Made by a program: the position numbers and the translations under genes. Shown one piece after another: positions 1-64,000 of a stretch of DNA of 64,000 nt (positions are counted from its first letter, which is position 1; every line of letters starts with the position of its first letter). The notes below the pieces were generated by a model. The model was not told the origin of the DNA and did not search any database. It saw nothing but the letters and a program-made list of their open reading frames with translations. The DNA is from a bacterium (GTDB taxonomy: Bacteria; Bacillota; Clostridia; Lachnospirales; Lachnospiraceae): contig JAMPFT010000001.1 of the NCBI GenBank assembly GCA_023664305.1, forward strand, positions 104,400 to 168,399. The letters are read 5' to 3'.

Positions 1-1562
1 GCGTTTTTCTGCAACGCGGCATCCTCCTTCAGCCATTCCAGAATTTCCTGCCATTCCTCCCAGAGCTCCGCATCCGTCCTGGCCTTTGCCCGCAGATAGT
101 CCTCGTATTTTACCGCCTTCAGGATATAATTTACCGCAAGAAGCGGCTTCATCTTTCCTATGTTTTTTAGCTGCGTCTGCAGAAGCCTAAGCTGCTCCGG
201 CGTCTCTCGCCCCGTCTGCCCGGACAGATATTCCCTCTCACAGTACCTGATCAGTCCCCTGATATCCCCGCTCTCTCCAAACGCCTCCCGCTCCACTCCC
301 CGAAACGGCTTGTTTATAATGCGCAGAAGCTCCCCCCTGCCTCCGCTTCCGGCCGCAAGCGTCAGATAGGCCATGACATCCTTCACAATGAAATGTTCAT
401 AGATACTTCTGCTCTTTTCTTTCATCACAAAGGGGATTTTGCTGCTCTTCAGCCTGGCCGCCGCCCTCTGCATACAGGCGTTTGTGCGGAACAAAACGGC
501 GCAGCTTTTCTGACTCTTTCCGTACTTCTCCCACCATGCCCCGAGCTCCCCGGCCAGACAGGCGTTCTGCTCTTCCTTGTCCGCAAAAGCCCTGATCCGC
601 AGCACGCCCTCCCCTGCCATATTCTCCTGCCTTCCCGGCGCAGGGCGGAGCGCCTTTAAAAAGCGGCCGCTGTTTTCCCCGATTACGGCAGCCGCCCCGC
701 TCACAATCCTTCCGCCGCAGCGGTAATTGATATCCAGAAGCAGCCGTCCCGCCTGAAATTCCTCCTCGAACCGCCGCATCAGCTCCGGTTTGGAGCCGCG
801 GAACCCGTAGATCGACTGATCGTCGTCCCCCACCGCAAAAATATTGTGCGGGACGGCGGAAAGCAGCTTCACCGCTTCATACTGGATCGGATTGATATCC
901 TGAAATTCGTCGATCAGGATGTGCGAAAAACAGCCCTGCCAGTATTCCCGGACGCTTTGACTGTCCCGCAGCAGATCCCTGCAGGTAAAGAGCATATCGT
1001 CAAAATCGATTCCTCCTGCCCTTTGAACCGAAGCGCCGTATTCCCGGCAGATTTCTTCAAACGCGCCGCGAAACGCCGCCGGAGCCTTATCCGCCGCTCT
1101 TGTCTTATCCTCCGTATTTTTGTAAAAGCTGACGGCGGACAGCATCCGATCGACCTCTCCGCTCATCTCCGCAGGATCGGTGCCGTCGGACTTATCAGTA
1201 TATTTTTTCAGGACAGGAATCATCAGATTTCTTTTTTGAACGCCGGTCAGCAGTCTCAGCTGAGAATGTCCTGCAGACCTTTGCAGAATATGATAAAAGA
1301 CAGAATGAAAAGTTCCGAAATTGACGGGATAAAGCTGTTTTGACATCTTCCGGAAGCGCCGCTGCATGGAGACGGCGGCCTCTTTTGTAAAGGTGACCGC
1401 CAGAATCCGCTCCGGCGGCGTTCCCTGCTCCAGAAGAAAAAGGATGCGGTTTGTGATGGTGAGGGTTTTCCCGGAGCCGGGGCCCGCCAGCAAAAGAAGC
1501 GGCCCCTCTCCCCAGGTCACAGCTCTTCGCTGCGCTTCGTTCAGCGCGGTCAGATCAGGCAT
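1..1562 (-). CDS. UvrD/PcrA-like ATP-dependent DNA helicase, C-terminus cut by window edge
   Basis: Superfamily 1A helicase that unwinds DNA by 3'-5' translocation, used in repair and replication-fork restart. Reading from the ATG at 1562, the protein has Walker A GPGSGKT near residue 28, a TFTKEAA motif Ia, IDEFQD (motif II) near residue 210 and [12 protein letters not shown] (motif III), then the typical 2B region. About 520 codons are inside the window and the 3' end runs off position 1, so the full length is unknown. The ATG overlaps the end of gltX by 13 bases, which suggests translational coupling. PcrA is normally longer and not linked to gltX, so this may be a UvrD paralogue rather than PcrA itself. 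Confidence 0.9.
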
Positions 1563-3019
1563 TTCTGTAATTTCTCGATTCCTTTGCGGATTCTCTTTAA
1601 CGACTCCTCTTTTCCCAGCGCCTCCATGATCTCGGTGGCCCCGGCGGGGGTCGTCTGCTTTCCGGACACCGCGGTGCGCACCGGCCACATCACATAGCCG
1701 TTCTTCACGCCCTTTTCCTCCACATACTTCACCAGCGTCTGATACAGCCCGTCATTGCTGTAATCCTCCTGCGCCTCCAGCCGGGGCAGCAGCTCCGTCA
1801 GCACCTCCAGGGAAGAAGCGCTGTTTGTCTTCATCTTTTTATGGGTATACATTTCCACATCATACTCCGGCAGCTCCCGGAAGAAATCCACATGCCCTTC
1901 GATATCGGGAAAGACCTCGATCCTCGTCTTCACCATCCCGGCAATCTTTTGCAGATCCAGGCTCTCCGGCAGCGCCGCCTTCAGGTAAGGCTCTGCCATC
2001 TCATAAAACGCGTCGAAATCCATAGCCTTGATATATTCGCCGTTCATCCAGCGCAGCTTTACGATGTCGAACACCGCAGGGGACTTGCTGATCCTGTGAT
2101 AGTCAAACTCTTTTGTAAGCTCCTCCAGAGAAAAGATCTCCCGGTTGTCCTCCGGGCTCCAGCCCAGAAGCGCGATATAGTTTACAACGGCCTCCGGCAG
2201 AAATCCCTGCTCCAGCAAATCCTCAAAGGAGGAATGACCGCTTCTCTTGGAAAGCTTTTTATGGTTTTCGTCCGTGATCAGAGGCAGATGCACATAAGCC
2301 GGAATCTCCCAGCCAAAAGCCTCGTACAGCCTCACATACTTCGGCGAGGAGGACAGATACTCGTTTCCCCTCACCACATGGGTGATATTCATGGTGTGGT
2401 CGTCCACCACATTGGCAAAATTATAGGTGGGATAGCCGTCGGACTTGATCAGAATCATGTCGTCCAGCTCTGCGTTTTCCACCGTGATATCCCCGTACAG
2501 CTCATCGTGAAAGGTAGTCGTACCCTCCGTGGGATTGTTCTGGCGGATCACAAAGGGCTTTCCCGCCGCAAGCTTTGCCTCGATCTCCTCCTTTGACAGA
2601 TGCAGACAATGCTTATCGTAAACGGTAATCTCCTTGCCCTCCACCACCTCTGTCTTTAAGGAAGCCAGCCGTTCCTTATCACAGAAGCAGTAATAGGCCT
2701 CGCCCTTGTCGATAAGCTCCTTTGCGTACTTCATATAGATTCCTGTCTTCATTCTCTCGCTCTGCACATAGGGACCGTACCCGCCGTCCCTGTCGGGACC
2801 CTCGTCGTGGGTCAGCCCGGCCCTTTCCAGCGTGCGGTAGATAATCTCCGTGGCCCCCTCCACAAAACGCTCCTGATCCGTGTCCTCGATCCGCAGCATG
2901 AAGCTTCCGCCGTCGTGCTTCGCGATCAGAAATTCATATAAAGCAGACCGCAGATTCCCCACATGCATTTTTCCCGTAGGGCTGGGCGCATATCTTGTCC
3001 TGATTTTTGTCGTCTCCAT
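1550..3019 (-). CDS. gltX: Glutamate--tRNA ligase
   Basis: Class I aminoacyl-tRNA synthetase that charges tRNA with glutamate in the cytoplasm. The 489-residue product has the HIGH-like signature in [11 protein letters not shown] close to the N-terminus and the KMSKS-like motif KKLSKR near residue 240, followed by the helical anticodon-binding domain. The ATG at 3019 is chosen because GGGAGG lies 7 bases upstream and the family begins directly before TRYAPSPTG; an upstream in-frame ATG at 3061 would add 14 unrelated residues. It is divergent from the TetR gene and overlaps the downstream helicase gene. In organisms lacking GlnRS the same enzyme can mischarge tRNA-Gln, which cannot be judged here. 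Confidence 0.96.
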
Positions 3020-3130
3020 TTTGATTCCTCCCTGTCCGTTCTTCTCGCCCCATTCTATCACAGAATCGCATCCGATTCAAGACGCGTTCTCTCAAAAACC
3101 GCGCCCAAATCCACAGCATTCATTTTGTAC

Positions 3131-3159
3131 TTGACAGGATATAATCTCTCGTTTATAAT
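3131..3159 (+). promoter_or_regulatory. Consensus sigma-A promoter of the TetR/ABC operon
   Basis: TTGACA at 3131-3136 and TATAAT at 3154-3159 are separated by exactly 17 bases, a perfect consensus promoter. Transcription would start near 3166, giving a leader of about 45 bases before the TetR start codon. Confidence 0.85.
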
Positions 3160-3168
3160 AGGTAACAT

Positions 3169-3196
3169 AAGTTGCGCAATATTTGTTGCGCGATAA
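3169..3196 (+). promoter_or_regulatory. Putative operator of the TetR regulator
   Basis: GTTGCGC occurs twice, at 3171-3177 and 3185-3191. The first copy is part of the palindrome TTGCGCAA. The pair lies just downstream of the predicted start site, where a bound repressor would block transcription. Assignment to the adjacent TetR protein is inference from position. Confidence 0.5.
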
Positions 3197-3210
3197 AGGA
3201 GAAGATAAAA

Positions 3211-3780
3211 ATGCCGCCAAAATTTAAGTTCACAAAAGCAGAAATCACATCCGCCGCCCTGAATGTCACAAGGGAAAAGGGGATCTCGGGACTGACCGCC
3301 AGATCCCTGGCCGCGAGGCTCGGCTGCTCCGTCAAGCCTATCTTCGGACTGTTTGAAAATATGGAGGAGGTTCAGCGGGAGGTGATTGCCGCCGCAAACG
3401 CCCTGTATCTGAATCACATCAGTTCCGAAATTGCCGTCGGAAAATACCCCCCCTACAAGGCAAGCGGTATGGCTTATATCCGCTTTGCCCGAGAAGAACG
3501 GGAGCTTTTCAGGCTTTTGTTTATGAGGGACCGCTCGGGCGAGGAAAAAGACGAGAGCCGGGAACCGGTTCGACCGCAGATCGACCAGATCCGGAAGGCT
3601 ACCGGCCTTGACGAGGATGAGGCTTACCGATTTCACATTGAAATGTGGATTTATGTACACGGGATCGCTACCATGATCGCCACATCCTACCTGAATTGGG
3701 ATATGGATTTTATCGAACAGGCACTGACCGACGAGTATATCGGCCTGAAATATCGCTTCTGTCAGGCTCAAAATCAGTAG
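3211..3780 (+). CDS. TetR family transcriptional regulator
   Basis: Predicted one-component repressor of 189 residues. The N-terminal 60 residues form a TetR helix-turn-helix (GISGLTARSLAARLG then a YG-like FGLFENMEE); the C-terminal half has the YIRFAREERELFRLLFM pattern of TetR proteins with a WHG-type ligand domain. Start at 3211 is supported by AAAGGAG 10 bases upstream; an in-frame ATG at 3172 lies inside the operator and has no ribosome site. It is 13 bases upstream of an ABC transporter pair, so it very likely autoregulates and controls that exporter. The inducing ligand is unknown. Confidence 0.92.
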   Translation: MPPKFKFTKAEITSAALNVTREKGISGLTARSLAARLGCSVKPIFGLFENMEEVQREVIAAANALYLNHISSEIAVGKYPPYKASGMAYIRFAREERELFRLLFMRDRSGEEKDESREPVRPQIDQIRKATGLDEDEAYRFHIEMWIYVHGIATMIATSYLNWDMDFIEQALTDEYIGLKYRFCQAQNQ

Positions 3781-3793
3781 AAAGGAGCAACAA

Positions 3794-4525
3794 ATGGACG
3801 CAATCAAAACAATGGGACTGACCAAAAAATACGGAGAGCTGACCGCGGTAGACGGCCTTGATCTCACGGTGGCGCGGGGGGAGCTTTTCTCCCTGCTGGG
3901 GGTAAACGGAGCGGGAAAAACCACTACGATAAAAATGCTCTCCTGCCTGACCGCGCCGACCGGCGGAGACGCCCTGCTTCTCGGACAGAGTATTTTGTCC
4001 GCGGACAATCTCCCTTCGGTGAAAAGCATGATCGGCGTATCCCCCCAGGAAACGGCAGTCGCTCCGAATCTCACCGTCCGGGAAAATCTGGAGCTGATGT
4101 GCGGCATTCACGGATTCCCCGGAAAGGAACGAAAGGCAAGGGCCGCGGCGCTGGCCGAACAGTTTGCTTTGACGCCGCAGCTTTCCAAAAAGGCCGGGAA
4201 GCTCTCCGGCGGCTGGCAGCGGCGCTTAAGCATCGCCATGGCGCTGGTCGGCGAGCCAAAGATTCTGTTTCTGGACGAACCGACCCTTGGTCTGGACGTG
4301 CTGGCAAGGAACGATCTGTGGGACACGATCCGCTCTCTCAAGGGTAAGATTACCGTCATTCTGACGACTCATTACATGGAGGAGGCAGAAGTCCTATCTG
4401 ACCGCGTCGGCATCATGAAGGACGGAAAACTCCTCACCCTCGGGACGCCCGGGGAACTGAAAGCAAACACGGGAACTGAAAAATTTGAAGACGCCTTTGT
4501 GGCGGTGATAAGAGGTGCAAAATGA
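3794..4525 (+). CDS. ABC transporter ATP-binding protein (drug/ABC-2 type)
   Basis: Cytoplasmic ATPase subunit of an exporter, 243 residues. Walker A GVNGAGKTT near residue 40, signature motif LSGGWQRRLSIA near residue 139, Walker B ILFLDEPTLGLD and the H-loop TTHYMEEAE are all present. The tryptophan in LSGGW replaces the usual methionine or glutamine. AGGAG lies 8 bases before the ATG. The stop overlaps the permease start in ATGA, so the two subunits are translationally coupled. Family relatives export drugs, bacteriocins or lipids; the TetR neighbour favours a xenobiotic. Confidence 0.93.
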   Translation: MDAIKTMGLTKKYGELTAVDGLDLTVARGELFSLLGVNGAGKTTTIKMLSCLTAPTGGDALLLGQSILSADNLPSVKSMIGVSPQETAVAPNLTVRENLELMCGIHGFPGKERKARAAALAEQFALTPQLSKKAGKLSGGWQRRLSIAMALVGEPKILFLDEPTLGLDVLARNDLWDTIRSLKGKITVILTTHYMEEAEVLSDRVGIMKDGKLLTLGTPGELKANTGTEKFEDAFVAVIRGAK

Positions 4526-5256
4526 CTAAATTACTGACTTTTTCGGGAAGAACTGCAAAGGAAATCCTGCGGGATCCCTTAAACCTGGGGTTCGGACTGG
4601 GCTTTCCCCTTGTCCTGCTTCTGCTGCTCTCCGCCATACAGGCCAATATCCCTGTCAGCCTGTTTGAAATCGGGACGCTTACCCCGGGCATCACCGTATT
4701 CGGTCTTTCCTTTATGACGCTGTTTTCCGCAACCCTGATTGCAAAGGATCGGGAGAGCGCTCTGCTGCAGCGGCTCTATACGACGCCGCTTAAGCCTGCG
4801 GATTTCATCTTCGGCTATATCCTGCCCCTTCTGCCCATGGCGGCGGCTCAGGGCGCGGTCTGCTATCTGACGGCCGTATTCCTCGGACTGCCCGTCACGG
4901 TGACAATTCTCTATGCCCTGCTGTTTCTTGTGCCGGTGTCCCTCTTCTTCATCGCGCTGGGCCTGCTCTGCGGCAGCATCTTCAGTTCAAAACAGGTCGG
5001 CGGCATCTGCGGCGCGCTGTTCACCAACCTGACCGCCTGGCTCTCCGGAGTCTGGTTCGATCTGGATCTGGTAGGCGGCGTTTTCAAAAAAGCGGCAAAT
5101 ATGCTGCCCTTCCTCCATGCCGTCGAGCTGGAGCGTGCCGTGCTGCGCGGAAATTATGCCGACCTTCTGCCGCATCTGTGCTGGGTGGCTGGCTACACTG
5201 CCGTCGCCGTGGCCGCGGCGGTATATTTCTTCCTGCGGCAGATGAAGAGGCAGTGA
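4522..5256 (+). CDS. ABC-2 type transporter permease
   Basis: Membrane subunit of 244 residues with about six hydrophobic segments (starting near residues 22, 56, 98, 130, 165 and 218), the ABC-2 layout. It carries the LIAKDRESALLQRLYTTPL stretch typical of ABC-2 permeases between the second and third segments. Its ATG lies in the last codons of the ATPase gene (4-base overlap). With the ATPase it should form a homodimeric or 2+2 exporter. Its stop codon directly abuts the stop codon of the convergent MATE gene, with no room for a separate terminator between them. Confidence 0.9.
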   Translation: MTKLLTFSGRTAKEILRDPLNLGFGLGFPLVLLLLLSAIQANIPVSLFEIGTLTPGITVFGLSFMTLFSATLIAKDRESALLQRLYTTPLKPADFIFGYILPLLPMAAAQGAVCYLTAVFLGLPVTVTILYALLFLVPVSLFFIALGLLCGSIFSSKQVGGICGALFTNLTAWLSGVWFDLDLVGGVFKKAANMLPFLHAVELERAVLRGNYADLLPHLCWVAGYTAVAVAAAVYFFLRQMKRQ

Positions 5257-6636
5257 TTACTTTTTTTCAAACCCGTGTACCCAGTCCGAGCGCAGATAAT
5301 AAATCAGATAAATCACCGAACTGATTCCCCAGGTAAGGGGGTACGCCCAATAGATATAGCCGATCTCTCCGGTAAGGCTCATCACCAGGATGATATAGGC
5401 AATCCGGATCACGCACCAGACCGCCAGCATGACGCACATGGGCACAAAGGCTTTTCCCGCTCCCCGGCAGACCGCCGCAACCGAGTGGGAAAAGGCCAGC
5501 AGACAGTAAAACAGCGCCACCGTGCGGGCCTGCCGTACTCCCAGCGCAATCACGCCGGGGGTCTGGTCGAAGAATCCGATCAAATAGGGCGCAAAGACAA
5601 AACAGCAGACACCGATCACCTCAGCCAGGGCCACAGCCGCAAGAATGCTGAACCTGGCTCCCTTTTTGGCGCGGTCATACTGCTTTGCCCCGAGATTCTG
5701 GCTGATAAAGGTAGTGCTGGCCATGTTGAAGCTGGTGATGGGCAGGAAGGCAAAGCCCTCAATCTTCGCGTGGGTTCCGTAGGCCGCCATGGCCAGCTTG
5801 CCGAAGGAATTGATCTGAGACTGCACGATCACGTTGGCAAAGGCAATCACGGAATTTTGCACTCCCGAGGGCAGTCCGTAGCGGACGATCTCCGAAAGCA
5901 TATCCCGGTGAAAGCGAATCTTTCCGATCTCCACCGTATAAATATTCCCCTTGCGCAGCAGATAAACCATGCACAGCACGACGCTGGCCGTCTGGGACAG
6001 CACCGTAGCCACGGCCGCCGACCAGACTCCCCAGCGAAACACCGCCAGGAAAAGCACATCCAGCACAATATTTAACAGCGAAGAAAAAATCAGATAATAA
6101 AGGGGCCTGCGGCTGTCGCCCAGGGCATTGATGACGCTGCGGCAGATATTGTACAGCACTAAAGCGAGAGACCCCAGAAAATAATAGCGGAAATATTCCA
6201 CCGCCTCCGGCATCACCTCCGGATCCGTCTGCATCCATTTTAAAAACGTCGGGGTAAAGGCGACCCCTACCGCCGTCAGAATCACTCCGCTTACGACGCC
6301 AAAGGCAAGCACCGTGTGAATGGCGCGGGAAACCTCATCTTCCTTTCCTGCGCCGAAGTATCTGGAGATCACCACCCCGGCGCCCATGGCCGTCCCCATA
6401 AAGAAGCTGATCATCAAAAAGATCAGCGTGCCGGAGGACGTGACCGCCGCCAAAGCGTTGGTTCCCAGACATCTCCCCACGATAAACGCATCCGCCGTAT
6501 TGTACAGCTGCTGGAAAATCTGGCTGAAAAGCACCGGCAGCGCAAAGCCTATCATCAGGGAATAGGGATTTCCCTTTGTCATATCCTTTGTTCCGGCGGC
6601 ATGCTGCCTGTGAACAGCCCCCTGTAATCCGTGCAT
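5257..6636 (-). CDS. MATE family efflux transporter
   Basis: Cation-coupled multidrug exporter of the MATE/DinF class, 459 residues, with twelve predicted membrane segments. Typical signatures are PVLFSQIFQQLYNTADAFIVGR in the first helix pair and FISQNLGAKQYDRAKKGAR after helix 7. The start at 6636 is preferred because GGAG lies 10 bases upstream; the later ATG at 6582 (MTKGNPYS) matches where many homologues begin but has poor spacing to AAAGGA, and the ATG at 6735 has no evident ribosome site. Located 100 bases downstream of the hybrid kinase gene on the same strand. Substrate unknown. Confidence 0.9.
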   Translation of the reverse strand: MHGLQGAVHRQHAAGTKDMTKGNPYSLMIGFALPVLFSQIFQQLYNTADAFIVGRCLGTNALAAVTSSGTLIFLMISFFMGTAMGAGVVISRYFGAGKEDEVSRAIHTVLAFGVVSGVILTAVGVAFTPTFLKWMQTDPEVMPEAVEYFRYYFLGSLALVLYNICRSVINALGDSRRPLYYLIFSSLLNIVLDVLFLAVFRWGVWSAAVATVLSQTASVVLCMVYLLRKGNIYTVEIGKIRFHRDMLSEIVRYGLPSGVQNSVIAFANVIVQSQINSFGKLAMAAYGTHAKIEGFAFLPITSFNMASTTFISQNLGAKQYDRAKKGARFSILAAVALAEVIGVCCFVFAPYLIGFFDQTPGVIALGVRQARTVALFYCLLAFSHSVAAVCRGAGKAFVPMCVMLAVWCVIRIAYIILVMSLTGEIGYIYWAYPLTWGISSVIYLIYYLRSDWVHGFEKK

Positions 6637-6737
6637 CGTTTTACATCTCCGTTCTTCACAAATCGTCATGCCGCGTTCCGGGCGGCTTTTTGTCTTCGCT
6701 TTATCTGCGGGACGTCCTGTATTTCCTCTGTACATGC

Positions 6738-9386
6738 TTACTCGTTCTGTCCGGAGAGCACATCCTTTACCGTCTGCGCCAGCACCTCCATATTGACCGG
6801 CTTGGCCACATGGGCGTCCATACCCGCCTCCAGCGCGTCCCGGACATCCTCCGCAAACGCGTTGGCAGTCATGGCGATAATGGGAATTGTCCCGGCAAGA
6901 GGATGGTTCAGTCTCCGGATGGCCCGGGTAGCTTCATACCCGTTCAGCACCGGCATCTGCACATCCATCAGCACCAGCTGATACTGTCCCGGCTCGGACT
7001 TTTCAAACGCCTCCACGACCTGCTTGCCGTTTTCGCAGATATCGCAGGACGCTCCCGCCATATCCAGCAGTTCCTCCAGAATCTCGGCATTGATCTCATT
7101 GTCCTCCGCCACCAGAATACGCATCCCCGCAAGGAGGTTTTCCTGCTCGGACGGCTCCGGCTCTTCCTCCGCCTTCTGTCCCAGTATCATATCCACCTTT
7201 TGCCGGAAGCTGGTGAGAAAGAAAGGCTTTGCAAGGAAAGCGTCGATTCCGGCAGCCTTCGCCTCTTCCTCGACCTCGGGCCAGTCGTAGCTGGTGAGAA
7301 TCAGAATCGGCTTATGCGCCAAATCCTCCTGTCGGATCCTGCGGGCCGTCTCCAGACCGTCCATCCCCGGCATTTTCCAATCCAGAAGAACAATGTTGTA
7401 CGGTTGCTTTTCTTCCTCCGCCTCGCGGATTCGGCTTAAGGCCGTTTTACCGTCCAGCACATAATCCACCGCAACGCCGGTTCCCTCCATGGTCAGCTGC
7501 ACATTCCGGCCGACCACTTCCTCGTCGTCCACCGCCAGGATTCTGGCAATACCGTGATTTTCCCAGGAGTCGTGATCGATCTCCTCGTCGCTGATGGAAA
7601 AGCTCATTTCTACCGTAAAGGTGGAGCCCTCGCCCTTCCTGCTCTCCACCGAGATCGTTCCGCCCATGAGATCCAGAAGATTTTTCGTGATGGCCATGCC
7701 CAGACCGGTTCCCTGGATCTTGTTGGTCACGCTGTCCTCTTCTCTGGTAAAGGCAAGGAAAATACGCTGGGCGTACTCTTCGCTCATGCCGTAGCCGTTG
7801 TCGGACACGATAAATCGGTAGGCTGCCAGTTGTCTGGTCTGCTGCGGCAGTTCCTGAACCGTCAGCGTCACATAGCCGCCGTCCGGCGTATATTTTACCG
7901 CGTTGGATAAAAGATTCATCAGGATCTGGTTCAGGCGCACCTTATCCATGACCACCTTCTCGTGCCGGATGTCCCGGCTGTATACCTCGAAGGTGTGCCC
8001 CTTTGCCTTCATCTGGGGGCGGATGATACTGTCAATGTTCTCGATGAGATCCACTATATTTTCATTCGACAGGTTCAGCGTCGTCTTTCCCGCCTCAATC
8101 TTACTGATATCCAGAATATCGTTGATAAGGCCCAGCAGATGCTGGCTGGACGCGGTTATCTTCTGCGTATATCCCCGCACCTTGTCCGGTTTTTCCGCAT
8201 CCCGCGCCAGCAGGGCGGCAAAGCCGATAATTGCGTTCATGGGCGTGCGGATGTCGTGGCTCATATTTGACAGGAAGGAGCTTTTTGCCCGGTTGGCCTC
8301 CTCCGCAATCTGGAAGGCCTGCTCCGCCGTCTCCTTCGAACGGGCCAGCAAGGCGTTGGTCTCCTCCAGCCGGCGGTTCATTTCCTCCTGCCTGCGCAGA
8401 TTCGTCTGCTCCTGCCGGACAAGACGGTCGCTGCTTTGCTGCCGGATCACTGCCGCCACCGCCAGAACCAGTAAAATCAGGACGCTCACCGCCAAAAGGA
8501 GCAGCGTGCGCACCACGGTATTCACCATCGCCACCGTTCCCACCGCCACGGATTCCGCAGGAATCAGGAAGAGAATCAGCGTGTCGTACTCCTCCAGCGA
8601 GGTGATGCAATAATAGTACTCCGTGCCCTGATACCTGAAGTTGGCGCTGATGGTATCCGTCTCGTCAAGGGCCGCGCGGATATCCGGATAGCTCTGCCCC
8701 TCCATCTCCTCCAGCACCTTGAGCACATTGTAAGCCTGAATCATCTTTTCCTGGGAAAAGTCGTCGTGCATCCGCGTGCCGTTCTTTTTCAGGATATAGG
8801 TCTCGCTCTGGCTGCCGTAAGCATCGCTGTCATAATACTCCGTCAGCGTCCGCGCATCCTTTAACAGCGCCATATGGGTAAAGCTTAAGCCGTCCTCCCG
8901 GGTCTTTAAGGGAGCGTCCAGCTTTCTGACAAAGGCCCAGCAGCTGCCTCCGTAGATTTGATTGTCCGTGATAAAGGTATGTCTCTCTTCCCCGTCCGAG
9001 AGAAGCTCGATATCGGACCAGACTCCGTGCTTTCCGTTGGCGTCATAACAGTTCCCCTCGCTGTCCAAAAGCATGAGCACAGAGCTGTAATTGTCTGTCT
9101 CCAGAATCTGTCCCAGCTCTTTCAGGGCAGCCGTCGCCTCTTCCTCACTGTCAGGCGCTTCCCGCTCCAGGGTATTGATTGCCGCCGTGAGATAATACCA
9201 GTGGAAATTTAGGGCATCGGCCAGATTGACCTGAACCTGAGAGGTAATCTCCACCAGCTGAGTGGTTCGTTCCGCAAAGATCTGCGCCTGCAGGTATTTT
9301 GTAAAAAAGGAGTTCCCCACCAGCAGCACCAGAACAAGACAGACCGCCAGCGCCGCCGGAAGCGCAATATGCTTTTTATGTTCCAT
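6738..9386 (-). CDS. Hybrid sensor histidine kinase with two receiver domains
   Basis: Membrane phosphorelay protein of 882 residues. Order: membrane segment (about 5-27), extracytoplasmic sensor of about 260 residues resembling a Cache-type fold, second membrane segment (about 290-312), coiled linker, HisKA with phospho-accepting His in SHDIRTPMN near residue 376, HATPase with N box and GTGLGMAI, then receiver 1 (LLDWKMPGMDG, Asp near 669) and receiver 2 (LMDVQMPVLNG, Asp near 807). No HPt domain or DNA-binding output is present, so an external partner is needed. Start at 9386 has GGAG 12 bases upstream. The sensed signal is unknown. Confidence 0.93.
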   Translation of the reverse strand: MEHKKHIALPAALAVCLVLVLLVGNSFFTKYLQAQIFAERTTQLVEITSQVQVNLADALNFHWYYLTAAINTLEREAPDSEEEATAALKELGQILETDNYSSVLMLLDSEGNCYDANGKHGVWSDIELLSDGEERHTFITDNQIYGGSCWAFVRKLDAPLKTREDGLSFTHMALLKDARTLTEYYDSDAYGSQSETYILKKNGTRMHDDFSQEKMIQAYNVLKVLEEMEGQSYPDIRAALDETDTISANFRYQGTEYYYCITSLEEYDTLILFLIPAESVAVGTVAMVNTVVRTLLLLAVSVLILLVLAVAAVIRQQSSDRLVRQEQTNLRRQEEMNRRLEETNALLARSKETAEQAFQIAEEANRAKSSFLSNMSHDIRTPMNAIIGFAALLARDAEKPDKVRGYTQKITASSQHLLGLINDILDISKIEAGKTTLNLSNENIVDLIENIDSIIRPQMKAKGHTFEVYSRDIRHEKVVMDKVRLNQILMNLLSNAVKYTPDGGYVTLTVQELPQQTRQLAAYRFIVSDNGYGMSEEYAQRIFLAFTREEDSVTNKIQGTGLGMAITKNLLDLMGGTISVESRKGEGSTFTVEMSFSISDEEIDHDSWENHGIARILAVDDEEVVGRNVQLTMEGTGVAVDYVLDGKTALSRIREAEEEKQPYNIVLLDWKMPGMDGLETARRIRQEDLAHKPILILTSYDWPEVEEEAKAAGIDAFLAKPFFLTSFRQKVDMILGQKAEEEPEPSEQENLLAGMRILVAEDNEINAEILEELLDMAGASCDICENGKQVVEAFEKSEPGQYQLVLMDVQMPVLNGYEATRAIRRLNHPLAGTIPIIAMTANAFAEDVRDALEAGMDAHVAKPVNMEVLAQTVKDVLSGQNE

Positions 9387-9522
9387 TTTTTCCGAGCTCT
9401 CCTTCCCCATCCGCCGTCAAATGGCTGTTCCCGTATTTTCCGTCATGAACCGTTCCTCCCGAAAACGGTAAATGTCCGTAAAGTCAGCGGCTGCCTTTCC
9501 CACCCTTTTTGATTACGTCAAA

Positions 9523-9544
9523 AAGGAGTCCGCGAAGACTCCTT
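9523..9544 (-). terminator. Intrinsic terminator downstream of proA
   Basis: On the minus strand AAGGAGTC and GACTCCTT form an 8-bp stem around a 6-base loop, followed by a short T run (TTTTT). It lies about 150 bases past the proA stop and before the hybrid kinase gene, separating the two transcripts. Confidence 0.65.
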
Positions 9545-9692
9545 ACACCCGCCGGGCGTCGATGCTGTGCCGGATATTTCCGTCGATCTCCTTCGTGCTG
9601 ATGAGTCATATCCTTCTGCGGCAGAAAAATCCGAAACAGCCTCCCGTCTGCCTGTCCGCCTCTTTTCTATCATAGCACAATCCGGTCAAATT

Positions 9693-10940
9693 TCAACCCC
9701 TGACCTGACCGTTTCCGAAGATCTCATACTTATAGGAAGTCAGCTCCCTAAGCCCCATCGGTCCTCTGGCGTGAAGCTTCTGCGTGCTGATACCGATTTC
9801 CGCGCCGAATCCGAACTCAAAACCGTCCGTAAACCGGGTGGAAGCGTTCCAGTAGACGCACGCCGCGTCCGTCTCGTTCAGAAACCGGACGGCAGACGCC
9901 TCGTTCTCCGTGACAATACACTCCGAATGTCCCGTGTTGTACCGGTTGATATGCGCGATGGCCTCCTCCAGGGAATCCACCGTCTTCACGGAAAGAATGT
10001 AATCAAGATATTCCTTTCCGTAATCCTCCTCCGACGCTTTCCTGCAATCCGGCAGAACTTCCCTCGTCCTCTCGTCGCCGCGCAGCTCCACCGCCGCAGT
10101 TGAGAGCGCCTCCGCAAGCTTCGGCAGAAACGTGTCCGACACCCCGCTGTGTACCACAAGAGATTCGCAGGCATTGCAGACGCCGACTCTCTGTGTCTTG
10201 GCGTTTAAGATAATCTTCACCGCCATGTCAGGGTCCGCGTCCCGGTCCACATAGACGTGACAGTTGCCCGTTCCCGTCTCAATCACGGGAACCGTGCTGT
10301 TTTCCACCACGCTGCGGATCAGCCCCGCGCTGCCTCTGGGAATCAGCACATCCACATAATCCTTCAGCTTCATTAATTCCACCGTCACCTGTCTGTCCGT
10401 ATCCGTGATGAGCTGCAGCACGTCGCCCGGAATCCCCCCGGCCTCCAGAGCCTTTCGCAGCGCCTCCACAATAGCCATATTGGAATACAGCGCGTCGCTT
10501 CCCCCCTTCAGGATCACGGCATTTCCCGTCTGAAAGCAAAGGCCGAAGGCGTCCGCCGTCACATTCGGCCTCGCCTCGTAAATGATGCCGACGACTCCCA
10601 GCGGGACGCGCACCTTTCTGATCAGCAGACCGTTTGGCCGCTGGAACTCTTCCATGATTTCTCCCACGCAGTCCGGCAGCCCGGCTACCTGACGCAGCCC
10701 CTCTGCCATATCGCGGATTCTTTCCTCCGTCAGCCTCAGCCGGTCCAGCATTCCCTCTCTCATGCCGTTTTCTGCCGCGGCCTCCAGATCCCGCCTGTTT
10801 GCCTCCAGTATCCCGGGGGCGCCTTGTATCAGCCCCTGAGCCGCCGCCAGAAGAGCGGCGCTTTTTTCCTCTTTTCCCAATTTCTGCAAAAATGCCTTTA
10901 CCGCCGCGGCCCGCTTTCCTGTTTCCGTCAGATTTGTCAT
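9693..10940 (-). CDS. proA: Glutamate-5-semialdehyde dehydrogenase (gamma-glutamyl phosphate reductase)
   Basis: Second enzyme of proline synthesis: NADPH-dependent reduction of gamma-glutamyl phosphate. At 415 residues it matches the usual ProA length. The catalytic cysteine is in QRVGVCNACESL near residue 250, and the cofactor region contains PLGVVGIIYEARPNVT and VLIPRGSAGLI. The start at 10940 has GGAG 12 bases upstream; the longer in-frame start at 11090 adds a basic, family-foreign extension. It is the last gene of the proB operon and is followed by a terminator. Confidence 0.96.
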   Translation of the reverse strand: MTNLTETGKRAAAVKAFLQKLGKEEKSAALLAAAQGLIQGAPGILEANRRDLEAAAENGMREGMLDRLRLTEERIRDMAEGLRQVAGLPDCVGEIMEEFQRPNGLLIRKVRVPLGVVGIIYEARPNVTADAFGLCFQTGNAVILKGGSDALYSNMAIVEALRKALEAGGIPGDVLQLITDTDRQVTVELMKLKDYVDVLIPRGSAGLIRSVVENSTVPVIETGTGNCHVYVDRDADPDMAVKIILNAKTQRVGVCNACESLVVHSGVSDTFLPKLAEALSTAAVELRGDERTREVLPDCRKASEEDYGKEYLDYILSVKTVDSLEEAIAHINRYNTGHSECIVTENEASAVRFLNETDAACVYWNASTRFTDGFEFGFGAEIGISTQKLHARGPMGLRELTSYKYEIFGNGQVRG

Positions 10941-11020
10941 TTTACGCTCCGTCTCCTCACTGTCTGGCTTCCTTTTCCTTTTTGATTCCCGCGGCTTTGC
11001 GCGGGGTTGTTGACTTCTCC

Positions 11021-11683
11021 TCAGACGCAGATCACCTGATAGGGGCGAACGTCCCCTTCCTCTGCCGGAAGCCGCTCCGTCAGCTGACACCGGAATCCCA
11101 CGCCCACCGTGCGCAGCTTAAGCCCCTCCTTATCGGCAAGATACCGGTCGTAAAAACCGCCGCCGTAACCGATTCTGTTCCCGAAACGGTCAAAGGCGAC
11201 TCCCGGCACCAGCATCAGAACGCGCTCCGCCTCTTTCTCCCGGTATTCATACCGCTCCGCCCTGTCGGACGGCTCCAAAATCCCCCGGTATCCCGGCTGC
11301 AGCTCCCCGAGACTCCCGATCCTGAAAAAGACCATCTCCTGTTTTCCCTGCGGCTGTTTTTCACCGTCGGAAATCACCTTGGGCAGATAAACCCGTTTCC
11401 CCCTCTTAAGCGCCTCCCGAATAATCTCCCCTGTACCGATCTCGCTGCCGCAGCTTGCGAAAGCCAAAAGAATCTCCGACCCGTAAAACCACTGATGTCC
11501 CAGGATTCGCTCCGTAAGAAGGATCTCGCCCCGTCTTCGCTGCTCCTGTGACAGCGCGTCCCTTTGCAAAAGCACGTTCTTACGAATCATCCGCTTTTCG
11601 TCATGCGCGCTGTTTTCGGTCTTTTTGCTTCCGGCCTCTTCTCTTCCTGTCCCTTCGCCTCTTATCCTGTCTTTTTCCGTCAT
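11021..11683 (-). CDS. 5-formyltetrahydrofolate cyclo-ligase
   Basis: Converts 5-formyl-THF to 5,10-methenyl-THF using ATP. The product of 220 residues carries the family signature YGGGFYDRYL near residue 160 and the N-terminal KNVLLQRDALS helix. The first 30 residues (rich in charged residues) are not typical, and an internal start at 11590 (MIRKNV) is possible; the upstream start is kept because AGGAAAG precedes it. Lies between DUF896 and proA; its folate role connects loosely with fhs elsewhere in the window. Confidence 0.9.
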   Translation of the reverse strand: MTEKDRIRGEGTGREEAGSKKTENSAHDEKRMIRKNVLLQRDALSQEQRRRGEILLTERILGHQWFYGSEILLAFASCGSEIGTGEIIREALKRGKRVYLPKVISDGEKQPQGKQEMVFFRIGSLGELQPGYRGILEPSDRAERYEYREKEAERVLMLVPGVAFDRFGNRIGYGGGFYDRYLADKEGLKLRTVGVGFRCQLTERLPAEEGDVRPYQVICV

Positions 11684-11734
11684 CCGCTTTCCTGCCCCGA
11701 CTTTTCTTTCTTCCTTTAGTTTTTCTTCCTGCCT

Positions 11735-11971
11735 TCAGCTTTTCTTTCCGTCATCCGTTTCCTTCCCGTTCTTCTCTCCCGGCTTCACCAGACTCCCGTC
11801 CGGATTTTTGATGACAATACTATCCAGCTGACTGCGCAGATTGTTCCGGACGCTGGCCGCATATTCCTCCCGCAGCCTTTTCTGTTCTTCCTTTTCCGCT
11901 TCGGTCAGCCCTTCCTTCTGTGACTTATGATACAGCTCGTTGATCCGCCGTATTCTCTGATCCATATTCAT
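11735..11971 (-). CDS. DUF896 (YnzC-like) small protein
   Basis: Small cytoplasmic protein of 78 residues of the DUF896/YnzC family, recognised by RIRRINELYHKSQKEGLT, EQKRLREEY and SVRNNLRSQLD. YnzC forms a helical hairpin and is linked to the SOS operon in Bacillus; its biochemical role is not established. GAGG lies 6 bases before the ATG at 11971. It sits between proB and the cyclo-ligase, apparently cotranscribed. The tail is lysine- and aspartate-rich. Confidence 0.88.
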   Translation of the reverse strand: MNMDQRIRRINELYHKSQKEGLTEAEKEEQKRLREEYAASVRNNLRSQLDSIVIKNPDGSLVKPGEKNGKETDDGKKS

Positions 11972-12108
11972 AAGAATCCTCTTTTCTGTACTGCTTACGC
12001 CGTTTTCCCGCGGCAGTGAGCCTTTCCTGCGCCGCCCTTGTATCAATGCCAGCACAAACAAAAGAGCCGCATCCCATGTCTGTGCCCGGCAAATGCCGTG
12101 AAAGCCGG

Positions 12109-12975
12109 TTACCCGTGCAGCCTGTCCACAAACCCGGGCAGATCGAAATTCTCATCCCGCCTTGCCGTGAACAGTGTTCCCTCGTTTTCTCCCGCTAAAA
12201 GCCTGTGGAGGATTTCCGGGTCCGAGCCGTTCGCAATGATCATATCGATTCCCGATCCGGTTGCAATCCGGGCCGCGGTCAGCTTCGTATTCATGCCGCC
12301 GGTTCCCACACTGCTGCCCGTGGAGGCCTTCCCCATACCCATCAGCTCCTCCGTCAGCTCCTCCACCTGTTCGATGAATCCGGCCTCCGGGTCCCGCCTG
12401 GGGTCATCCGTATAAAGTCCGTCAATATCGGAGAGCAGAATCAGCAGATCCGCCTCCGCCAAAGCCGCCACAATGGCAGACAGCGTATCGTTATCTCCAA
12501 TCTCAATTTCATAGGTCGCCACCGTGTCGTTTTCGTTTACCACAGGAATCACCCCCATCTTCAAAAGCTCCGAGAAGGTGTTCTGCGCGTTAAACCGGTT
12601 CAGATTATCCACAACGGTATTCTTTGTCATCAAAATCTGAGCTGCCACCTGATTATATTCCGCAAACAATTTCTGATAAACCATCATCAGCCTTGCCTGT
12701 CCCACGGCGGAACACGCCTGCTTTACCGCCATGGCCTCCGCGGCGCTGTCCGCCCTGATCTCCTTGAGATTCACCGCGTTCTTTCCCGCCGCGATGGCGC
12801 CGGAGGTCACAAGGATCACATCCTTTCCCTGATTCCGGATATCGCTCAGTTCACGCACCAGCCTTTCTATCCGGAAATAATCCATATCCCCCGTTTCTTT
12901 ATGGGTCAGGGAGGAGGATCCGATCTTTACCACAATTCTCTTCTTATCCCTTAATTTTTCTCTGTATCCGCTCAT
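12109..12975 (-). CDS. proB: Glutamate 5-kinase (short form without PUA domain)
   Basis: First enzyme of proline synthesis, phosphorylating glutamate. The 288-residue product is an amino-acid kinase fold: VVKIGSSSLT at the N-terminus, VTSGAIAAGKN, NENDTVA and GTGGMNTKL. It ends shortly after the kinase domain, so the C-terminal PUA domain found in the 367-residue E. coli enzyme is absent. Start 12975 has AGG too close for a good ribosome site; an upstream ATG at 13029 has GAGG 4 bases away but lies inside a stem-loop. Preceded by a long structured leader and promoter. Confidence 0.93.
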   Translation of the reverse strand: MSGYREKLRDKKRIVVKIGSSSLTHKETGDMDYFRIERLVRELSDIRNQGKDVILVTSGAIAAGKNAVNLKEIRADSAAEAMAVKQACSAVGQARLMMVYQKLFAEYNQVAAQILMTKNTVVDNLNRFNAQNTFSELLKMGVIPVVNENDTVATYEIEIGDNDTLSAIVAALAEADLLILLSDIDGLYTDDPRRDPEAGFIEQVEELTEELMGMGKASTGSSVGTGGMNTKLTAARIATGSGIDMIIANGSDPEILHRLLAGENEGTLFTARRDENFDLPGFVDRLHG

Positions 12976-13250
12976 CCTGCCGATCCGCCTGTTCTTTCCC
13001 GATGTCTCTCTTTGCACACTTCCCGTCATGCCGCCTCGGCGGCACAAACCAATCCCACGGAACCATTCGGTTCCGGAAAGAATCGCTTCCCAAAGAGGTG
13101 GGCTACGCCCCCTCTTGCGATTCTTCAAGTTGCTTTAGCAACTTGTGAGACTTAGAATTTCTCCGCGAAACAGCCAGGCCTGAGAATCAGGCCTTTGGCT
13201 GCTGAGCGGTTAGAAATTCTTCTCACACTTTATCGCGCTGCATCACAGCA
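12976..13250 (-). promoter_or_regulatory. Structured 5' leader of the proB operon
   Basis: About 275 transcribed bases between the predicted start site and proB. Stem-loops, in plus coordinates, are: the dispersed element at 13144-13230; 13127-13144 (AAGTTGC/GCAACTT); 13080-13123 (GAATCGC/GCGATTC with inner AAGAGG/CCTCTT); 13058-13075 (CGGAACC/GGTTCCG); and 13029-13044 (TGCCGCC/GGCGGCA). The order from the promoter is as listed. No T-box consensus (AGGGTGGNACCGCG) was seen. Function as attenuator or riboswitch is inference from structure and position. Confidence 0.5.
13144..13230 (-). repeat. Dispersed hairpin element, copy 1 (proB leader)
   Basis: An 80-base near-perfect hairpin. Paired segments from outside in: TGTGAG (13144)/CTCACA (13222), AGAATTTCT (13154)/AGAAATTCT (13212), CCGC/GCGG, CAGCC/GGCTG and AGGCCTGA/TCAGGCCT. 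A second copy with the same outer arms and a different, still self-complementary centre lies at 29000-29060. Confidence 0.8.
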
Positions 13251-13256
13251 GTATCT

Positions 13257-13285
13257 ATTCTAACCTCTTTTCCCCGCCCCGTCAA
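13257..13285 (-). promoter_or_regulatory. Promoter of the proB operon
   Basis: On the minus strand TTGACG (13285-13280) and TAGAAT (13262-13257) are 17 bases apart. The -35 box overlaps the stop codon region of the upstream flavoprotein gene. Transcription would start near 13250. Confidence 0.65.
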
Positions 13286-15072
13286 TAGTCATTGTCCCGG
13301 GGCGCATACACTGCTGCAATCGCCTCCGCCGCGCGGATGCCGTCCATGGCCGCCGAAGTAATCCCGCCGGCGTATCCGGCTCCCTCGCCGCAGGGATACA
13401 GTCCTTTGATCTTTGACTGAAGGCCGTCGTCCCGCCCGATTCTGACCGGAGAGGACGTCCTGCTCTCCACGCCCAGAAGAATTGCATCCGGCCTGTCAAA
13501 GCCCCGGATCTGCTTTCCAAACGCCTCCATCCCGTCTACAAACGCTTCCCTGCATTCCGGCGGAAGGATACTGCTCACGTCCGCCCAGACATACTCTCCC
13601 CTGCACCTGGGCAGAAAGCTGCTTTCCCCGGTATCCTCTGTCCGGAGCTCCGTTCTGTTCAAAGCCTCTTCGGAGCCGTTCTCCTGCGGCGCTTTCAACA
13701 CCCGAATTTCCGTTCCCTCGCCCGTCTCGTCCAAACCGTTCTCCTGCAGCACTTCCTCCGCCCGATCCGCAGGCCGCTCTGCTACAGGCTGCGCTTCCCG
13801 GGATACCGTCCGCTCCCGGCTCACACATTCCCGAAAATCGCCGTATCTCTGTGTCGGGATTTTTCCCCCGCCCAGCTCATACGCTTTCTTCTCCAGCCTT
13901 CTCTGAAACTCCACCCCGGCGAGAGGATGCGCCGAACCGAAATCCTCCGGCGTCACGGAGACAATAACCGCGCTGTTGGCGTTCGGCCCGCTCCGCCCGC
14001 TGTAGCTCATCCCGTTCACCACGGTTCCGCCCTCCTCGGAGGAAGCGTTTACCACATATCCTCCCGGACACATGCAGAAGGAATACACGCTCCTGCCGTT
14101 TTCTGCCCTGGCCGTCACCTTGTAGGCCGCGGCTCCCGGTTCACCCGGCTCTTCCTTTCCGTACTGACTGACGTTTATCATCCTCTGGGGATGCTCCACC
14201 CGCAGCCCTACCGCAAAAGCCTTTGCTTCCATCGGAATCTCTTTTTCATAAAGCATGGCAAAGGTATCCCTTGCACTATGGCCGACAGCCAGCACCAGCT
14301 GTTCACAGGGCAGCCTTTCTTTTCCGTTGATCTGCACGCCCGCAATCTTCCCGTCGCAGATCTCCACATCCGTCACCTGACTTTGAAACCGGACCTCCCC
14401 GCCCAGCCGGACAATCTCGTTTCGCATATTCCGCACCACATTTTTCAACACATCCGTCCCAATGTGCGGCTTTGCCTCATAACAGATGCTTTCCTTTGCG
14501 CCGAAGCGGACGAAAGTCTCCAGCACCGCCCGGTTTCTTCCGTCCCTGTCTTTGACCAGCGTGTTCAGCTTTCCGTCGGAAAAGGTTCCCGCGCCGCCCT
14601 CTCCAAACTGTACGTTGGAGGATGGATCCAGCTTCCCGGTCTCCCAGAACCGCTCCACATCCTTCTGCCTCTCCTCCACGCATTTCCCGCGCTCCAGAAG
14701 GACAGGGCGATAACCGTGCAGGGCCAGAAAATAACCGCAGAAAAGCCCCGCCGGTCCCATTCCGACGATAACCGCAGGGTGCTTCTGCCTCGCTGTCCCG
14801 GGCCCGGGAAACGCGTACTGTACGGAAGACGCCCTGCACACCTGATTTTCTTTCCCCCGAAACCGCTGTAACACCTTTTCTTCCCGCTTTACCGTAAGCT
14901 CCAGGGAATAACTGTAAAACAGCTGCGGCTTCTTTCTCGCGTCCACGGACTGGCGCAGGATCTTCATATTCAGGATATCGTCCGGCGGAATGCTTAAGGT
15001 CTCTGCAGCCTTCTTCAACAGCTGCGCCCTGCTGTGCCCTGTCCGTATTTTCACCTGATTTACCTGTATCAT
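13282..15072 (-). CDS. NAD(P)/FAD-dependent oxidoreductase (uncharacterised FAD dehydrogenase family)
   Basis: Flavoprotein of 596 residues. The dinucleotide-binding motif GMGPAGLFCG is near residue 105, ahead of it a 90-residue N-terminal domain typical of this family, and the C-terminal FAD loop is GEGAGYAGGITSAAMDG. The C-terminal block has VESRTSSPVRI. Compared with remembered relatives (about 530 residues) there is an insertion of about 70 residues, rich in Glu, Arg and Gly with a repeated QENG, between the GDF motif and VSSILPPE. ATG at 15072 is preceded by GAGAGG 11 bases away. Substrate is unknown. Confidence 0.85.
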   Translation of the reverse strand: MIQVNQVKIRTGHSRAQLLKKAAETLSIPPDDILNMKILRQSVDARKKPQLFYSYSLELTVKREEKVLQRFRGKENQVCRASSVQYAFPGPGTARQKHPAVIVGMGPAGLFCGYFLALHGYRPVLLERGKCVEERQKDVERFWETGKLDPSSNVQFGEGGAGTFSDGKLNTLVKDRDGRNRAVLETFVRFGAKESICYEAKPHIGTDVLKNVVRNMRNEIVRLGGEVRFQSQVTDVEICDGKIAGVQINGKERLPCEQLVLAVGHSARDTFAMLYEKEIPMEAKAFAVGLRVEHPQRMINVSQYGKEEPGEPGAAAYKVTARAENGRSVYSFCMCPGGYVVNASSEEGGTVVNGMSYSGRSGPNANSAVIVSVTPEDFGSAHPLAGVEFQRRLEKKAYELGGGKIPTQRYGDFRECVSRERTVSREAQPVAERPADRAEEVLQENGLDETGEGTEIRVLKAPQENGSEEALNRTELRTEDTGESSFLPRCRGEYVWADVSSILPPECREAFVDGMEAFGKQIRGFDRPDAILLGVESRTSSPVRIGRDDGLQSKIKGLYPCGEGAGYAGGITSAAMDGIRAAEAIAAVYAPRDNDY

Positions 15073-15143
15073 ATGCTTTCGTGCCTCTCTCTTTTCTTCC
15101 CGGTCTTCGGATATTCCGCAACAGGAAAAGCTTTCTGCACCGC

Positions 15144-16502
15144 TTACCGATGCAAAACCTTTTCCGCTCCATGTTTTCCGGTCTTTCTGCCGCCAAAGCT
15201 TTCCCCGCATCGGCCCTCCGCCGCATACCTTCCGGCAAGGCTGCCGCTGCACCACGCCCACTGCAGATTGTAGCCGCCGCATCTTCCGTCCACATCCAGC
15301 AGCTCCCCCGCAAAATAGACGCCGGGGACTTTTAAGGATTCCAATCTCTCCGTCACTTCCCGCAGGGGCACGCCGCCCGCACAGGCCTGCGCGTTTTCAT
15401 AGGAATTGGCGGCGTTTACATGTACCGAAAGCCGTCTGCAGAGCTCATATACCCTCTTTATCCTTTCCGGGTCCGCATCACGGACCGAATCCGACGGTCT
15501 CATTCCCGCCAGCCTGATCAACAGCGTCATCAGCTTTTTGTTCAGAACTCCCGCAAAATATTCCTCCAGTGTACCGCATGCGCCCTCCGGCACTCTGATA
15601 CGGATCATCTTCTCCGCAAAATCCTCCTGCCCGTAATCCGGCAGGAAGTCCAGTCTGATTTCCACCTCGTTTTGTTCACGCAATATGTATCCGACATGTC
15701 TGCTCAGTTGAAACACCGGGATGCCGGAAATACCGTAATCCGTAAGCTGCAGTTCCCCCCGCTCCGACCGGCTCCCGCCTCTTTCGCCGCACAGGGTAAC
15801 CGTTGCATCCGCCCTGACTCCCGCCACGGACTTAAACCATTCCTCCCGACACCGCAGCTGCACAAGCGCCGGAACGACCGGCACGATCCCGTGTCCCAGC
15901 TGACGCGCCAGACGGTAACCGCCGCCGTCCGAACCGGTCTTTGGCGCAGCCCTGCCGCCGCACGCTAAAATCACACTGTCAAAACAAAAGCTTTCTCCGC
16001 CGCCAATAAGCCGGATTCCGTCCCTTTGTCCCTCCTGCTTTTCCGGTCTCTCCCGCCTTGCTTCCCCCGCTTTTCCTGCCTTGACCCCTGCCTCGATTTT
16101 CTCCACGGGACACAGATACTTCACCAAAATCCCGGGTTCCCTGTCTATCGCAAACCGCAGAACGTCCAGCACGGAGGAAGCCTGCTCGCTGACCGGATAA
16201 AGATAACCGTTTTTCTCTTTGATCAAAAGCCCCAGACCGGCAAAAAAGGCTTCCGTGTCATCTGTGCCAAACCGCTCCAGAAAACCCGCAAGGAGCTCCG
16301 GATCGGAGGTATTGTACTGTTCCAATCCCAGCACCCTGTTCCCCAGATTACACTTCCCGTTTCCGGTGGAGAGAATTTTTTTCCCCAGCCTGTCATTCTT
16401 TTCAAAAATCGTTACCTCCGCTCCCTGCCTCGCGGCAAAAAGCGCGGCTGTCATCCCTGCGGCCCCGCCGCCCACAATCCCTACGGTCCTCTTCATCTTC
16501 AT
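15144..16502 (-). CDS. BaiN/HI0933-like NAD(P)/FAD-dependent oxidoreductase
   Basis: Flavoprotein of 452 residues with N-terminal GIVGGGAAGMTAALFAA and the family mark KKILSTGNGKCNLGN, then VILACGGRAAPKTGSDG, and C-terminal GVYFAGELLDVDGRCGGYNLQWAW. This is the HI0933/YhiN/BaiN family. Some gut members reduce bile-acid intermediates, but most relatives have no assigned substrate, so no bile-acid role is claimed. GGAG precedes the ATG. Located 71 bases upstream of the second flavoprotein gene on the same strand, probably cotranscribed. Confidence 0.88.
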   Translation of the reverse strand: MKMKRTVGIVGGGAAGMTAALFAARQGAEVTIFEKNDRLGKKILSTGNGKCNLGNRVLGLEQYNTSDPELLAGFLERFGTDDTEAFFAGLGLLIKEKNGYLYPVSEQASSVLDVLRFAIDREPGILVKYLCPVEKIEAGVKAGKAGEARRERPEKQEGQRDGIRLIGGGESFCFDSVILACGGRAAPKTGSDGGGYRLARQLGHGIVPVVPALVQLRCREEWFKSVAGVRADATVTLCGERGGSRSERGELQLTDYGISGIPVFQLSRHVGYILREQNEVEIRLDFLPDYGQEDFAEKMIRIRVPEGACGTLEEYFAGVLNKKLMTLLIRLAGMRPSDSVRDADPERIKRVYELCRRLSVHVNAANSYENAQACAGGVPLREVTERLESLKVPGVYFAGELLDVDGRCGGYNLQWAWCSGSLAGRYAAEGRCGESFGGRKTGKHGAEKVLHR

Positions 16503-16636
16503 TCCACTCCGTATTTCTTTCGGTTCCCTTATTTCCCGGCTCTCTCACTTTCCCTGCTTCCCTGCTTCTTATGCTTTTCCAAAACCGGTATCTTCTTGCC
16601 GAGATGACAATATCAGGAAAAACCCCTCTGCAAAAA

Positions 16637-17386
16637 CTAACTGGAATAGGCCTCCAGAAAATCGTACAGGGTCTCCTCGTCCTCGATCCAAAGCATATTG
16701 ATGATATCCCTCTGTATGCTCTCCGGCAGCTGTTCCATCTGAATATCCGTCTCAATATACACCGTTTCCCTGTCCTCCAGGTAGACCACCACCTCGTTGT
16801 CGTACACCGCCAGATAAAAGCTGCCGCTGGGCAGGACATACCGGTAATTCATCTGCACCACGACCTTTTCCCGGGAAAAGGAAAGCACCTCGAGACTGAC
16901 AAAGCCTCGCTCCAGCTCCGACAGAGGCGGCGATGCCTCATAAAGCTCCATGGCCTCTATAAACTGTTCCCGGTTCATCCCCACATACCTGTCCGGCAGC
17001 TTCCATGTCGTCTCCACGGTAGTATCGCCTTCGATATCCCGCTCCTCCAGTACATATTTGGTCTCCACGCTCAGCCTTTCCTTCGTCGCAGATGCCTCCA
17101 GAGACAGGGTTTCCTCCTGCTGTGCCTCCAAAGAGGAGCTGTCCGCAATTTCAGGCAGGGCGTCCTCGCGAAGGGAGCCGCTCTGCCGCGCGGCGGGCTC
17201 CTCCTTTTCTCCGCCGCTGTCCGCCTGGACGCCCTTTTCCTCTTCCGGCCGGTAATAAAGCCGCTCTGTCTGCTCCCCCGGATAAAAATAATGCGTGGTT
17301 TTGACTCCCGCGTAAAACCCCAGCGTCAGCAGGAACACCGGATAAATAAAAAATAAGCTGATACCTTTTACAAATTTCACGTCCAT
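16637..17386 (-). CDS. Unknown membrane-anchored protein
   Basis: No family recognised. The product of 249 residues has one membrane segment near the N-terminus (ISLFFIYPVFLLTLGFYAG, residues about 9-27), so it is probably anchored with the rest outside the cell. Residues 40-90 are a Glu/Ser-rich linker; the C-terminal 130 residues look folded with alternating strands (EVVVYLEDRETVYIETDI). The ATG at 17386 has AAAGGA four bases upstream. It lies between a SpoVB-like flippase and the BaiN-like gene on the same strand. Confidence 0.75.
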   Translation of the reverse strand: MDVKFVKGISLFFIYPVFLLTLGFYAGVKTTHYFYPGEQTERLYYRPEEEKGVQADSGGEKEEPAARQSGSLREDALPEIADSSSLEAQQEETLSLEASATKERLSVETKYVLEERDIEGDTTVETTWKLPDRYVGMNREQFIEAMELYEASPPLSELERGFVSLEVLSFSREKVVVQMNYRYVLPSGSFYLAVYDNEVVVYLEDRETVYIETDIQMEQLPESIQRDIINMLWIEDEETLYDFLEAYSS

Positions 17387-17467
17387 ACCATCCTTTTGCA
17401 ATCAGTATCAACTGTTTTTACTCTGTTTATACCGCAATCCTGCAGATTTACGGCGCAAATCCGCAGA

Positions 17468-19141
17468 TCAGAACACCCGCAGCATCTGTCCCAGCGCCTC
17501 GATTATTTTGCCGCCCGGAATACCTTCCAGCTCCTGGTCTCTGAAATTGCGCAGCAGGATCAGTCCGACCCAATACAACGCGCTCATCAGCACAAAACAG
17601 ACGATCCCCGTGACCAGATTACCCAGATGCGGCGTAAACACTTTTCCCAAAAACATACCTGCAAAGCCTGTGACACAGGCCATAATGGCCGGAACGGCAA
17701 ACGTTTGCAGCCAATCGACCTTCAGACGGAACTGCCTGCACGCAAACGTCCCAAGACTTATGCACAGCACGCCGCTCCCCATGATTCCCGCATAGACCAG
17801 CGACAGGATGCCGGCCTTTCCCACGTTGAGAAACACCGCGGCCAAAACGGCATACAGCACGTCCGCCACAGCCGCCGCTCCCAGGACGAGATATTTCTTT
17901 CCCGCAAGAATCAGCATTCTGGCAAAATAATAAGACAACACCGCAAAGACGATCGCCGCGGAACCTCCCCGGAACATTTTTGCCGCTGCCGCAGCCTGTT
18001 CTCCGCAGACCGCCGCCGTCACCTGTTCCGACATCACGGCGAGAAATACGGCAAAAAAGACGGTGTGAACCGTTCCGATATGGATCCCGCCCTGAAACGC
18101 CGTCCTCACAAACCGATGCTCCTCCTTACGCATCAGAAGGAACGTTTTCCCGCAAACCGGGATCAGCAGGCAGACCGCAAACAGGGCAAAGACTCCGCAG
18201 ACCGCTCCGTATCCTGCAAGATAAACCCCGTAATCCGCCGCCATCCGATCGCCGTTTTCGGCAGCCCTGCCAAAAAGGATCAGACCGATGGGAAGGGACA
18301 AAAAGAGCAAAAACTGGATCCCCGCCAGCGCCCCTCTGCCGCCAAAAAGCGCCATAATGCTGTCCGAAAAAGAGGCGGTAGTTCTCATTCCCTCCTGAGC
18401 CGTCCTGTTTTTCGAACGCTTTCCGCTCTTGTAGAACAGAAAAAGAACAGCCGCCACAAGAATTTCCGAAAGCGTTATGGCAAGGACGACTCCCACGCCT
18501 CCGTACATGGACGCAAAGTTCTGCTGAACCAGCAAATGGCTGACCTTTTCCCCGTAGTTTTTCAGAATCCTGCAAAACAATACGCCGAATCCCAGCCAGA
18601 AAAGCTGCCTCGAAATCCCGGCGGCCGCCGACGGAAGCTCCGCTCCGTCTCCCTTACAGTACCCGGAAAGCACCTCCGAGACGGCGCGCAGGAAGACGGC
18701 GGGGGCTATCACCGCAAGAAGAAAGGCACTGTACTGGATCCGGAACAGTTTTCCCGCAATCTGCTCCGATGCGGCTGCCACTGCCACCGTTCCCACCGCC
18801 CCGAAGGCCGTCTGAAACAGCATCACGTTCCGGCGCATCCGCGCCGCATTTTTATACTGTCCCTTTGTCTTTTTAATCTTTAAAAGTCTGCCCAGCACAT
18901 CCGACACGCCGCCGCTCACAAGCGCATAAAGAAGCGCATATGTTTCCAGCGCAACGGAAACATAGGTCGCCCCGTTATATCCCGTCAGACGCGCCGCAGC
19001 CGCCAGTATCACCATGGAAAACATGGCTGCAACCGCCTGCGCCTGTCTCCTTCTTATCTCCGCCTGATTCATTCCCTGCTCCCCCGCATATCGCAGATTT
19101 TTCCTGCGATACTGCATCAATGAAATCTTTTCATCCGTCAA
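17468..19141 (-). CDS. SpoVB/MurJ-like polysaccharide flippase (MOP superfamily)
   Basis: Integral membrane protein of up to 557 residues with about 13-14 hydrophobic segments, belonging to the MOP/MviN group that flips lipid-linked sugars across the membrane. Recognisable parts are the amphipathic N-terminus followed by ARLTGYNGATYVS and the C-terminal GIPGGKIIEALGQMLRVF tail. The ORF opens with TTG at 19141 with weak ribosome site; ATG at 19117 (MQYRRKN) is an alternative. Whether it acts in spore cortex, peptidoglycan or capsule export cannot be told from sequence. Confidence 0.8.
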   Translation of the reverse strand: MTDEKISLMQYRRKNLRYAGEQGMNQAEIRRRQAQAVAAMFSMVILAAAARLTGYNGATYVSVALETYALLYALVSGGVSDVLGRLLKIKKTKGQYKNAARMRRNVMLFQTAFGAVGTVAVAAASEQIAGKLFRIQYSAFLLAVIAPAVFLRAVSEVLSGYCKGDGAELPSAAAGISRQLFWLGFGVLFCRILKNYGEKVSHLLVQQNFASMYGGVGVVLAITLSEILVAAVLFLFYKSGKRSKNRTAQEGMRTTASFSDSIMALFGGRGALAGIQFLLFLSLPIGLILFGRAAENGDRMAADYGVYLAGYGAVCGVFALFAVCLLIPVCGKTFLLMRKEEHRFVRTAFQGGIHIGTVHTVFFAVFLAVMSEQVTAAVCGEQAAAAAKMFRGGSAAIVFAVLSYYFARMLILAGKKYLVLGAAAVADVLYAVLAAVFLNVGKAGILSLVYAGIMGSGVLCISLGTFACRQFRLKVDWLQTFAVPAIMACVTGFAGMFLGKVFTPHLGNLVTGIVCFVLMSALYWVGLILLRNFRDQELEGIPGGKIIEALGQMLRVF

Positions 19142-19183
19142 TCCCGGCCTGCGGCTCTGCCGTCAACCGTTTCCGCTCCTGTT

Positions 19184-19690
19184 CTACATACCCTCCCGCG
19201 TAATCCCCAGTCCGGAAAGTATCTCTTCCTGCTTTTTCTCCATCGCCGCAGCCTCTTCCTCCTCCATGTGATCGTAACCGCACAGGTGCAGCATACTGTG
19301 CGCCACCAGGAAGGCAAACTCCCGCCGCAGACTGTGGCCGTAGCTTACCGCCTGCTCTCTCACCTTATCCGCGGAAATCATGATATCTCCCAAAAGCAGC
19401 TCGCCCGTGTCGGGGTCGAAATAATCCGCTTCCCTGTCCCCGTCGATGTCAAACACACCTTCTTTTTCAAAGTCCACGTTCGGAAAAGAAAGCACATCCG
19501 TGGCGCTGTCGATCCCGCGGCTCGCCCTGTTTACCTCGCGGATCCCCTCGTTATCCGTCAGCACCACGTTCACCTGGACCTCATAGGGACAGCCCTCCTC
19601 CTCCAGAACCGCCCTGCAGACCGTCTCCACCGTCTCCTGCAGCTTGAAGGGAAATTCCTCCTGTGTCTCGTTCTCAACGTAAAAAGTCAT
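19184..19690 (-). CDS. ybeY: Endoribonuclease YbeY (rRNA maturation)
   Basis: Zinc-dependent endoribonuclease for 16S rRNA 3'-end maturation and ribosome quality control, 168 residues. The metal site is HSMLHLCGYDH near residues 128-138, and the motif TDVLSFP is present. AAGGAGG lies 12 bases upstream of the ATG at 19690. The start codon is inside the last codons of the PgpH-like gene (17-base overlap). It closes the yqfC-yqfD-phoH-pgpH-ybeY block, the same order as in Bacillus. Confidence 0.95.
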   Translation of the reverse strand: MTFYVENETQEEFPFKLQETVETVCRAVLEEEGCPYEVQVNVVLTDNEGIREVNRASRGIDSATDVLSFPNVDFEKEGVFDIDGDREADYFDPDTGELLLGDIMISADKVREQAVSYGHSLRREFAFLVAHSMLHLCGYDHMEEEEAAAMEKKQEEILSGLGITREGM

Positions 19691-20852
19691 AATAGAGCTT
19701 TTCCTCCTTAAAGATCTTCTGCATGATGCGCAGCTCCCGGACGGAAATATCGCAGCGGTCAAAGGTTCTGTCCTTTTCCAGCTTTCCGAACAGCGCGTCT
19801 ATCACCCTGTCGTAATCGATCTGCCCCTGCCCGCTTCTCTCCGTCATAAAGGTCACGGAATTCATCACGGTATCGGCGCAGAGCAGAACCGCCGTCTCTT
19901 TTTTCCGGATCCCCCGGGACCTGTTCCGATAATCGGAAAGGATTTCCGGAACCGCAGGCGGCAGTTTCCTCCCCTTCACGCTCTCCGCCAGTTCTTCTCC
20001 CAGATGGTGGTAATATCCCACACATTTCAGCGCGTCCGCGTCCAGTCCCAACTGCCTGCCGATACGCTCGCAGAAATAGGAGGTATGGACGCAGTGCATA
20101 TATTCCTTCCGGTCCCTTTCCCGCAGGGCCGTCAACACGGGGTTTTCCGTGTCGTTGATATCCAGATACCTGTCCCGGAAAGGATATGCCACTTTGGAGA
20201 AAAACAGCTTCAGACAGCCCACCAGCAGGATGCTGCTGACCACCATATTCGCCGCCGGGATCACAAACATTTCAAAATCGGGCCGCGCGTTGGCAGGCAG
20301 GACAAGATTTGCCGTCTCACACACCAAAAGACACAGCATCGACAGAAAAAGCGGCATACCGATCTTAAACTCTCCTCCCAGGTGCCGGAACAGAGTCACC
20401 GCAAAAATACCGCTGACAAAATAAATTGCAAAGCCCTCCACGCCGCTTCCGCTGAGCATGACGGCGATTAACAGCAGGGAGGAGGCCGTTATCGTCCCTG
20501 TGCCGGAGCTTCCAAAAAGCGTCAGCATCACATAGATCAGCAGAAACGGCCAGCCTCCCACCGGCAGGAAGCCGCACGCAAAGGCGATCCCAAGTCCCAG
20601 GACCGCACAGAACAGAAATCTCCCGATATGCTCCCCGTTATCATAATCAAGGCAGTCGTACAGATATTCCCTGCGCAGATGAAACATACAACAGGCAAGC
20701 AAAAGAACCGTCATGACGCAGTTCCCCAACAGCCTGTCCTGCGCCTGATGCTTAAGGCTCCCAAGCAGCCACATTCCCACCGCTCCCGCTATGATAATCC
20801 CCGTTTCGGCAAGGAAATATTTCCAGCCGCTTTTTCTTTTATCTTCTCCCAT
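19674..20852 (-). CDS. PgpH-like membrane HD-domain protein with degenerate active site
   Basis: By position (phoH-pgpH-ybeY) and fold this corresponds to PgpH, the c-di-AMP phosphodiesterase. The product has 392 residues with about seven or eight membrane segments in the first 215 and an HD-like domain after residue 240. The extracellular 7TMR-HDED domain of PgpH is absent. The expected His-Asp pair reads YYHHLGE (about residue 280) instead of HD, and the later His-His motif is not seen, while flanking motifs (LCADTV, KDRTFDRCDIS) fit PgpH. Hydrolase activity is therefore doubtful. It overlaps both neighbours. Confidence 0.8.
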   Translation of the reverse strand: MGEDKRKSGWKYFLAETGIIIAGAVGMWLLGSLKHQAQDRLLGNCVMTVLLLACCMFHLRREYLYDCLDYDNGEHIGRFLFCAVLGLGIAFACGFLPVGGWPFLLIYVMLTLFGSSGTGTITASSLLLIAVMLSGSGVEGFAIYFVSGIFAVTLFRHLGGEFKIGMPLFLSMLCLLVCETANLVLPANARPDFEMFVIPAANMVVSSILLVGCLKLFFSKVAYPFRDRYLDINDTENPVLTALRERDRKEYMHCVHTSYFCERIGRQLGLDADALKCVGYYHHLGEELAESVKGRKLPPAVPEILSDYRNRSRGIRKKETAVLLCADTVMNSVTFMTERSGQGQIDYDRVIDALFGKLEKDRTFDRCDISVRELRIMQKIFKEEKLYYDFLR

Positions 20853-21834
20853 GTCTGTCTCTGCTTCTGCTCTTCTCCTTCGCCTCGTAATCGTCGTATG
20901 CCTTCACGATCTTCTGTACAAGAGGATGTCTTACCACATCCTTGCTGGTCAGATTACAAAACGCAATATCGTCGATCTTTCCCAAAACCCTCGCCGCCAC
21001 ATCCAGCCCCGATTTTGCGCCGGGAGCAAGATCCTTCTGGGAGCCGTCCCCCGTGACCACCACCTTTGAGCCGAAGCCGATACGGGTCAGAAACATTTTC
21101 ATCTGTGCCGGCGTGGTATTCTGCGCCTCGTCCAGAATGATATAGGCGTTATCCAGAGTGCGTCCCCTCATGTAAGCTAAGGGCGCTACCTCGATGAGTC
21201 CTTTTTCCATATTTTTGGCGAAGCTTTCCGCTCCCATAATCTGGTAGAGCGCGTCATAAAGCGGCCTTAAATACGGATCCACCTTGCTCTGCAGATCTCC
21301 CGGCAGAAAGCCCAGCTTCTCTCCCGCCTCTATGGCCGGTCTGGTCAAAATGATCCTGCTTACCTCGTCGTTTTTAAAGGCTGTGATTGCCATCGCCATC
21401 GCCAGATAAGTCTTTCCCGTACCCGCAGGCCCCAGTCCGAACACGATCATATTCTTTCTGATGGCGTCCACATAGGCCTTTTGCCCCAGCGTCTTCGGCT
21501 TGATCGGTTTTCCGTTTACCGTGTGACAGATACAGTCCGTGTCAATTTCCGTGATAACCTTTTCCTGTTCTTCCATTCCCATTGTAATCGCGTAATCTAC
21601 GCTTTGCTCCTCTATTTCGTTTCCTCTTCCGGAGATGATGGTAAGCTGCGTAAGCACCGAAGCCGCCTTCCGCACCATGTCCTCGCTTCCGTAGATCGTC
21701 ACGGCGCCGTTTCGGTCTACCACGGAAACGCCGAAATCGTGCTCCAGCTTTTTTATATAGGCGTCCTGCATCCCGAAAATCTTCCGCATATGCTCCGCGG
21801 GAAGCTCAAGCTTCATTGAATAGTCATTTTCCAT
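20839..21834 (-). CDS. phoH: PhoH family ATPase
   Basis: Cytoplasmic P-loop ATPase of the PhoH/PhoL family, linked to RNA metabolism; 331 residues. An N-terminal KH-like region precedes Walker A GPAGTGKTYLAMA near residue 140 and Walker B ILDEAQNTTPAQMK near residue 240; the VVTGDGSQ sensor is present. The start at 21834 is fixed by the GGAAAGG located 7-8 bases upstream in the last unit of a 20-bp repeat. Translation is probably coupled to yqfD through the mini-ORF array. Its end overlaps the PgpH-like start by 14 bases. Confidence 0.93.
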   Translation of the reverse strand: MENDYSMKLELPAEHMRKIFGMQDAYIKKLEHDFGVSVVDRNGAVTIYGSEDMVRKAASVLTQLTIISGRGNEIEEQSVDYAITMGMEEQEKVITEIDTDCICHTVNGKPIKPKTLGQKAYVDAIRKNMIVFGLGPAGTGKTYLAMAMAITAFKNDEVSRIILTRPAIEAGEKLGFLPGDLQSKVDPYLRPLYDALYQIMGAESFAKNMEKGLIEVAPLAYMRGRTLDNAYIILDEAQNTTPAQMKMFLTRIGFGSKVVVTGDGSQKDLAPGAKSGLDVAARVLGKIDDIAFCNLTSKDVVRHPLVQKIVKAYDDYEAKEKSRSRDRHGRR

Positions 21835-21953
21835 GATCCGCCTTTCCGATCATTGATCCGCCTTTCCGATCATTGATCCGCCTTTCCGATCATTGATCCG
21901 CCTTTCCGATCATTGATCCGCCTTTCCGATCATTGATCTGTCTTTCCGATCAT
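21824..21953 (-). other. Chain of six overlapping mini-ORFs between yqfD and phoH
   Basis: ATG codons on the minus strand lie at 21953, 21933, 21913, 21893, 21873 and 21853. The first encodes MIGKTDQ, the next four MIGKADQ, and the last MIGKADHGK. Each stop (TGA) overlaps the next ATG in ATGA, and the yqfD stop overlaps the first ATG the same way. Each unit carries its own AAAGG seven bases before the next ATG. The last mini-ORF overlaps the phoH start by 11 bases. Whether they are translated is not known. Confidence 0.7.
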
Positions 21954-21973
21954 TGATCTGTCTCTCCGATCAC
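21835..21973 (-). repeat. 20-bp tandem repeat at the yqfD-phoH junction
   Basis: About seven copies of a 20-bp unit, on the plus strand CCGCCTTTCCGATCATTGAT; five are identical and those nearest yqfD carry one to three changes. The most divergent unit is the yqfD C-terminal coding sequence (VIGETDQ and stop), so the array appears to have grown from the end of yqfD. Confidence 0.95.
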
Positions 21974-23164
21974 CGTTCTTTCCGTGGCGGTACTTTTCCC
22001 TGTCTGCTCCCGGACGGTAAACTCGCCGGAAATGATCCACAAACCGCCATTTGTATCTATTTTAACATCTTTTTCAATAATTTGTACCCCTTTTTCCTCT
22101 AAACTTGCAAGAAAAGCCATTAATTTTTCATGAAGCTTTTCTTCCGCCTCCGCAAGAGTATACTCATACTCTACATTTTGGTATTCACGGTATGTATATT
22201 CGCCGCTGTAGACCGGTATGGAGAGCTTTTCGAAAAGGGCGAAGCGGCTTTCCCTGATTACGCTGTCATACACGAGAAAGGGCCTTTCCTGCGGCATTTT
22301 CCATTCCCTGTTCCCGAACCGCAGATAATATCTCTTCTTTTCCCTGCCCGTATATTCCTTCTCAATATGATCAAAGGGCAGCGTCGCCGAAAAGCTGAGC
22401 GTATGCTCCAGCACGATATCTGCGTCCGCGTCTACATACAGGTACTCCCTCACCGTCGTATCCTCGTTATAGACGGGAACCTTCCCTTCCACCAGCACGC
22501 TTCCCTCCTCCACGGTATCTCCCGCCGCCACCTTCGGCACGCCCCTGCGCACGATGATCGAAACCACTGTGCCCGCATACTCAGAGACCAGATCCCGTCC
22601 CGTCTCGGTCTTTTCCTCCGGCTGCACGGACACATCGTTCTCCTTGACATCGATTTTCAGCCGAGTACCCTCCAGCTTTGCGGAGGCCCATGTGATTTCG
22701 GGAAACTGCCTGCGGATCTCCTTCTCCAGAGACTCGATATCCACATCCTCCTTGCGAATGCCGATAACCACCTGTTGCTCCTTGAGAAACGACAGAAAAA
22801 TGTCCTCCGTGATCTGATAATTTCCGGTAAGCTCGATGTCCCAGACAAAGAGGGACGACCAAAACCAGAAGGCCACCGTAAACACCAGGCCTCCCACAAA
22901 CATTTTCCGTCTCAACAGCTTGGGCAGAAAAAAGGGCAGCCCGTATCGCTCCAATACGGCCACCCTTGTACCTGTTTTCCTGACGATGGGACGAAGCGCC
23001 CAAAAGCCCTTAAGGTTGATATCCATGTAATAGACGTCTCCCTCCCGGACAATGTTGGAGAGGAGGATTCCCTTATTGCTGCAAAGATTCATAAAACGTT
23101 CCGGAGAAAATCCGCTGACGCGGATGCGCAGATACCCCCTAAGATACCTCAAAAGTCCGATCAT
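21950..23164 (-). CDS. yqfD: Sporulation protein YqfD
   Basis: Sporulation protein of 404 residues with an N-terminal cytoplasmic part, a membrane segment near residue 85 (FVGGLVFTVAFWFWSSLFVW) and a long extracytoplasmic part with POTRA-like beginnings, as in YqfD, whose mutants in Bacillus block sporulation. Start at 23164 (MIGLLRYL) is taken because GGGGTG precedes it; a GTG at 23179 in the same frame is possible. The C-terminal residues VIGETDQ and the stop form the first unit of the 20-bp repeat array. Upstream of it is yqfC, 50 bases away. Confidence 0.9.
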   Translation of the reverse strand: MIGLLRYLRGYLRIRVSGFSPERFMNLCSNKGILLSNIVREGDVYYMDINLKGFWALRPIVRKTGTRVAVLERYGLPFFLPKLLRRKMFVGGLVFTVAFWFWSSLFVWDIELTGNYQITEDIFLSFLKEQQVVIGIRKEDVDIESLEKEIRRQFPEITWASAKLEGTRLKIDVKENDVSVQPEEKTETGRDLVSEYAGTVVSIIVRRGVPKVAAGDTVEEGSVLVEGKVPVYNEDTTVREYLYVDADADIVLEHTLSFSATLPFDHIEKEYTGREKKRYYLRFGNREWKMPQERPFLVYDSVIRESRFALFEKLSIPVYSGEYTYREYQNVEYEYTLAEAEEKLHEKLMAFLASLEEKGVQIIEKDVKIDTNGGLWIISGEFTVREQTGKSTATERTVIGETDQ

Positions 23165-23214
23165 GACTACACACCCCACTCACTTTTTAAAAGAGCCGTC
23201 CGAAGACACCTGTA

Positions 23215-23496
23215 CTACAGATATCTGACGCAGCATATGCAGCCGCTGATTTTCATGTCTTCATTTGTGTAGTAGTCTATGGAAAGTCTGCTCCCCTCAA
23301 AGCATACCTGACAGGTTTTCCCCTGCAGAAGAATCAGATTTTCCGTGTATTCCAGAATCCCTCTGTAATTCTCGATCCACGCCTCGCTGTTACCCGTCAG
23401 AGTCACCTTGACGGCACCCATACAGATATCCCTGGGAAGCTTCAGGGATTCCACCAATGATTCTTTTTTCCGGCTGCGGTCACTGTTTTTCTTCAT
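23215..23496 (-). CDS. yqfC: Sporulation protein YqfC (YabP/YqfC family)
   Basis: Small sporulation protein of 93 residues of the YabP/YqfC family: LKLPRDICMGAVKVTLTGN, then YRGILEYTENLILL, typical order for the family. It heads the yqfC-yqfD-phoH block. There is no clear ribosome binding site before the ATG at 23496. A TATAAT stands eight bases upstream, too close for a normal leader if used by sigma-A, so the real promoter may be for a sporulation sigma factor or lie farther upstream. Confidence 0.88.
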   Translation of the reverse strand: MKKNSDRSRKKESLVESLKLPRDICMGAVKVTLTGNSEAWIENYRGILEYTENLILLQGKTCQVCFEGSRLSIDYYTNEDMKISGCICCVRYL

Positions 23497-23542
23497 GCTC
23501 TATTATATTACCGCGGCCGGAAAACTATGAGTTTGAAATTCC

Positions 23543-24844
23543 CTACAAAACCGCCCTGATAAACGGCCTTTTCTCCGGCGCGCAGTCCGAGACGGTACAG
23601 GCCGCCAGAAATCTCTTCTCCGCCTCCGCGGCTTTTCCTGCATCGTTGGCATGGATCACGGCCAGAGGCTCCCCTTTCTTTACGCGGTCCCCCACCTTTT
23701 TGCACAGCACGATCCCCACGGAGAGATCGATTTTACTCTCCTTCGTCTCTCTGCCGCCGCCCAAAAGAAGAGAACAGATCCCCACCTCGTCGCAGGCAAT
23801 ATGGGCGACATAGCCTTCCTTTAAAGAGAGTACTTCCCTTTGCAGGGAGGCGCGGGGCAAAAGCTCCGGGTGATACACAGGCTCAGGATCTCCTCCCTGC
23901 GCCTTTACAAACTCCGCAAGCTTTTTTAACGCGCTGCCGTCGCGGATTACCTGCCGCAGCATCTCTTCCGCCTCTTCCACGCTTTCCGCCTTCCCGCCCG
24001 CAAGAAGCATCCGGCTTCCCAGCGTCAGGCAAAGCTTTACAAAGTCCTCCGGCCCCCGGCCGTTCAGCGTATCGATAGCCTCCCGCACCTCCAGGGCGTT
24101 TCCCACCGCATATCCCAGCGGCTGATCCATATCCGAAATCACGGCGACGGTTTTCCTCCCGGCGCTCCTTCCGATCTCTACCATCTCCTCGGCCAGCGCT
24201 CTCGCGTCCTCCGCCTCCTTCATAAAAGCTCCGCTTCCCGTCTTCACATCCAGCACGATGGCGTCCGCCCCCGCCGCCAGCTTTTTGCTCATAATGGAGC
24301 TGGCGATCAGCGACAGATTGTCAACCGTGGCCGTCACGTCCCGGAGCGCGTACAGCTTTTTGTCCGCGGGCGCAAGCTCTGCCGTCTGTCCCATGATGGC
24401 GATCCCGATCCGGTTTACGTTCCCGATAAACTGTTCCGTAGTCAGCGCCGTCGTAAATCCGGGAAAGCTTTCCAGCTTATCGATGGTTCCTCCCGTGTGG
24501 CCCAGCCCTCTGCCGCTCATCTTTGCCACCGGGATGCCGCAGGCCGCCACCATGGGAGTCAGCGCCAGAGAAGTCTTGTCCCCCACGCCCCCGGTGCTGT
24601 GCTTGTCTACCTTGATCCCCCTTATGCCCGACAGATCCAGCTTTTCGCCGCTCTCAGCCATGGCCATGGTCAGCTCATAGGTCTCCCGCCTTGTCATTTT
24701 CCGAAACCAGACCGCCATCATCAGCGCGGAAACCTGATAATCGGGGATTTCTCCCCGGGTATAGCCTTCCACGAAGAACCGGATTTCCTCCGCTGTCAGT
24801 TCTCCCCCGTTCCTTTTTTTCATAATAATGTCATACATTCTCAT
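23543..24844 (-). CDS. pdp: Pyrimidine-nucleoside phosphorylase
   Basis: Phosphorolysis of thymidine, uridine and deoxyuridine to base and (deoxy)ribose-1-phosphate; 433 residues, the usual length. Signature [17 protein letters not shown] near residue 83, the [11 protein letters not shown] motif, and the C-terminal PYNP domain with [19 protein letters not shown] lies 8 bases before the ATG at 24844. It follows the PL11 lyase gene on the same strand and precedes yqfC by 46 bases. It could be DeoA (thymidine-specific), but the Firmicutes context favours Pdp. Confidence 0.92.
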
Positions 24845-24935
24845 CGCCGTTTCCCTCCGTTGATTTCGCCCGCCTGTGTCTCTCTCCTGTCAGTTTCCCT
24901 TATTCCGTTCCCTTTTCTTTCTCAGTTCTGTTTTC

Positions 24936-25138
24936 CTACTCAATTCTGCTTTCCTTATCCGTTCTGTTTTCCTTCTCCGTTCTGCTTTCCTTATCCATTC
25001 TGCTTTCCTTATCCGTTCTGTTTTCCTTCTCCGTTACGCTTTCCTTCTCCGTTCTGTTTTCCTTCTCTGTTACGCTTTCCTTCTCCGTTCTGCTTTCCTT
25101 CTCCGTTACGCTTTCCTTCTCCGTTACGCTTTCCCGGT
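24936..25138 (-). repeat. 18-bp tandem repeat encoding the PL11 tail
   Basis: About eleven 18-bp units encode six-residue repeats of the type ESVTEK, ESRTEK, ENRTDK. The period is a multiple of three, so unit number can change without frameshift. The tail is highly charged and probably disordered. Confidence 0.9.
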
Positions 25139-27596
25139 TCTCTTCCTGCATACCGGTCAGATAGGCCTGTGCAAAATCCATATCGCCCGCATAGTAAAAC
25201 CGGGTGTAGCAGGGCTGATTATAGCAGTTGTTCTGCCATGCGACGCCCGTGCGGTACATGACGTCGTGCATCAGGGTGAACAGCTTGTGCCCGGTCAACT
25301 CCGTGTTTGTGTAAATGCGGATCGCCTCATTGTCCTGTCTGCGCAGAATGATCTCTTCCCGGAAATCTCCCAGCACGTCGGCGATCAGGCACGGATTCCC
25401 TTTCGTGCCGTTGTTCACTGCCGTCCCCTGCGGGTCCAGCATGACGCCGTGGGTTTCGTCCCGGATCACGCCCCGCTTCTCCTCCCGCAGATAATCCGCC
25501 CCGTCCACAATCTGGGTGGAAAGATCCGCCGCCCAGCGGACGGACGCGTTGGTTCCGGGCGCTTTCCCGGGCAACAGCCTTCCCTTACAGTCATACATCT
25601 TATCCGTCCAGACCTGCAGCCCGCGGCTTGCCGGAGCCACGTCGCCGACCATGCAGCGCCCCAGATCCCTGTCCGCCGCTTCCCCGAACAGCACCTCCCC
25701 CGTTTCCGCGTCCCGCAGGGCCCAGCCGTAAGGCGCTTCCGACGCGCCCTCAAACACGTTGAAAATCTGATAACCCGGCCTGTCCGGGTCGATCACCGCC
25801 GTATGCATGGAATCTCCGTGCCCCAGCTTTGCCTCCCTCCCGTCCGGCATCCGTCCGTAGGAGGAATACAGCACGGAGCCGTCGTGGTCGATCACCGCCG
25901 CCCCGTAGACGATCTCCTGACAGCCGTCCCCGTCCACATCCGCCGCGGCCAGGGAATGATTTCCCTGCCCCGCAAGAATCCCGTAGACCGGATCCGTTCC
26001 CTTTCCCCCGTGAGGAGTATCGCGGAAAGGATTTTTCATGGGTACAAAGCCGCTGTCGATATCAAATTTCAGACGGTGCCTGCCCGTGAAGAAATCGTAG
26101 GCGGCCACCGTCGTCCTGGTATAATATCCCCTGCAGACGATCAGATAAGGCCGCTCCCCGTCCAGATATACCACGCCGGACAAAAATCTGTCCGACCGGT
26201 TGCAGGGCTCAATCCGGGCCATTGCATAATCCCCCCAGCGCAGGCCGTCGTCCACTCTGGGGTGTGGAAAGGGAATCGTCTCCAGCTCCCTTCCGTCCCC
26301 GCCGAACATGGTCAGATACTCCGGCCCCTCGTAAATAAAGCCCTCAAATTCCCGCAGTCTGTTGGCCGCGCTCCTGAAAGGCGCATACACATCCAGAAAA
26401 TAATCCGCCAGCGCCTCGGCGTCCCCGCGGGAAAGCGGGTAAGAATATCTGCGCTCTGTCCCAAAGCAGGTCTCCAGATCCGCCGGCCACTGTCCGCTTC
26501 TCACCTCTTCCAGTGTGTGCCACCGTAAGAACAGCTCCACAAGATGCCGGTAATAGTCTTCGGCGCTGCAGACATAATTATCCTCATGGCGGACGCCTGC
26601 CTCCGCGTCCGCCGCCGGCAGCGTCACATATCGGCGGCTTTCCACGCTCCCGTCCTCCCCGAACACCGTCATACAGGTGCCCGGTGCCGTCTTCACCGAC
26701 ATCTCCGCCCGGCCGTCCCCGTCGAAATCATAGACCATAAACTGGGTATAATGGGCTCCCGCGCGGATGTTGACACCCAGATCCAGCCGCCAGAGCAGCC
26801 GTCCGTCCAGCCTGTAGCAGTCGATCAGGCACTTTCCCGTGTACCCGCGGATTGACACGTCGTGGGAATTATCCGGATCCCACTTGACGATAAACTCATA
26901 CTCTCCGTCCCCGTCCACATCGCCCACGCTCATATCGTTGACGGTATACTCGTACCGCTCTCCCGCAGGAGTTACGCCGCCCTCCGGCTTTTGCAAAAGA
27001 ATCTCCAGATAGCTGCCGGCCTTCTGTGCCTTTCGGTCAGACCCGGGCTCCGGCCACAGCCCCACCGGTGCGCAGCGTTCCCCCTCCGCACCCTCTGCCA
27101 CCGGGGCCACCGCGTATACGTCGCCCGGCTTTCCCTGCGGATCCAGAAAATTGGTGCTGTCCGATACAAACGCAATTTTTCTGCCGTTGCGGTAAACGTT
27201 AAAATCCGTTCCCGTCAGTCCCGTCCGGCTATACCCCGTAACCTCCCGGCGAAACAGCCTCCAGCTCAAAAACACGCCTTCCTCTGCCCGCACCGCAATC
27301 AGTCCCCTGTTCAACCGTTCCAGCTGTTCCCGGAAAACCTTTTTTACCGGCGTTTTCAGCAGGGCGGATTCCTCCGCCTTCTCTCCGGCTTTCCAGGCCT
27401 CTACCCTCAGATAATGCGGGATATGAGTGGCTTTGAAAAGGCAAAACTCCGTCTCTTCGGTGACCGCCACGCACCGATATTCCATGGAAGGAGTATACCG
27501 GTCGGACCAGTATACCCTGTACTCCTCCGCCCCTTCCACCGACTCCCAGACAAGCTCGATTTTGTCATCATAAAGTTCTTTTACCGCAAGATACAT
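24936..27596 (-). CDS. Rhamnogalacturonan lyase, PL11 family, with repetitive C-terminal tail
   Basis: Pectin-degrading enzyme cleaving the rhamnose-galacturonic acid backbone. The 886-residue product has an N-terminal fibronectin-like region (to about 90), then the PL11 beta-propeller with repeated calcium-type sites such as DVDGDGEYEFIVKWDPDN, DFDGDGRAEM and DVDGDGCQE. No signal peptide is seen, which suggests that it acts on oligosaccharides inside the cell. The last 65 residues are an 18-bp repeat array (ESVTEK-type units). GGAGAG precedes the ATG. No transporter or other pectin gene is adjacent. Confidence 0.9.
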   Translation of the reverse strand: MYLAVKELYDDKIELVWESVEGAEEYRVYWSDRYTPSMEYRCVAVTEETEFCLFKATHIPHYLRVEAWKAGEKAEESALLKTPVKKVFREQLERLNRGLIAVRAEEGVFLSWRLFRREVTGYSRTGLTGTDFNVYRNGRKIAFVSDSTNFLDPQGKPGDVYAVAPVAEGAEGERCAPVGLWPEPGSDRKAQKAGSYLEILLQKPEGGVTPAGERYEYTVNDMSVGDVDGDGEYEFIVKWDPDNSHDVSIRGYTGKCLIDCYRLDGRLLWRLDLGVNIRAGAHYTQFMVYDFDGDGRAEMSVKTAPGTCMTVFGEDGSVESRRYVTLPAADAEAGVRHEDNYVCSAEDYYRHLVELFLRWHTLEEVRSGQWPADLETCFGTERRYSYPLSRGDAEALADYFLDVYAPFRSAANRLREFEGFIYEGPEYLTMFGGDGRELETIPFPHPRVDDGLRWGDYAMARIEPCNRSDRFLSGVVYLDGERPYLIVCRGYYTRTTVAAYDFFTGRHRLKFDIDSGFVPMKNPFRDTPHGGKGTDPVYGILAGQGNHSLAAADVDGDGCQEIVYGAAVIDHDGSVLYSSYGRMPDGREAKLGHGDSMHTAVIDPDRPGYQIFNVFEGASEAPYGWALRDAETGEVLFGEAADRDLGRCMVGDVAPASRGLQVWTDKMYDCKGRLLPGKAPGTNASVRWAADLSTQIVDGADYLREEKRGVIRDETHGVMLDPQGTAVNNGTKGNPCLIADVLGDFREEIILRRQDNEAIRIYTNTELTGHKLFTLMHDVMYRTGVAWQNNCYNQPCYTRFYYAGDMDFAQAYLTGMQEENRESVTEKESVTEKESRTEKESVTEKENRTEKESVTEKENRTDKESRMDKESRTEKENRTDKESRIE

Positions 27597-27649
27597 CCAT
27601 ACTCTCCGCTTTCCGATCTCAAGACGGCTCCTGCCGCCGTTTCCAGCCG

Positions 27650-27792
27650 AACCTCTTCTCTACAGTCCTTTTTCTGCAGTTCATTTTATCCGCTGCCCTT
27701 TTTCTCCGCAGTCCTTTTTCCCGCAGCCCTTTTTCTCTGCAGTCCCTTTCCTCCGCAGTTCATTTTCTCTGCAGTCCTTTTCTCCGCAGCCC
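27650..27792 (-). repeat. Degenerate short tandem repeats between PL11 and YaaH-like genes
   Basis: Plus-strand sequence repeats CTCCGCAGTCCTTTTT-like units about every 20 bases, imperfectly, five to seven times. No reading frame of interest. It lies directly downstream of the YaaH-like gene's stop codon. Confidence 0.6.
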
Positions 27793-28929
27793 CTATTTCA
27801 GGATATCAAACCGGCTTTCCAGAAGCAGCCAGTTTGCCCGAAACCACTGCATGATCTGCCAGTAGCCGCAGCCCCGCAGACCGTATTCCCGGATCAGGTC
27901 AAACTTTGCCGACAGGCTCCTCACATCCTCAAACCAGACCTCATGCTCCACATCGTTTTCCGTGTAGGTAAAAAAGGGGCTCTCCGCCACCTGGTCAAAC
28001 TGAATCTGCGCCCCATGCTCCACCGCTATGCGCACCGCCTGCACATTGTTGACCGTCGCCGCCTTCGTCTTTCCTCTCTCGTAGGGCAGCGGCCAGTCAT
28101 ACCCGTAGTTTGGGATTCCCAGATCAATCTTTTCCGCTGGGATCTGCGTCAGCGCGTACTCCACCACCCGCCTGACCTGATTGACCGGCGCCACCGCCAT
28201 GGGCGGGCCATAGGTATAGCCCCACTCATAAGTCATGAGCAGAACATGATCCGCCGCCTCCCCCAGCGCGCGGTAATCCTTCCCTTCGTAGAGAAGCCCC
28301 TGCTGATCCGAGGAGGTCTTCGGGGCCAGCGCCACGGAGGTATGATACCCGTTCGCGCGCATGGTCTCCGCCGTCCGCCGCACAAAGGCGCTGAAGGCAT
28401 CGCGGTCCGCGGCGAGAATATATTCAAAGTCGATGTCAACGCCCTCATACCCTTTCTCAATCATGGTATTCAACAGATTGCGGATCAGATTTTCCGTGTA
28501 GTCCTCCCGATTCACCACAGACTGAATCAAACGGTTGTTAAAATTCCCGTCGGGGCCAAAGGGCGTCAGGGTGAGAACAGGCTGTGTGCCGACGGCCAGA
28601 GCGGCCTCGATCATCCATGAATCATCCCCGTAAGCAGGCGGTATCAGCTCCCCCTCCGCGGTAAAACCGTAAGAAAAGATCGGCAGCTCGGACAGGTAGG
28701 GCAGGGTCTGCTCCAGCACCCACGGACTGATAAAAGGATAGGCATAGCCGCCGACTGAAATCCCCCTCCCGGCAGTTTGGCCGTTTTGGCCTGCCAAAAG
28801 ACTCTGGCCCACGGCAAGCGCATAAGGATAAACCAGCTGATTGTCATAGATCAGACTGTCTACGCCAACGCCCAGCTTAAGCGCGATACTGTCAACCGTA
28901 TCGCCGGGTTTAACGACATAAATTTCCAT
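27793..28929 (-). CDS. YaaH-like spore protein: LysM plus glycoside hydrolase family 18
   Basis: Probable spore cortex or germination hydrolase of 378 residues. Residues 1-48 form one LysM domain (YVVKPGDTVDSIALKLG), followed by a GH18 barrel with the catalytic motif EGVDIDFEYI near residue 160 and the C-terminal CGYWQIMQW. No signal peptide, as for Bacillus YaaH, which is loaded on spores from the mother cell. ATG at 28929 has AGGAG 7 bases upstream; the longer reading frame up to 29052 runs into the dispersed hairpin element. Exact substrate is inferred from family. Confidence 0.87.
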   Translation of the reverse strand: MEIYVVKPGDTVDSIALKLGVGVDSLIYDNQLVYPYALAVGQSLLAGQNGQTAGRGISVGGYAYPFISPWVLEQTLPYLSELPIFSYGFTAEGELIPPAYGDDSWMIEAALAVGTQPVLTLTPFGPDGNFNNRLIQSVVNREDYTENLIRNLLNTMIEKGYEGVDIDFEYILAADRDAFSAFVRRTAETMRANGYHTSVALAPKTSSDQQGLLYEGKDYRALGEAADHVLLMTYEWGYTYGPPMAVAPVNQVRRVVEYALTQIPAEKIDLGIPNYGYDWPLPYERGKTKAATVNNVQAVRIAVEHGAQIQFDQVAESPFFTYTENDVEHEVWFEDVRSLSAKFDLIREYGLRGCGYWQIMQWFRANWLLLESRFDILK

Positions 28930-28999
28930 AAGAGATCTCCTAAACGTTCCTCTTCGATATACTATGCCGTTTCCCGCAAAAATGCCAGATTTTGAGTTT

Positions 29000-29060
29000 A
29001 GAAATTCTTCGCGAAACAGCCTATGCTGTGAGCGATTAGAAATTCTTCTCACACTTTTCC
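29000..29060 (-). repeat. Dispersed hairpin element, copy 2 (nth 3' end)
   Basis: Shares the outer arms of the 13144-13230 element over 22 bases ending in AGAATTTCTAA. Pairing: AGAAATTCT (29000)/AGAAATTCT (29038, one central mismatch), TCGC/GCGA, ACAGC/GCTGT around CTAT. It contains the stop codon and the last six codons of nth. Confidence 0.8.
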
Positions 29061-29668
29061 CGCAGACAGCACCTGTCGCAGTGGGGATCGGTTCTGGCGG
29101 TGCAGACCGCCCTGCCGTGCTCCACCAGCCTGTGGCAGAAACTGTTTCCCTCCTCCGGCGGAATAATCTTCCAAAGCTCTTTTTCCACCTTTGCCGGTTC
29201 CTTGATCCCGTCCACCAGTCCCATCCGGTTCACCAGGCGGATACAGTGGGTGTCCGTGACGATAGCAGGCTTGCCGAACACGTCTCCCATAATCAGATTG
29301 GCGCTCTTTCTCCCTACTCCGGGCAGCTTCAAAAGCGCCTCAAAATCGCCGGGCACCTTACCGCCGTACTGATCCCGCAGAACCTTCATGCAGGCTCTGA
29401 TATCCCGCGCCTTGCTGTTTCCCAGACCGCAGGGGCGTACTATTTTCTCGATCTCCTCCACCTGCGCCTCCGCCAGCGCGTTCACATCCGGAAATTTTTC
29501 ATAAAGCTTCTCCACCACCACGTTTACCCTGGCGTCCGTACACTGCGCCGCCAGCCGGACGCTGACCAACAGCTTCCAGGCCTGATCGTAATCCAGGCTG
29601 CAGGCCGCGTCCGGATACTCTTTCTTCAGTTCCTCTATGATCTCCAGCGCTCTCTGTTTTTTTGTCAT
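29036..29668 (-). CDS. nth: Endonuclease III
   Basis: Base-excision repair glycosylase/AP lyase for oxidised pyrimidines, 210 residues. The helix-hairpin-helix LPGVGRKSANLI contains the catalytic lysine near residue 120 and the catalytic aspartate is in VTDTHCIRL near 138. The iron-sulfur cysteines read C-x7-C-x2-C-x5-C; the usual first spacing is x6. The last cysteine and the final residues EKNF lie in the dispersed hairpin element, which also provides the stop. A promoter with TTGTAA and TATAAT lies 55-85 bases upstream. Confidence 0.94.
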   Translation of the reverse strand: MTKKQRALEIIEELKKEYPDAACSLDYDQAWKLLVSVRLAAQCTDARVNVVVEKLYEKFPDVNALAEAQVEEIEKIVRPCGLGNSKARDIRACMKVLRDQYGGKVPGDFEALLKLPGVGRKSANLIMGDVFGKPAIVTDTHCIRLVNRMGLVDGIKEPAKVEKELWKIIPPEEGNSFCHRLVEHGRAVCTARTDPHCDRCCLREKCEKNF

Positions 29669-29722
29669 CTCTTTCGTACCTCTCTAACAGGATTCTTCAG
29701 GGCATAACCTTTCTCTGCCACC

Positions 29723-29751
29723 ATTATACACAGTCCTCCGCTGGATTACAA
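29723..29751 (-). promoter_or_regulatory. Promoter of nth
   Basis: Minus strand TTGTAA (29751-29746) and TATAAT (29728-29723) with a 17-base spacer. It lies 55 bases upstream of the nth start codon. Confidence 0.65.
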
Positions 29752-29860
29752 GAAGCCCTTTTGACCTGACATCCTCCGCGCTTCCCGGTTCTTTTCCCGA
29801 CGCCTGCTCCCCCTGCAGCTTCCGGCTTTTCTGCGCCCGCGCATCCCGCCGTCTGCGTCC

Positions 29861-31123
29861 TCAGTATTCCAGCGCCGTAATCTTATAGTGATACCACTCG
29901 TCTCCGTTTCCTTCCTTTCTCCAGAAGCATACCGCGCGGTCCCGCAGCACCGAAATCTCCGTCAGGCTGTCATACTGCCCTCTGTACAAAACGGCGGGAG
30001 AAGCGCCCATATCCCCTTCCCCGACTTTCATGCCGCTGATCTGATAGGCGGCGTCATCCAGCCATTCCAGCAGAAAAACATGATCGCCGTTTTCACAGAT
30101 TCGGAAGATCGGATCCCGGTTTTCCCAATCTCCCGGAATAACGGTCTTTTTCTCCGGCTGCCAGCGAAGATCCCTGACCAGGGAAAGCCCTCCGTTCTCC
30201 TCCAGGACGAAAAGACCGGCAGTCGTGTATTTCAGCGGCTGGACGGGAACGGTCGAATACTCCGCCAACGCCTCGATACCGTTGGAATCAGATCGAAAGA
30301 GCCAGTTGCAGGCAATCGGCCCCTCCTCTTCCCCTGCCACGGCGCTTTCCGAGTCCCGGCCGTCCCCTTCCGTCCCCGCGCTGCCAAAGGTTTTAAACTG
30401 CTCCCTCACATAAATCTCGGAACCGTCCGCGTTGGGGAGCACCATTCTCCACGAGGGGCCGCTTCCCGCCAGCAAAAATTCCGACTTGGTTCCCCGGAAG
30501 CTGCCGTCCGGGGAATCCGACAGATCATCCATCAGGTAACAGGTCACCGCCCAATCGGCATAAGGATCCTTCGTATCGCCGCTTTGCCAGGAAAGAAGCC
30601 GCATACCGTCATCGCTCCAGAGATAGGAATAAATTTCTTCGGGATCCTCCCAGCTGCGGAGAATCTGCCTGCAGTTATCCTTTCCCGGGATAAAGAGAAC
30701 CAGTTCCTGTTTCCCGCCTTCTTCCGTCTCGTAAGAAAAAAACTGTCCTCCCGGCGCAATCGCGATGTTCCAGATAGGCCGGTTTTCCACGGAAATGACA
30801 GAGAGGATCTGATTCGTCTGTATATCGACCGTCTGATAATAATAGTCGTTCCCCTCCGAATCCTTTTCCAGCACATAAATGAAATCCGTCTCCGGATTCC
30901 CCCACACAAGCCCTGCCGCGTCATTCGGATAAACGCTTCCCACATATTCCCGGATATGCCGGATTTCAAAAGGATCCGCCTCAGGTATCTCCCCCTTGGT
31001 CAGAGACGGCAGCACCACGGTTTTGGTCTGCTCTCCTGCGCCGCAGCCCGCAAGCGCCGCCGTCAGGGCCGCCAAAATTCCTCCCGCCAGGCGAAGCCGC
31101 ATCCCATTCCCTTTTCGCTTCAT
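29861..31123 (-). CDS. Putative lipoprotein with beta-propeller-like repeats
   Basis: Secreted lipoprotein of 420 residues. The basic start, hydrophobic stretch and lipobox LAGC near residue 28 indicate lipidation. The remainder contains repeated WD/PQQ-like blades (NIAIAPGGQFFSYE, YSYLWSDDGMRLLSW), suggesting a beta-propeller. No family was recognised. Start at 31123 has GGACGGGAAG just upstream. It is the last gene of the asnB - regulator - kinase operon, 53 bases after the kinase, so it may be an accessory sensor or signal-binding partner of that kinase; this is inference. Confidence 0.8.
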   Translation of the reverse strand: MKRKGNGMRLRLAGGILAALTAALAGCGAGEQTKTVVLPSLTKGEIPEADPFEIRHIREYVGSVYPNDAAGLVWGNPETDFIYVLEKDSEGNDYYYQTVDIQTNQILSVISVENRPIWNIAIAPGGQFFSYETEEGGKQELVLFIPGKDNCRQILRSWEDPEEIYSYLWSDDGMRLLSWQSGDTKDPYADWAVTCYLMDDLSDSPDGSFRGTKSEFLLAGSGPSWRMVLPNADGSEIYVREQFKTFGSAGTEGDGRDSESAVAGEEEGPIACNWLFRSDSNGIEALAEYSTVPVQPLKYTTAGLFVLEENGGLSLVRDLRWQPEKKTVIPGDWENRDPIFRICENGDHVFLLEWLDDAAYQISGMKVGEGDMGASPAVLYRGQYDSLTEISVLRDRAVCFWRKEGNGDEWYHYKITALEY

Positions 31124-31176
31124 CTTCCCGTCCTTTCCTCTTTGGCGCGCCCCGGACAAAAACATCGGCATGGCGC

Positions 31177-32679
31177 TTACTTTCCTGCGCCCGGAAAGCT
31201 GACGGTAAATACCGTCTCTTCCCCGGGAACGCTGTCCGCCGTGATGCTTCCTCCGTGCTCCTCCATGATCCCGGCGGCAATGGAAAGCCCCAGCCCGGAG
31301 CTGCCTATCTCCCCCGGCAGACTCCTGTCTGCCCGGAAAAAGGGTTCAAAGACCGACTTTAAATCCTCCTGCCTTATCCCCGGCCCCCGGTTGGATACCG
31401 TGATCTGCACCCGGCCTTCCTTTTCTTCTATCCGTAGCCGGATCGGCCCGTCCGGCTCTCCGTATTTGATCGCGTTGTCCGTCAGGTTGATCAGCACCTG
31501 CCGGATCCTGTCTTCCCGTCCGTCCACCAGGAAATCCTCTTCCGTACCCTCCGTAATCAGGGTATTTCCGTACCGCTGCGCTTTGATTTTCATGGCTTCC
31601 GCCACATCCTTTAAAATTGCCGCCAGGTTCAGCCGTTTCGGCTCCTCCGCCTCCGCCTTCGTTTGCAGCTCCAGCAGCTGTACGACCATTCTGTAAAGCC
31701 TCTCGCTCTCTTCCAGGATATGCCCCGAGGCGGCGCGGAACAACTCTTCGTCCCCCGGTCCGTTTTTTACCAACAGCTGCGCATAGCCGGAAATCGTAGT
31801 GAGGGGCGTCTTCAGCTCGTGGGTCACATTGTTGTAAAATTCCTGACGGCTTCCCCACAGCTTCAGAATCCACTCCTTATCCTCCTGAATCTTTCCAATC
31901 TGCCTTTCGATGGTTTGCAGCATTTCCAGATAATTCCGAGTCAGCTCGCCGACCTCATCCCGCCGCCTTCGGACGGTCAGCCTCTCCAGGCTTAAGCTGC
32001 CCTGCCCGTTGTCCGCCAGGCCGGCGGACGCTTCACTCACGGCGCTGCTCAGATCCCGGATGGGCGATACGATCCGCCAGACCGTCACCCAGATAGTCAG
32101 ACAGATCATTCCGAATACCGCCACGGTGATCCAGGTAATCCGTTCCACGGTATCCATCTGACCCGCGTACAGCTCCCCGTAATCGAACATGCTGCTGATC
32201 CAGCCGTAAAACCGCCCCTTCAAAACCACCGGCGCGGAAAAGGAAACCTTACACCCGCCGTCTTCCCCGTACCGGACGGTGAACGCACCCTTTTGTTCCC
32301 CCGCCAGCGCAAAATCCTCCTGCCCGCTCCACATTTCATAAAGCTCTTCCGCCCCGGCAAGCGGTTCTCCGTACGGCGTACAGAGCAGCACATCCCGATA
32401 GTCGGCGGCCGCAAGCTGCTCCGCAATCTCTGCGCTGTACAATTCAAAATCCGCCGTATTCATATCGCTTCCGTGTAACAGAAGCGTCTGCTGCACATAG
32501 AGCAGAAAATTATCCCATACCCGCAACAGCTCCTCCGCAATCTGCTCTTCGATATGATTCTGCATCCGGATCCGCACGAACCAGTTGACGGATAACATTC
32601 CCAGAAGCCCCAGCGTCAGGATACAGACGCTGATCCGGAAAAGAATACTATGAAAGAATCTGCTCTTCCTCCGGCACAT
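31177..32679 (-). CDS. Sensor histidine kinase
   Basis: Two-component kinase of 500 residues. Two membrane segments (about 12-30 and 185-205) enclose an extracellular domain of about 150 residues; then HAMP, HisKA with His in NVTHELKTP near residue 285, and HATPase with NLTDNAIKYG and SSGLGLSIAAGI. The start at 32679 lies 32 bases inside the response regulator gene, so the two are coupled. The upstream in-frame extension to 32865 has regulator DNA in another frame and is discarded. Ligand is unknown; the downstream lipoprotein is a candidate partner. Confidence 0.92.
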   Translation of the reverse strand: MCRRKSRFFHSILFRISVCILTLGLLGMLSVNWFVRIRMQNHIEEQIAEELLRVWDNFLLYVQQTLLLHGSDMNTADFELYSAEIAEQLAAADYRDVLLCTPYGEPLAGAEELYEMWSGQEDFALAGEQKGAFTVRYGEDGGCKVSFSAPVVLKGRFYGWISSMFDYGELYAGQMDTVERITWITVAVFGMICLTIWVTVWRIVSPIRDLSSAVSEASAGLADNGQGSLSLERLTVRRRRDEVGELTRNYLEMLQTIERQIGKIQEDKEWILKLWGSRQEFYNNVTHELKTPLTTISGYAQLLVKNGPGDEELFRAASGHILEESERLYRMVVQLLELQTKAEAEEPKRLNLAAILKDVAEAMKIKAQRYGNTLITEGTEEDFLVDGREDRIRQVLINLTDNAIKYGEPDGPIRLRIEEKEGRVQITVSNRGPGIRQEDLKSVFEPFFRADRSLPGEIGSSGLGLSIAAGIMEEHGGSITADSVPGEETVFTVSFPGAGK

Positions 32680-33370
32680 ACTTATACCCCACTCCGAACA
32701 CCGTGATGATCTTTTCTCCCGCCAGAAGCTTTTTCCGAAGCCTCTGGATATGGATATCCACCGTCCTGGTGTCCCCCGCAAAATCATAGCCCCAGACCGC
32801 GTCCAACAGCCGGGATCTGGTAAAAACCTGTCTCGGATGGCGTACCAGCCAGAGCAGCAGATCATATTCCTTCGGCGTCAGCTCCACCTGCTCCCCGTCC
32901 TGTACTACCGTCCGCTCCTTCTCGTGAATCAAAGCGCCGGGAATCCGGATCCGATCCGCTTCCTCCCGTCCGAAAACCCTGTGAAACCGTCTCAGAACCG
33001 TCCTGATCCGGATGGCGACCTCTCTCAGATCAAAGGGCTTTGTGATATAGTCGTCCGCCCCGCAGGTCATCCCGTACACCTTATCCTCAACCGCTCCCCG
33101 CGCCGTCAGCATAATGACAGGGATGTCATAACGTCCCGTCAAAAGCTTTAACAGATCTACCCCGCTCACATCAGGAAGCATCCAGTCCAAAAGCACCAGC
33201 TGCGGCGCAAACTCTTCGGCCGCCTGCATTCCCTCCGCTCCGGTGCAGGTACACCTTACCTCAAATCCTTCCCGGCTCAGATCATACTTCAAAATATCCG
33301 CAATGGGCTTTTCGTCTTCTATGATAAGAATCCGGGTTTTATCCGACTCTACTCCTCCCGGCCATTCCAT
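32648..33370 (-). CDS. OmpR/PhoB-type response regulator
   Basis: DNA-binding response regulator of 240 residues. Receiver domain: acidic pocket ILIIEDE, phosphoacceptor Asp in LLDWMLPDVSG near residue 60, MLTARG and Lys in YITKPF. C-terminal winged helix: LTPKEYDLLLWLVRHP and RTVDIHIQRLRKKL. The start at 33370 overlaps the end of asnB by 22 bases; the receiver fold begins about 12 residues later, and the ribosome site is weak, as expected for coupled translation. Confidence 0.93.
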   Translation of the reverse strand: MEWPGGVESDKTRILIIEDEKPIADILKYDLSREGFEVRCTCTGAEGMQAAEEFAPQLVLLDWMLPDVSGVDLLKLLTGRYDIPVIMLTARGAVEDKVYGMTCGADDYITKPFDLREVAIRIRTVLRRFHRVFGREEADRIRIPGALIHEKERTVVQDGEQVELTPKEYDLLLWLVRHPRQVFTRSRLLDAVWGYDFAGDTRTVDIHIQRLRKKLLAGEKIITVFGVGYKYVPEEEQILS

Positions 33371-35208
33371 ATTCCGTCTTCCTCCTCAAAGTAAATCCGA
33401 TGCCACAGCAGAAAGATATAAACCGTCCATAGCTTCCTGCTGTGATCCGCTTCTCCCGTCCTATGCTCCCGCAGCAGCTTCAAAAGGTATTCCCTTTGAA
33501 AATAAATCTCAGCCGTTTTACTTAAAAAAGCTTCCCTGATCTGCAGATACCAGCCCTCCTCCCGCAGCCAGTTACGGATCGGAATCGGAAAGCCCAGCTT
33601 TCCTCTAACGGATACCTTCCCGGGCAGGATCCCCCGGGCCGCCCTCCGCAGCGCATATTTGGTAGTGCGACGGCGGATTTTCATCCGGCGGGGCAGTCTT
33701 CTGGCAGCCTCATAGACGTCCAGATCCAGAAACGGCACCCTCACCTCCAGAGAATGCGCCATGCTCATGCGGTCCGCCTTCTTTAAGATATCCCCCGGCA
33801 GCCAATAGATTAAATCAATACTCTGCATCTGATCGGAATCGGAAAGCCCGCCGATTCTGTCGTAGGTTTTGCCAAGCACTTCCTCCGGATCGGCTCCCTG
33901 TCTGCGCTTTAGCAGTCTGTCCTTTTCCTCCGGACGGAAGACAAACGCATTCCCGATGTAGCGCTGCCGCAGGCCCCGTGCGCCCCGTATCAGATAATTT
34001 TTCCCCTTCCAGCGCCCGGGAATCTTCCCGGCGATCGCCGCAGTCCTCTTCCGCATTCCGGCGGGAAGCCACTGAATAAATCGGAGCGCATCAGGCTCCC
34101 GGTAGATATTGTATCCGCCGAACAGCTCGTCTGACCCCTCCCCCGACAGCACCGTCTTTACCTTTCCGGACGCCTCCTGCGAGAGAAAGTAAAGGGCTGC
34201 CGCGGAGGCGTCCCCCAAGGGCTCGTCCAGATAATAGACCACCTCCGGCAGCGCCTCCCAAAATTCCTTTTTCGTAATATATCTGCAGTGATGACTGACA
34301 GAAAGCTCTTTCGCCAGCTCCCCGGCGAACCCGGTCTCATCGTACCCTGCGCCCTCGTTTTGAAACCCTACGGTAAACGCTTCACGGCACCCGGAAAGCG
34401 CCGCCAACAGCCCGGAGTCCACTCCGCCCGACAGAAAACAGCCCACCTCCACATCGCTGACCAGATGTCTTTCCGCAGACTGCTTCAAGACCTCTCGAAG
34501 CTCCCGGATCCTGCCCTTTTTCTTTCCTCCCGGCTCCGGTATCAGCTCCGGCCCGAAATACCGCACAATTTCCGGCTTGCCCTTCCTGAAAATCAGATAA
34601 TGACCCGGCGGCAGCTGGAAAATCCCCTGAAAGAAGGTCTCCTCCAGGACGGAATACTGAAAGGAAAGATACTGCTCCAGCGCCCTCTCATTGACCTTCC
34701 GCCGATATCCCGGATACTCCAGGATGCTTTTGATCTCCGACGCAAACACAAACGCGCCGTCTGCAATCCTATAGTAAAAGGGCTTGATGCCAAAGAAGTC
34801 TCTTGCCGCAAAAAGAGTCCCCGTCTCCTCATCCCAGATCACAAAGGCAAACATTCCCCGCAGCATCTCAAGCAGACCGGCGCCGTACTCCTCATACCCG
34901 TGCAGCAGCACCTCGGAATCGGACTGACTCCGGAAACGGTGTCCCCTGCGGATCAGCTCCTCCCGCAGCCTTTGATAATTGTAAATTTCCCCGTTAAAGA
35001 GCAGAACCTTCTTCCCCGTCTCATTATACATAGGCTGTATGCCATGCTCCGGGTCAATGATACTCAGCCGCTGAAAACCGAGCGCCACCCGCTCCGACAG
35101 ATGCGTCCCGCTTCCGTCCGGCCCCCGGTGACGAATGGCGCGCATCATGCGCGCCAATACCTGCTCCCTCTCCTTTGTATCTCCGACAAACCCGCATATC
35201 CCGCACAT
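33349..35208 (-). CDS. asnB: Glutamine-hydrolysing asparagine synthetase
   Basis: Transfers amide nitrogen from glutamine to aspartate, or in some Firmicutes to diaminopimelate of peptidoglycan. The 619-residue product begins MCGICGF, with Cys2 as the glutaminase nucleophile, and has the synthetase P-loop SGGVDSGL near residue 259 and GEGSDELFGGY. Start at 35208 has GGAG 8 bases upstream; the in-frame ATG at 35226 would bury the catalytic Cys and is rejected. Coupling to a two-component system downstream suggests an envelope role, by analogy with Bacillus asnB; this is inference. Confidence 0.95.
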   Translation of the reverse strand: MCGICGFVGDTKEREQVLARMMRAIRHRGPDGSGTHLSERVALGFQRLSIIDPEHGIQPMYNETGKKVLLFNGEIYNYQRLREELIRRGHRFRSQSDSEVLLHGYEEYGAGLLEMLRGMFAFVIWDEETGTLFAARDFFGIKPFYYRIADGAFVFASEIKSILEYPGYRRKVNERALEQYLSFQYSVLEETFFQGIFQLPPGHYLIFRKGKPEIVRYFGPELIPEPGGKKKGRIRELREVLKQSAERHLVSDVEVGCFLSGGVDSGLLAALSGCREAFTVGFQNEGAGYDETGFAGELAKELSVSHHCRYITKKEFWEALPEVVYYLDEPLGDASAAALYFLSQEASGKVKTVLSGEGSDELFGGYNIYREPDALRFIQWLPAGMRKRTAAIAGKIPGRWKGKNYLIRGARGLRQRYIGNAFVFRPEEKDRLLKRRQGADPEEVLGKTYDRIGGLSDSDQMQSIDLIYWLPGDILKKADRMSMAHSLEVRVPFLDLDVYEAARRLPRRMKIRRRTTKYALRRAARGILPGKVSVRGKLGFPIPIRNWLREEGWYLQIREAFLSKTAEIYFQREYLLKLLREHRTGEADHSRKLWTVYIFLLWHRIYFEEEDGIWNGREE

Positions 35209-35268
35209 ACCCTTTGCTCCTTTCATCCTGTGTTTCTGCGGGTATTTTAAGGAACCCGGGTATCGAAA

Positions 35269-35297
35269 ATACTATCAAATTGTATCTGTTTTGTAAA
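35269..35297 (-). promoter_or_regulatory. Promoter of the asnB - regulator - kinase operon
   Basis: Minus strand TTTACA (35297-35292) and TAGTAT (35274-35269), 17-base spacer, with TG one base before the -10 (extended -10). It is 61 bases upstream of the asnB start. Confidence 0.65.
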
Positions 35298-35306
35298 AAG
35301 CAGACA

Positions 35307-36443
35307 TTAATCCGCTTCCAGCGTAAGGGCGTCCTCTCTTTGTTCGTCCGGTCTCAAAAATCGGCTTGTAGAGACGCGGAAACGCAGCTTGCTCTCCGGC
35401 ATCTGCAATTTTACAGGTAAGCCGTAGGAATCCGGTTTGCCCCCGGTGTTGGTTCCGATGATCCGGGCAATTCCGTTATCCTTTAAGGTGACCGCAAAGG
35501 TTCTCGCGCTGCTGAAGGTATGACAGGAAACCCTGCAGAGCAATTCCTTCGGAAAACAGAACGGCTTCTTTCTGTTTTTGACAAGCTCCCGCCTGCTCGA
35601 AATCTGTCTTGCCTCTCCCGAGGAATAATCTATCATCTCATATCTTCTGAAATAATCCACATCGGTATAGGAAATAAATTCGTCAATGACGGCCGAATTG
35701 CCTCCCATGTTCCGGCTCAGATCCAGCACGAACGATGTAATCTGCCTCTCCCGGCATAGCCACGCCATCGTTTCCAGCATCGCTCTATAATTCTCGTCGT
35801 ATCTGCAGGCCTTCAGCCGGAAAATCATTCTTTGACCCTGTATTTCATAATCGGCAAAACCGCCGTCTTCGTCAAAATCCAGAAAACCGTCGTATTCTTT
35901 GAGGCCGCACCTCTTTTTTACCGTTTCCCCGTTTACCGAAAAGGAAACGTCATAGCTGTCTTTTGCCCCAAATAAATATTTCAGGCTTCTTTCGCTGAAA
36001 AGATGGTAATTCTGATACGGGTACAAAATCATCCTGCTCATTACCAGATAACGGTTCTCGTGAGGGATTCTTTCCAGCATCAGCGAAATCAGATTCTCCA
36101 CAGTCACACCGTTTACCGCTGCAATCCGTGCATTCGCAGGGATTTCTTCATATCCTTTTCCGTCGAGAATCAGCCCGCCCTGCTCCGTCCATTCCAAACG
36201 GAACGGAATGCAAGGGTCGCCGATGGAATAGGGGACTTCAAGATTCGTATGACCGTCCCGAAAAAAAACGGTCAACTCCGTTCCCGCATCGATTAAGCTG
36301 TCATAAGAGCATACTTTTTCCTTCTTCGATTCATACAGCCGCGTAAAATCTCTTTCCTTTTGCGTGCCGTCAAAAAAAGAAGGATGTTTCAGCAGCGCCG
36401 CATATAAAAAGCGGAAATCCTCCCGCAATGCTTCGATTTTCAA
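35307..36443 (-). CDS. S41-family peptidase-like protein
   Basis: Serine protease of the tail-specific protease class, 378 residues. The C-terminal catalytic core has LDLSRNMGGNSAVID, the Ser-containing SSARTFA near residue 311 and GTNTGGKPDSYG, typical of S41. A PDZ-like region (IAAVNGVTVENLISLM) precedes it. No signal peptide or membrane segment is visible, so it may be cytosolic. It starts with TTG at 36443, with GGGAG and a further GGGGG upstream. It lies downstream of the NhaC-type gene and a dispersed hairpin element. Confidence 0.8.
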   Translation of the reverse strand: MKIEALREDFRFLYAALLKHPSFFDGTQKERDFTRLYESKKEKVCSYDSLIDAGTELTVFFRDGHTNLEVPYSIGDPCIPFRLEWTEQGGLILDGKGYEEIPANARIAAVNGVTVENLISLMLERIPHENRYLVMSRMILYPYQNYHLFSERSLKYLFGAKDSYDVSFSVNGETVKKRCGLKEYDGFLDFDEDGGFADYEIQGQRMIFRLKACRYDENYRAMLETMAWLCRERQITSFVLDLSRNMGGNSAVIDEFISYTDVDYFRRYEMIDYSSGEARQISSRRELVKNRKKPFCFPKELLCRVSCHTFSSARTFAVTLKDNGIARIIGTNTGGKPDSYGLPVKLQMPESKLRFRVSTSRFLRPDEQREDALTLEAD

Positions 36444-36497
36444 GGCTCCCTGTCCCCCTTCCCTGTGCTGGAACGCATTGGCCTACGGCAAACCGCC

Positions 36498-36576
36498 TGA
36501 CACTCACAAAAGTCAAAACCACGCGGCATTCGCCAAACGCTCCTGCAAGCATGGTGCTTCGCTCATTGCTCGCGGG
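36498..36576 (-). repeat. Dispersed bordered element, copy 1
   Basis: Shares TGACAC (36498), CGCGGCATTCGCCAA (36522-36536) and TTGCTCGCGG (36566-36575) with the element at 43476-43604. Between the last two borders is a different interior with a small hairpin AAGCA/TGCTT. It starts three bases past the stop of the NhaC-type gene. Confidence 0.7.
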
Positions 36577-36578
36577 AA

Positions 36579-37946
36579 TCAATCGGCTTTCTTTCCTCTT
36601 CCGTATCCGACAATCACCGCAGCCGCCAGTATCGCCAACATACAGAGGGAGTAAAAGTTTACAAAAGGGATCGATGCCGGCGCTACCGCAAAGTCTTCAC
36701 CAAACTGAGCCGACTGCTGGGCCGGAATCACGCAGTGTACCGTCCAGGGCGCCAGAAAACAAAACACGCAGCCGGTACAATCCAGCAGATTTGCGCGGCG
36801 ATACCGGTTTACTCCCGCCTTTTCCCCGATCTCATTTACCAGATCCCCAAGCGCTACGATAGCTACGGAAATGACGCCGGTTACCATACTGAGTATTCCG
36901 ACGGACAGCACGACAGCCGCTTCCGTGCTGCGCTCGCTCTTTGCAAAACGGGTCAAAAACACCCGTACATCCTCAAAAAGGCCGCTGCGTTCCACCACCC
37001 CGAGAAGCGCAAACACCGCAATCAGCATAGCCACGGTGCCCGCCGTCCCCGTAATCGCTTCTATGATTACCCCAGACACGGTAAAACCGCCCGGAAAAGA
37101 GATCAGCCCGTCCGGAGTATAGATCCCGAAAAGCAGTCCCGCGGCTACCCCCGCCAATATCCCCCAGGACAAGGCGGTGATCAGATGCTTTCTCATCAGA
37201 CACAGGACGATAATCACCGCCGGAACGATCAGCATGACCAGGCTTGCCGGATTCGCCGTACCTGCCGCCGTCTGAAGCGCCGCTCCCCTGTCCGTGGTTT
37301 TGGAAAAGATAAGAAACAGGACAAGGGCTCCCGCCGCCGCAGGCAGACTGTACCGCATCCTTGTCTTTACCACGGTCCCCAGATCCGCGTGCTGGGTGGC
37401 GGAGGAGGCGATCGTGGTATCCGAGATCGGCCCCAGGTTATCGCCAAAGGCCGCCCCCGATACGATGGCTCCGATCATAAATTCCGGGGCAGCCCCCGCC
37501 ATCACCCCAACCGGAAACAAAATCGGGATCACCACAAAATAGGTTCCCACCGAAGTTCCCGTCGCAAAGGCCAGCAGACAGGTGATGAGAAAAGAAGCCG
37601 CCACAAAAAGCTTTCCCGTAAAGCCCGCCGCCACCACATAGGCCGCGATCGTCTGCACCGCCCCGCTGGCCGAGATCAGCTTGCCGGAGACCGCCGCCAA
37701 AATCACCGCCATCGCAATCACGCCAAACATAGGCTTGCTTAAGCCGTAAATCAACGCTTCCCCGTATGCCTTTTCGTCCTTTACAAAGAGAACTCCTGTC
37801 ACCAGCGCCGCAAAAAAGGCCAGCACATACCCGTTTACGTTCGACTGGCGAAGCGCCGCCCATATAATCATGGCTGCCGCCACAAGAAGCGGCGCAAGCT
37901 TTCCAAACCTTCCGAACCGAAATTCGATTCTCTCCTTCTGTTCCAT
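36579..37946 (-). CDS. NhaC-family Na+/H+ antiporter-like transporter
   Basis: Integral membrane exchanger of 455 residues with about 11-12 hydrophobic segments. The conserved NhaC block is present: FATGTSVGTYFVVIPI, and GAIVSGAAFGDNLGPISDTT near residue 165. NhaC members exchange sodium for protons or organic acids such as malate for lactate, so the substrate is not certain. Start 37946 (MEQKERIEF) has AGGA 5 bases upstream; an extension to 38012 is basic and unlikely. The stop is followed directly by a dispersed hairpin element. Confidence 0.88.
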   Translation of the reverse strand: MEQKERIEFRFGRFGKLAPLLVAAAMIIWAALRQSNVNGYVLAFFAALVTGVLFVKDEKAYGEALIYGLSKPMFGVIAMAVILAAVSGKLISASGAVQTIAAYVVAAGFTGKLFVAASFLITCLLAFATGTSVGTYFVVIPILFPVGVMAGAAPEFMIGAIVSGAAFGDNLGPISDTTIASSATQHADLGTVVKTRMRYSLPAAAGALVLFLIFSKTTDRGAALQTAAGTANPASLVMLIVPAVIIVLCLMRKHLITALSWGILAGVAAGLLFGIYTPDGLISFPGGFTVSGVIIEAITGTAGTVAMLIAVFALLGVVERSGLFEDVRVFLTRFAKSERSTEAAVVLSVGILSMVTGVISVAIVALGDLVNEIGEKAGVNRYRRANLLDCTGCVFCFLAPWTVHCVIPAQQSAQFGEDFAVAPASIPFVNFYSLCMLAILAAAVIVGYGRGKKAD

Positions 37947-38117
37947 TCTTTTCCTCATTTCCGCGCGTTTTGCGCTTTCTGCCATTCCTGCGCCGCCTTG
38001 GCGCTTTCTCATATTTTCACGCTGCTTACGCTTCCTTAAAGTGCTTTCGGATTTACAAAGCGAATCAATTCGCCCGATACCCTTCAGTGCATAATTTAGT
38101 CCTTCTTAGCAGGCGTA

Positions 38118-38759
38118 CTATACCGAACTCAGTTCGTCAACCGCTCCAAAAGGATTCTTGTTGACAAATACATCATTACAATACCGATTCCATTGAATCT
38201 CATACTGATCGTGCGGCAACAAAATCATATCCTTCGGCTGCCGTATCTTTCTTCGCTCTGCTTCCCGGACGAAAGTCCATACCCAATCGCCCGCTTCACT
38301 TTCCAAAGCCCTTACCGCACCGAAACCGTTCCGCACAGCCAGATACAGGCGGGTATGGCCGTCCAGAGAAATAAACCTGTCTCCATAAGGAATTACCGGA
38401 ACAACAATATCTTCCGCTTTGCGGACAAACGTCCCGACTGCTTCCAGCTTTTCATCGTCTATAAAAAACTGAGAAGGTTGAATGCTTTCAAGTGCGATGG
38501 AAAAGAGCTTCGGAACCGGATATTCCCTTATCAATCCATGGCTTTTATCATAGAATCTGATGATATGCGGCGCGTGAAATCGAAATTCTTCGATTAACGC
38601 TTTGTATACCGCCGGATCCTTTCCGGATACCACCGCCGATGTTGCATCCGTAATTTCGATTTGATAGGGTTCGTTGTCAACGAGATACGCTCCGTGCTGG
38701 TTCAATACGGTTTGGGAAAATCTGCCGTCCGTATAATTGTTTACTCTCTCAATATCCAT
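38118..38759 (-). CDS. Unknown protein with ParB-like motif
   Basis: No confident family. The 213-residue product contains VIPYGDRFISLDGHTRLYLAVRNGF (about residues 125-150), which resembles the ParB/sulfiredoxin nuclease-like signature DGHxRL. No signal peptide or membrane segment. GAGGGATAGC precedes the ATG at 38759; a second in-frame ATG at 38771 lacks a site. It is isolated between the NhaC-type gene and a repeat-rich region. Confidence 0.7.
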   Translation of the reverse strand: MDIERVNNYTDGRFSQTVLNQHGAYLVDNEPYQIEITDATSAVVSGKDPAVYKALIEEFRFHAPHIIRFYDKSHGLIREYPVPKLFSIALESIQPSQFFIDDEKLEAVGTFVRKAEDIVVPVIPYGDRFISLDGHTRLYLAVRNGFGAVRALESEAGDWVWTFVREAERRKIRQPKDMILLPHDQYEIQWNRYCNDVFVNKNPFGAVDELSSV

Positions 38760-38905
38760 GCTATCCCTCAAATTCCGCTTGTGATTTCATGCCCCGAAAG
38801 AAATACCGAGACTTTGTTTTCCGAATAGCCGCCGTTCCGTGTTCATCAACTGCTTTAACTGCCCTTGAAAAATTGTGATTTGTACCTGCCGCTCTGCTTC
38901 CATTA

Positions 38906-39115
38906 TTAGCCCCTGGATAATAAAATCGATTCTTTGATTTTATTATAGCCCTTAGATAATATAATCGGTTCTTTGATTTTATTATAGCCCTTGGATAATA
39001 AAATCGGTTCTTTGATTTTATTATAGCCCTTAGATAATATAATCGGTTCTTTGATTTTATTATACATAGGACGTCTACAAATTACAACTTCTTTTCCGAG
39101 AGTCTCCGACTCCAT
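38906..39115 (-). CDS. Possible small repeat protein (13-residue repeats)
   Basis: An ORF of 69 codons: a 17-residue lead followed by four copies of a 13-residue unit, YNKIKEPIILSKG or close variants. GAGG stands four bases before the ATG at 39115. The 39-bp period is a multiple of three, so a long ORF would arise by chance; nothing else supports translation. The DNA is much more AT-rich than its neighbours. Confidence 0.3.
   Translation of the reverse strand: MESETLGKEVVICRRPMYNKIKEPIILSKGYNKIKEPILLSKGYNKIKEPIILSKGYNKIKESILLSRG
38915..39072 (-). repeat. 39-bp tandem repeat, AT-rich
   Basis: About four near-identical units containing AATCGGTTCTTTGATTTTAT on the plus strand. Each unit contains TATAAT on the minus strand and small inverted repeats AATC/GATT. 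Contiguous, without spacers, so not a CRISPR array. Confidence 0.9.
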
Positions 39116-39271
39116 ACAGCCTCTTTACAGTCCGCCCTGCAAAAATGTCAGCCGCCTATGCGCACAGGCTTTATATATCTGAGGAAATTGGATATATTAA
39201 GCTTACACCGTAAGCGGCCCGAAACACGCAAAAAAACATGCCTGCTCTGTATTTTTTGGCGGAAAATCCTA

Positions 39272-39300
39272 TTGCGGAAAATACTCAAATATGATACACT
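39272..39300 (+). promoter_or_regulatory. Toxin promoter, copy 1
   Basis: TTGCGG at 39272-39277 and TACACT at 39295-39300 with a 17-base spacer and TG one base before the -10 box. The same arrangement is found 537 bases later at 39809-39837. Confidence 0.5.
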
Positions 39301-39339
39301 GACAGACATAGGGAAACCATAGAGCAAAAGGCGGCTTTA

Positions 39340-39385
39340 CCCTCCGTTTCGGAGGGGCTACCCTCCAGGCGAAAGAAGGGAGGGT
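39340..39385 (+). promoter_or_regulatory. Shine-Dalgarno-sequestering hairpins in the toxin leader, copy 1
   Basis: CCCTCC (39340-39345) pairs with GGAGGG (39351-39356), and ACCCTCC (39360-39366) pairs with GGAGGGT (39379-39385), which contains the toxin's Shine-Dalgarno. The first CCCTCC could also pair with the Shine-Dalgarno, so two alternative folds exist. The same bases occur in copy 2. Confidence 0.6.
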
Positions 39386-39391
39386 GATGCA

Positions 39392-39484
39392 ATGATTACA
39401 TATTCAGAGCTTATACAGACTGGGATCTTCATTGTTGCCCTTATAAGTTTGTGCTACACAATCTTCAAAGGGAAAAAGAAATAG
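39392..39484 (+). CDS. Small hydrophobic (holin-like) toxin, copy 1
   Basis: Thirty-residue peptide beginning MITYSELIQTGIFIVALIS and ending FKGKKK: one membrane segment followed by a basic tail. This is the pattern of small membrane toxins of Firmicutes annotated as holin-like and grouped with TxpA/BsrG-type type I toxins. GGGAGGG lies seven bases upstream of the ATG. An antisense promoter at 39584-39612 faces it, so the antitoxin would be an RNA covering its 3' end. Too short for standard gene calling. Confidence 0.8.
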   Translation: MITYSELIQTGIFIVALISLCYTIFKGKKK

Positions 39485-39577
39485 CCGCTGCTACCGCAAA
39501 TAGCAACGGCCGACCCCGTTAAGGGGTTGTAACTTGCAAATAAGGGTAGAGCCGCTTCTATGGCTTTCCCTTTTCTA
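39450..39577 (-). ncRNA. Predicted antisense antitoxin RNA, copy 1
   Basis: Inferred transcript from the 39584-39612 promoter. The 5' end near 39577 follows from the -10 box; the 3' end is a guess, set past the hairpin at 39484-39530 so that it overlaps the toxin's last codons. No transcript data. Confidence 0.45.
39484..39530 (+). terminator. Shared hairpins at the toxin 3' end, copy 1
   Basis: GCCGCTGCTA (39484-39493) pairs with TAGCAACGGC (39501-39510) with one G-U pair, then ACCCC/GGGGT (39513-39527). They lie in the sense/antisense overlap. T-runs are weak, so they may be interaction or termination structures. Confidence 0.5.
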
Positions 39578-39583
39578 TCTCCT

Positions 39584-39612
39584 ATCATATCACGTCGCGC
39601 GGATATTGGCAA
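39584..39612 (-). promoter_or_regulatory. Antisense promoter (antitoxin RNA), copy 1
   Basis: Minus strand TTGCCA (39612-39607) and TATGAT (39589-39584), spacer 17, with TG one base before the -10. Transcription toward the toxin gene would start near 39577 and produce an RNA complementary to the toxin mRNA 3' part. Confidence 0.65.
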
Positions 39613-39808
39613 GTTTTTTCCGTTCAATTAACAGCCGTTTTCACCCCGTTTTTCACCATTCTGCAGTTCCGCCATGCAAAAATGTTACACCTCCTATGTG
39701 CAAAGGCTTTACATGTCTGAGAAAATAGGATATATTAAGCTTACACCGTAAGCGGCCCGAAACACGCAAAAGAATATGTCGGCTCTGTATTTTTCAATAA
39801 AAATCCTA

Positions 39809-39837
39809 TTGCGGAAAATACTCAAATATGATACACT
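39809..39837 (+). promoter_or_regulatory. Toxin promoter, copy 2
   Basis: TTGCGG at 39809-39814 and TACACT at 39832-39837, spacer 17, as in copy 1. Confidence 0.5.
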
Positions 39838-39928
39838 GGCAGACATAGGGAAACCATAGAGCAAAAGGCGGCTTTACCCTCCGTTTCGGAGGGGCTACCC
39901 TCCAGGCGAAAGAAGGGAGGGTGATGCA

Positions 39929-40021
39929 ATGATTACATATTCAGAGCTTATACAGACTGGGATCTTCATTGTTGCCCTTATAAGTTTGTGCTACACAATC
40001 TTTAAAGGGAAAAAGAAATAG
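39929..40021 (+). CDS. Small hydrophobic (holin-like) toxin, copy 2
   Basis: Identical 30-residue peptide to copy 1 (one silent change TTC to TTT near the end). The same GGGAGGG site and leader hairpins precede it. With its own facing promoter at 40122-40150 it forms a second complete module. Identity of the peptide despite changes in flanking DNA suggests recent duplication or selection on the peptide. Confidence 0.8.
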   Translation: MITYSELIQTGIFIVALISLCYTIFKGKKK

Positions 40022-40121
40022 CCGCTGCTACCGCAAATAGCAACGGCTGGCCTCGTTAAGGGGTCACAACTGTAATATTGAGGGTAGAGCCGCTTCTATG
40101 GCTTTCCCTTTTCTATCATCT

Positions 40122-40150
40122 ATCATATCACGTCATGCAAAGATTGGCAA
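40122..40150 (-). promoter_or_regulatory. Antisense promoter (antitoxin RNA), copy 2
   Basis: Minus strand TTGCCA (40150-40145) and TATGAT (40127-40122), spacer 17. Both boxes and the spacer length match copy 1 although several spacer bases differ, which supports function. Confidence 0.65.
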
Positions 40151-40295
40151 GTGTTTTCCACTCTTTTTACAGTCCGTCCATGCAAAAATATCAGGCTCCT
40201 ATGCGCACAGACTTTACATATCTGAGGAAATTGGATATATTAATCTTACGCCGTGAATCAGAACTTCCAGTAAAGCAGAATAACTGCCGAAATAA

Positions 40296-40403
40296 ATGCT
40301 TACCTTTACGAAAGCATTCATGAGGTTTCACGGCTTTTCTCCAATGCAGGAAAGGCAGTCCCGTTCAGTTCATGAACCGGTATACCGTCAAAATCATAAT
40401 TGA
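40296..40403 (+). pseudogene. AraC-family regulator remnant, C-terminal end only
   Basis: Thirty-five codons in which FTKAFMRFHGFSPMQER matches the second helix-turn-helix and end of an AraC DNA-binding domain. The upstream part is missing and is replaced by the truncated third toxin-repeat copy. After QER the frame is lost; the other frame from 40372 (NRYTVKIIIEGG, then MEYKIEK) reads like the linker of AraC-GyrI fusion regulators. The most economical reading is one fused gene, truncated at the 5' end and frameshifted. Confidence 0.6.
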
Positions 40404-40416
40404 AGGAGGTTGTATC

Positions 40417-40878
40417 ATGGAATACAAAATTGAAAAATGGGAAGCGATGGAACTGCTCGTACACGCCGCAGACTTCCACGCAGAGACAAGCGAGCAGGAG
40501 ATCCCGGCCTTCTGGGATGCGTATTATGCAAACGAGGCGTACCGAAAAGTCCCCGGGTATCTGGGGGTATGCGCCCAGAAAAAGACAGACGGGGATGTAT
40601 TTCGATACGGGATCGGCTGTAAGGCTTCCGATGTGGAAGGCGTCCCGGAAGGATTTGAAATCCTTCACATTCCGGAATACTCCTGGGCCGTTTTTAAGTG
40701 TGTCGGTCCGTCGCCCGCGGCAATTCAGGCCATGTGGGAAAGGATCTATAAGGAGTGGCTGCCTATAGCGGAATATGAGCTTATCCCGGATTATGATATC
40801 GAAAATTATCTGCCGGGAGATCCCGCCTCTCCGGATTATGTGAGCGAAATCTGTATTCCCGTCAAAAGCAGGAAGTAG
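40417..40878 (+). CDS. GyrI-like small-molecule-binding domain protein
   Basis: Product of 153 residues of the GyrI-like/effector-binding fold: MEYKIEKWEAMELLVHA at the start, ILHIPEYSWAVFKCVGP in the middle, and C-terminal LPGDPASPDYVSEICIPV, all typical. GAAGGAGG precedes the ATG at 40417 by 6 bases, so it could be translated alone. It was probably the C-terminal half of an AraC-type regulator (see the upstream remnant). Alone it could bind ligand but not DNA. Confidence 0.82.
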   Translation: MEYKIEKWEAMELLVHAADFHAETSEQEIPAFWDAYYANEAYRKVPGYLGVCAQKKTDGDVFRYGIGCKASDVEGVPEGFEILHIPEYSWAVFKCVGPSPAAIQAMWERIYKEWLPIAEYELIPDYDIENYLPGDPASPDYVSEICIPVKSRK

Positions 40879-40898
40879 CTGCGGAGTTCCGGCTGCTG

Positions 40899-40927
40899 TT
40901 GCAAAGACAGCAAGAATACGGTATACT
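40899..40927 (+). promoter_or_regulatory. Promoter of the leader peptide - GNAT gene
   Basis: TTGCAA (40899-40904) and TATACT (40922-40927) with a 17-base spacer; start expected near 40934. Confidence 0.65.
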
Positions 40928-40972
40928 GTTTCTGCCGCCGTTCTTACAAAAAATCAGAAAGGAGTGATCATT

Positions 40973-41011
40973 ATGAAAAGAAATCGTGTGTGGAGGGCCC
41001 ACGAATCCTGA
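40973..41011 (+). CDS. Leader peptide upstream of the GNAT gene
   Basis: Twelve codons, MKRNRVWRAHES and TGA, with a strong AAAGGAG site 9 bases before the ATG. Codons 7-9 contain GGAGGG, which pairs with CCCTCC just after the stop. This placement is that of leader peptides controlling resistance genes by translational attenuation. Confidence 0.55.
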   Translation: MKRNRVWRAHES

Positions 41012-41035
41012 CCCTCCAATCTAAAAGTATGGAGG
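40992..41035 (+). promoter_or_regulatory. Candidate translational attenuator of the GNAT gene
   Basis: GGAGGG (40992-40997, in the leader ORF), CCCTCC (41012-41017) and GGAGG (41031-41035, the GNAT Shine-Dalgarno) are mutually exclusive pairing partners. If the first pair forms, the Shine-Dalgarno is free; if a ribosome covers the first segment, CCCTCC can sequester the Shine-Dalgarno. Direction of regulation is inference. Confidence 0.5.
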
Positions 41036-41042
41036 ATTTTAT

Positions 41043-41963
41043 ATGATCAGTTTATTTTCTGTCAACGAGCAAAACTGGCTGGATATCATTTCGCTGAGCG
41101 TCACGGAGGAACAGAAGAAATTTCTCGCCAGCCCCATTGGAATCTTAGCCAGGGGATATGTCTACCGCTCAGACAACGCAGGGGTTTTCGGCATATCCGA
41201 CGGTCTGCAGACCGTCGGCGTCGCAATGGTAAGGAATCTGGACGAAGCGCCCACCTGTTATGACCTGCAGCAGTTTATGATCGACCGGCATGTCCAAAAC
41301 CGGGGGTATGGCGCCGAAGCCCTGCGCCTGATTCTTTCGCTGCTTTCCGAGGAAGGCAAATACGATCAAGTCGAGGTCTGCGTCCATAAGGACGATGCGG
41401 CGGCGCTGCGGCTGTATCAAAAGCTCGGCTTCCGGGATACCGGGTATGTCGCCGAGGATGTCCCGGATTGCTATAACCTTGTGTATTCTTTCCCCAGGGA
41501 CGAAAAAAACTGTTCCGACACCCTGATCTTTGATTTTTCCGAGCCCTTGTTTCAGACCGCCTTCCGGCAGTATTTTTCCGAGTTAGGTCTTCCTGTGCGG
41601 GACTGGGACGGACTTTTTCGGGAGATGAACGGCGAGGGCGATAACATGGCCTTTGTCCGGACGACAGAGGGCGGAAAAGTAATCGGTTTTCTTCAATGCA
41701 AACCCATAAAGCTCACCGGTTACTTTTTCGAGGAGACCTGCGTCTTTCTGCGGGAATTTTGGGTCGCTGAGGAATTTCGGAAGAAAAAACACGGCTCCGA
41801 ACTGCTCCGCCTTGCTGAAGACTACTGGCAAGAAAAGGGAATTTATACAAGCATCCTGACGACGGATACGGCGGCTTCCTTTTACGAAAAGCACGGTTAT
41901 TCCAGGGCTCCGGGATACAGCGCCAAAAACGGCGATCCCGTATTTTTAAAGCGGCTGGGTTAA
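41043..41963 (+). CDS. Tandem GNAT N-acetyltransferase
   Basis: Two acetyltransferase domains in 306 residues. Domain 1 (about 1-155) has the acetyl-CoA loop RHVQNRGYGAEALRLIL and ALRLYQKLGFRDTGY, resembling spermine/spermidine or BltD-type acetyltransferases. Domain 2 (about 165-306) has REFWVAEEFRKKKHGSELLR and SFYEKHGYSRAPGY; its pyrophosphate loop (KKKHGSE) is less canonical. GGAGG lies 7 bases before the ATG. It is preceded by a leader peptide and promoter, so the substrate may be an inducing drug or amine; not certain. Confidence 0.85.
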   Translation: MISLFSVNEQNWLDIISLSVTEEQKKFLASPIGILARGYVYRSDNAGVFGISDGLQTVGVAMVRNLDEAPTCYDLQQFMIDRHVQNRGYGAEALRLILSLLSEEGKYDQVEVCVHKDDAAALRLYQKLGFRDTGYVAEDVPDCYNLVYSFPRDEKNCSDTLIFDFSEPLFQTAFRQYFSELGLPVRDWDGLFREMNGEGDNMAFVRTTEGGKVIGFLQCKPIKLTGYFFEETCVFLREFWVAEEFRKKKHGSELLRLAEDYWQEKGIYTSILTTDTAASFYEKHGYSRAPGYSAKNGDPVFLKRLG

Positions 41964-42150
41964 TCTCTTTTTCTTCGTTTCCGCTCTGACAATGCAATCG
42001 CCACAGGCAATGTGGGGTTCCTTTTTGTCGCCTGCCGATTCGACTCTGCAGTCGGCTCGGACAATGAGGAACCCCTTTTGTTGTCTACCGATTCGACTCT
42101 GCAGTCAGCCCGGACAATGCGGATCTCCCCTTTGTCGCCTGTCGGTTGAC
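41964..42150 (+). repeat. 53-bp imperfect tandem repeat with terminator-like hairpin
   Basis: CGATTCGACTCTGCAG occurs at 42036 and 42089, period 53, with a degenerate third unit. GGGGTTCC (42014-42021) and GGAACCCC (42068-42075) are the ends of a 62-base inverted repeat with inner GCCGA/TCGGC pairing, followed by TTTT; it may terminate the GNAT transcript. Confidence 0.7.
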
Positions 42151-42177
42151 AAAATGCCGTCTTGATTTGGTAGACTT
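42147..42177 (+). promoter_or_regulatory. Possible promoter of the XRE gene
   Basis: TTGACA at 42147-42152 and TAGACT at 42172-42177. The 19-base spacer is long, so activation may be needed. Confidence 0.35.
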
Positions 42178-42387
42178 TTAAAGAGCGGTTCGCTACAATA
42201 ATGAATAGACCCGGAAACGTGTACCGCAAGGTACACAACGTCAGCTTCCTCCAAGCCAGCGCCACCGGCCTGCCTGGAGGAGGCCCTTCTGACAACGGAA
42301 TTTGCGCTTTGCAAAAAACGGTTAATCAATTCCCTGCAGTCAGGCTGCGGGGAAATCAGACTCTGAGAGAAAAGGCAGGAAACGGAA
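42178..42387 (+). promoter_or_regulatory. Structured 5' leader of the XRE regulator gene
   Basis: About 200 bases without a convincing gene. GTGTACC/GGTACAC forms a hairpin with GCAA loop flanked by ACG/CGT; then GTCAG/CTGAC encloses CCTCCA/TGGAGG. No known riboswitch class was recognised. The XRE ribosome site (AGGA) lies at the end. Confidence 0.4.
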
Positions 42388-43449
42388 ATGACTTTGGGAC
42401 AGAGAATACAGCAGATCCGCAATGGCGCAGGCTTGTCGCAGGAAGCCTTCGGCGCAATGCTTTCGACCAGCAGACAAACTGTGTCAAAATGGGAACTCGA
42501 CCAGACGATCCCTGAGATCGGTAAAATCGTCCTGATCAGCAAATTATTTTCCGTGACCACGGATTCCATTCTAATCGATGGCATCAGCACCTTTGATCTT
42601 CCGCAGGAACAGTTCCTATGCGGCGTATACAAGTCCGAACAGTTCGAGATCGTGGAGACCGAGAAATTCTCGCTCGTCTATTTCTGCTCCCGAAATCACG
42701 CGCACTTCGGGACAAAGCTGTACAAGGGTATGAAAACGTCGAAAAAGCTGTGCGCTGCCTGCGAATACGACGCCGAAAACGGACGGATCAGCTATGCCTA
42801 TGAGACAAAGGAACACAGTATCCGTTCTAACGACAAAGAAATCGAAAAGCTGCTCGGAGAACCCTTTGACAGGAACCTGACCAAAAACCTGAAACGGACG
42901 GAAACCTTCTTTGTGAAACACGCAAAGCCTGTGCTGCCCACCGTTGCCGAAGCGGGGATTCGGAAATGCCTGACGCTCTGGAGAATGTCCGCATCCTATC
43001 AGGCGGACGCAGAACAGATGAACTTCCTGTTATGCACAGGTAAGACGGACTATGTCTTTCAGATCGTGCCAAAAGATACCAATATTTACTGCGGCATAAC
43101 CTATCAGGTTCCTTTTGACCTTGGGATCCTGGGCGGCCGACAGTTCTTCCGCATCCGCAATTACCGGGATAATTCTAAACCCTGGTGTCAGTTTTTCAGT
43201 CATTTGGGTTATGAATGCGGCGAGCTGGAGGTGCCTGTCACACAGTGCGAGCTTGGGAAATGCGTCCAGACGTCGGGCGGCTCTCTTCTGTGGGGCGTAA
43301 AACGATATACGGATGACGAGATCGTGCTGCAGGGCTGCGGAGAGGACGAATATTTCTATTACAGAAATGCTGACCGCGAGGAAGTGTTTTCTCCTGTTTC
43401 GAGCGGTCTGTCAACACCCCCGCCGCAAGAGGCGGGGCATGGAGCTTGA
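42388..43449 (+). CDS. XRE-family helix-turn-helix protein with unknown C-terminal domain
   Basis: N-terminal Cro/CI helix-turn-helix (residues about 5-60: LSQEAFGAMLSTSRQTVSKWE), then about 290 residues of no recognised family containing repeated aromatic/cysteine patches (YFCSRNHAHFG, FFRIRNYRDN). Total 353 residues. AGGA precedes the ATG. The last residues (STPPPQEAGHGA) are encoded by a GC-rich hairpin that starts a repeat-rich stretch, so the C-terminus may have been altered. Regulatory target unknown, possibly itself. Confidence 0.75.
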   Translation: MTLGQRIQQIRNGAGLSQEAFGAMLSTSRQTVSKWELDQTIPEIGKIVLISKLFSVTTDSILIDGISTFDLPQEQFLCGVYKSEQFEIVETEKFSLVYFCSRNHAHFGTKLYKGMKTSKKLCAACEYDAENGRISYAYETKEHSIRSNDKEIEKLLGEPFDRNLTKNLKRTETFFVKHAKPVLPTVAEAGIRKCLTLWRMSASYQADAEQMNFLLCTGKTDYVFQIVPKDTNIYCGITYQVPFDLGILGGRQFFRIRNYRDNSKPWCQFFSHLGYECGELEVPVTQCELGKCVQTSGGSLLWGVKRYTDDEIVLQGCGEDEYFYYRNADREEVFSPVSSGLSTPPPQEAGHGA

Positions 43450-43610
43450 AACGCCCCAAAAGGAATGTGTCCTTTTGACACATGGATATTGACCCCCGCG
43501 GCATTCGCCAACCTGCCTAAGCCAATCATGGTTGGCAGCAAACGCTGGCACAAAAGGGCTGCGTTGACTTTGCTATGTGCCTGAAGGGCACATTTTGCTC
43601 GCGGAAACAG
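43418..43610. repeat. Hairpin-rich region with dispersed bordered element, copy 2
   Basis: CCCCGCC/GGCGGGG (43418-43437), TGTGTC/GACACA (about 43466-43481), GCCAA/TTGGC (about 43521-43537) and ATGTGCC/GGCACAT (about 43575-43592) are successive hairpins. The borders CGCGGCATTCGCCAA (43497-43511) and TTGCTCGCGG (43595-43604) match the element at 36522-36575. It ends just after the stop of the minus-strand gene at 43616. Confidence 0.65.
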
Positions 43611-43615
43611 GCGGT

Positions 43616-44611
43616 TCACCGTCCCGTATTGTTGATCCGATACTGCTTCAAAAAATCCAGTACCTCCACCGTACAGTCTACCACGCGGTTATGACTGTAA
43701 TGTCTGTTGCAGGAAAAATACCGAAAATATCCCCAGGGATCCTTTACCTGCGGCCCCCAGTCCCACAGACCGTCCTCACGAGCATTTTCCAGAATCCACT
43801 CCACCGCGTTCTCCAGGTAGAGTTTGGAGCCCTTAAACTGATTGATATAGCGGAAAGTATCAAACCACCGCCTTGTCTGCCTGCTGACAAAGCAATCCGG
43901 CAGCCTGTCCGGCGTCTTCTCCCAAAAATAACCGTTTTCGCTGGCTTTCCGCCCCAGGTGTCTCAGCATTGCCCCTTCCAGGTCGTCCGAAATCTCCTGA
44001 CGCCTTTTCAACAGCAGCTCGCTCTGCATGGGAACCAGCCGATTCTCCCGCGTCGAAAACACCTCGTGCTGCGCCGCCCTGTCCTTCTCATAAGAATACT
44101 CGCCGTCCTCGTACGCCCTGCCCGCAATATACAGCCACTGTCTGTAGGTTTCATCGCAGAGCGGGTGACCGGGTGTGATCGCCTCCAGATAATTGCAGGC
44201 GATTGCTCTTTGCCAGGGAACGGCACGCTCGTTTTTTTCAAAAACCCCCTCGCTTCCCCGGACTGTCAGCAACTCCTGCAAGTACTCGCCCGCCAGGAAC
44301 AGAATATCCCTGTCCTCCGCCGTCAAGCCGATATAGAGGCAGCGCTCGATCCCTACGCCGGAGGTGGGAATTTTCGCCTTCACGGAATAATCCTTAGAGC
44401 GCAGCTTCCCCCAGCCGCCGTTCTCGCTCTGCGTTTGATACATCTCCTCCACAATATCGCTTTTCAAAAACTCCCCGCGCAACGCGGACAGCGATTCGCT
44501 TTCATAGGGAATCTCCAAAAAAGTAAGCCTCGCCTTATAATGAACCGCCGGATACTTGCAAAAATCAAGCAGCGATTCCACATGCTGTAAAAATTCCTTT
44601 TCCGCAATCAT
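43616..44611 (-). CDS. Unknown protein, possible alpha/alpha-toroid
   Basis: Product of 331 residues without signal peptide or membrane segment. Repeated Trp/Gly-rich helices (SENGGWGKL, EDGLWDWGPQVKDPWGYFRYFSCNRHYSH) resemble prenyltransferase/squalene cyclase-type toroid repeats, but no catalytic motif is recognised. It lies 54 bases downstream of the AlkZ-like gene on the same strand and is probably cotranscribed. The function is not known. Confidence 0.7.
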   Translation of the reverse strand: MIAEKEFLQHVESLLDFCKYPAVHYKARLTFLEIPYESESLSALRGEFLKSDIVEEMYQTQSENGGWGKLRSKDYSVKAKIPTSGVGIERCLYIGLTAEDRDILFLAGEYLQELLTVRGSEGVFEKNERAVPWQRAIACNYLEAITPGHPLCDETYRQWLYIAGRAYEDGEYSYEKDRAAQHEVFSTRENRLVPMQSELLLKRRQEISDDLEGAMLRHLGRKASENGYFWEKTPDRLPDCFVSRQTRRWFDTFRYINQFKGSKLYLENAVEWILENAREDGLWDWGPQVKDPWGYFRYFSCNRHYSHNRVVDCTVEVLDFLKQYRINNTGR

Positions 44612-44665
44612 ACTTATCTTACTTCTTTCTCAAAACAAGCTTTGCTGCATTACCTTGCGCCTGCA

Positions 44666-45751
44666 CTATTCCGCAAATTCAACAGCCGAAAGGTCCTCCC
44701 AAAGGCTCTCCGCCTTCTCCCGGATCAAAGCACTTCCCCGGGATGGAGTCCGTCCGCCGAAATCCGCATCGGAGAACAGCTCCACCGACAGCTTTTTATT
44801 CTTCTTTTTCCATCTTCCCACTACCTGTCCGTCCAGCAGAACCGCCGGCATGACGATTCCCGCGAGATTAAAAATGGCCCTCCTGTTTTCCGGCTTCAGA
44901 TACAGGCTCTCTTTCTTATCGTAAGCCAGCATCAGCTGATCGAACCCTGCCAGAAATAAGCATTTGGGAATTTCCTCCTGATATAAGCTTCCGTTTTCGA
45001 TGTAATAATAGGTCTTGCCGCCGCACTCCACCGACTTCGTCGGCAGCTCGGACAGCCATTCCTTTACCTGGGCCGCGGAAGTATGAAAATAATACATTGC
45101 GTCGTGAATCGTGGCCGGAGCCATATGCGTAAAATAGCGTTTCGCTATCTCCAGCTTTGCCTGCTTTTCCGGTATCGGGTCAAAATCCGGCGACAGACAG
45201 AACGCTTTCTTTTCCTGGACGACGTAATGCAGAAAGCCGCGCTCGCAGAGCTCCCGGATTCCGCCGCCCCACTGATCGAACATGCTGCTCTCTTCCGCCT
45301 CCGTCATACCGCCTGCCCGGCAGATTTCCTTTAATTCTTCCCGGGTATACGACCGCTCCTGAAGCGCCGCCAAAATCACCTCGGAAAAATATTTTTGGCG
45401 TTCCGGCGTAAACGCCCAGCTCTCCCTCTGATTCCAAAAACTACACCTGTCCCACTCATTCCTCCTGTAATCCTTGCCGTCGTTACAGTGTAGAAAAAGC
45501 GGAAGATCCGTCTCCGCAAACACATGAACAGTTCCCCGAACCGTCCAGTTTTTCACAAGACCGTCTCCCAGCGTACTTTCCTCATAATCGTAGCACCGAA
45601 TTTTCAATGAATGCATCACGTTGACCATGAACTGAGCCTGTATCCCGCATAAATCCCGCACCGCCGTCAGCTTATCCGTCGGCGTAATCAAATGCTGATT
45701 TGTCAACTGGCGGATTTTGATTTCCTCTACGCTTCCCGCTCCCATTTTCAT
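44666..45751 (-). CDS. AlkZ-like winged-helix DNA glycosylase (HTH_42 family)
   Basis: Member of the DUF1006/HTH_42 family of 361 residues; characterised members (AlkZ, AlkX/YcaQ) remove bulky adducts and unhook interstrand crosslinks. The QxQ motif diagnostic of AlkZ is visible as GIQAQ near residue 37-41; winged-helix repeats follow and the C-terminus has GRWKKKNKKLSVELF. Start at 45751 or the second ATG at 45745. In Streptomyces AlkZ guards against a genotoxic metabolite, but no biosynthetic genes are adjacent here. Confidence 0.8.
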   Translation of the reverse strand: MKMGAGSVEEIKIRQLTNQHLITPTDKLTAVRDLCGIQAQFMVNVMHSLKIRCYDYEESTLGDGLVKNWTVRGTVHVFAETDLPLFLHCNDGKDYRRNEWDRCSFWNQRESWAFTPERQKYFSEVILAALQERSYTREELKEICRAGGMTEAEESSMFDQWGGGIRELCERGFLHYVVQEKKAFCLSPDFDPIPEKQAKLEIAKRYFTHMAPATIHDAMYYFHTSAAQVKEWLSELPTKSVECGGKTYYYIENGSLYQEEIPKCLFLAGFDQLMLAYDKKESLYLKPENRRAIFNLAGIVMPAVLLDGQVVGRWKKKNKKLSVELFSDADFGGRTPSRGSALIREKAESLWEDLSAVEFAE

Positions 45752-45805
45752 ACCCCGCTTCCCTTATTTCGGCTGAGCCTCTTCTCGGCTCAGTCTTTTC
45801 ACACT

Positions 45806-46285
45806 TCATTTGTGGTACGGCTCCCCCTGTATAATCCGAAAAGCCCGGTAGATCTGCTCCGCCAGGATCACCCGCATCAGCTGATGCGGAAAGGTCATGT
45901 CCGAAAAGCTTAAGTGCAGATCCGCCCGGCGGATCACGGACTCATGCAGACCTAAGGATCCGCCGATCACAAACACGATGTGTCCCTTGCCGCCGATCGC
46001 CGCCTTTTCCAGCCAGCCCGCAAACTCTTCAGAGGAAAATCTTCTTCCGCCGATCTCCAAAGTGCATACAAGGGCGTCATCCCGGATTTTCTCCAGGATG
46101 CGCCCTCCTTCCCTTGCCTTGATCTGCTCCTCCTGCGCGCGGCTTGCTCCGTCCGGGATCTTTTCGTCCACCACCTCAAGGATTTCAAGCCTGCAATAGC
46201 GGGAAAGCCTTTTCCCGTATTCTTCCACCGCCGCCCTGTAAAACGCTTCCTTTATCTTTCCGACGCAGACTAAGGTAATCTTCAT
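45806..46285 (-). CDS. rlmH: 23S rRNA (pseudouridine1915-N3)-methyltransferase
   Basis: SPOUT methyltransferase that modifies pseudouridine 1915 in helix 69 of 23S rRNA; 159 residues, exactly the usual length. Features: N-terminal MKITLVCVGKIKE, SAM-binding knot VFVIGGSLGLHE, and C-terminal MTFPHQLMRVILAEQIYRA with GEPYHK. The ATG at 46285 matches the family start; upstream ATGs at 46291 and 46312 are not conserved. Single gene between the zinc-ribbon gene and the AlkZ-like gene. Confidence 0.96.
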   Translation of the reverse strand: MKITLVCVGKIKEAFYRAAVEEYGKRLSRYCRLEILEVVDEKIPDGASRAQEEQIKAREGGRILEKIRDDALVCTLEIGGRRFSSEEFAGWLEKAAIGGKGHIVFVIGGSLGLHESVIRRADLHLSFSDMTFPHQLMRVILAEQIYRAFRIIQGEPYHK

Positions 46286-46372
46286 GCCCATACCCCTTAT
46301 TCGCTTCAGCAATTCCTTCGAAATGTCATGTCCGCCGCTCTTTTCAGCGCCTTAATCGGACATCCTCCTCAG

Positions 46373-47080
46373 TCATTCTTTGGCTTCAAAAATCTGTTCA
46401 TAAACATAATCGTCGATAAACTGATTCAAAAATGCCTGGTCCAGATTGACAAACTGATGGTTCATTTTCTCCCTTATGTAGGCAGAGCGTCTGAAATACA
46501 GAACCTCCTCCGGCACTCCCTGCGCGCCGATCCTTCCGTCGATTTCCGCCGCGTCCAGATTCTCCCGGCACCAGTCCAGCAAAGTATTCCGAAGAGAATT
46601 TTCGGACTCCGCCTTTTTCTCGAAGAATTTGGCATTTTTCATGGAGACCACTCCCGCCACCATAAACAGGATGAAAATCGCGCCCATGACGCCGTAGAAA
46701 AGATAAGGGTTACCCAGCTGAAGGGGTATCACGCCCGTGGCGCACAATCCCACCGCAGCAAGGCCGACGATCCCCAGAATCAACAGCATCCAGGCCGATG
46801 ATCTGTTTTCGCTGGCCCGCTCGGAGCTGTCCTGATAGAGACCGCCCCCCGTTCTGCGCCGGCCGGATTTTTTATCCGACTCGTCCGCCTGCTCCGCAGT
46901 CTCGTCATCCTCCTCCGGCAGTTCTTCCCCGTCCGGGAACTCCGCCTCCATGGGCATTTCCCAGACTGCGGCGGTCTTTTTCTCCTCCGGCGGCTGCTCC
47001 TTCACCAGCTCGCTGCCGCAGTCGGCGCAGACCGTAAACCCTTCCCTGTACTCCGTCTTACATTTCGGACACCATGGCAT
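46373..47080 (-). CDS. Zinc-ribbon membrane protein of unknown function
   Basis: Product of 235 residues. The N-terminus is a zinc ribbon (CPKCKTEYREGFTVCADCG), followed by an acidic linker of about 70 residues and two membrane segments (about 95-115 and 125-147), then a C-terminal helical part with MNHQFVNLDQ. This architecture is common in Clostridia, but no function is known. It lies downstream of the nfnB tandem repeats. Confidence 0.8.
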   Translation of the reverse strand: MPWCPKCKTEYREGFTVCADCGSELVKEQPPEEKKTAAVWEMPMEAEFPDGEELPEEDDETAEQADESDKKSGRRRTGGGLYQDSSERASENRSSAWMLLILGIVGLAAVGLCATGVIPLQLGNPYLFYGVMGAIFILFMVAGVVSMKNAKFFEKKAESENSLRNTLLDWCRENLDAAEIDGRIGAQGVPEEVLYFRRSAYIREKMNHQFVNLDQAFLNQFIDDYVYEQIFEAKE

Positions 47081-47224
47081 ACCCTTCTACCTTCCTTCTT
47101 CCAGTGTACCTTTCCCGCCGGGCGGAACGCTTCCCGTTATCTCCCATCCGCGCCGCCCGCGTGATTTCCTCTTTCTCAAAGCCCTCTCTGTCCCATATGT
47201 TGTTTCCTTTTTCGGGATACCCGC

Positions 47225-47450
47225 AGATCCCCGGCTATCCCCTTCGCCGCAGCCTTCCCGGCCCCTCATAGCAGGCTATGGGCTCCGGAGGTTACTTGCT
47301 GCTCAAGTATTCGTCGATCCCTTTCGCCGCAGCCTTCCCGGCCCCTCATAGCAGGCTATAGGCTCCGGGGTTACTTGCTGCTTAAGTATTCGTCGATTCC
47401 TTTCGCTGCCGCCTTCCCTGCGCCTCATAGCAGGCTATGGGCTCCGGGGA
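47225..47450 (-). repeat. 80-bp tandem duplications of the nfnB 3' end
   Basis: TTACTTGCTGCT recurs at 47292, 47371 and 47451 (the last is the real nfnB stop). Each downstream copy repeats the nfnB tail coding KAAAKGIDEYLSSK and the stop, joined by a 26-base spacer with hairpin CATAGC/GCTATG. A further partial copy starts near 47230. About two and a half extra copies, drifted by several bases. Confidence 0.9.
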
Positions 47451-48836
47451 TTACTTGCTGCTCAAGTATTCGTCAATCCCTTTTGCTGCCGCCTTCCCTG
47501 CGCCCATAGCCAGGATTACCGTGGCCGCGCCGGTGACCGCGTCTCCCCCGGCGTAAACGCCCTCCTTGCTGGTCTTTCCGTCCTCTTCCCGGGCAACGAT
47601 GCATTTCCACTTGTTGGTCTCCAGTCCCTCGGTTGTAGAAGAGATCAGAGGGTTGGGCGACGTTCCCAGAGCCATGATTACCGTATCCAGCTCCATGGTA
47701 AACTCCGAGCCGGGAACTTCCACCGGTCTGCGACGTCCCGAGGCGTCAGGCTCCCCAAGCTCCATCCGGATACATTTCATACCGGTAACCCAGCCCTTTT
47801 CGTCGGAAAGGATTTCTGTCGGGTTGGTGAGAAGGTCAAAAATGATACCTTCCTCCTTCGCGTGGTGAACCTCCTCCACTCTCGCGGGAAGCTCCTCCTC
47901 GCTTCTCCTGTATACGATATGAACCTCCGCGCCAAGCCGCAGCGCCGTTCTCGCCGCGTCCATGGCCACGTTCCCGCCGCCTACCACGGCCACCTTGCGG
48001 CTCTTCATGATCGGCGTGTTGGAATTTTCGTCGAAGGCCTTCATCAGGTTGCTTCTGGTCAGATATTCGTTGGCGGAGAACACGCCGTTGGCATTTTCTC
48101 CCGGAATCCCCATGAATTTGGGCAGTCCCGCACCGGAGCCGATAAACACGGCGTCGAAGCCTTCCTCGCCGATCAGCTCGTCGATTGTGACGGATTTCCC
48201 TACGACAACGTTGGTCTCAATCTTTACGCCCAGCGCTTTGACATTCTCGATCTCCTCCGCCACCACAGCCTTTTTGGGAAGACGAAATTCCGGAATGCCG
48301 TACACAAGCACTCCTCCGGGCTCATGCAAAGCCTCAAAGATCGTCACCTCATATCCCTTCTTTGCCAGATCCCCCGCACAGGTAAGTCCCGCGGGGCCGG
48401 AGCCGATCACTGCCACCTTCTTTCCGTTCTTTTCCGCGCACCCTTCCGGCTTGACGCCGTTCTCTCTGGCCCAATCCGCCACAAAACGCTCCAGCTTGCC
48501 GATGGAAATCGGATCGCCCTTGATGCCCCGGATACATTTCCCCTCACACTGGCTCTCCTGGGGACATACCCGTCCGCAGACAGCCGGAAGAGCGCTGGAC
48601 TTGCTGATAATCTGGTACGCCTCCTCAATATTCCCTTCCTTTACCTGTGCGATAAAAGCAGGAATATCGATGGCCACGGGACATCCCTTGATACACTGGG
48701 CGTTTTTACAGTTGATGCATCTAACCGCTTCGGCCTGTGCCTCCTCCTGATTATATCCCAAACATACTTCCTCAAAATTGACAGCCCGCTCCTTCGCGTC
48801 CTGCTCCCTCACGGGAATTTTCGTCAAAACATCCAT
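47451..48836 (-). CDS. nfnB: NADH-dependent ferredoxin:NADP+ oxidoreductase subunit B (glutamate synthase small-subunit family)
   Basis: FAD and [4Fe-4S] flavoprotein of 461 residues. Cysteine clusters CINCKNAQCIKGCP and CGRVCPQESQCEGKC bind clusters; GSGPAGLTCAGDLAKKG and GGGNVAMDAARTALRLG are FAD and NADPH sites. It could be named GltA, but an NfnA-type gene (49509-50387) lies upstream, so it most likely forms the electron-bifurcating NfnAB complex coupling NADH, ferredoxin and NADP. A GNAT gene separates the two. Its 3' end is duplicated downstream. Confidence 0.85.
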   Translation of the reverse strand: MDVLTKIPVREQDAKERAVNFEEVCLGYNQEEAQAEAVRCINCKNAQCIKGCPVAIDIPAFIAQVKEGNIEEAYQIISKSSALPAVCGRVCPQESQCEGKCIRGIKGDPISIGKLERFVADWARENGVKPEGCAEKNGKKVAVIGSGPAGLTCAGDLAKKGYEVTIFEALHEPGGVLVYGIPEFRLPKKAVVAEEIENVKALGVKIETNVVVGKSVTIDELIGEEGFDAVFIGSGAGLPKFMGIPGENANGVFSANEYLTRSNLMKAFDENSNTPIMKSRKVAVVGGGNVAMDAARTALRLGAEVHIVYRRSEEELPARVEEVHHAKEEGIIFDLLTNPTEILSDEKGWVTGMKCIRMELGEPDASGRRRPVEVPGSEFTMELDTVIMALGTSPNPLISSTTEGLETNKWKCIVAREEDGKTSKEGVYAGGDAVTGAATVILAMGAGKAAAKGIDEYLSSK

Positions 48837-48937
48837 TTATAATCCTTCCTCCATATTTAATAAATTGCGCTTTTCTCTTTTCCTTTTTGGGAAAATGATT
48901 TCCCATTTACAATTCTACAAATCAGAATTTATCACTG

Positions 48938-49456
48938 TCATCCGACATGTAATTCGTATAAATAGTCGCAGAATTCCAACTCTGTCCCACGCTTTTTATA
49001 ACGATTTTCACCGATAACCTCAAAGCCTATTTTCTTAACGACTGCATTAGAAGCGGTATTCTCCTGATTAACCCTGACAGTTACTTTACCTGCGCCGTGC
49101 TTCTTCGCGTAATCCACCATTCCTCTTGCCATTTCGGTCGCATATCCGTTTCTCCAATATTTCTTATGTACGCAATAAGCAATATCGTATGATTTGCCGT
49201 CCTTACTCGGTATAAAACTGCAGGTTCCAACCCTTTCATGTGTACCTTTGAATTCGGCTATCATATAGCAGCATTCCTCATCCTCCGATAGAATTTCTAT
49301 TTCTTTTAAGTACTCTTTGTCGATTTCTTCCATTGCTTGATCCGGTAGATATTCCCCCATCTCCGGATCATTCCAAATACTGATGGCAAATATAGCATCC
49401 TCTTTTTGAAATCCACGCAAATATAGACGTTCTGTTTCTATTGTTTCGACTCGCAT
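48938..49456 (-). CDS. GNAT N-acetyltransferase (RimJ/RimL type)
   Basis: Acetyltransferase of 172 residues: ETERLYLRGFQKEDA at the N-terminus, KKYWRNGYATEMARGMVDYAK acetyl-CoA loop, and ENTASNAVVKKIGFEV; this is the RimJ/RimL-like group that acetylates protein N-termini or small molecules. GGGGG lies eight bases before the ATG at 49456. It is AT-richer than the neighbours and sits between nfnA and nfnB on the same strand, which are usually adjacent; this suggests insertion into an existing operon. Confidence 0.85.
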   Translation of the reverse strand: MRVETIETERLYLRGFQKEDAIFAISIWNDPEMGEYLPDQAMEEIDKEYLKEIEILSEDEECCYMIAEFKGTHERVGTCSFIPSKDGKSYDIAYCVHKKYWRNGYATEMARGMVDYAKKHGAGKVTVRVNQENTASNAVVKKIGFEVIGENRYKKRGTELEFCDYLYELHVG

Positions 49457-49508
49457 TATAGTTTCCCCCGAGAATTCCGATTTGCAAATACAATGCCAAA
49501 GCCTTGCC

Positions 49509-50387
49509 TCACCCGCAGTTCCCGCAGCCGCCATGGTGAGTATCTCCCTCCTGGAGCCTCAGCATCGCCCTGCCCTCCTCGGTTTTATAGAGCGTCTGCC
49601 GCCGCATGGCCTCGTCAAAGTTCACCGCATGCCCGTCAAACTCCGGGCCGTCAACACAGGCAAATTTTACCTTCCCGTCCACCGTCACACGGCATGCGCC
49701 GCACATTCCCGTCCCGTCCACCATGATCGGATTGAGGCTGACCACTGTGGGAATATTCAGCTCCTTTGTCAGCAGACAGACAAACTTCATCATAATCATG
49801 GGGCCGATCGCGATACAGAGATCGTATTGCTTTCCCTCCGCTACCAGATCCTTTATGGTCTGCGTCACCATACCGCTCCGGCCGTAGGAGCCGTCGTCCG
49901 TGGTGACATACAGATTCCCTGCCACCGCCTCCATCTCCTTTTCCAGGATCAGCAGGCTCTTCGTTTTGCTGCCCACGATGACGTCCGCGTCCACTCCGTT
50001 TTCATGCAGCCATTTTACCTGGGGATAAACGGGCGCAGCGCCTACGCCGCCTGCCACAAACAGAATTTTCTTCTTCCGCAGTTCCTCAGGCGTCTCCTTT
50101 ACCAGCTCGGAAGGGCATCCCAGCGGCCCTACAAAATCATGAAAGGCTTCCCCCTCGTTCAGCCCCGCCATCATTTTCGTCGCCGCGCCCACACACTGGA
50201 ACACAATGGTAACGGTTCCCTTCTCTCTGTCATAATCGCAGATCGTCAGAGGAATCCTCTCTCCGTCCTCTCCCATCCTGACAATGACAAACTGTCCGGG
50301 CTCACAGGCCTTAGCCACCCTTTTCGCCTCCACATCCATCAGGTAAATGTTTGCGGTCAGCTCCTGTTTTTTTACGATCTTATACAT
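49509..50387 (-). CDS. nfnA: NADH-dependent ferredoxin:NADP+ oxidoreductase subunit A (sulfide/dihydroorotate dehydrogenase-like)
   Basis: FAD/NAD-binding subunit of 292 residues. N-terminal FAD barrel with RIPLTICDYD, then the NAD site FVAGGVGAAPVYPQ near residue 117, and [2Fe-2S] cysteines in MCGACRVTVDGKVKFACVDGPEFDG near residue 225. Relatives are SudB and the dihydroorotate dehydrogenase electron-transfer subunit PyrK; the nfnB-type neighbour favours NfnA. GAGG precedes the ATG at 50387. Confidence 0.87.
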   Translation of the reverse strand: MYKIVKKQELTANIYLMDVEAKRVAKACEPGQFVIVRMGEDGERIPLTICDYDREKGTVTIVFQCVGAATKMMAGLNEGEAFHDFVGPLGCPSELVKETPEELRKKKILFVAGGVGAAPVYPQVKWLHENGVDADVIVGSKTKSLLILEKEMEAVAGNLYVTTDDGSYGRSGMVTQTIKDLVAEGKQYDLCIAIGPMIMMKFVCLLTKELNIPTVVSLNPIMVDGTGMCGACRVTVDGKVKFACVDGPEFDGHAVNFDEAMRRQTLYKTEEGRAMLRLQEGDTHHGGCGNCG

Positions 50388-50452
50388 AATCCACCTCTCT
50401 GCACCCTGCCGGGCGCGATTTTATGTTAAAATTTTGAATTGCTGAATCCTCT

Positions 50453-51913
50453 TTATTCCGTCGGCTGCGTCAGCTTATACCTTCCCAGATAATCCTTCTC
50501 CAGCCGGAACCGCTCTCCGGTATAAGCGTCAACCGCGTAATCGGTTCCGGTTCTTGTCAGGGAACCGTCCGCCGATTGATACAACACTGCGATCACATAG
50601 TAATCGCTGATTTCATTCACGTTGGTCACATATTGAAACGCAAACTGATACACGTCGTCGGAATCGTCAAAGTGGCCTGCCTCATCCCTTATCCTTCCGG
50701 TGTCAAGATAATACTGCCGGATATCCGCCTCCGCCTGTCCGGGCGTATAATCCGAATCCATCTCAAAGTGGAAAGCCACCTCCGCGATATCGCCCGCAAC
50801 GCCGTCCGCCACTCTCGCAAATTTATAGACAGAATCCCCCAACGGGACAGGGATCGGCTCCGTATAGCGGGTGGAAAGATAGGTGGGATCGCTTCCGTCC
50901 GTGGTGTAATAAATGTCCGTCAGGTCGATCTCCAGCACCTCGATATTAACCGGCGAATGGTACTCTCCCCCTTCCACGGAAAGAACCGGCGCAGGAATTT
51001 CGTCGTTCTCTATATAATATTCGCCTGTGGCCACATCGCTGGCAACTCCGTTTTCATTGATGAACACAGCCTTCACACAGTAGTAGCCGTCCTCCAGCAG
51101 GATCGGCGTGATATACGGTTCGCTGTTCTCATCCGGTTCGCTGCCGTCCAGAGTGTAATAAATTCTTCCCGAACCAAAGGAGGTCAGCTTCAGGGGCTGT
51201 ATGCCGGTATAATTTCCCGCAGAAATGCTAAATTCCGGCATTCTGGCAAGGTAACTCTGGTAGGCCGAAAGCAGATTTTCATCCTCTCTCGCCAGCAGAA
51301 GATCATTGATTGTCTGATAATCGCCCCTGGCGCGATAAATTGCAATCAGCTTTCCGTAGGCCCGTTCCAGCTGTTCGTCCGTAGCGCTCTTATCGTTTGC
51401 AATCCCTCTGAGCAGATATTCATATTCTACCTTGTTGTTTTTCAGCAGATAGACCTCTGCCAGCGCAAACCGCAGTTCAATATTTCCGCCGTCCAGCTCC
51501 AGGGCACGGTTATAATAGCCTGCCGCCCTGTCGTACAGGCCGTTTTCCGTATAGCGTACAGCCTGCCGGATCTGATATTCCTCAGAATAGTACAGGTAGC
51601 CGGAAATCCCCAGACCGGCCGCCGCCACAGCGCCAAGTACCCCCAAAACGGCCAGAACCTTCCACAGAAGGCGGCCCTTTTTTGGCCCCTGCTCTCTGCC
51701 ATCCTCTTCTTTTCCGCCGGCATGCTTCCCCTGCTTCCTCTGTGTCTCCCGTTCCTCGATATCCTCCAGATCCTCTCTTATGCCGTGCAGCGTCTCCTCC
51801 AGATTGGATTCAAGCTCCGGCTCGAAGTCAGGTACGATATGAATATCTTCTCCGCAGTGTTTGCAATACAGAGCGCCCTCGGTCAATTCTTCTCCACAAT
51901 TTGGACATTTCAT
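50453..51913 (-). CDS. Zinc-ribbon, TPR and chitobiase-C-domain membrane protein
   Basis: Product of 486 residues: N-terminal zinc ribbon (CPNCGEELTEGALYCKHCG), coiled charged linker, one membrane segment (about 85-107), a TPR-like stretch (GLYDRAAGYYNRALELD), then two chitobiase/beta-hexosaminidase C-terminal-like domains (IYYTLDGSEPDENS and IYYTTDGSDPTYLS). The last 80 residues may be another domain. It is probably a surface-exposed structural or binding protein; no enzymatic motif. It directly precedes nfnA by 65 bases and follows fhs by 17. Confidence 0.83.
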   Translation of the reverse strand: MKCPNCGEELTEGALYCKHCGEDIHIVPDFEPELESNLEETLHGIREDLEDIEERETQRKQGKHAGGKEEDGREQGPKKGRLLWKVLAVLGVLGAVAAAGLGISGYLYYSEEYQIRQAVRYTENGLYDRAAGYYNRALELDGGNIELRFALAEVYLLKNNKVEYEYLLRGIANDKSATDEQLERAYGKLIAIYRARGDYQTINDLLLAREDENLLSAYQSYLARMPEFSISAGNYTGIQPLKLTSFGSGRIYYTLDGSEPDENSEPYITPILLEDGYYCVKAVFINENGVASDVATGEYYIENDEIPAPVLSVEGGEYHSPVNIEVLEIDLTDIYYTTDGSDPTYLSTRYTEPIPVPLGDSVYKFARVADGVAGDIAEVAFHFEMDSDYTPGQAEADIRQYYLDTGRIRDEAGHFDDSDDVYQFAFQYVTNVNEISDYYVIAVLYQSADGSLTRTGTDYAVDAYTGERFRLEKDYLGRYKLTQPTE

Positions 51914-51930
51914 AGTCCCGGATTCCTCTC

Positions 51931-53601
51931 TTAAAACAGACCGGTGATCATCCCCGCCTCATCCACGTCGATTCCATAAGCCGCAGGCTTCTTTGACAGC
52001 CCCGGCATGGTCACCACATCGCCGGTCAGCGCTACCACAAAACCCGCGCCTGCGGAAACATACGCTTCTCTCACCGTAAGTTCAAATCCCTCCGGCCTCC
52101 CCAAAAGCTTCGGGTCGTCCGAAAGAGAATACTGATTTTTTGCCATACACACGGGAAAACGCCCAAATCCAAGCTCGGTAATCTTCCGCAGCTGCTTTGC
52201 CGCCGCAGGCGTAAAATTCACGCTGCCCGCCCCGTAAATCTCTCTCGCGACGGTACGGATTTTTTCCTCCAGCGTCATTCCGTCCTCATACAGCACCTGA
52301 AAATGACTTGTCTTCGTCTCCAGCGTATGAAGAACCTTCTCAGCCAGGGCAATCCCGCCTTCTCCCCCCTTCTCCCAGACCTCGGAAAGGGCAAATTCGC
52401 AGTTCCGCGCTTCACAGAACTCCCTCACATACGCAATTTCCTGCTGCGTATCCGTCGTAAAGGAGTTTAAGGCCACCACCACCGGCACCCCGTACTTCTG
52501 CAGATTTTCGATGTGCTTTTCCAGATTGACGATCCCTTTTTTCAGGGCCTCCGGGTTTTCCGCGCCCAATTCCTCCTTCGCCACGCCTCCGTTATATTTC
52601 AGTGCGCGGACCGTCGCCACCAGCACCGCGGCGTCCGGCTTCAGCCCCGTCATGCGGCATTTGATATCAAAAAACTTCTCCGCCCCGAGATCCGCCCCGA
52701 AACCGGCCTCCGTGATGCAGTAGTCCGCCATTTTCATCGCCGCGCGCGTAGCGCGCACCGAGTTGCAGCCGTGAGCGATATTGGCGAAGGGACCTCCGTG
52801 AACAAGCGCGGGAGTATGCTCCAGCGTCTGAATCAGATTCGGCTTTACGGCGTCCTTCAGGAGAGCCGCCATGGCTCCCACCGCGTGCAGCTTACGCGCC
52901 GTCACCGGTTCTCCGTTCACGTCATATGCCACAATGATGCGTGCAAGCCTTTCCTTTAAATCCTCCATATCCTCCGCAAGACAGAGGATTGCCATGATCT
53001 CGCTGGCCACCGTGATCACGAAATGATCCTCCCTGACCACTCCGTCCGTCTTACTGCCGAGTCCCACCACAATGTTGCGCAGCACTCTGTCATTCATATC
53101 CATACAGCGCTTCCACACGATCTGACGCGTATCGATCTGTAATTCGTTTCCCTGCTGAATATGGTTATCCAGCAGCGCGGCCAACAGATTGTTGGCGGAG
53201 GTGACGGCGTGAAAGTCTCCGGTAAAATGGAGGTTTAACTCTTCCATGGGCACCACCTGGGCGTAACCGCCCCCCGCCGCGCCGCCCTTTATGCCAAAGC
53301 AGGGACCCAAGGACGGCTCCCGCAGCGCAATGACCGCCTTTTTCCCCAGCTTTCCGAAGGCCTGCCCCAAGCCTACGCTGGTGGTGGTCTTGCCTTCTCC
53401 CGCCGGCGTGGGATTGATCGCCGTCACAAGAATCAGTTTTCCGTCCGGTTTATCCTTCAGCGTACCCAGAAAAGCGTCCGACAGCTTTGCCTTATATTTT
53501 CCGTACAGCTCCAGGCCGTCCTCCCCTATGCCGAGTTTTTCCGCCACCCTGACAATGGGCTCCATGATTGTTTCCTGCGCAATTTCAATATCCGTCTTCA
53601 C
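51931..53601 (-). CDS. fhs: Formate--tetrahydrofolate ligase
   Basis: ATP-dependent synthesis of 10-formyl-THF from formate and THF, the entry of formate to the folate pathway and the Wood-Ljungdahl methyl branch; 556 residues, the usual length. Motifs: [17 protein letters not shown] (P-loop) near residue 65, [14 protein letters not shown] and [15 protein letters not shown] at the C-terminus. It starts 16 bases after the spoIIIE-type gene's stop, probably cotranscribed with it. Confidence 0.96.
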
Positions 53602-53616
53602 GTCTCTTTCCTTCCT

Positions 53617-56334
53617 CTACACAATTTCTTCCACAAGCTGCTCAAATTGCTCCGGACTCATCAAAATCTTTCTGGGCTTTGTTCCCTCTTCCTCTCCCAC
53701 GACGCCGTACTCGCACAGCTGATCCATGATTCTGGCCGCCCGGTTAAAGCCCACCTTCAAAACGCGCTGCAGCATACCGATGGAAGCCTTGTCCTTCTCG
53801 ATGATGAAACGTCCCGCTTTCTCAAACAATTCGTCCAGCTGGGAGTCCGAGCCGCCCGATGCGCCGGGCGCGCCGCTTCCGATGCTCTTGATCTTCTCTT
53901 CGATATCCTCCGCATAGATATTCCCGATCGCCTGATTTTTCAAAAAGTCCACCACGCCCGACACCTCTCCGTCGGACACAAAAGCGCCCTGAATGCGGGC
54001 CGGTTTGGAATATCCCTGAGGATAGAAGAGCATATCGCCCTTTCCCAGCAGCTTCTCCGCGCCGTTCATATCCAGAATCGTCCGGGAATCCACGCCGCTG
54101 GATACCGAAAACGCCACACGGCTCGGCATATTGGCCTTGATCAGGCCGGTTATAACGTCCACGCTGGGTCTCTGGGTCGCTATGATCAGATGGATTCCCG
54201 CCGCCCTCGCCAGCTGTGCCAGGCGGCAGATCGACTCCTCCACCTCACCGGGACAAACCATCATCAGATCCGCAAGCTCGTCCACAATAATTACGATCTG
54301 CGGCATTTTTGCCGGAGCGTCCTCCTGCCCCTTTTCCCGCAGGGATTCCACTCTCTCGTTATAGCTCTTTAAATCTCTTACATTGTAATCCGCAAAGCGG
54401 CGGTAACGGTCCTCCATCTCGCTTACGCCCCAGTGCAGCGCCGCGGAGGCCTTCTTGGGATCCGTCACCACCGGGATCAGAAGATGCGGTATCCCGTTAT
54501 ACACACTGAGCTCCACCACTTTGGGGTCTACCATAATCAGCTTTACGTCGTCCGGATGCGCCTTGTAGAGAATACTCATAATCAGGGTATTGATGCAGAC
54601 CGACTTTCCGGAGCCGGTAGCCCCGGCGATCAGCATGTGCGGCATCTTCGCAATGTCCGCCACCACTACCTTTCCCGCAATGTCCTTTCCCACCGCAAAG
54701 GCAATATTGGATTTGAAATCCTTAAATTCCCTGCTCTCCAGAAGATCCCGGAGCGCCACGGGCATGTTTTCCTTGTTGGGTACCTCGATGCCGATAGCCG
54801 CCTTCCCCGGGATAGGCGCTTCAATCCGAATATCGGTAGCCGCAAGATTCAGCTTGATATCGTCGGACAACCCTACGATCTTGGAAACCTTCACCCCCTG
54901 CTCCGGCTGAAGCTCATACCGCGTGACGCTGGGCCCCTGGCTGATATCGGTAATCGTGACCCTTACGCCAAAGGTATTCAGCGTCTGCTGCAGCCGTATG
55001 GCTGTCTCCTTCAGCTCCCTGGTGGAATCTCCCGTGGCCGCAATCCCCTTCTTCAGACAGGAAAGCGGCGGAAACATATATTTTTTCGGAACCTTCTTTT
55101 CCGCCTGTACAGGCGCCGTTTTTACATCAGGTGCGGATATCTTCGCCTTCTCCGCGGGAGATTTTGCCGGCGTTCCCGTAACCTCAGGCTCTTCCCGGAC
55201 CCCCTCTTTATGTATCCGGATCGTCTGATCCTCCGATTCCCGGTTTGAAATGTCCTGCGGCACTGCCCGGGGCTCCTGCGGCTCTTCCCAATCCGCGGCG
55301 TCTTCCCCGTACTCCTCCGCGTTATCGCCACACTCCTCTGTTTCTTCCTCCGACTCGTTCAGCGTCACCTGATGCATGCTGCGGATTCTGACCTTTTCAA
55401 AATCGATTCCCGCCTCTTTTGTCCTGTCCGCTCCGTCCCCGTCATACTCCGGCGACTCTTCCGAAAACATGATCTCATGTACATCGTCTCGTCTACGCTG
55501 TTCCTGCGGCCTTGCCAGCGTCGTGTCAAGCATAACCCCCGACACCTTTTTTTCCATCCGCAGGATACGCTCATTTTCCTTCTCTTCCGCACGCAGTCTG
55601 CGCTCTTCCTCCCTCTTTGTCCGAAGCTCCTCCTGTGCTTTTTTCTTCTGCTGTACGTTTTCCCGGCGCCGCTCAGCCTCTTCCCGGCGCCGCTCGGCGT
55701 CTTCCCTTGACAACTCCCGCACCCGGCTGCTTCCGCTCTTCACACCGGCAATCAGCGACTTCTCCGTCAAAAGAATCAGGCTCACGACAGAACACAGGAA
55801 AACCACAAGAACCGTTCCCACAGTCTCCAGATAATGCTGCAGCATGTAACTGATACTGCCGGCCAGAATCCCTCCTCCGCTCTTCGTGTCGCGGCAGCTC
55901 TCATACAGCGCCTTTGCGCTGTAGACCTCCATGGCGGAAGCATTCTTCACAATCAGATCGCACACGATGCCCAGCATGAAAAACAAAACCACACCCGCGG
56001 CAAGCTTTCTCGCCGCGGTAGGATTCCCCTCGTTTGCAAACCAAAACGCCGCCGCGACAAACAAAAGCGCCGGCGCGGCATACGCCATAAATCCAAATAC
56101 GCCGAAGAGGAAGCCGCTCACCGCGTCTCCCACCGGCCCTATCATCCCGAAATTACAGCAGAACAAAATCACCATCGCCGCAAACAGCGCGATTAACCCG
56201 ATTTCATGAAACAATGCGCTGTCTGACGCTCTCTGACGTTCGTCCGCCTTTCTTGTCCTGCTCCCCGTCCGGGAGCTTCCCGTACTCTTTTTATTGTTTG
56301 AAGATGATGTTCTTCTGCCGGTGGAACCTGCCAT
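53617..56334 (-). CDS. DNA translocase FtsK/SpoIIIE
   Basis: Septal DNA pump of 905 residues that clears the chromosome at division or pumps it into the forespore. Four membrane segments in the first 190 residues, an Arg/Glu-rich linker of about 250 residues with coiled coil, motor domain with [14 protein letters not shown] near residue 573, [13 protein letters not shown] and [15 protein letters not shown], and a C-terminal gamma domain ([17 protein letters not shown]) that reads orienting sequences. ATG at 56334 has GAGGGG 8 bases upstream. The tepA neighbour favours SpoIIIE; FtsK cannot be excluded. Confidence 0.93.
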
Positions 56335-56475
56335 GTCATCAACCCCTCTTACCTCAAATAAATCACACTGAGAAAAGTATAACATTTTTATGGCTCTTTG
56401 TCACCATAAATCGCAGGCGCCTGCAGAAATCCTGTTGATTTTTCCGTCCGACAGCCGTCTCTTTCGCCCCTGATT

Positions 56476-57393
56476 TCACCGCGGGCCGGTTTCGGACAGG
56501 CCGTCAGGCTGCAGTTCCGTCCCTGCCGCCTCCTGTTTCTCCCGGATCATCTCATGGAGCTTCTGCATCGCCCGGTCGATTCCTCCTACCTCGTCAATGA
56601 TCCCGCGCTCTACAGCCTCCTCTCCCACGAGTATGGTTCCCACATCCTTTGTCAGAATGCCCGTCTCCGTCATCAGCCCCTCCAGCGTATTCTTGTCGAT
56701 CAGACAGTGCGAACATACGAATCCCGTAATTCTGTCCTGTATCAGCTTAAAATACTCAAAGGTCTGCGGCACTCCGATCACCATCCCGCTCATCCTAACC
56801 GGATGAATCACCATGGTTCCCGTCGGCACAATGAAGGAATAATCCGTGCTGACCGCAATCGGTACGCCGATGGAATGACTTCCCCCCAGCACAAGGGATA
56901 CCGTCGGTTTGCTTAAGGAAGCTATCATCTCCGCGATGGCAAGACCCGCCTCCACATCGCCGCCCATGGTATTGAGCAGGACAAGCACCCCCTGTATCTC
57001 CCGGCTGTCCTCGATGGCCGCCAGACTGGGAAGAATATGCTCATACTTTGTCGTCTTGGAATTATTGTTCAGATTATCGTGCCCCTCTATTTCCCCGATA
57101 ATGGATATCAGGTGTATATTTTCCAGCTGTGCATTTTCATCTAATGTGACTTCTCCCGTCTGCCGGATTCTTTCATCCTGATGTTGCTCCTTTTCCATCT
57201 GCTCATCTTTCTTTTCACCCTGATATTGTTCCCTTTTCATCTGCCTGTCTTTCTTTTCATCCTGATATTGCTCCTTTTCCATCTGCCTGTCTTTCTTTTC
57301 ATCCTGATATTGCTCTTTTTCCATCTGCCTGTCTTTCTTTTCATCCTGATATTGCTCTTTTTCCATCTGCCTGTCTTTCTTTTCATCCGCCAT
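56476..57393 (-). CDS. tepA: ClpP-like protease TepA with tandem-repeat N-terminus
   Basis: Member of the ClpP/SppA-crotonase superfamily linked to sporulation in Bacillus; 305 residues. The core has LLNTMGGDVEAGLAIAEMI, the serine in LGGSHSIGVP near residue 180 and the histidine in MVIHPVRMSG. The first 75 residues are five 14-residue repeats (DEKKDRQMEKEQYQ-type), absent from Bacillus TepA; a start at a later codon (MKREQ or MEKEQ) is possible. It lies beside the spoIIIE-type gene, as in Bacillus. Confidence 0.85.
   Translation of the reverse strand: MADEKKDRQMEKEQYQDEKKDRQMEKEQYQDEKKDRQMEKEQYQDEKKDRQMKREQYQGEKKDEQMEKEQHQDERIRQTGEVTLDENAQLENIHLISIIGEIEGHDNLNNNSKTTKYEHILPSLAAIEDSREIQGVLVLLNTMGGDVEAGLAIAEMIASLSKPTVSLVLGGSHSIGVPIAVSTDYSFIVPTGTMVIHPVRMSGMVIGVPQTFEYFKLIQDRITGFVCSHCLIDKNTLEGLMTETGILTKDVGTILVGEEAVERGIIDEVGGIDRAMQKLHEMIREKQEAAGTELQPDGLSETGPR
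57180..57392 (-). repeat. 42-bp tandem repeat encoding the TepA N-terminus
   Basis: Five contiguous 42-bp units encode DEKKDRQMEKEQYQ (three identical, then DEKKDRQMKREQYQ and GEKKDEQMEKEQHQ). Nucleotide drift is mainly in the last two units. The repeats are highly charged, likely helical or disordered. Confidence 0.93.
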
Positions 57394-57484
57394 ATTATCC
57401 CTGCCCTCTGTTCGCTTTGCGCGCTTCCCTCAATCCGGAAGAACGTCTTGCATTCTTCCCAACAAAAACGGCATTTCCCGTAGG

Positions 57485-57511
57485 ATAAAAAAGTGCCGCT
57501 GTGCGGCACTT
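57485..57511 (-). terminator. Intrinsic terminator 2 of the glycosyltransferase transcript
   Basis: On the minus strand AAGTGCCGC/GCGGCACTT around ACA, followed by TTTTTT within a few bases. It lies after the 57562-57596 terminator, with a GAATG/CATTC hairpin between them (57513-57532). Confidence 0.8.
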
Positions 57512-57561
57512 AGAAGAATGCTTCGCATTCTTCCCCGGCCGCGACGTAATTTCCTATAAGG

Positions 57562-57596
57562 TAAAAAACGGGAACGCCGTCTCAAACGGTGTTCCC
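57562..57596 (-). terminator. Intrinsic terminator 1 of the glycosyltransferase transcript
   Basis: On the minus strand GGGAACACCGT pairs with ACGGCGTTCCC around TTGAG, followed by GTTTTTTA. The stem is 11 bp with one G-U pair. It lies about 40 bases past the stop of the upstream gene. Confidence 0.85.
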
Positions 57597-57632
57597 TGTT
57601 AGGATTGCCATATTCTTTTCCATTCATGCAGT

Positions 57633-59384
57633 TTATAGGTCAAAGTCGTCGTTTTCGTCCACAGCCAGATCGAAATCGTCTTCCGGCGTTCTGCTCTGAA
57701 TGCTGTAGTCAAGGACACGCTTCACATGCTTTTTCGGGAGAGGGAGCGGATTTTCAAGAAACTGTATCCCACCCGTCTGCTCTTTCTGCGGCCCGGTTTC
57801 CTGTGGCCCGTTTTTCCGGATCCCGTCTTTTCGCGTCCCTCTTTCCCGTGGCCTGCTTTTCTCTGCCGTCATCATCGTTTCCGTACTTTCTGCCGCTTCT
57901 ATACTTTCCACTATTTCTAAACTTTCTACTGCTTCCGTACCTTCCGCTGTTTCTGCACTTCCTGCTGCTTCTATACTCTCCACTGTTTCTGCACTTCCTG
58001 CCGCTTCTATACTTTCCGCTATTTCTAAACTTTCTACTGCTTCCGTACCTTCCGCTGTTTCTGCACTTCCTGCTGCTTCTATACTCTCCACTGTTTCTGC
58101 ACTTTCTGCTGCTTCCACACTTTCCGCTGCTTCCACACTTTCTGCCCTTCCGCTCATTTCCCCCTTCCGGGCTTCTGCCACCCTCATCGGACGAAAGCTC
58201 TCGTCCACGCTCACTCCTGCCAGAACTGCCAGAAGAAGATAGCATAAAATTCCCGCCGGCATATATGCCGTAAAGCAGCCGAAAACGTCCAGCAGCACAG
58301 CCGCGCCGAAAGCGGCGAGCCATCCCTTCATCCTGTCGTTTCTTTTGTCCCGCCAGAATCCGAAGACCCCGAAAACCATCAGACCGACCAGCAAAAGAGA
58401 ATCCGTCGGAAATCCGGCCCCGCCCAGCGCAATCGGCATCCGAAACCCTTTCGGCCCATACAGCTCAATCCAGGTGAGCGCCACGCTCCCAAACGACTTT
58501 TTGCTGAAGAAAGCGTCCGCGCCTGTGAAAGCACACAGCCCCGCAAGCAGTCCGAAAACGCACAGAAGACACGCGGTTATTTTCTCCGCAGTCCTCGGCT
58601 CTTCCTTTCTTTTGCAGAAGATAACCGCAGCCGTCACCGGAAGCAAAACGACTCCCGCCACATCCGGATAACACGCCGCAGCCAAAAGGATCCCCGTCAG
58701 AAAATACTCCCAGACCCGGAATTTCCTCCTGCCTCCCGTGACCGTCCAAAGCAGCACGGCAGCCCAGAGTACCAGATACAGCGTCTCGGGAGATAACATC
58801 AGCGCTTCGCCCCGCAGATAAGCGGAAAACATGCACAGACAAAGAAACGCCATGCCGCCGATCCTGCCCACGCTGCGGCGCACCGCAAAGTACAAAAGGA
58901 ACGCCAGCAGAAGCTGCAGCAATATCTGACAGAAAATCCCGACAATCATTTTATTGCCCAGAAAATAAAACACCGTATGCAAAAACTGCACATAGAAATA
59001 TACCGCTCCCTGGGCAATCTGCGGAACCGTCTGCCCGGGGATCACGGACGCCGTCTCAAAATAAGCCGCCTTTTGTCCCAGTTCCTCCAGTCCGTTTACC
59101 CGAAGGATCAGACCGGCCGCCAGAAGGATCACCGAAAGCGACGCCTCCGCCACGGTCCAAACGGCGCGGTCACCTTTCTCCTTCTTCCCCGTCCTACGCC
59201 TGTGCAGACAATATACCGCCGTACCCGCCAGCAAAACATAGACGGCTCCCACCGCGACGCCGCAAAAAAACGGTATTCCCATATATTCGCAGCTGACGCT
59301 TATCAGGCCCAGCAGTCCCGTACACGCCGCCGCAAGATAGATAACCCAGATGAAATAACTGAATCCATTTTTTTTCCAACGCAT
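57633..59384 (-). CDS. Polytopic membrane protein, glycosyltransferase-like, with repetitive tail
   Basis: Product of 583 residues. The first 390 residues hold about 12 membrane segments with a loop arrangement like GT-C glycosyltransferases (ArnT/PMT), but the expected Asp-rich first-loop motif is unclear. Residues about 405-500 are Glu/Ser/Ala repeats with ESIEAAGSAET-type units; the last 50 residues (LPLPKKHVKRVLDYSI and DDFDL) are a conserved-looking tail. It follows the GT2 gene by 6 bases, so an undecaprenyl-phosphate sugar donor is likely. Confidence 0.8.
   Translation of the reverse strand: MRWKKNGFSYFIWVIYLAAACTGLLGLISVSCEYMGIPFFCGVAVGAVYVLLAGTAVYCLHRRRTGKKEKGDRAVWTVAEASLSVILLAAGLILRVNGLEELGQKAAYFETASVIPGQTVPQIAQGAVYFYVQFLHTVFYFLGNKMIVGIFCQILLQLLLAFLLYFAVRRSVGRIGGMAFLCLCMFSAYLRGEALMLSPETLYLVLWAAVLLWTVTGGRRKFRVWEYFLTGILLAAACYPDVAGVVLLPVTAAVIFCKRKEEPRTAEKITACLLCVFGLLAGLCAFTGADAFFSKKSFGSVALTWIELYGPKGFRMPIALGGAGFPTDSLLLVGLMVFGVFGFWRDKRNDRMKGWLAAFGAAVLLDVFGCFTAYMPAGILCYLLLAVLAGVSVDESFRPMRVAEARKGEMSGRAESVEAAESVEAAESAETVESIEAAGSAETAEGTEAVESLEIAESIEAAGSAETVESIEAAGSAETAEGTEAVESLEIVESIEAAESTETMMTAEKSRPRERGTRKDGIRKNGPQETGPQKEQTGGIQFLENPLPLPKKHVKRVLDYSIQSRTPEDDFDLAVDENDDFDL
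57880..58160 (-). repeat. 18-bp-based tandem repeats in the tail of the membrane protein
   Basis: Imperfect six-residue repeats (ESVEAA, ESIEAA, GSAETA, EGTEAV, ESLEIA) arranged in a larger unit of about 36 residues that appears twice. The period is a multiple of three. Confidence 0.85.
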
Positions 59385-59390
59385 AAAAAC

Positions 59391-60347
59391 CTATTTCCCC
59401 TCGGCGGTCAGAACCGTCTCGATATTATAACGCGGTCTCTGCTTTACTTCCGTATATATTTTCCCGATATACTGCCCCACAATGCCGATTGCCATAAGCT
59501 GCAGCCCTCCCAGAAACCAGATTGACAGGATCAGAGAGGTCCAGCCCGGCACCACATGCCCGGTGCAGTAAGAAATCAGCGCGTAAATCAACGCCGCAAA
59601 GGACGCCAGAATGATGAACAGCCCGATACCCAGGATGAAGCTGATCGGCTTGACGCTGAAGGAGGAAATCCCGTCAAATGCCAGCGCCAGCATTTTCTTC
59701 AGGGGATATTTCGATTCTCCCGCCACCCGCTCCTTCCTGTCATAATAAACGCTGTCGGTCCGATATCCCACCAGAGGAATCAGGCCTCTCAGGAACAGAT
59801 TCGTCTCCCTGTATTTTGAAAATTCCTCCACCGCCCGTTTTGACATCAGACGGAAATCCGCATGGTTATAAACCGTTTTCACTCCCATCAGCCCCATCAG
59901 CCTGTAAAAGGCCTGCGCCGTCGTCCGCTTGAAAAAGCTGTCTGTCTTCCGTTCTTTTCTGACTCCGTAGACAATGTCGCAGCCCGCATGATACTTATCG
60001 ATCATCTCTTCGATAACGGAGATGTCGTCCTGCAGATCCGCGTCGATGGATACCGTCACGTCGCACATATCCTTCGCCGTAATCAGACCGGCCGTCAGCG
60101 CGAACTGATGTCCCACATTTGCCGCAAGCTTCACACCCAGAACCTGCGCAGGATAACCGGTGTGTTCCTCGCAGATCAGCTCCCAGGTTCTGTCCCTGCT
60201 CCCGTCATTCACAAAAAGGATAAAGCTGTCTTCCGAAATCTTACCCTTGGCGGCCAGATCGTCCAATACTCCCCGCAGCGCCTCCGAGGCAATCTTCAAC
60301 ACTTCCTCCTCGTTATAACAGGGCACAATAATCGCCAGTTTATCCAT
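59391..60347 (-). CDS. Glycosyltransferase family 2 (GtrB/DPM1-like) with two membrane segments
   Basis: Transfers a sugar from a nucleotide to undecaprenyl phosphate; 318 residues. The GT2 domain has VPCYNEEEVL, FVNDGSRDRTW and the metal-binding DADLQDD. Two C-terminal membrane segments (about 230-255 and 265-290) anchor it, as in GtrB and DPM1. The ATG at 60347 has GAGGAGGAG upstream. With the adjacent membrane protein it forms a typical lipid-carrier glycosylation pair. Confidence 0.92.
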   Translation of the reverse strand: MDKLAIIVPCYNEEEVLKIASEALRGVLDDLAAKGKISEDSFILFVNDGSRDRTWELICEEHTGYPAQVLGVKLAANVGHQFALTAGLITAKDMCDVTVSIDADLQDDISVIEEMIDKYHAGCDIVYGVRKERKTDSFFKRTTAQAFYRLMGLMGVKTVYNHADFRLMSKRAVEEFSKYRETNLFLRGLIPLVGYRTDSVYYDRKERVAGESKYPLKKMLALAFDGISSFSVKPISFILGIGLFIILASFAALIYALISYCTGHVVPGWTSLILSIWFLGGLQLMAIGIVGQYIGKIYTEVKQRPRYNIETVLTAEGK

Positions 60348-60367
60348 ACTGCTCCTCCTCAAATCTT

Positions 60368-60605
60368 CTCCTGATGCCGCGTCTCACCGGATTGTTCACG
60401 CGGGCTGCCTAAAACTCTTCATTTCCGCTCCTGACGCCGCGTCTCATCGTATTGTTCCCGCAGGCTGTCGAAACTCCTCATCTTCGCTCCTGACGCCGCG
60501 TCTCACCGGATTGTTCCCGCAGACTGTCGAAACTCCTTATCTTCGCTCCTGACGCCGCGTCTCACCGGATTGTTCCCGCAGACTGCCTAAAATTCCCCTC
60601 TTTTC
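60368..60605 (-). repeat. 59-60-bp tandem repeat upstream of the GT2 gene
   Basis: Four copies starting at 60368, 60428, 60487 and 60546, each containing CCGCGTCTCACCGGATTGTT-like sequence. Differences are single bases. They lie in the 360-base gap between yebC and the GT2 gene; nothing else recognisable is in that gap (60606-60725 holds no gene). Confidence 0.92.
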
Positions 60606-60725
60606 CGAAAATTTTTCCCTTCTTATGCAGAAAGCTGCCGCAAAACCCGGCATCTCCACGGCGCGCGGCAAAAACATGGCGCACCGCAGGAAACTGCCTC
60701 TTTGCAACAGCCTCCATCGGTTGAC

Positions 60726-61454
60726 TTACTCGTCCCAGTTGTGATATACAGCCTGAACGTCGTCGTCATCCTCCAGAATATCCAGGGTTCTTTGAAGATT
60801 CTTAACCGCCGTCTCATCCGTAAGCGTCACATAATTCTGGGGAATCATCGTCACCTCTGCGCTCAGCATGGGAATCCCTTCCTTCTCCAGAGCACTGCGC
60901 ACCTCCTCAAAGCTGTCCGGATCCGTCAGAATCTCGTAACTGTCCTCTTCCTCGGAAAAATCCTCCGCTCCCGCGTCCAGCGCCGTCATCATCAGGTCAT
61001 CCGCCTCAAGCTCACACTCTTCCCTGTCAATGATAATCTGTCCCTTTTTGTCAAACATAAAGGAAACGCAGCCCGGTGTTCCGACATTTCCCTGGCCCTT
61101 TGTAAACGCGCTCCTGATATTCGCCGCGGTACGGTTCTTATTGTCCGTAAGCGCATCCACGATAATCGCGATGCCGTTGGGGCCGTAGCCCTCGTAGGTC
61201 ACATATTCGTAATTTACGTTTCCGACGTCTCCCGCCGCCTTCTTGATTCCTCTCTCAATCGTATCGTTCGGCATGTTGTTGGCCTTGGCCTTGGCAATCA
61301 CCGTTGCAAGCTTGAAATTATTCGCGGGATCAGGGCCTCCCTCCTTTACCGCCACGGCAATCTCTCTGCCGATGATCGTAAATATTTTGCCCTTTGCCGC
61401 ATCGTTCTTTTCCTTTTTATGCTTAATGTTTGCAAATTTTGAATGTCCTGACAT
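60726..61454 (-). CDS. yebC: YebC/PmpR family protein
   Basis: Cytoplasmic protein of 242 residues, the usual length. N-terminal [17 protein letters not shown], and [18 protein letters not shown] are family marks. Long annotated as a transcriptional regulator; recent work places members in translation of difficult stretches (proline-rich). The promoter at 61506-61534 precedes it. It is followed by a repeat-rich gap before the GT2 gene. Confidence 0.95.
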
Positions 61455-61505
61455 CTGTCTGCTCCTTTTTATCTGTTCTGTTTATTCCCTGAAAAAATCC
61501 TTTTT

Positions 61506-61534
61506 ATCATATCATTTTTTTTGCCGTTCTTCAA
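61506..61534 (-). promoter_or_regulatory. Promoter of yebC
   Basis: Minus strand TTGAAG (61534-61529) and TATGAT (61511-61506) with a 17-base spacer containing an A-tract and TG before the -10. It lies in the 83-base gap after the CBS-domain gene. Confidence 0.55.
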
Positions 61535-61537
61535 GCA

Positions 61538-62938
61538 TTATTCTGACTTTCCTGTGTTTTCGGCACTTTTCGGGCTCCCCTGCTGTTCTTCCGTATCCGT
61601 CAGCCTTGTCACCAGCACGCTCTGGATCATCTTGTTTTCCACCGTCAGTATCTTAAAGCGATATCCTTTATAATCCGTGTCAAACTCTTCGTCCGGCTCG
61701 GGGATCTTGTCCAGCCTGGAAATCAGGAAACCGTTCAACGTGTCGAACTCCTCTTCCTCAAAGGAAATATTCAGACGCTCCTCCAACTCCTCCAACGGAG
61801 TCTTCCCCGCGATGACATACTCGTCTTCGCTCTTTTCCTCAATGTATTGGCTCTCCACGTCATACTCGTCCAGAATATTTCCCACGATCTCCTCCAGAAT
61901 ATCCTCCATGGCTACCAATCCGTCCGTCTGGCCGTACTCGTCCACCACGATGACCATCTGAAGCTTCTTAGCCTGCATTTCCCGAAACAACTCGTCGATG
62001 TTTTTCGTCTGAGGCACAAAGCAGGGTTCCCGCATCAGGCCTTCCAGCTCTCTGAGCGGTATGTCCCGCTCGTCCACCGTCCCGTGAAACCGCAGGGCAT
62101 CCTTTAAATGAAGGATACCGACGATATGGTCGATATTTTCCTCATAAACGGGATAACGGCTGTTTTTGCCGTCCAGCATGAAGGCAATGGCATCTTTTAA
62201 GGACGTGTCCGCATCGATGGCCACTACATTTTTCCGATGGGTCATGATATCCTGCGCTTCCTTGTCCCCAAACTCAAATATGTTGGAGATCATCTCGGCC
62301 TCGCTGGCCTGAATCAGACCCTGCTCGTGACCTTCGTTTACCATGCTGATGATCTCTTCCTCCGTCACATCCGTCTCGTCTTCTTTTCCGTTCACACCGA
62401 ACAGCCTGAGAATCGCGCCGGTCGTCACCGTCACAAGACCCGTAAAGGGCGAGAGCAGCTTCGTCAGAAAATACACCGGGGTAATACAAAAATAAGCCCA
62501 ACGGTCAGGAATCCTTGCCGCCAGCTTCTTTGGGAGCAAAACCCCCAGCGTAAGCGTTATGTACAAGAGCAGCAGCGTGGAAAGCACAGACGCCAAAACC
62601 ATAATTACCTCGGCCGGGATCACCTTCAGTTTCAGCTGCTGTTCCGCAATAAACTGCAGTCCGTTCTCAATCGAACGAAGCAGCAGTCCGAAATGTACGG
62701 CTCCTATCACCACGTTGATCAGCGTCGTGACCAGCTGAATAACGTTTACAAACTCCGCAGGATTGCCAATCATTTCCTTCATCCTGATCGATTTTCTGTC
62801 TTTCTCCTCTTCTGCCCTCCTTTCCACTTCCTTCTCGTTCACCAGACCGAGAGCAGATCCGAAACCGTAAAAGAACAGGTCGATCAATAAGAGAATCATA
62901 AAGAAAATAATACTGGCAGTAGGCCCACTGTCGTCCAT
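61538..62938 (-). CDS. CNNM/CorC-type transporter-associated protein (hemolysin family)
   Basis: Membrane protein of 466 residues: three or four N-terminal membrane segments (DUF21/CNNM), paired CBS domains (SRYPVYEENIDHIVGILHLKD near residue 255, VDEYGQTDGLVAMEDILEEI) and a C-terminal CorC_HlyC domain. Members are linked to magnesium or cobalt efflux; hemolysin is a historical name. ATG at 62938 has AAAGGA 6 bases upstream. A promoter and a GNRA-capped leader hairpin precede it. Confidence 0.9.
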   Translation of the reverse strand: MDDSGPTASIIFFMILLLIDLFFYGFGSALGLVNEKEVERRAEEEKDRKSIRMKEMIGNPAEFVNVIQLVTTLINVVIGAVHFGLLLRSIENGLQFIAEQQLKLKVIPAEVIMVLASVLSTLLLLYITLTLGVLLPKKLAARIPDRWAYFCITPVYFLTKLLSPFTGLVTVTTGAILRLFGVNGKEDETDVTEEEIISMVNEGHEQGLIQASEAEMISNIFEFGDKEAQDIMTHRKNVVAIDADTSLKDAIAFMLDGKNSRYPVYEENIDHIVGILHLKDALRFHGTVDERDIPLRELEGLMREPCFVPQTKNIDELFREMQAKKLQMVIVVDEYGQTDGLVAMEDILEEIVGNILDEYDVESQYIEEKSEDEYVIAGKTPLEELEERLNISFEEEEFDTLNGFLISRLDKIPEPDEEFDTDYKGYRFKILTVENKMIQSVLVTRLTDTEEQQGSPKSAENTGKSE

Positions 62939-63524
62939 AGTAAATCCTTTCCTCCAAATCTTTCCTGATTCCGCGGCTTTCGCCGCAGTGTTATCCCTAA
63001 ATATACCATCTTGTGCGTCATTCGTCAAGAACCGCGCTGACTTTTCGGCGGCGGTGGAGTGTGTTTTCCGGGGCACCGCCAGACTTGTTCCTGCGGGGAC
63101 CCCGGTAAGCTGTTCCTGTGATGGGACGCCGCCAGCCATCCCGCATCCCGGCTCAGACTCGCTTTCGCTTGAGGCCTGACGTAGCGGGTGCTAAGCTCGA
63201 AAGTACGCCGGTAAGCTGTTCCTGCGATGGGACGCTGCCAGCCGCCGCACATTTCTTCCAGACTTCTTTATCCCGTAAGTATGTTCCTGCGGGGTCGCGC
63301 TCCCAGCCGGATGACGGCGGATGTTCCCGCGAAGACTGTGTGCAGCGCCGGCACTTGGCGGGCGTCCCTCAGGCCGCCTATGTGCCGCTGCGCTGCACCC
63401 TCAAGCGCAAGCGTGTCTGAGCGGGAATATCCGCCGGCATCCGGCGTCACTTGCACACCCCCAATTGATAACCTCCACCCACCTCCCTTCCCACATCCCT
63501 TCCAGCATCCCGCGCCGCCCCATC
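62939..63524. repeat. Gene-poor GC-rich gap with imperfect repeats
   Basis: No convincing gene on either strand. Imperfect repeats of GTAAGCTGTTCCTGCGATGG type occur at about 63103, 63210 and 63276, with related TGTTCCTGCGGGG near 63086. ORFs here are short and compositionally biased. Confidence 0.6.
62974..63028 (-). promoter_or_regulatory. Promoter and leader hairpin of the CNNM gene
   Basis: Minus strand TTGACG (63028-63023) and TATATT (63005-63000), spacer 17. The early transcript has GCGGC/GCCGC closed by a GAAA loop. Confidence 0.7.
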
Positions 63525-63866
63525 TTATGTATTCAGCTCCAAACTGATCATCAGGGCGCGGTTCACCTTCTGCATGATATCCCCGTCCAAGTGGCACACT
63601 TTCCCTTTCAGCCTCTTTTTATCCACTGTCCTGAGCTGCTCCAAAAGCACCACGGAATCCTTATCCATATCATACAGGGCGGCGTTCAGTTCAATATGGG
63701 TAGGCAGCTTCGCCTTGTTCATCTTAGAGGTGATTGCGGCGCAGATGACCGTCGGACTGTGTTTGTTTCCCATGTCATTCTGAACGATCAGAACCGGCCT
63801 GATGCCTCCCTGTTCCGAACCGATCACCGGTCTCAAGTCTGCGTAATATACATCTCCTCGTCTCAT
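63525..63866 (-). CDS. mazF: MazF/PemK-type endoribonuclease toxin
   Basis: Sequence-specific mRNA interferase of 113 residues. The family marks are [21 protein letters not shown] at the start (residues 1-21, with the key Gly and Arg), RPVLIVQND, and [10 protein letters not shown]. It is close to NdoA/EndoA of Bacillus. GGAGGG precedes the ATG. A short GTG-initiated ORF of about 22 codons (63863-63931) ends in ATGA overlap with it; no recognisable MazE-type antitoxin is seen in the 134 bases before the window edge. Confidence 0.92.
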
Positions 63867-63945
63867 TTTCCCTCCAGATAGTTCATAATGTTTCTGGAAA
63901 AAGTATTACCGCTTTCTCTGCGTCTATTCACTGCAGTTTACAACT

Positions 63946-64000
63946 TCACCCCTTTTTGTATATACTCTCGGAAGCCTTCTGCTCAGATCGCAGATCAGTT
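63946..64000 (-). CDS. Possible C-terminal end of an upstream gene
   Basis: An open frame runs in from the window edge and ends at TGA 63946-63948 (about 17 codons, ending IYKKG). Too short to identify; alanine racemase often precedes mazF in Firmicutes, but this is not shown. Confidence 0.2.
   Translation of the reverse strand, partial: TDLRSEQKASESIYKKG

What the first reader, a model, noticed from the sequence alone, without database searches (positions are those of the whole stretch)
21824..21973. Array of start-stop overlapping mini-ORFs linking yqfD to phoH
Six short ORFs of 7 to 9 codons lie head-to-tail, each stop overlapping the next start as ATGA, each with its own AAAGG seven bases before the next start. 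The yqfD stop joins the chain, and the last mini-ORF overlaps the phoH start. Ribosomes finishing yqfD could pass by repeated re-initiation to phoH, and copy number could tune phoH expression. I know of no described case of this.
Basis: partly seen in the sequence, partly recalled or inferred. Interest (0 to 1): 0.78.

Follow-up and report, generated by a model that had tools for sequence, protein, structure and literature searches.

The report
Repeated start-stop junction between two genes
A 20-letter stretch that ends one bacterial gene and starts the next has been copied into a row of seven, so that ribosomes could in principle hop through six tiny reading frames to the second gene; it looks like a recent repeat expansion that happens to keep the two genes linked, of a kind already known in outline from mycobacteria.

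Summary
Window 21834-21973 (minus strand) holds seven 20-bp units between yqfD and phoH, forming six mini-ORFs (7,7,7,7,7,9 codons). ATGA joins yqfD to the first and each to the next; five of six carry AAAGG. The chain is one event, not six coincidences: a repeat with ATGA and a period of 2 mod 3 usually links to itself. Of 29 relatives' junctions read, none has an array; of 28 measured, half are plain overlaps and half gaps. The most similar junction shares the 11-nt overlap that the last mini-ORF still shows, so the array probably arose by duplicating the yqfD end with the phoH ribosome-binding site. Sampled pieces of this genome hold about 8 times more tandem arrays than pieces of sister genomes. 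In simulation, a period of 2 mod 3 keeps the stop/start relay in 95-99% of placements for 1-6 extra copies; 1 mod 3 does so mainly with even numbers. Similar one-off arrays lie at junctions in a Streptomyces, a Pseudomonadales MAG and phages. The principle is in print: mycobacterial MIRUs are repeats whose ORF couples at -4 nt to the next gene. Use of the chain by ribosomes, and tuning of phoH by copy number, are untested.

The parts
21950..23179 (-). yqfD; its last codons (VIGETDQ, stop) are the first, most divergent repeat unit
   Evidence: ORF, 409 aa; Pfam PF06898 YqfD, E 1.6e-104
21834..21973 (-). tandem array of seven 20-bp units; unit 1 is the yqfD tail, units 3-7 are identical (the final A of the last is the A of the phoH ATG)
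21930..21953 (-). mini-ORF 1, MIGKTDQ*; its ATG overlaps the yqfD stop as ATGA
21910..21933 (-). mini-ORF 2, MIGKADQ*
21890..21913 (-). mini-ORF 3, MIGKADQ*
21870..21893 (-). mini-ORF 4, MIGKADQ*
21850..21873 (-). mini-ORF 5, MIGKADQ*
21824..21853 (-). mini-ORF 6, MIGKADHGK*; overlaps phoH by 11 nt and may keep the ancestral end of YqfD (inferred)
20839..21834 (-). phoH, start ATG at 21834, AAAGG 6 nt upstream
   Evidence: ORF, 331 aa; Pfam PF02562 PhoH, E 1e-95

Best explanation
A recent, locally born minisatellite. In the ancestor yqfD probably overlapped phoH by about 11 nt, and the last codons of yqfD carried the phoH ribosome-binding site. A 20-bp piece of that tail was duplicated; a GTG valine codon of the tail became an ATG at the head of the new unit, and the unit with the best Shine-Dalgarno match was then amplified. 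Because 20 is 2 mod 3 and each unit holds ATGA, each copy ends one mini-ORF and starts the next, so the stop/start hand-over from yqfD to phoH survives changes in copy number. A ribosome that ends yqfD can probably re-initiate step by step (inferred), and phoH also keeps its own full binding site for direct initiation. The array is most likely tolerated because it does not break the coupling, rather than selected as a dial. Shown: anatomy, no array at the relatives' junctions read, arithmetic, repeat-rich genome pieces. Inferred: ancestral state and order of mutations, ribosome relay, near-neutrality.
For: Relatives: 29 of the 50 relatives with a phoH match were read and none has an array; a TRF check of 200 nt upstream of phoH finds a repeat of score 50 or more in 1 of 30 junctions, the own one. 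Of 28 with a long upstream ORF, 14 overlap phoH and 14 have a gap of 2-146 nt, with starts chosen by my rule. A DNA search with the junction matched 2 of 138 genus genomes, the own one and G144; G144 shows no array in the stretch read and an overlap ATGGACAATGA against ATGGAAAATGA here (compared by eye). Unit gradient: unit 1 diverged, units 3-7 identical; computed anti-SD pairing -6.6, -3.5 and -7.4 kcal/mol for unit 1, unit 2 and units 3-7. Genome: 44 arrays of TRF score 150 or more in 661,956 bp sampled from this genome against 5 in 600,000 bp from nine sister genomes. Simulation on the collapsed junction: period 2 mod 3 keeps the relay in 111-116 of 117 placements for 1 to 6 extra copies; 1 mod 3 in 121-127 of 130 when the number of extra copies is even and 0-6 of 130 when odd. 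Sporadic parallels: Streptomyces pair L103 (no 20-bp array in the 29 relatives read), L071, phage contigs L134, L137, L139.
Against: The array could still be used: its predicted RNA fold is far stronger than shuffles (-53.7 kcal/mol, z -7.8), the amplified unit has the strongest computed SD pairing, and both genes are intact ORFs. Outside ORFs, 11 of 20 sampled arrays of this genome have TRF period 2 mod 3 (chance of 11 or more at one third: 0.04), which may hint at selection; but 47237-47510, counted with period 80, has a 79-base consensus, and the focal array is one of the 11. In 13 overlapping relatives the same simulation with five extra copies keeps the relay for period 2 mod 3 in only 701 of 1521 placements, so preservation is not guaranteed everywhere. 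The genome pieces were not drawn at random. No other strain of the species was available.
Confidence: 0.7

Rival explanations
1. A working dial: repeat number changes by slippage and sets the fraction of yqfD ribosomes that reach phoH (loss at each hop) or the number of landing sites, giving strains or cells with different PhoH levels.
For: Every unit has start, stop and a ribosome-binding site in order; five identical units suggest recent turnover; on the collapsed junction the period keeps the relay in nearly all placements for 1-6 extra copies, so copy number could vary without breaking either gene.
Against: No second strain to show variation; no array at the relatives' junctions read; tandem arrays are common in the sampled pieces of this genome; I know of no gene-specific reason for tuning PhoH (recalled, not searched).
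Confidence: 0.16
2. An RNA-structure element: each unit folds TGATC against GATCA, and the whole array forms a long hairpin that hides the phoH start unless ribosomes arrive from yqfD, making coupling strict.
For: Predicted fold -53.7 kcal/mol, z -7.8, 0 of 200 shuffles as stable; the U and G of the start codons are paired in the predicted fold.
Against: Palindromic repeats fold strongly by construction. Locally the phoH start is not extreme: -10.3 kcal/mol for 55 nt against a mean of -5.7 and a minimum of -11.1 in 28 relatives; for 150 nt -43.7 against a mean of -33.8 and a minimum of -45.0. Translating ribosomes would open it (inferred). No Rfam match with E up to 1.
Confidence: 0.07
3. A DNA element: an operator array, an internal promoter, or a cluster of GATC sites (14 in 140 bp), with the mini-ORFs a by-product.
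For: TGATC-N9-GATCA in each of the seven units. The MIRU array in senX3-regX3 is reported to drive regX3 independently of senX3 (PMC4213456, passage).
Against: No sigma-70-like site in 21500-22400 by consensus scan. Outside the array the spaced palindrome occurs at 10 scattered places in the genome with different spacers. The array lies between two same-strand genes, over the ribosome-binding site.
Confidence: 0.04
4. Assembly artefact in copy number.
For: Draft assembly of 44 contigs; only one assembly of the species available.
Against: The array is about 140 bp inside an 827-kb contig, with unit variants at one end; many other arrays exist in the sampled genome pieces.
Confidence: 0.03

Closest known systems
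Mycobacterial interspersed repetitive units (MIRUs), e.g. senX3-regX3 (Supply 1997, as cited in PMC12548453; not read)
   Same: Short repeats whose small ORF is coupled to the next gene at -4 nt (PMC12548453, passage); several in a row in one operon gap, with different make-up in two strains (PMC4213456, passage). The reported lengths 77 and 53 are, like 20, 2 mod 3.
   Different: MIRUs are an interspersed, apparently mobile family; here the unit was found at one place in the genome, is 20 bp, and derives from the junction itself.
Termination-reinitiation at overlapping genes (PMC6728339, abstract and passages)
   Same: [quoted passage not shown] 13 of 14 tested gene pairs in E. coli and Haloferax were coupled (abstract).
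   Different: One overlap per gene pair there; six mini-ORFs in series here.
Synthetic bicistronic design leaders (PMC12548453, passage; PMC5995908, start of abstract in search listing only)
   Same: A short leader ORF delivers ribosomes to the next ORF.
   Different: One engineered leader before a target gene; here natural, between two genes, and repeated.
TAACTGA direct repeats of Beggiatoaceae (PMC4679880, start of abstract in search listing only)
   Same: Direct repeats suspected of post-transcriptional roles.
   Different: Seven-base repeats in 169 sets; no mini-ORF chain in what I saw.

Membership tests
MIRU | small ORF in the repeat linked to the next gene at -4 nt | tested here: met
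   ATGA at six links; the link to phoH itself is an 11-nt overlap
MIRU | dispersed family at many loci of the genome | tested here: not met
   one match to the junction with array in the own genome; spaced palindrome elsewhere with other spacers
MIRU | unit length of 53 or 77 bp as reported for senX3-regX3 | tested here: not met
   20 bp
MIRU | copy number or make-up differs among strains | not testable with these tools
   one genome per species held
Translational coupling by termination-reinitiation | stop and start codons overlap or lie within a few nt | tested here: met
   ATGA at six links, 11-nt overlap at the last
Translational coupling by termination-reinitiation | downstream translation falls when upstream translation is stopped early | not testable with these tools
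   needs reporters
Minisatellite | head-to-tail near-identical units of about 10-100 bp (definition recalled) | tested here: met
   TRF 20 bp x 6.9, 97% matches
VNTR | within-species length polymorphism | not testable with these tools
   no second strain

The most novel reading that the evidence does not exclude
Coupling-preserving minisatellites are a general, recurrent kind of regulatory mutation: tandem duplication of a gene-overlap junction with a period of 2 mod 3 yields a ribosome relay whose length can drift freely and change downstream expression, here of phoH and elsewhere of other second genes.
Probability: 0.15. Interest if true: 0.7.

Novelty: new variant of a known kind. Interest (0 to 1): 0.4.

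Why it matters
If ribosomes do run the chain, it is a natural series of re-initiation steps with near-identical context, so loss per step could be read directly, which bears on the open 30S versus 70S question of translational coupling discussed in PMC12548453. It also gives a simple rule, a period of 2 mod 3 at an ATGA junction, for when a repeat between coupled genes can grow or shrink without cutting them apart; the two reported MIRU lengths fit the rule.

Tried and rejected
Dispersed repeat or mobile element: rejected, one locus found in the genome. Known RNA family: none with E up to 1 in 21000-23000. Internal promoter: none by consensus scan. Loss of mutS as cause of the repeat-rich genome: rejected, mutS1 is present over the cut-off. 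Self-chaining favoured among this genome's arrays: of 17 arrays tested (16 outside ORFs and one inside, TRF period not divisible by 3; four outside arrays with period divisible by 3 and four inside were left out) 6 self-chain, 4.6 expected from shuffled units, so no enrichment.

Wide pattern searches. The loose pattern matched 90 of 138 genus genomes; most listed matches looked like coding repeats or single chance matches, the list was cut, and in several genomes, the own one included (4 and 4), the backwards control matched as often. I used it only to pick 20 stretches; the script found no chain between two ORFs in them. The period-20 scan of genome contigs gave 50 stretches; all 50 were printed, and many are 20-nt repeats starting ATGAC beside inverted repeats, which I did not follow. 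L071 and L103 are clear gene junctions. L088 and L090 read N after the array and stay undecided. L104 was flagged by the script but its genes were not confirmed. L094, L087 and L111 have no long ORF starting at the array end. The viral scans gave 2 (period 20), 5 (19), 1 (17) and 2 (16) stretches. L134, L139, and L135 and L137 (one and the same junction) lie between two ORFs; L132 has a supported downstream ORF only; L136, L138 and L140 have none; L133 and L141 were seen only as sequence. Numbers are too small to test a bias in period.

The Streptomyces relatives of L103 are not free of repeats: 10 of 29 have some tandem repeat of TRF score 50 or more within 200 nt upstream of or at the regulator start, all with periods divisible by 3 (9 to 36), so in frame with the kinase tail (inferred); none is the 20-bp array.

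The downstream gene of L071 is called tsaE from memory of the gene order; the 37 codons before the contig end gave no Pfam hit.

Papers: 9 searches of an open-access library. Translational coupling with VNTR terms gave no paper, and with minisatellite one unrelated paper; that is no proof of absence elsewhere. PMC8708949 (two-codon minigene before a toxin gene) was opened as abstract and outline only and not used.

Full report
Observation. On the minus strand, yqfD (21950-23179) ends in a TGA that overlaps an ATG. Six mini-ORFs follow. The first five each end in a TGA that overlaps the next ATG, and the sixth runs 11 nt into phoH (20839-21834). The array is 20 bp x 6.9 with 97% matches. Unit 1 is the tail of yqfD itself and unit 2 is intermediate; units 3 to 7 are identical, the final A of the last being the A of the phoH ATG. 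AAAGG is present in five of the six mini-ORFs. Gene names rest on Pfam YqfD and PhoH.

More than chance? The repeat is: 7 matches to the unit core against 0.04 expected. The chain is a consequence of the repeat: with period p, an ATGA in each unit links to the next TGA in frame if p is 2 mod 3 and no other stop intervenes. Among composition-shuffled 20-mers 34% self-chain on one strand or the other, GTG and TTG starts included. Of 17 arrays tested from this genome, 6 self-chain against 4.6 expected. The links should be counted as one event.

Origin. Of 61 genomes searched, 51 (with the own one) had phoH. I read 29 relatives' junctions and saw no array; a TRF check of the 200 nt upstream of phoH found a repeat of score 50 or more in 1 of 30, the own one. 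For the 28 with a long upstream ORF, 14 overlap phoH and 14 have gaps of 2 to 146 nt, with the phoH start chosen by my rule (one relative dropped because its contig ends close by). A DNA search with the junction matched the own genome and G144 among 138 of the genus. G144 shows no array in the stretch read, and its overlap ATGGACAATGA corresponds by eye to ATGGAAAATGA here. The last mini-ORF (ending DHGK) may thus keep the ancestral end of YqfD, and the present end (TDQ) would be a product of the duplication. The internal ATG seems to derive from a GTG valine codon of the yqfD tail rather than from the phoH ATG, since phoH starts one base earlier in the unit. Computed pairing to a recalled 16S tail is -6.6 (unit 1), -3.5 (unit 2) and -7.4 kcal/mol (units 3-7).

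The sampled genome is unusually rich in such repeats. In 31 pieces of it (661,956 bp, window included) I found 44 arrays of TRF score 150 or more, against 5 in 30 pieces (600,000 bp) of nine sister genomes; nine of the 44 are in the window. The pieces were not drawn at random. ORFs were called by a simple longest-first rule. In-ORF arrays mostly have periods divisible by 3 (19 of 24). Of the 20 others, 11 are 2 mod 3, 5 are 1 mod 3 and 4 are 0 mod 3. The chance of 11 or more at one third is 0.04, which I take as a hint only: one of the 11 (47237-47510) has a 79-base consensus, and the focal array is among them. The mismatch repair gene mutS1 is present.

What the arithmetic does. I collapsed the array in a script and tandemly copied every segment of 12 to 40 bp ending 0 to 12 nt before the phoH start. 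Coupling was scored by a rule of my own: a start within -8 to +6 nt of a stop, the last stop within 14 nt of the phoH start. A period of 0 mod 3 keeps the genes coupled through a longer yqfD (130 of 130). A period of 2 mod 3 keeps them coupled in 111 to 116 of 117 placements for 1 to 6 extra copies, with five extra copies always through two or more mini-ORFs. A period of 1 mod 3 does so for even numbers of extra copies (121-127 of 130) and almost never for odd ones (0-6 of 130). With five extra copies in 13 overlapping relatives the figures were 1685 of 1690, 701 of 1521 and 352 of 1690 for 0, 2 and 1 mod 3, so the outcome depends on the sequence. At this junction, a 20-bp unit is one that can change in number without cutting phoH off from yqfD.

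Parallels. One scan of a GTDB-wide collection for period-20 arrays gave 50 stretches; two are clear gene junctions. In Streptomyces sp. B-S-A12 (L103) a sensor kinase (HATPase_c, sCache) ends inside the array and the response regulator starts at its end. Of 150 genomes of its genus, 139 (its own included) have the regulator at E up to 1e-70. In the 29 relatives' junctions that I read there is no 20-bp array; by script 20 of 29 have the kinase and regulator overlapping at -4 nt, and in nine the script picked another upstream frame and is undecided; 10 of 29 have other tandem repeats nearby with periods divisible by 3. In a Pseudomonadales MAG (L071) an NAD(P)H-hydrate epimerase/dehydratase leads through four mini-ORFs to an ORF cut by the contig end. 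In viral contigs, L139 (period 17), L134 and L137 (period 19) have arrays between a phage gene and the next ORF; the upstream genes match terminase small subunit (L139 E 3.4e-7, L134 E 0.004) and portal protein (L137 E 3.6e-81), while the three downstream ORFs (75, 89 and 48 aa) match no PHROG. The kind recurs and, in the two cases checked, was seen in one lineage only.

Mechanism. Termination-reinitiation at overlaps is established for 13 of 14 tested pairs (PMC6728339, abstract), and in L. lactis a -4 nt spacing was found best (PMC12548453, passage). From that I infer that a ribosome ending yqfD could re-initiate at mini-ORF 1 and pass on, with some loss at each step, while phoH also has its own binding site. 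The array RNA is predicted to fold strongly (-53.7 kcal/mol, z -7.8), but the local fold at the phoH start is within the range of relatives. No promoter-like site and no Rfam family was found. I judge tolerance by preserved coupling more likely than a selected dial.

Known or new. The review PMC12548453 (passages) names MIRUs as repeats that appear to insert at start codons so that their ORF is coupled at -4 nt, citing Supply 1997 (not read). PMC4213456 (passages) gives three 77-bp MIRUs in one strain and two 77-bp plus one 53-bp in another. That is the same principle with a dispersed element. What differs here is a single-locus, 20-bp, junction-derived unit. I file it as a new variant of a known kind, not as a MIRU.

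Noticed in passing
window and 30 further pieces of the own genome (L144-L153, L164-L183): Sampled pieces of this genome have about 8 times more tandem arrays (TRF score 150 or more) than pieces of sister genomes: 44 in 662 kb against 5 in 600 kb. mutS1 is present, so the cause is open.
   Followed up: partly
60368-60585: Array of 59-bp units just upstream of the gene at 59391-60362 (minus strand); the consensus unit self-chains through ATGA after AGGAGCGA, but at least one copy has lost the ATG.
   Followed up: partly
47237-47510: About 80-bp array that by eye is made of copies of the 3' end of the minus-strand ORF at 47451-48836, stop codon included.
   Followed up: no
24914-25134: 18-bp repeats encode a Glu/Lys/Ser-rich tail at the C-terminus of the 886-aa ORF at 24936-27596.
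   Followed up: no
L114, L112, L113 (G089 contigs C51, C81, C108); L116 (G117:C236): Sister genomes hold other arrays with chained mini-ORFs (about 53-bp units at three places in G089; a chain of 12, mostly alternating 3 and 15 codons, in G117); none was found to link two long ORFs.
   Followed up: partly
L103, L071, L134, L137, L139: Tandem duplications of gene-start regions at gene junctions in a Streptomyces, a Pseudomonadales MAG and phage contigs, periods 17, 19 and 20.
   Followed up: partly
L208-L237 upstream of the regulator start: The 3' end of the Streptomyces sensor kinase gene is itself repeat-prone: 10 of 29 relatives show other tandem repeats there, with periods divisible by 3.
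   Followed up: no
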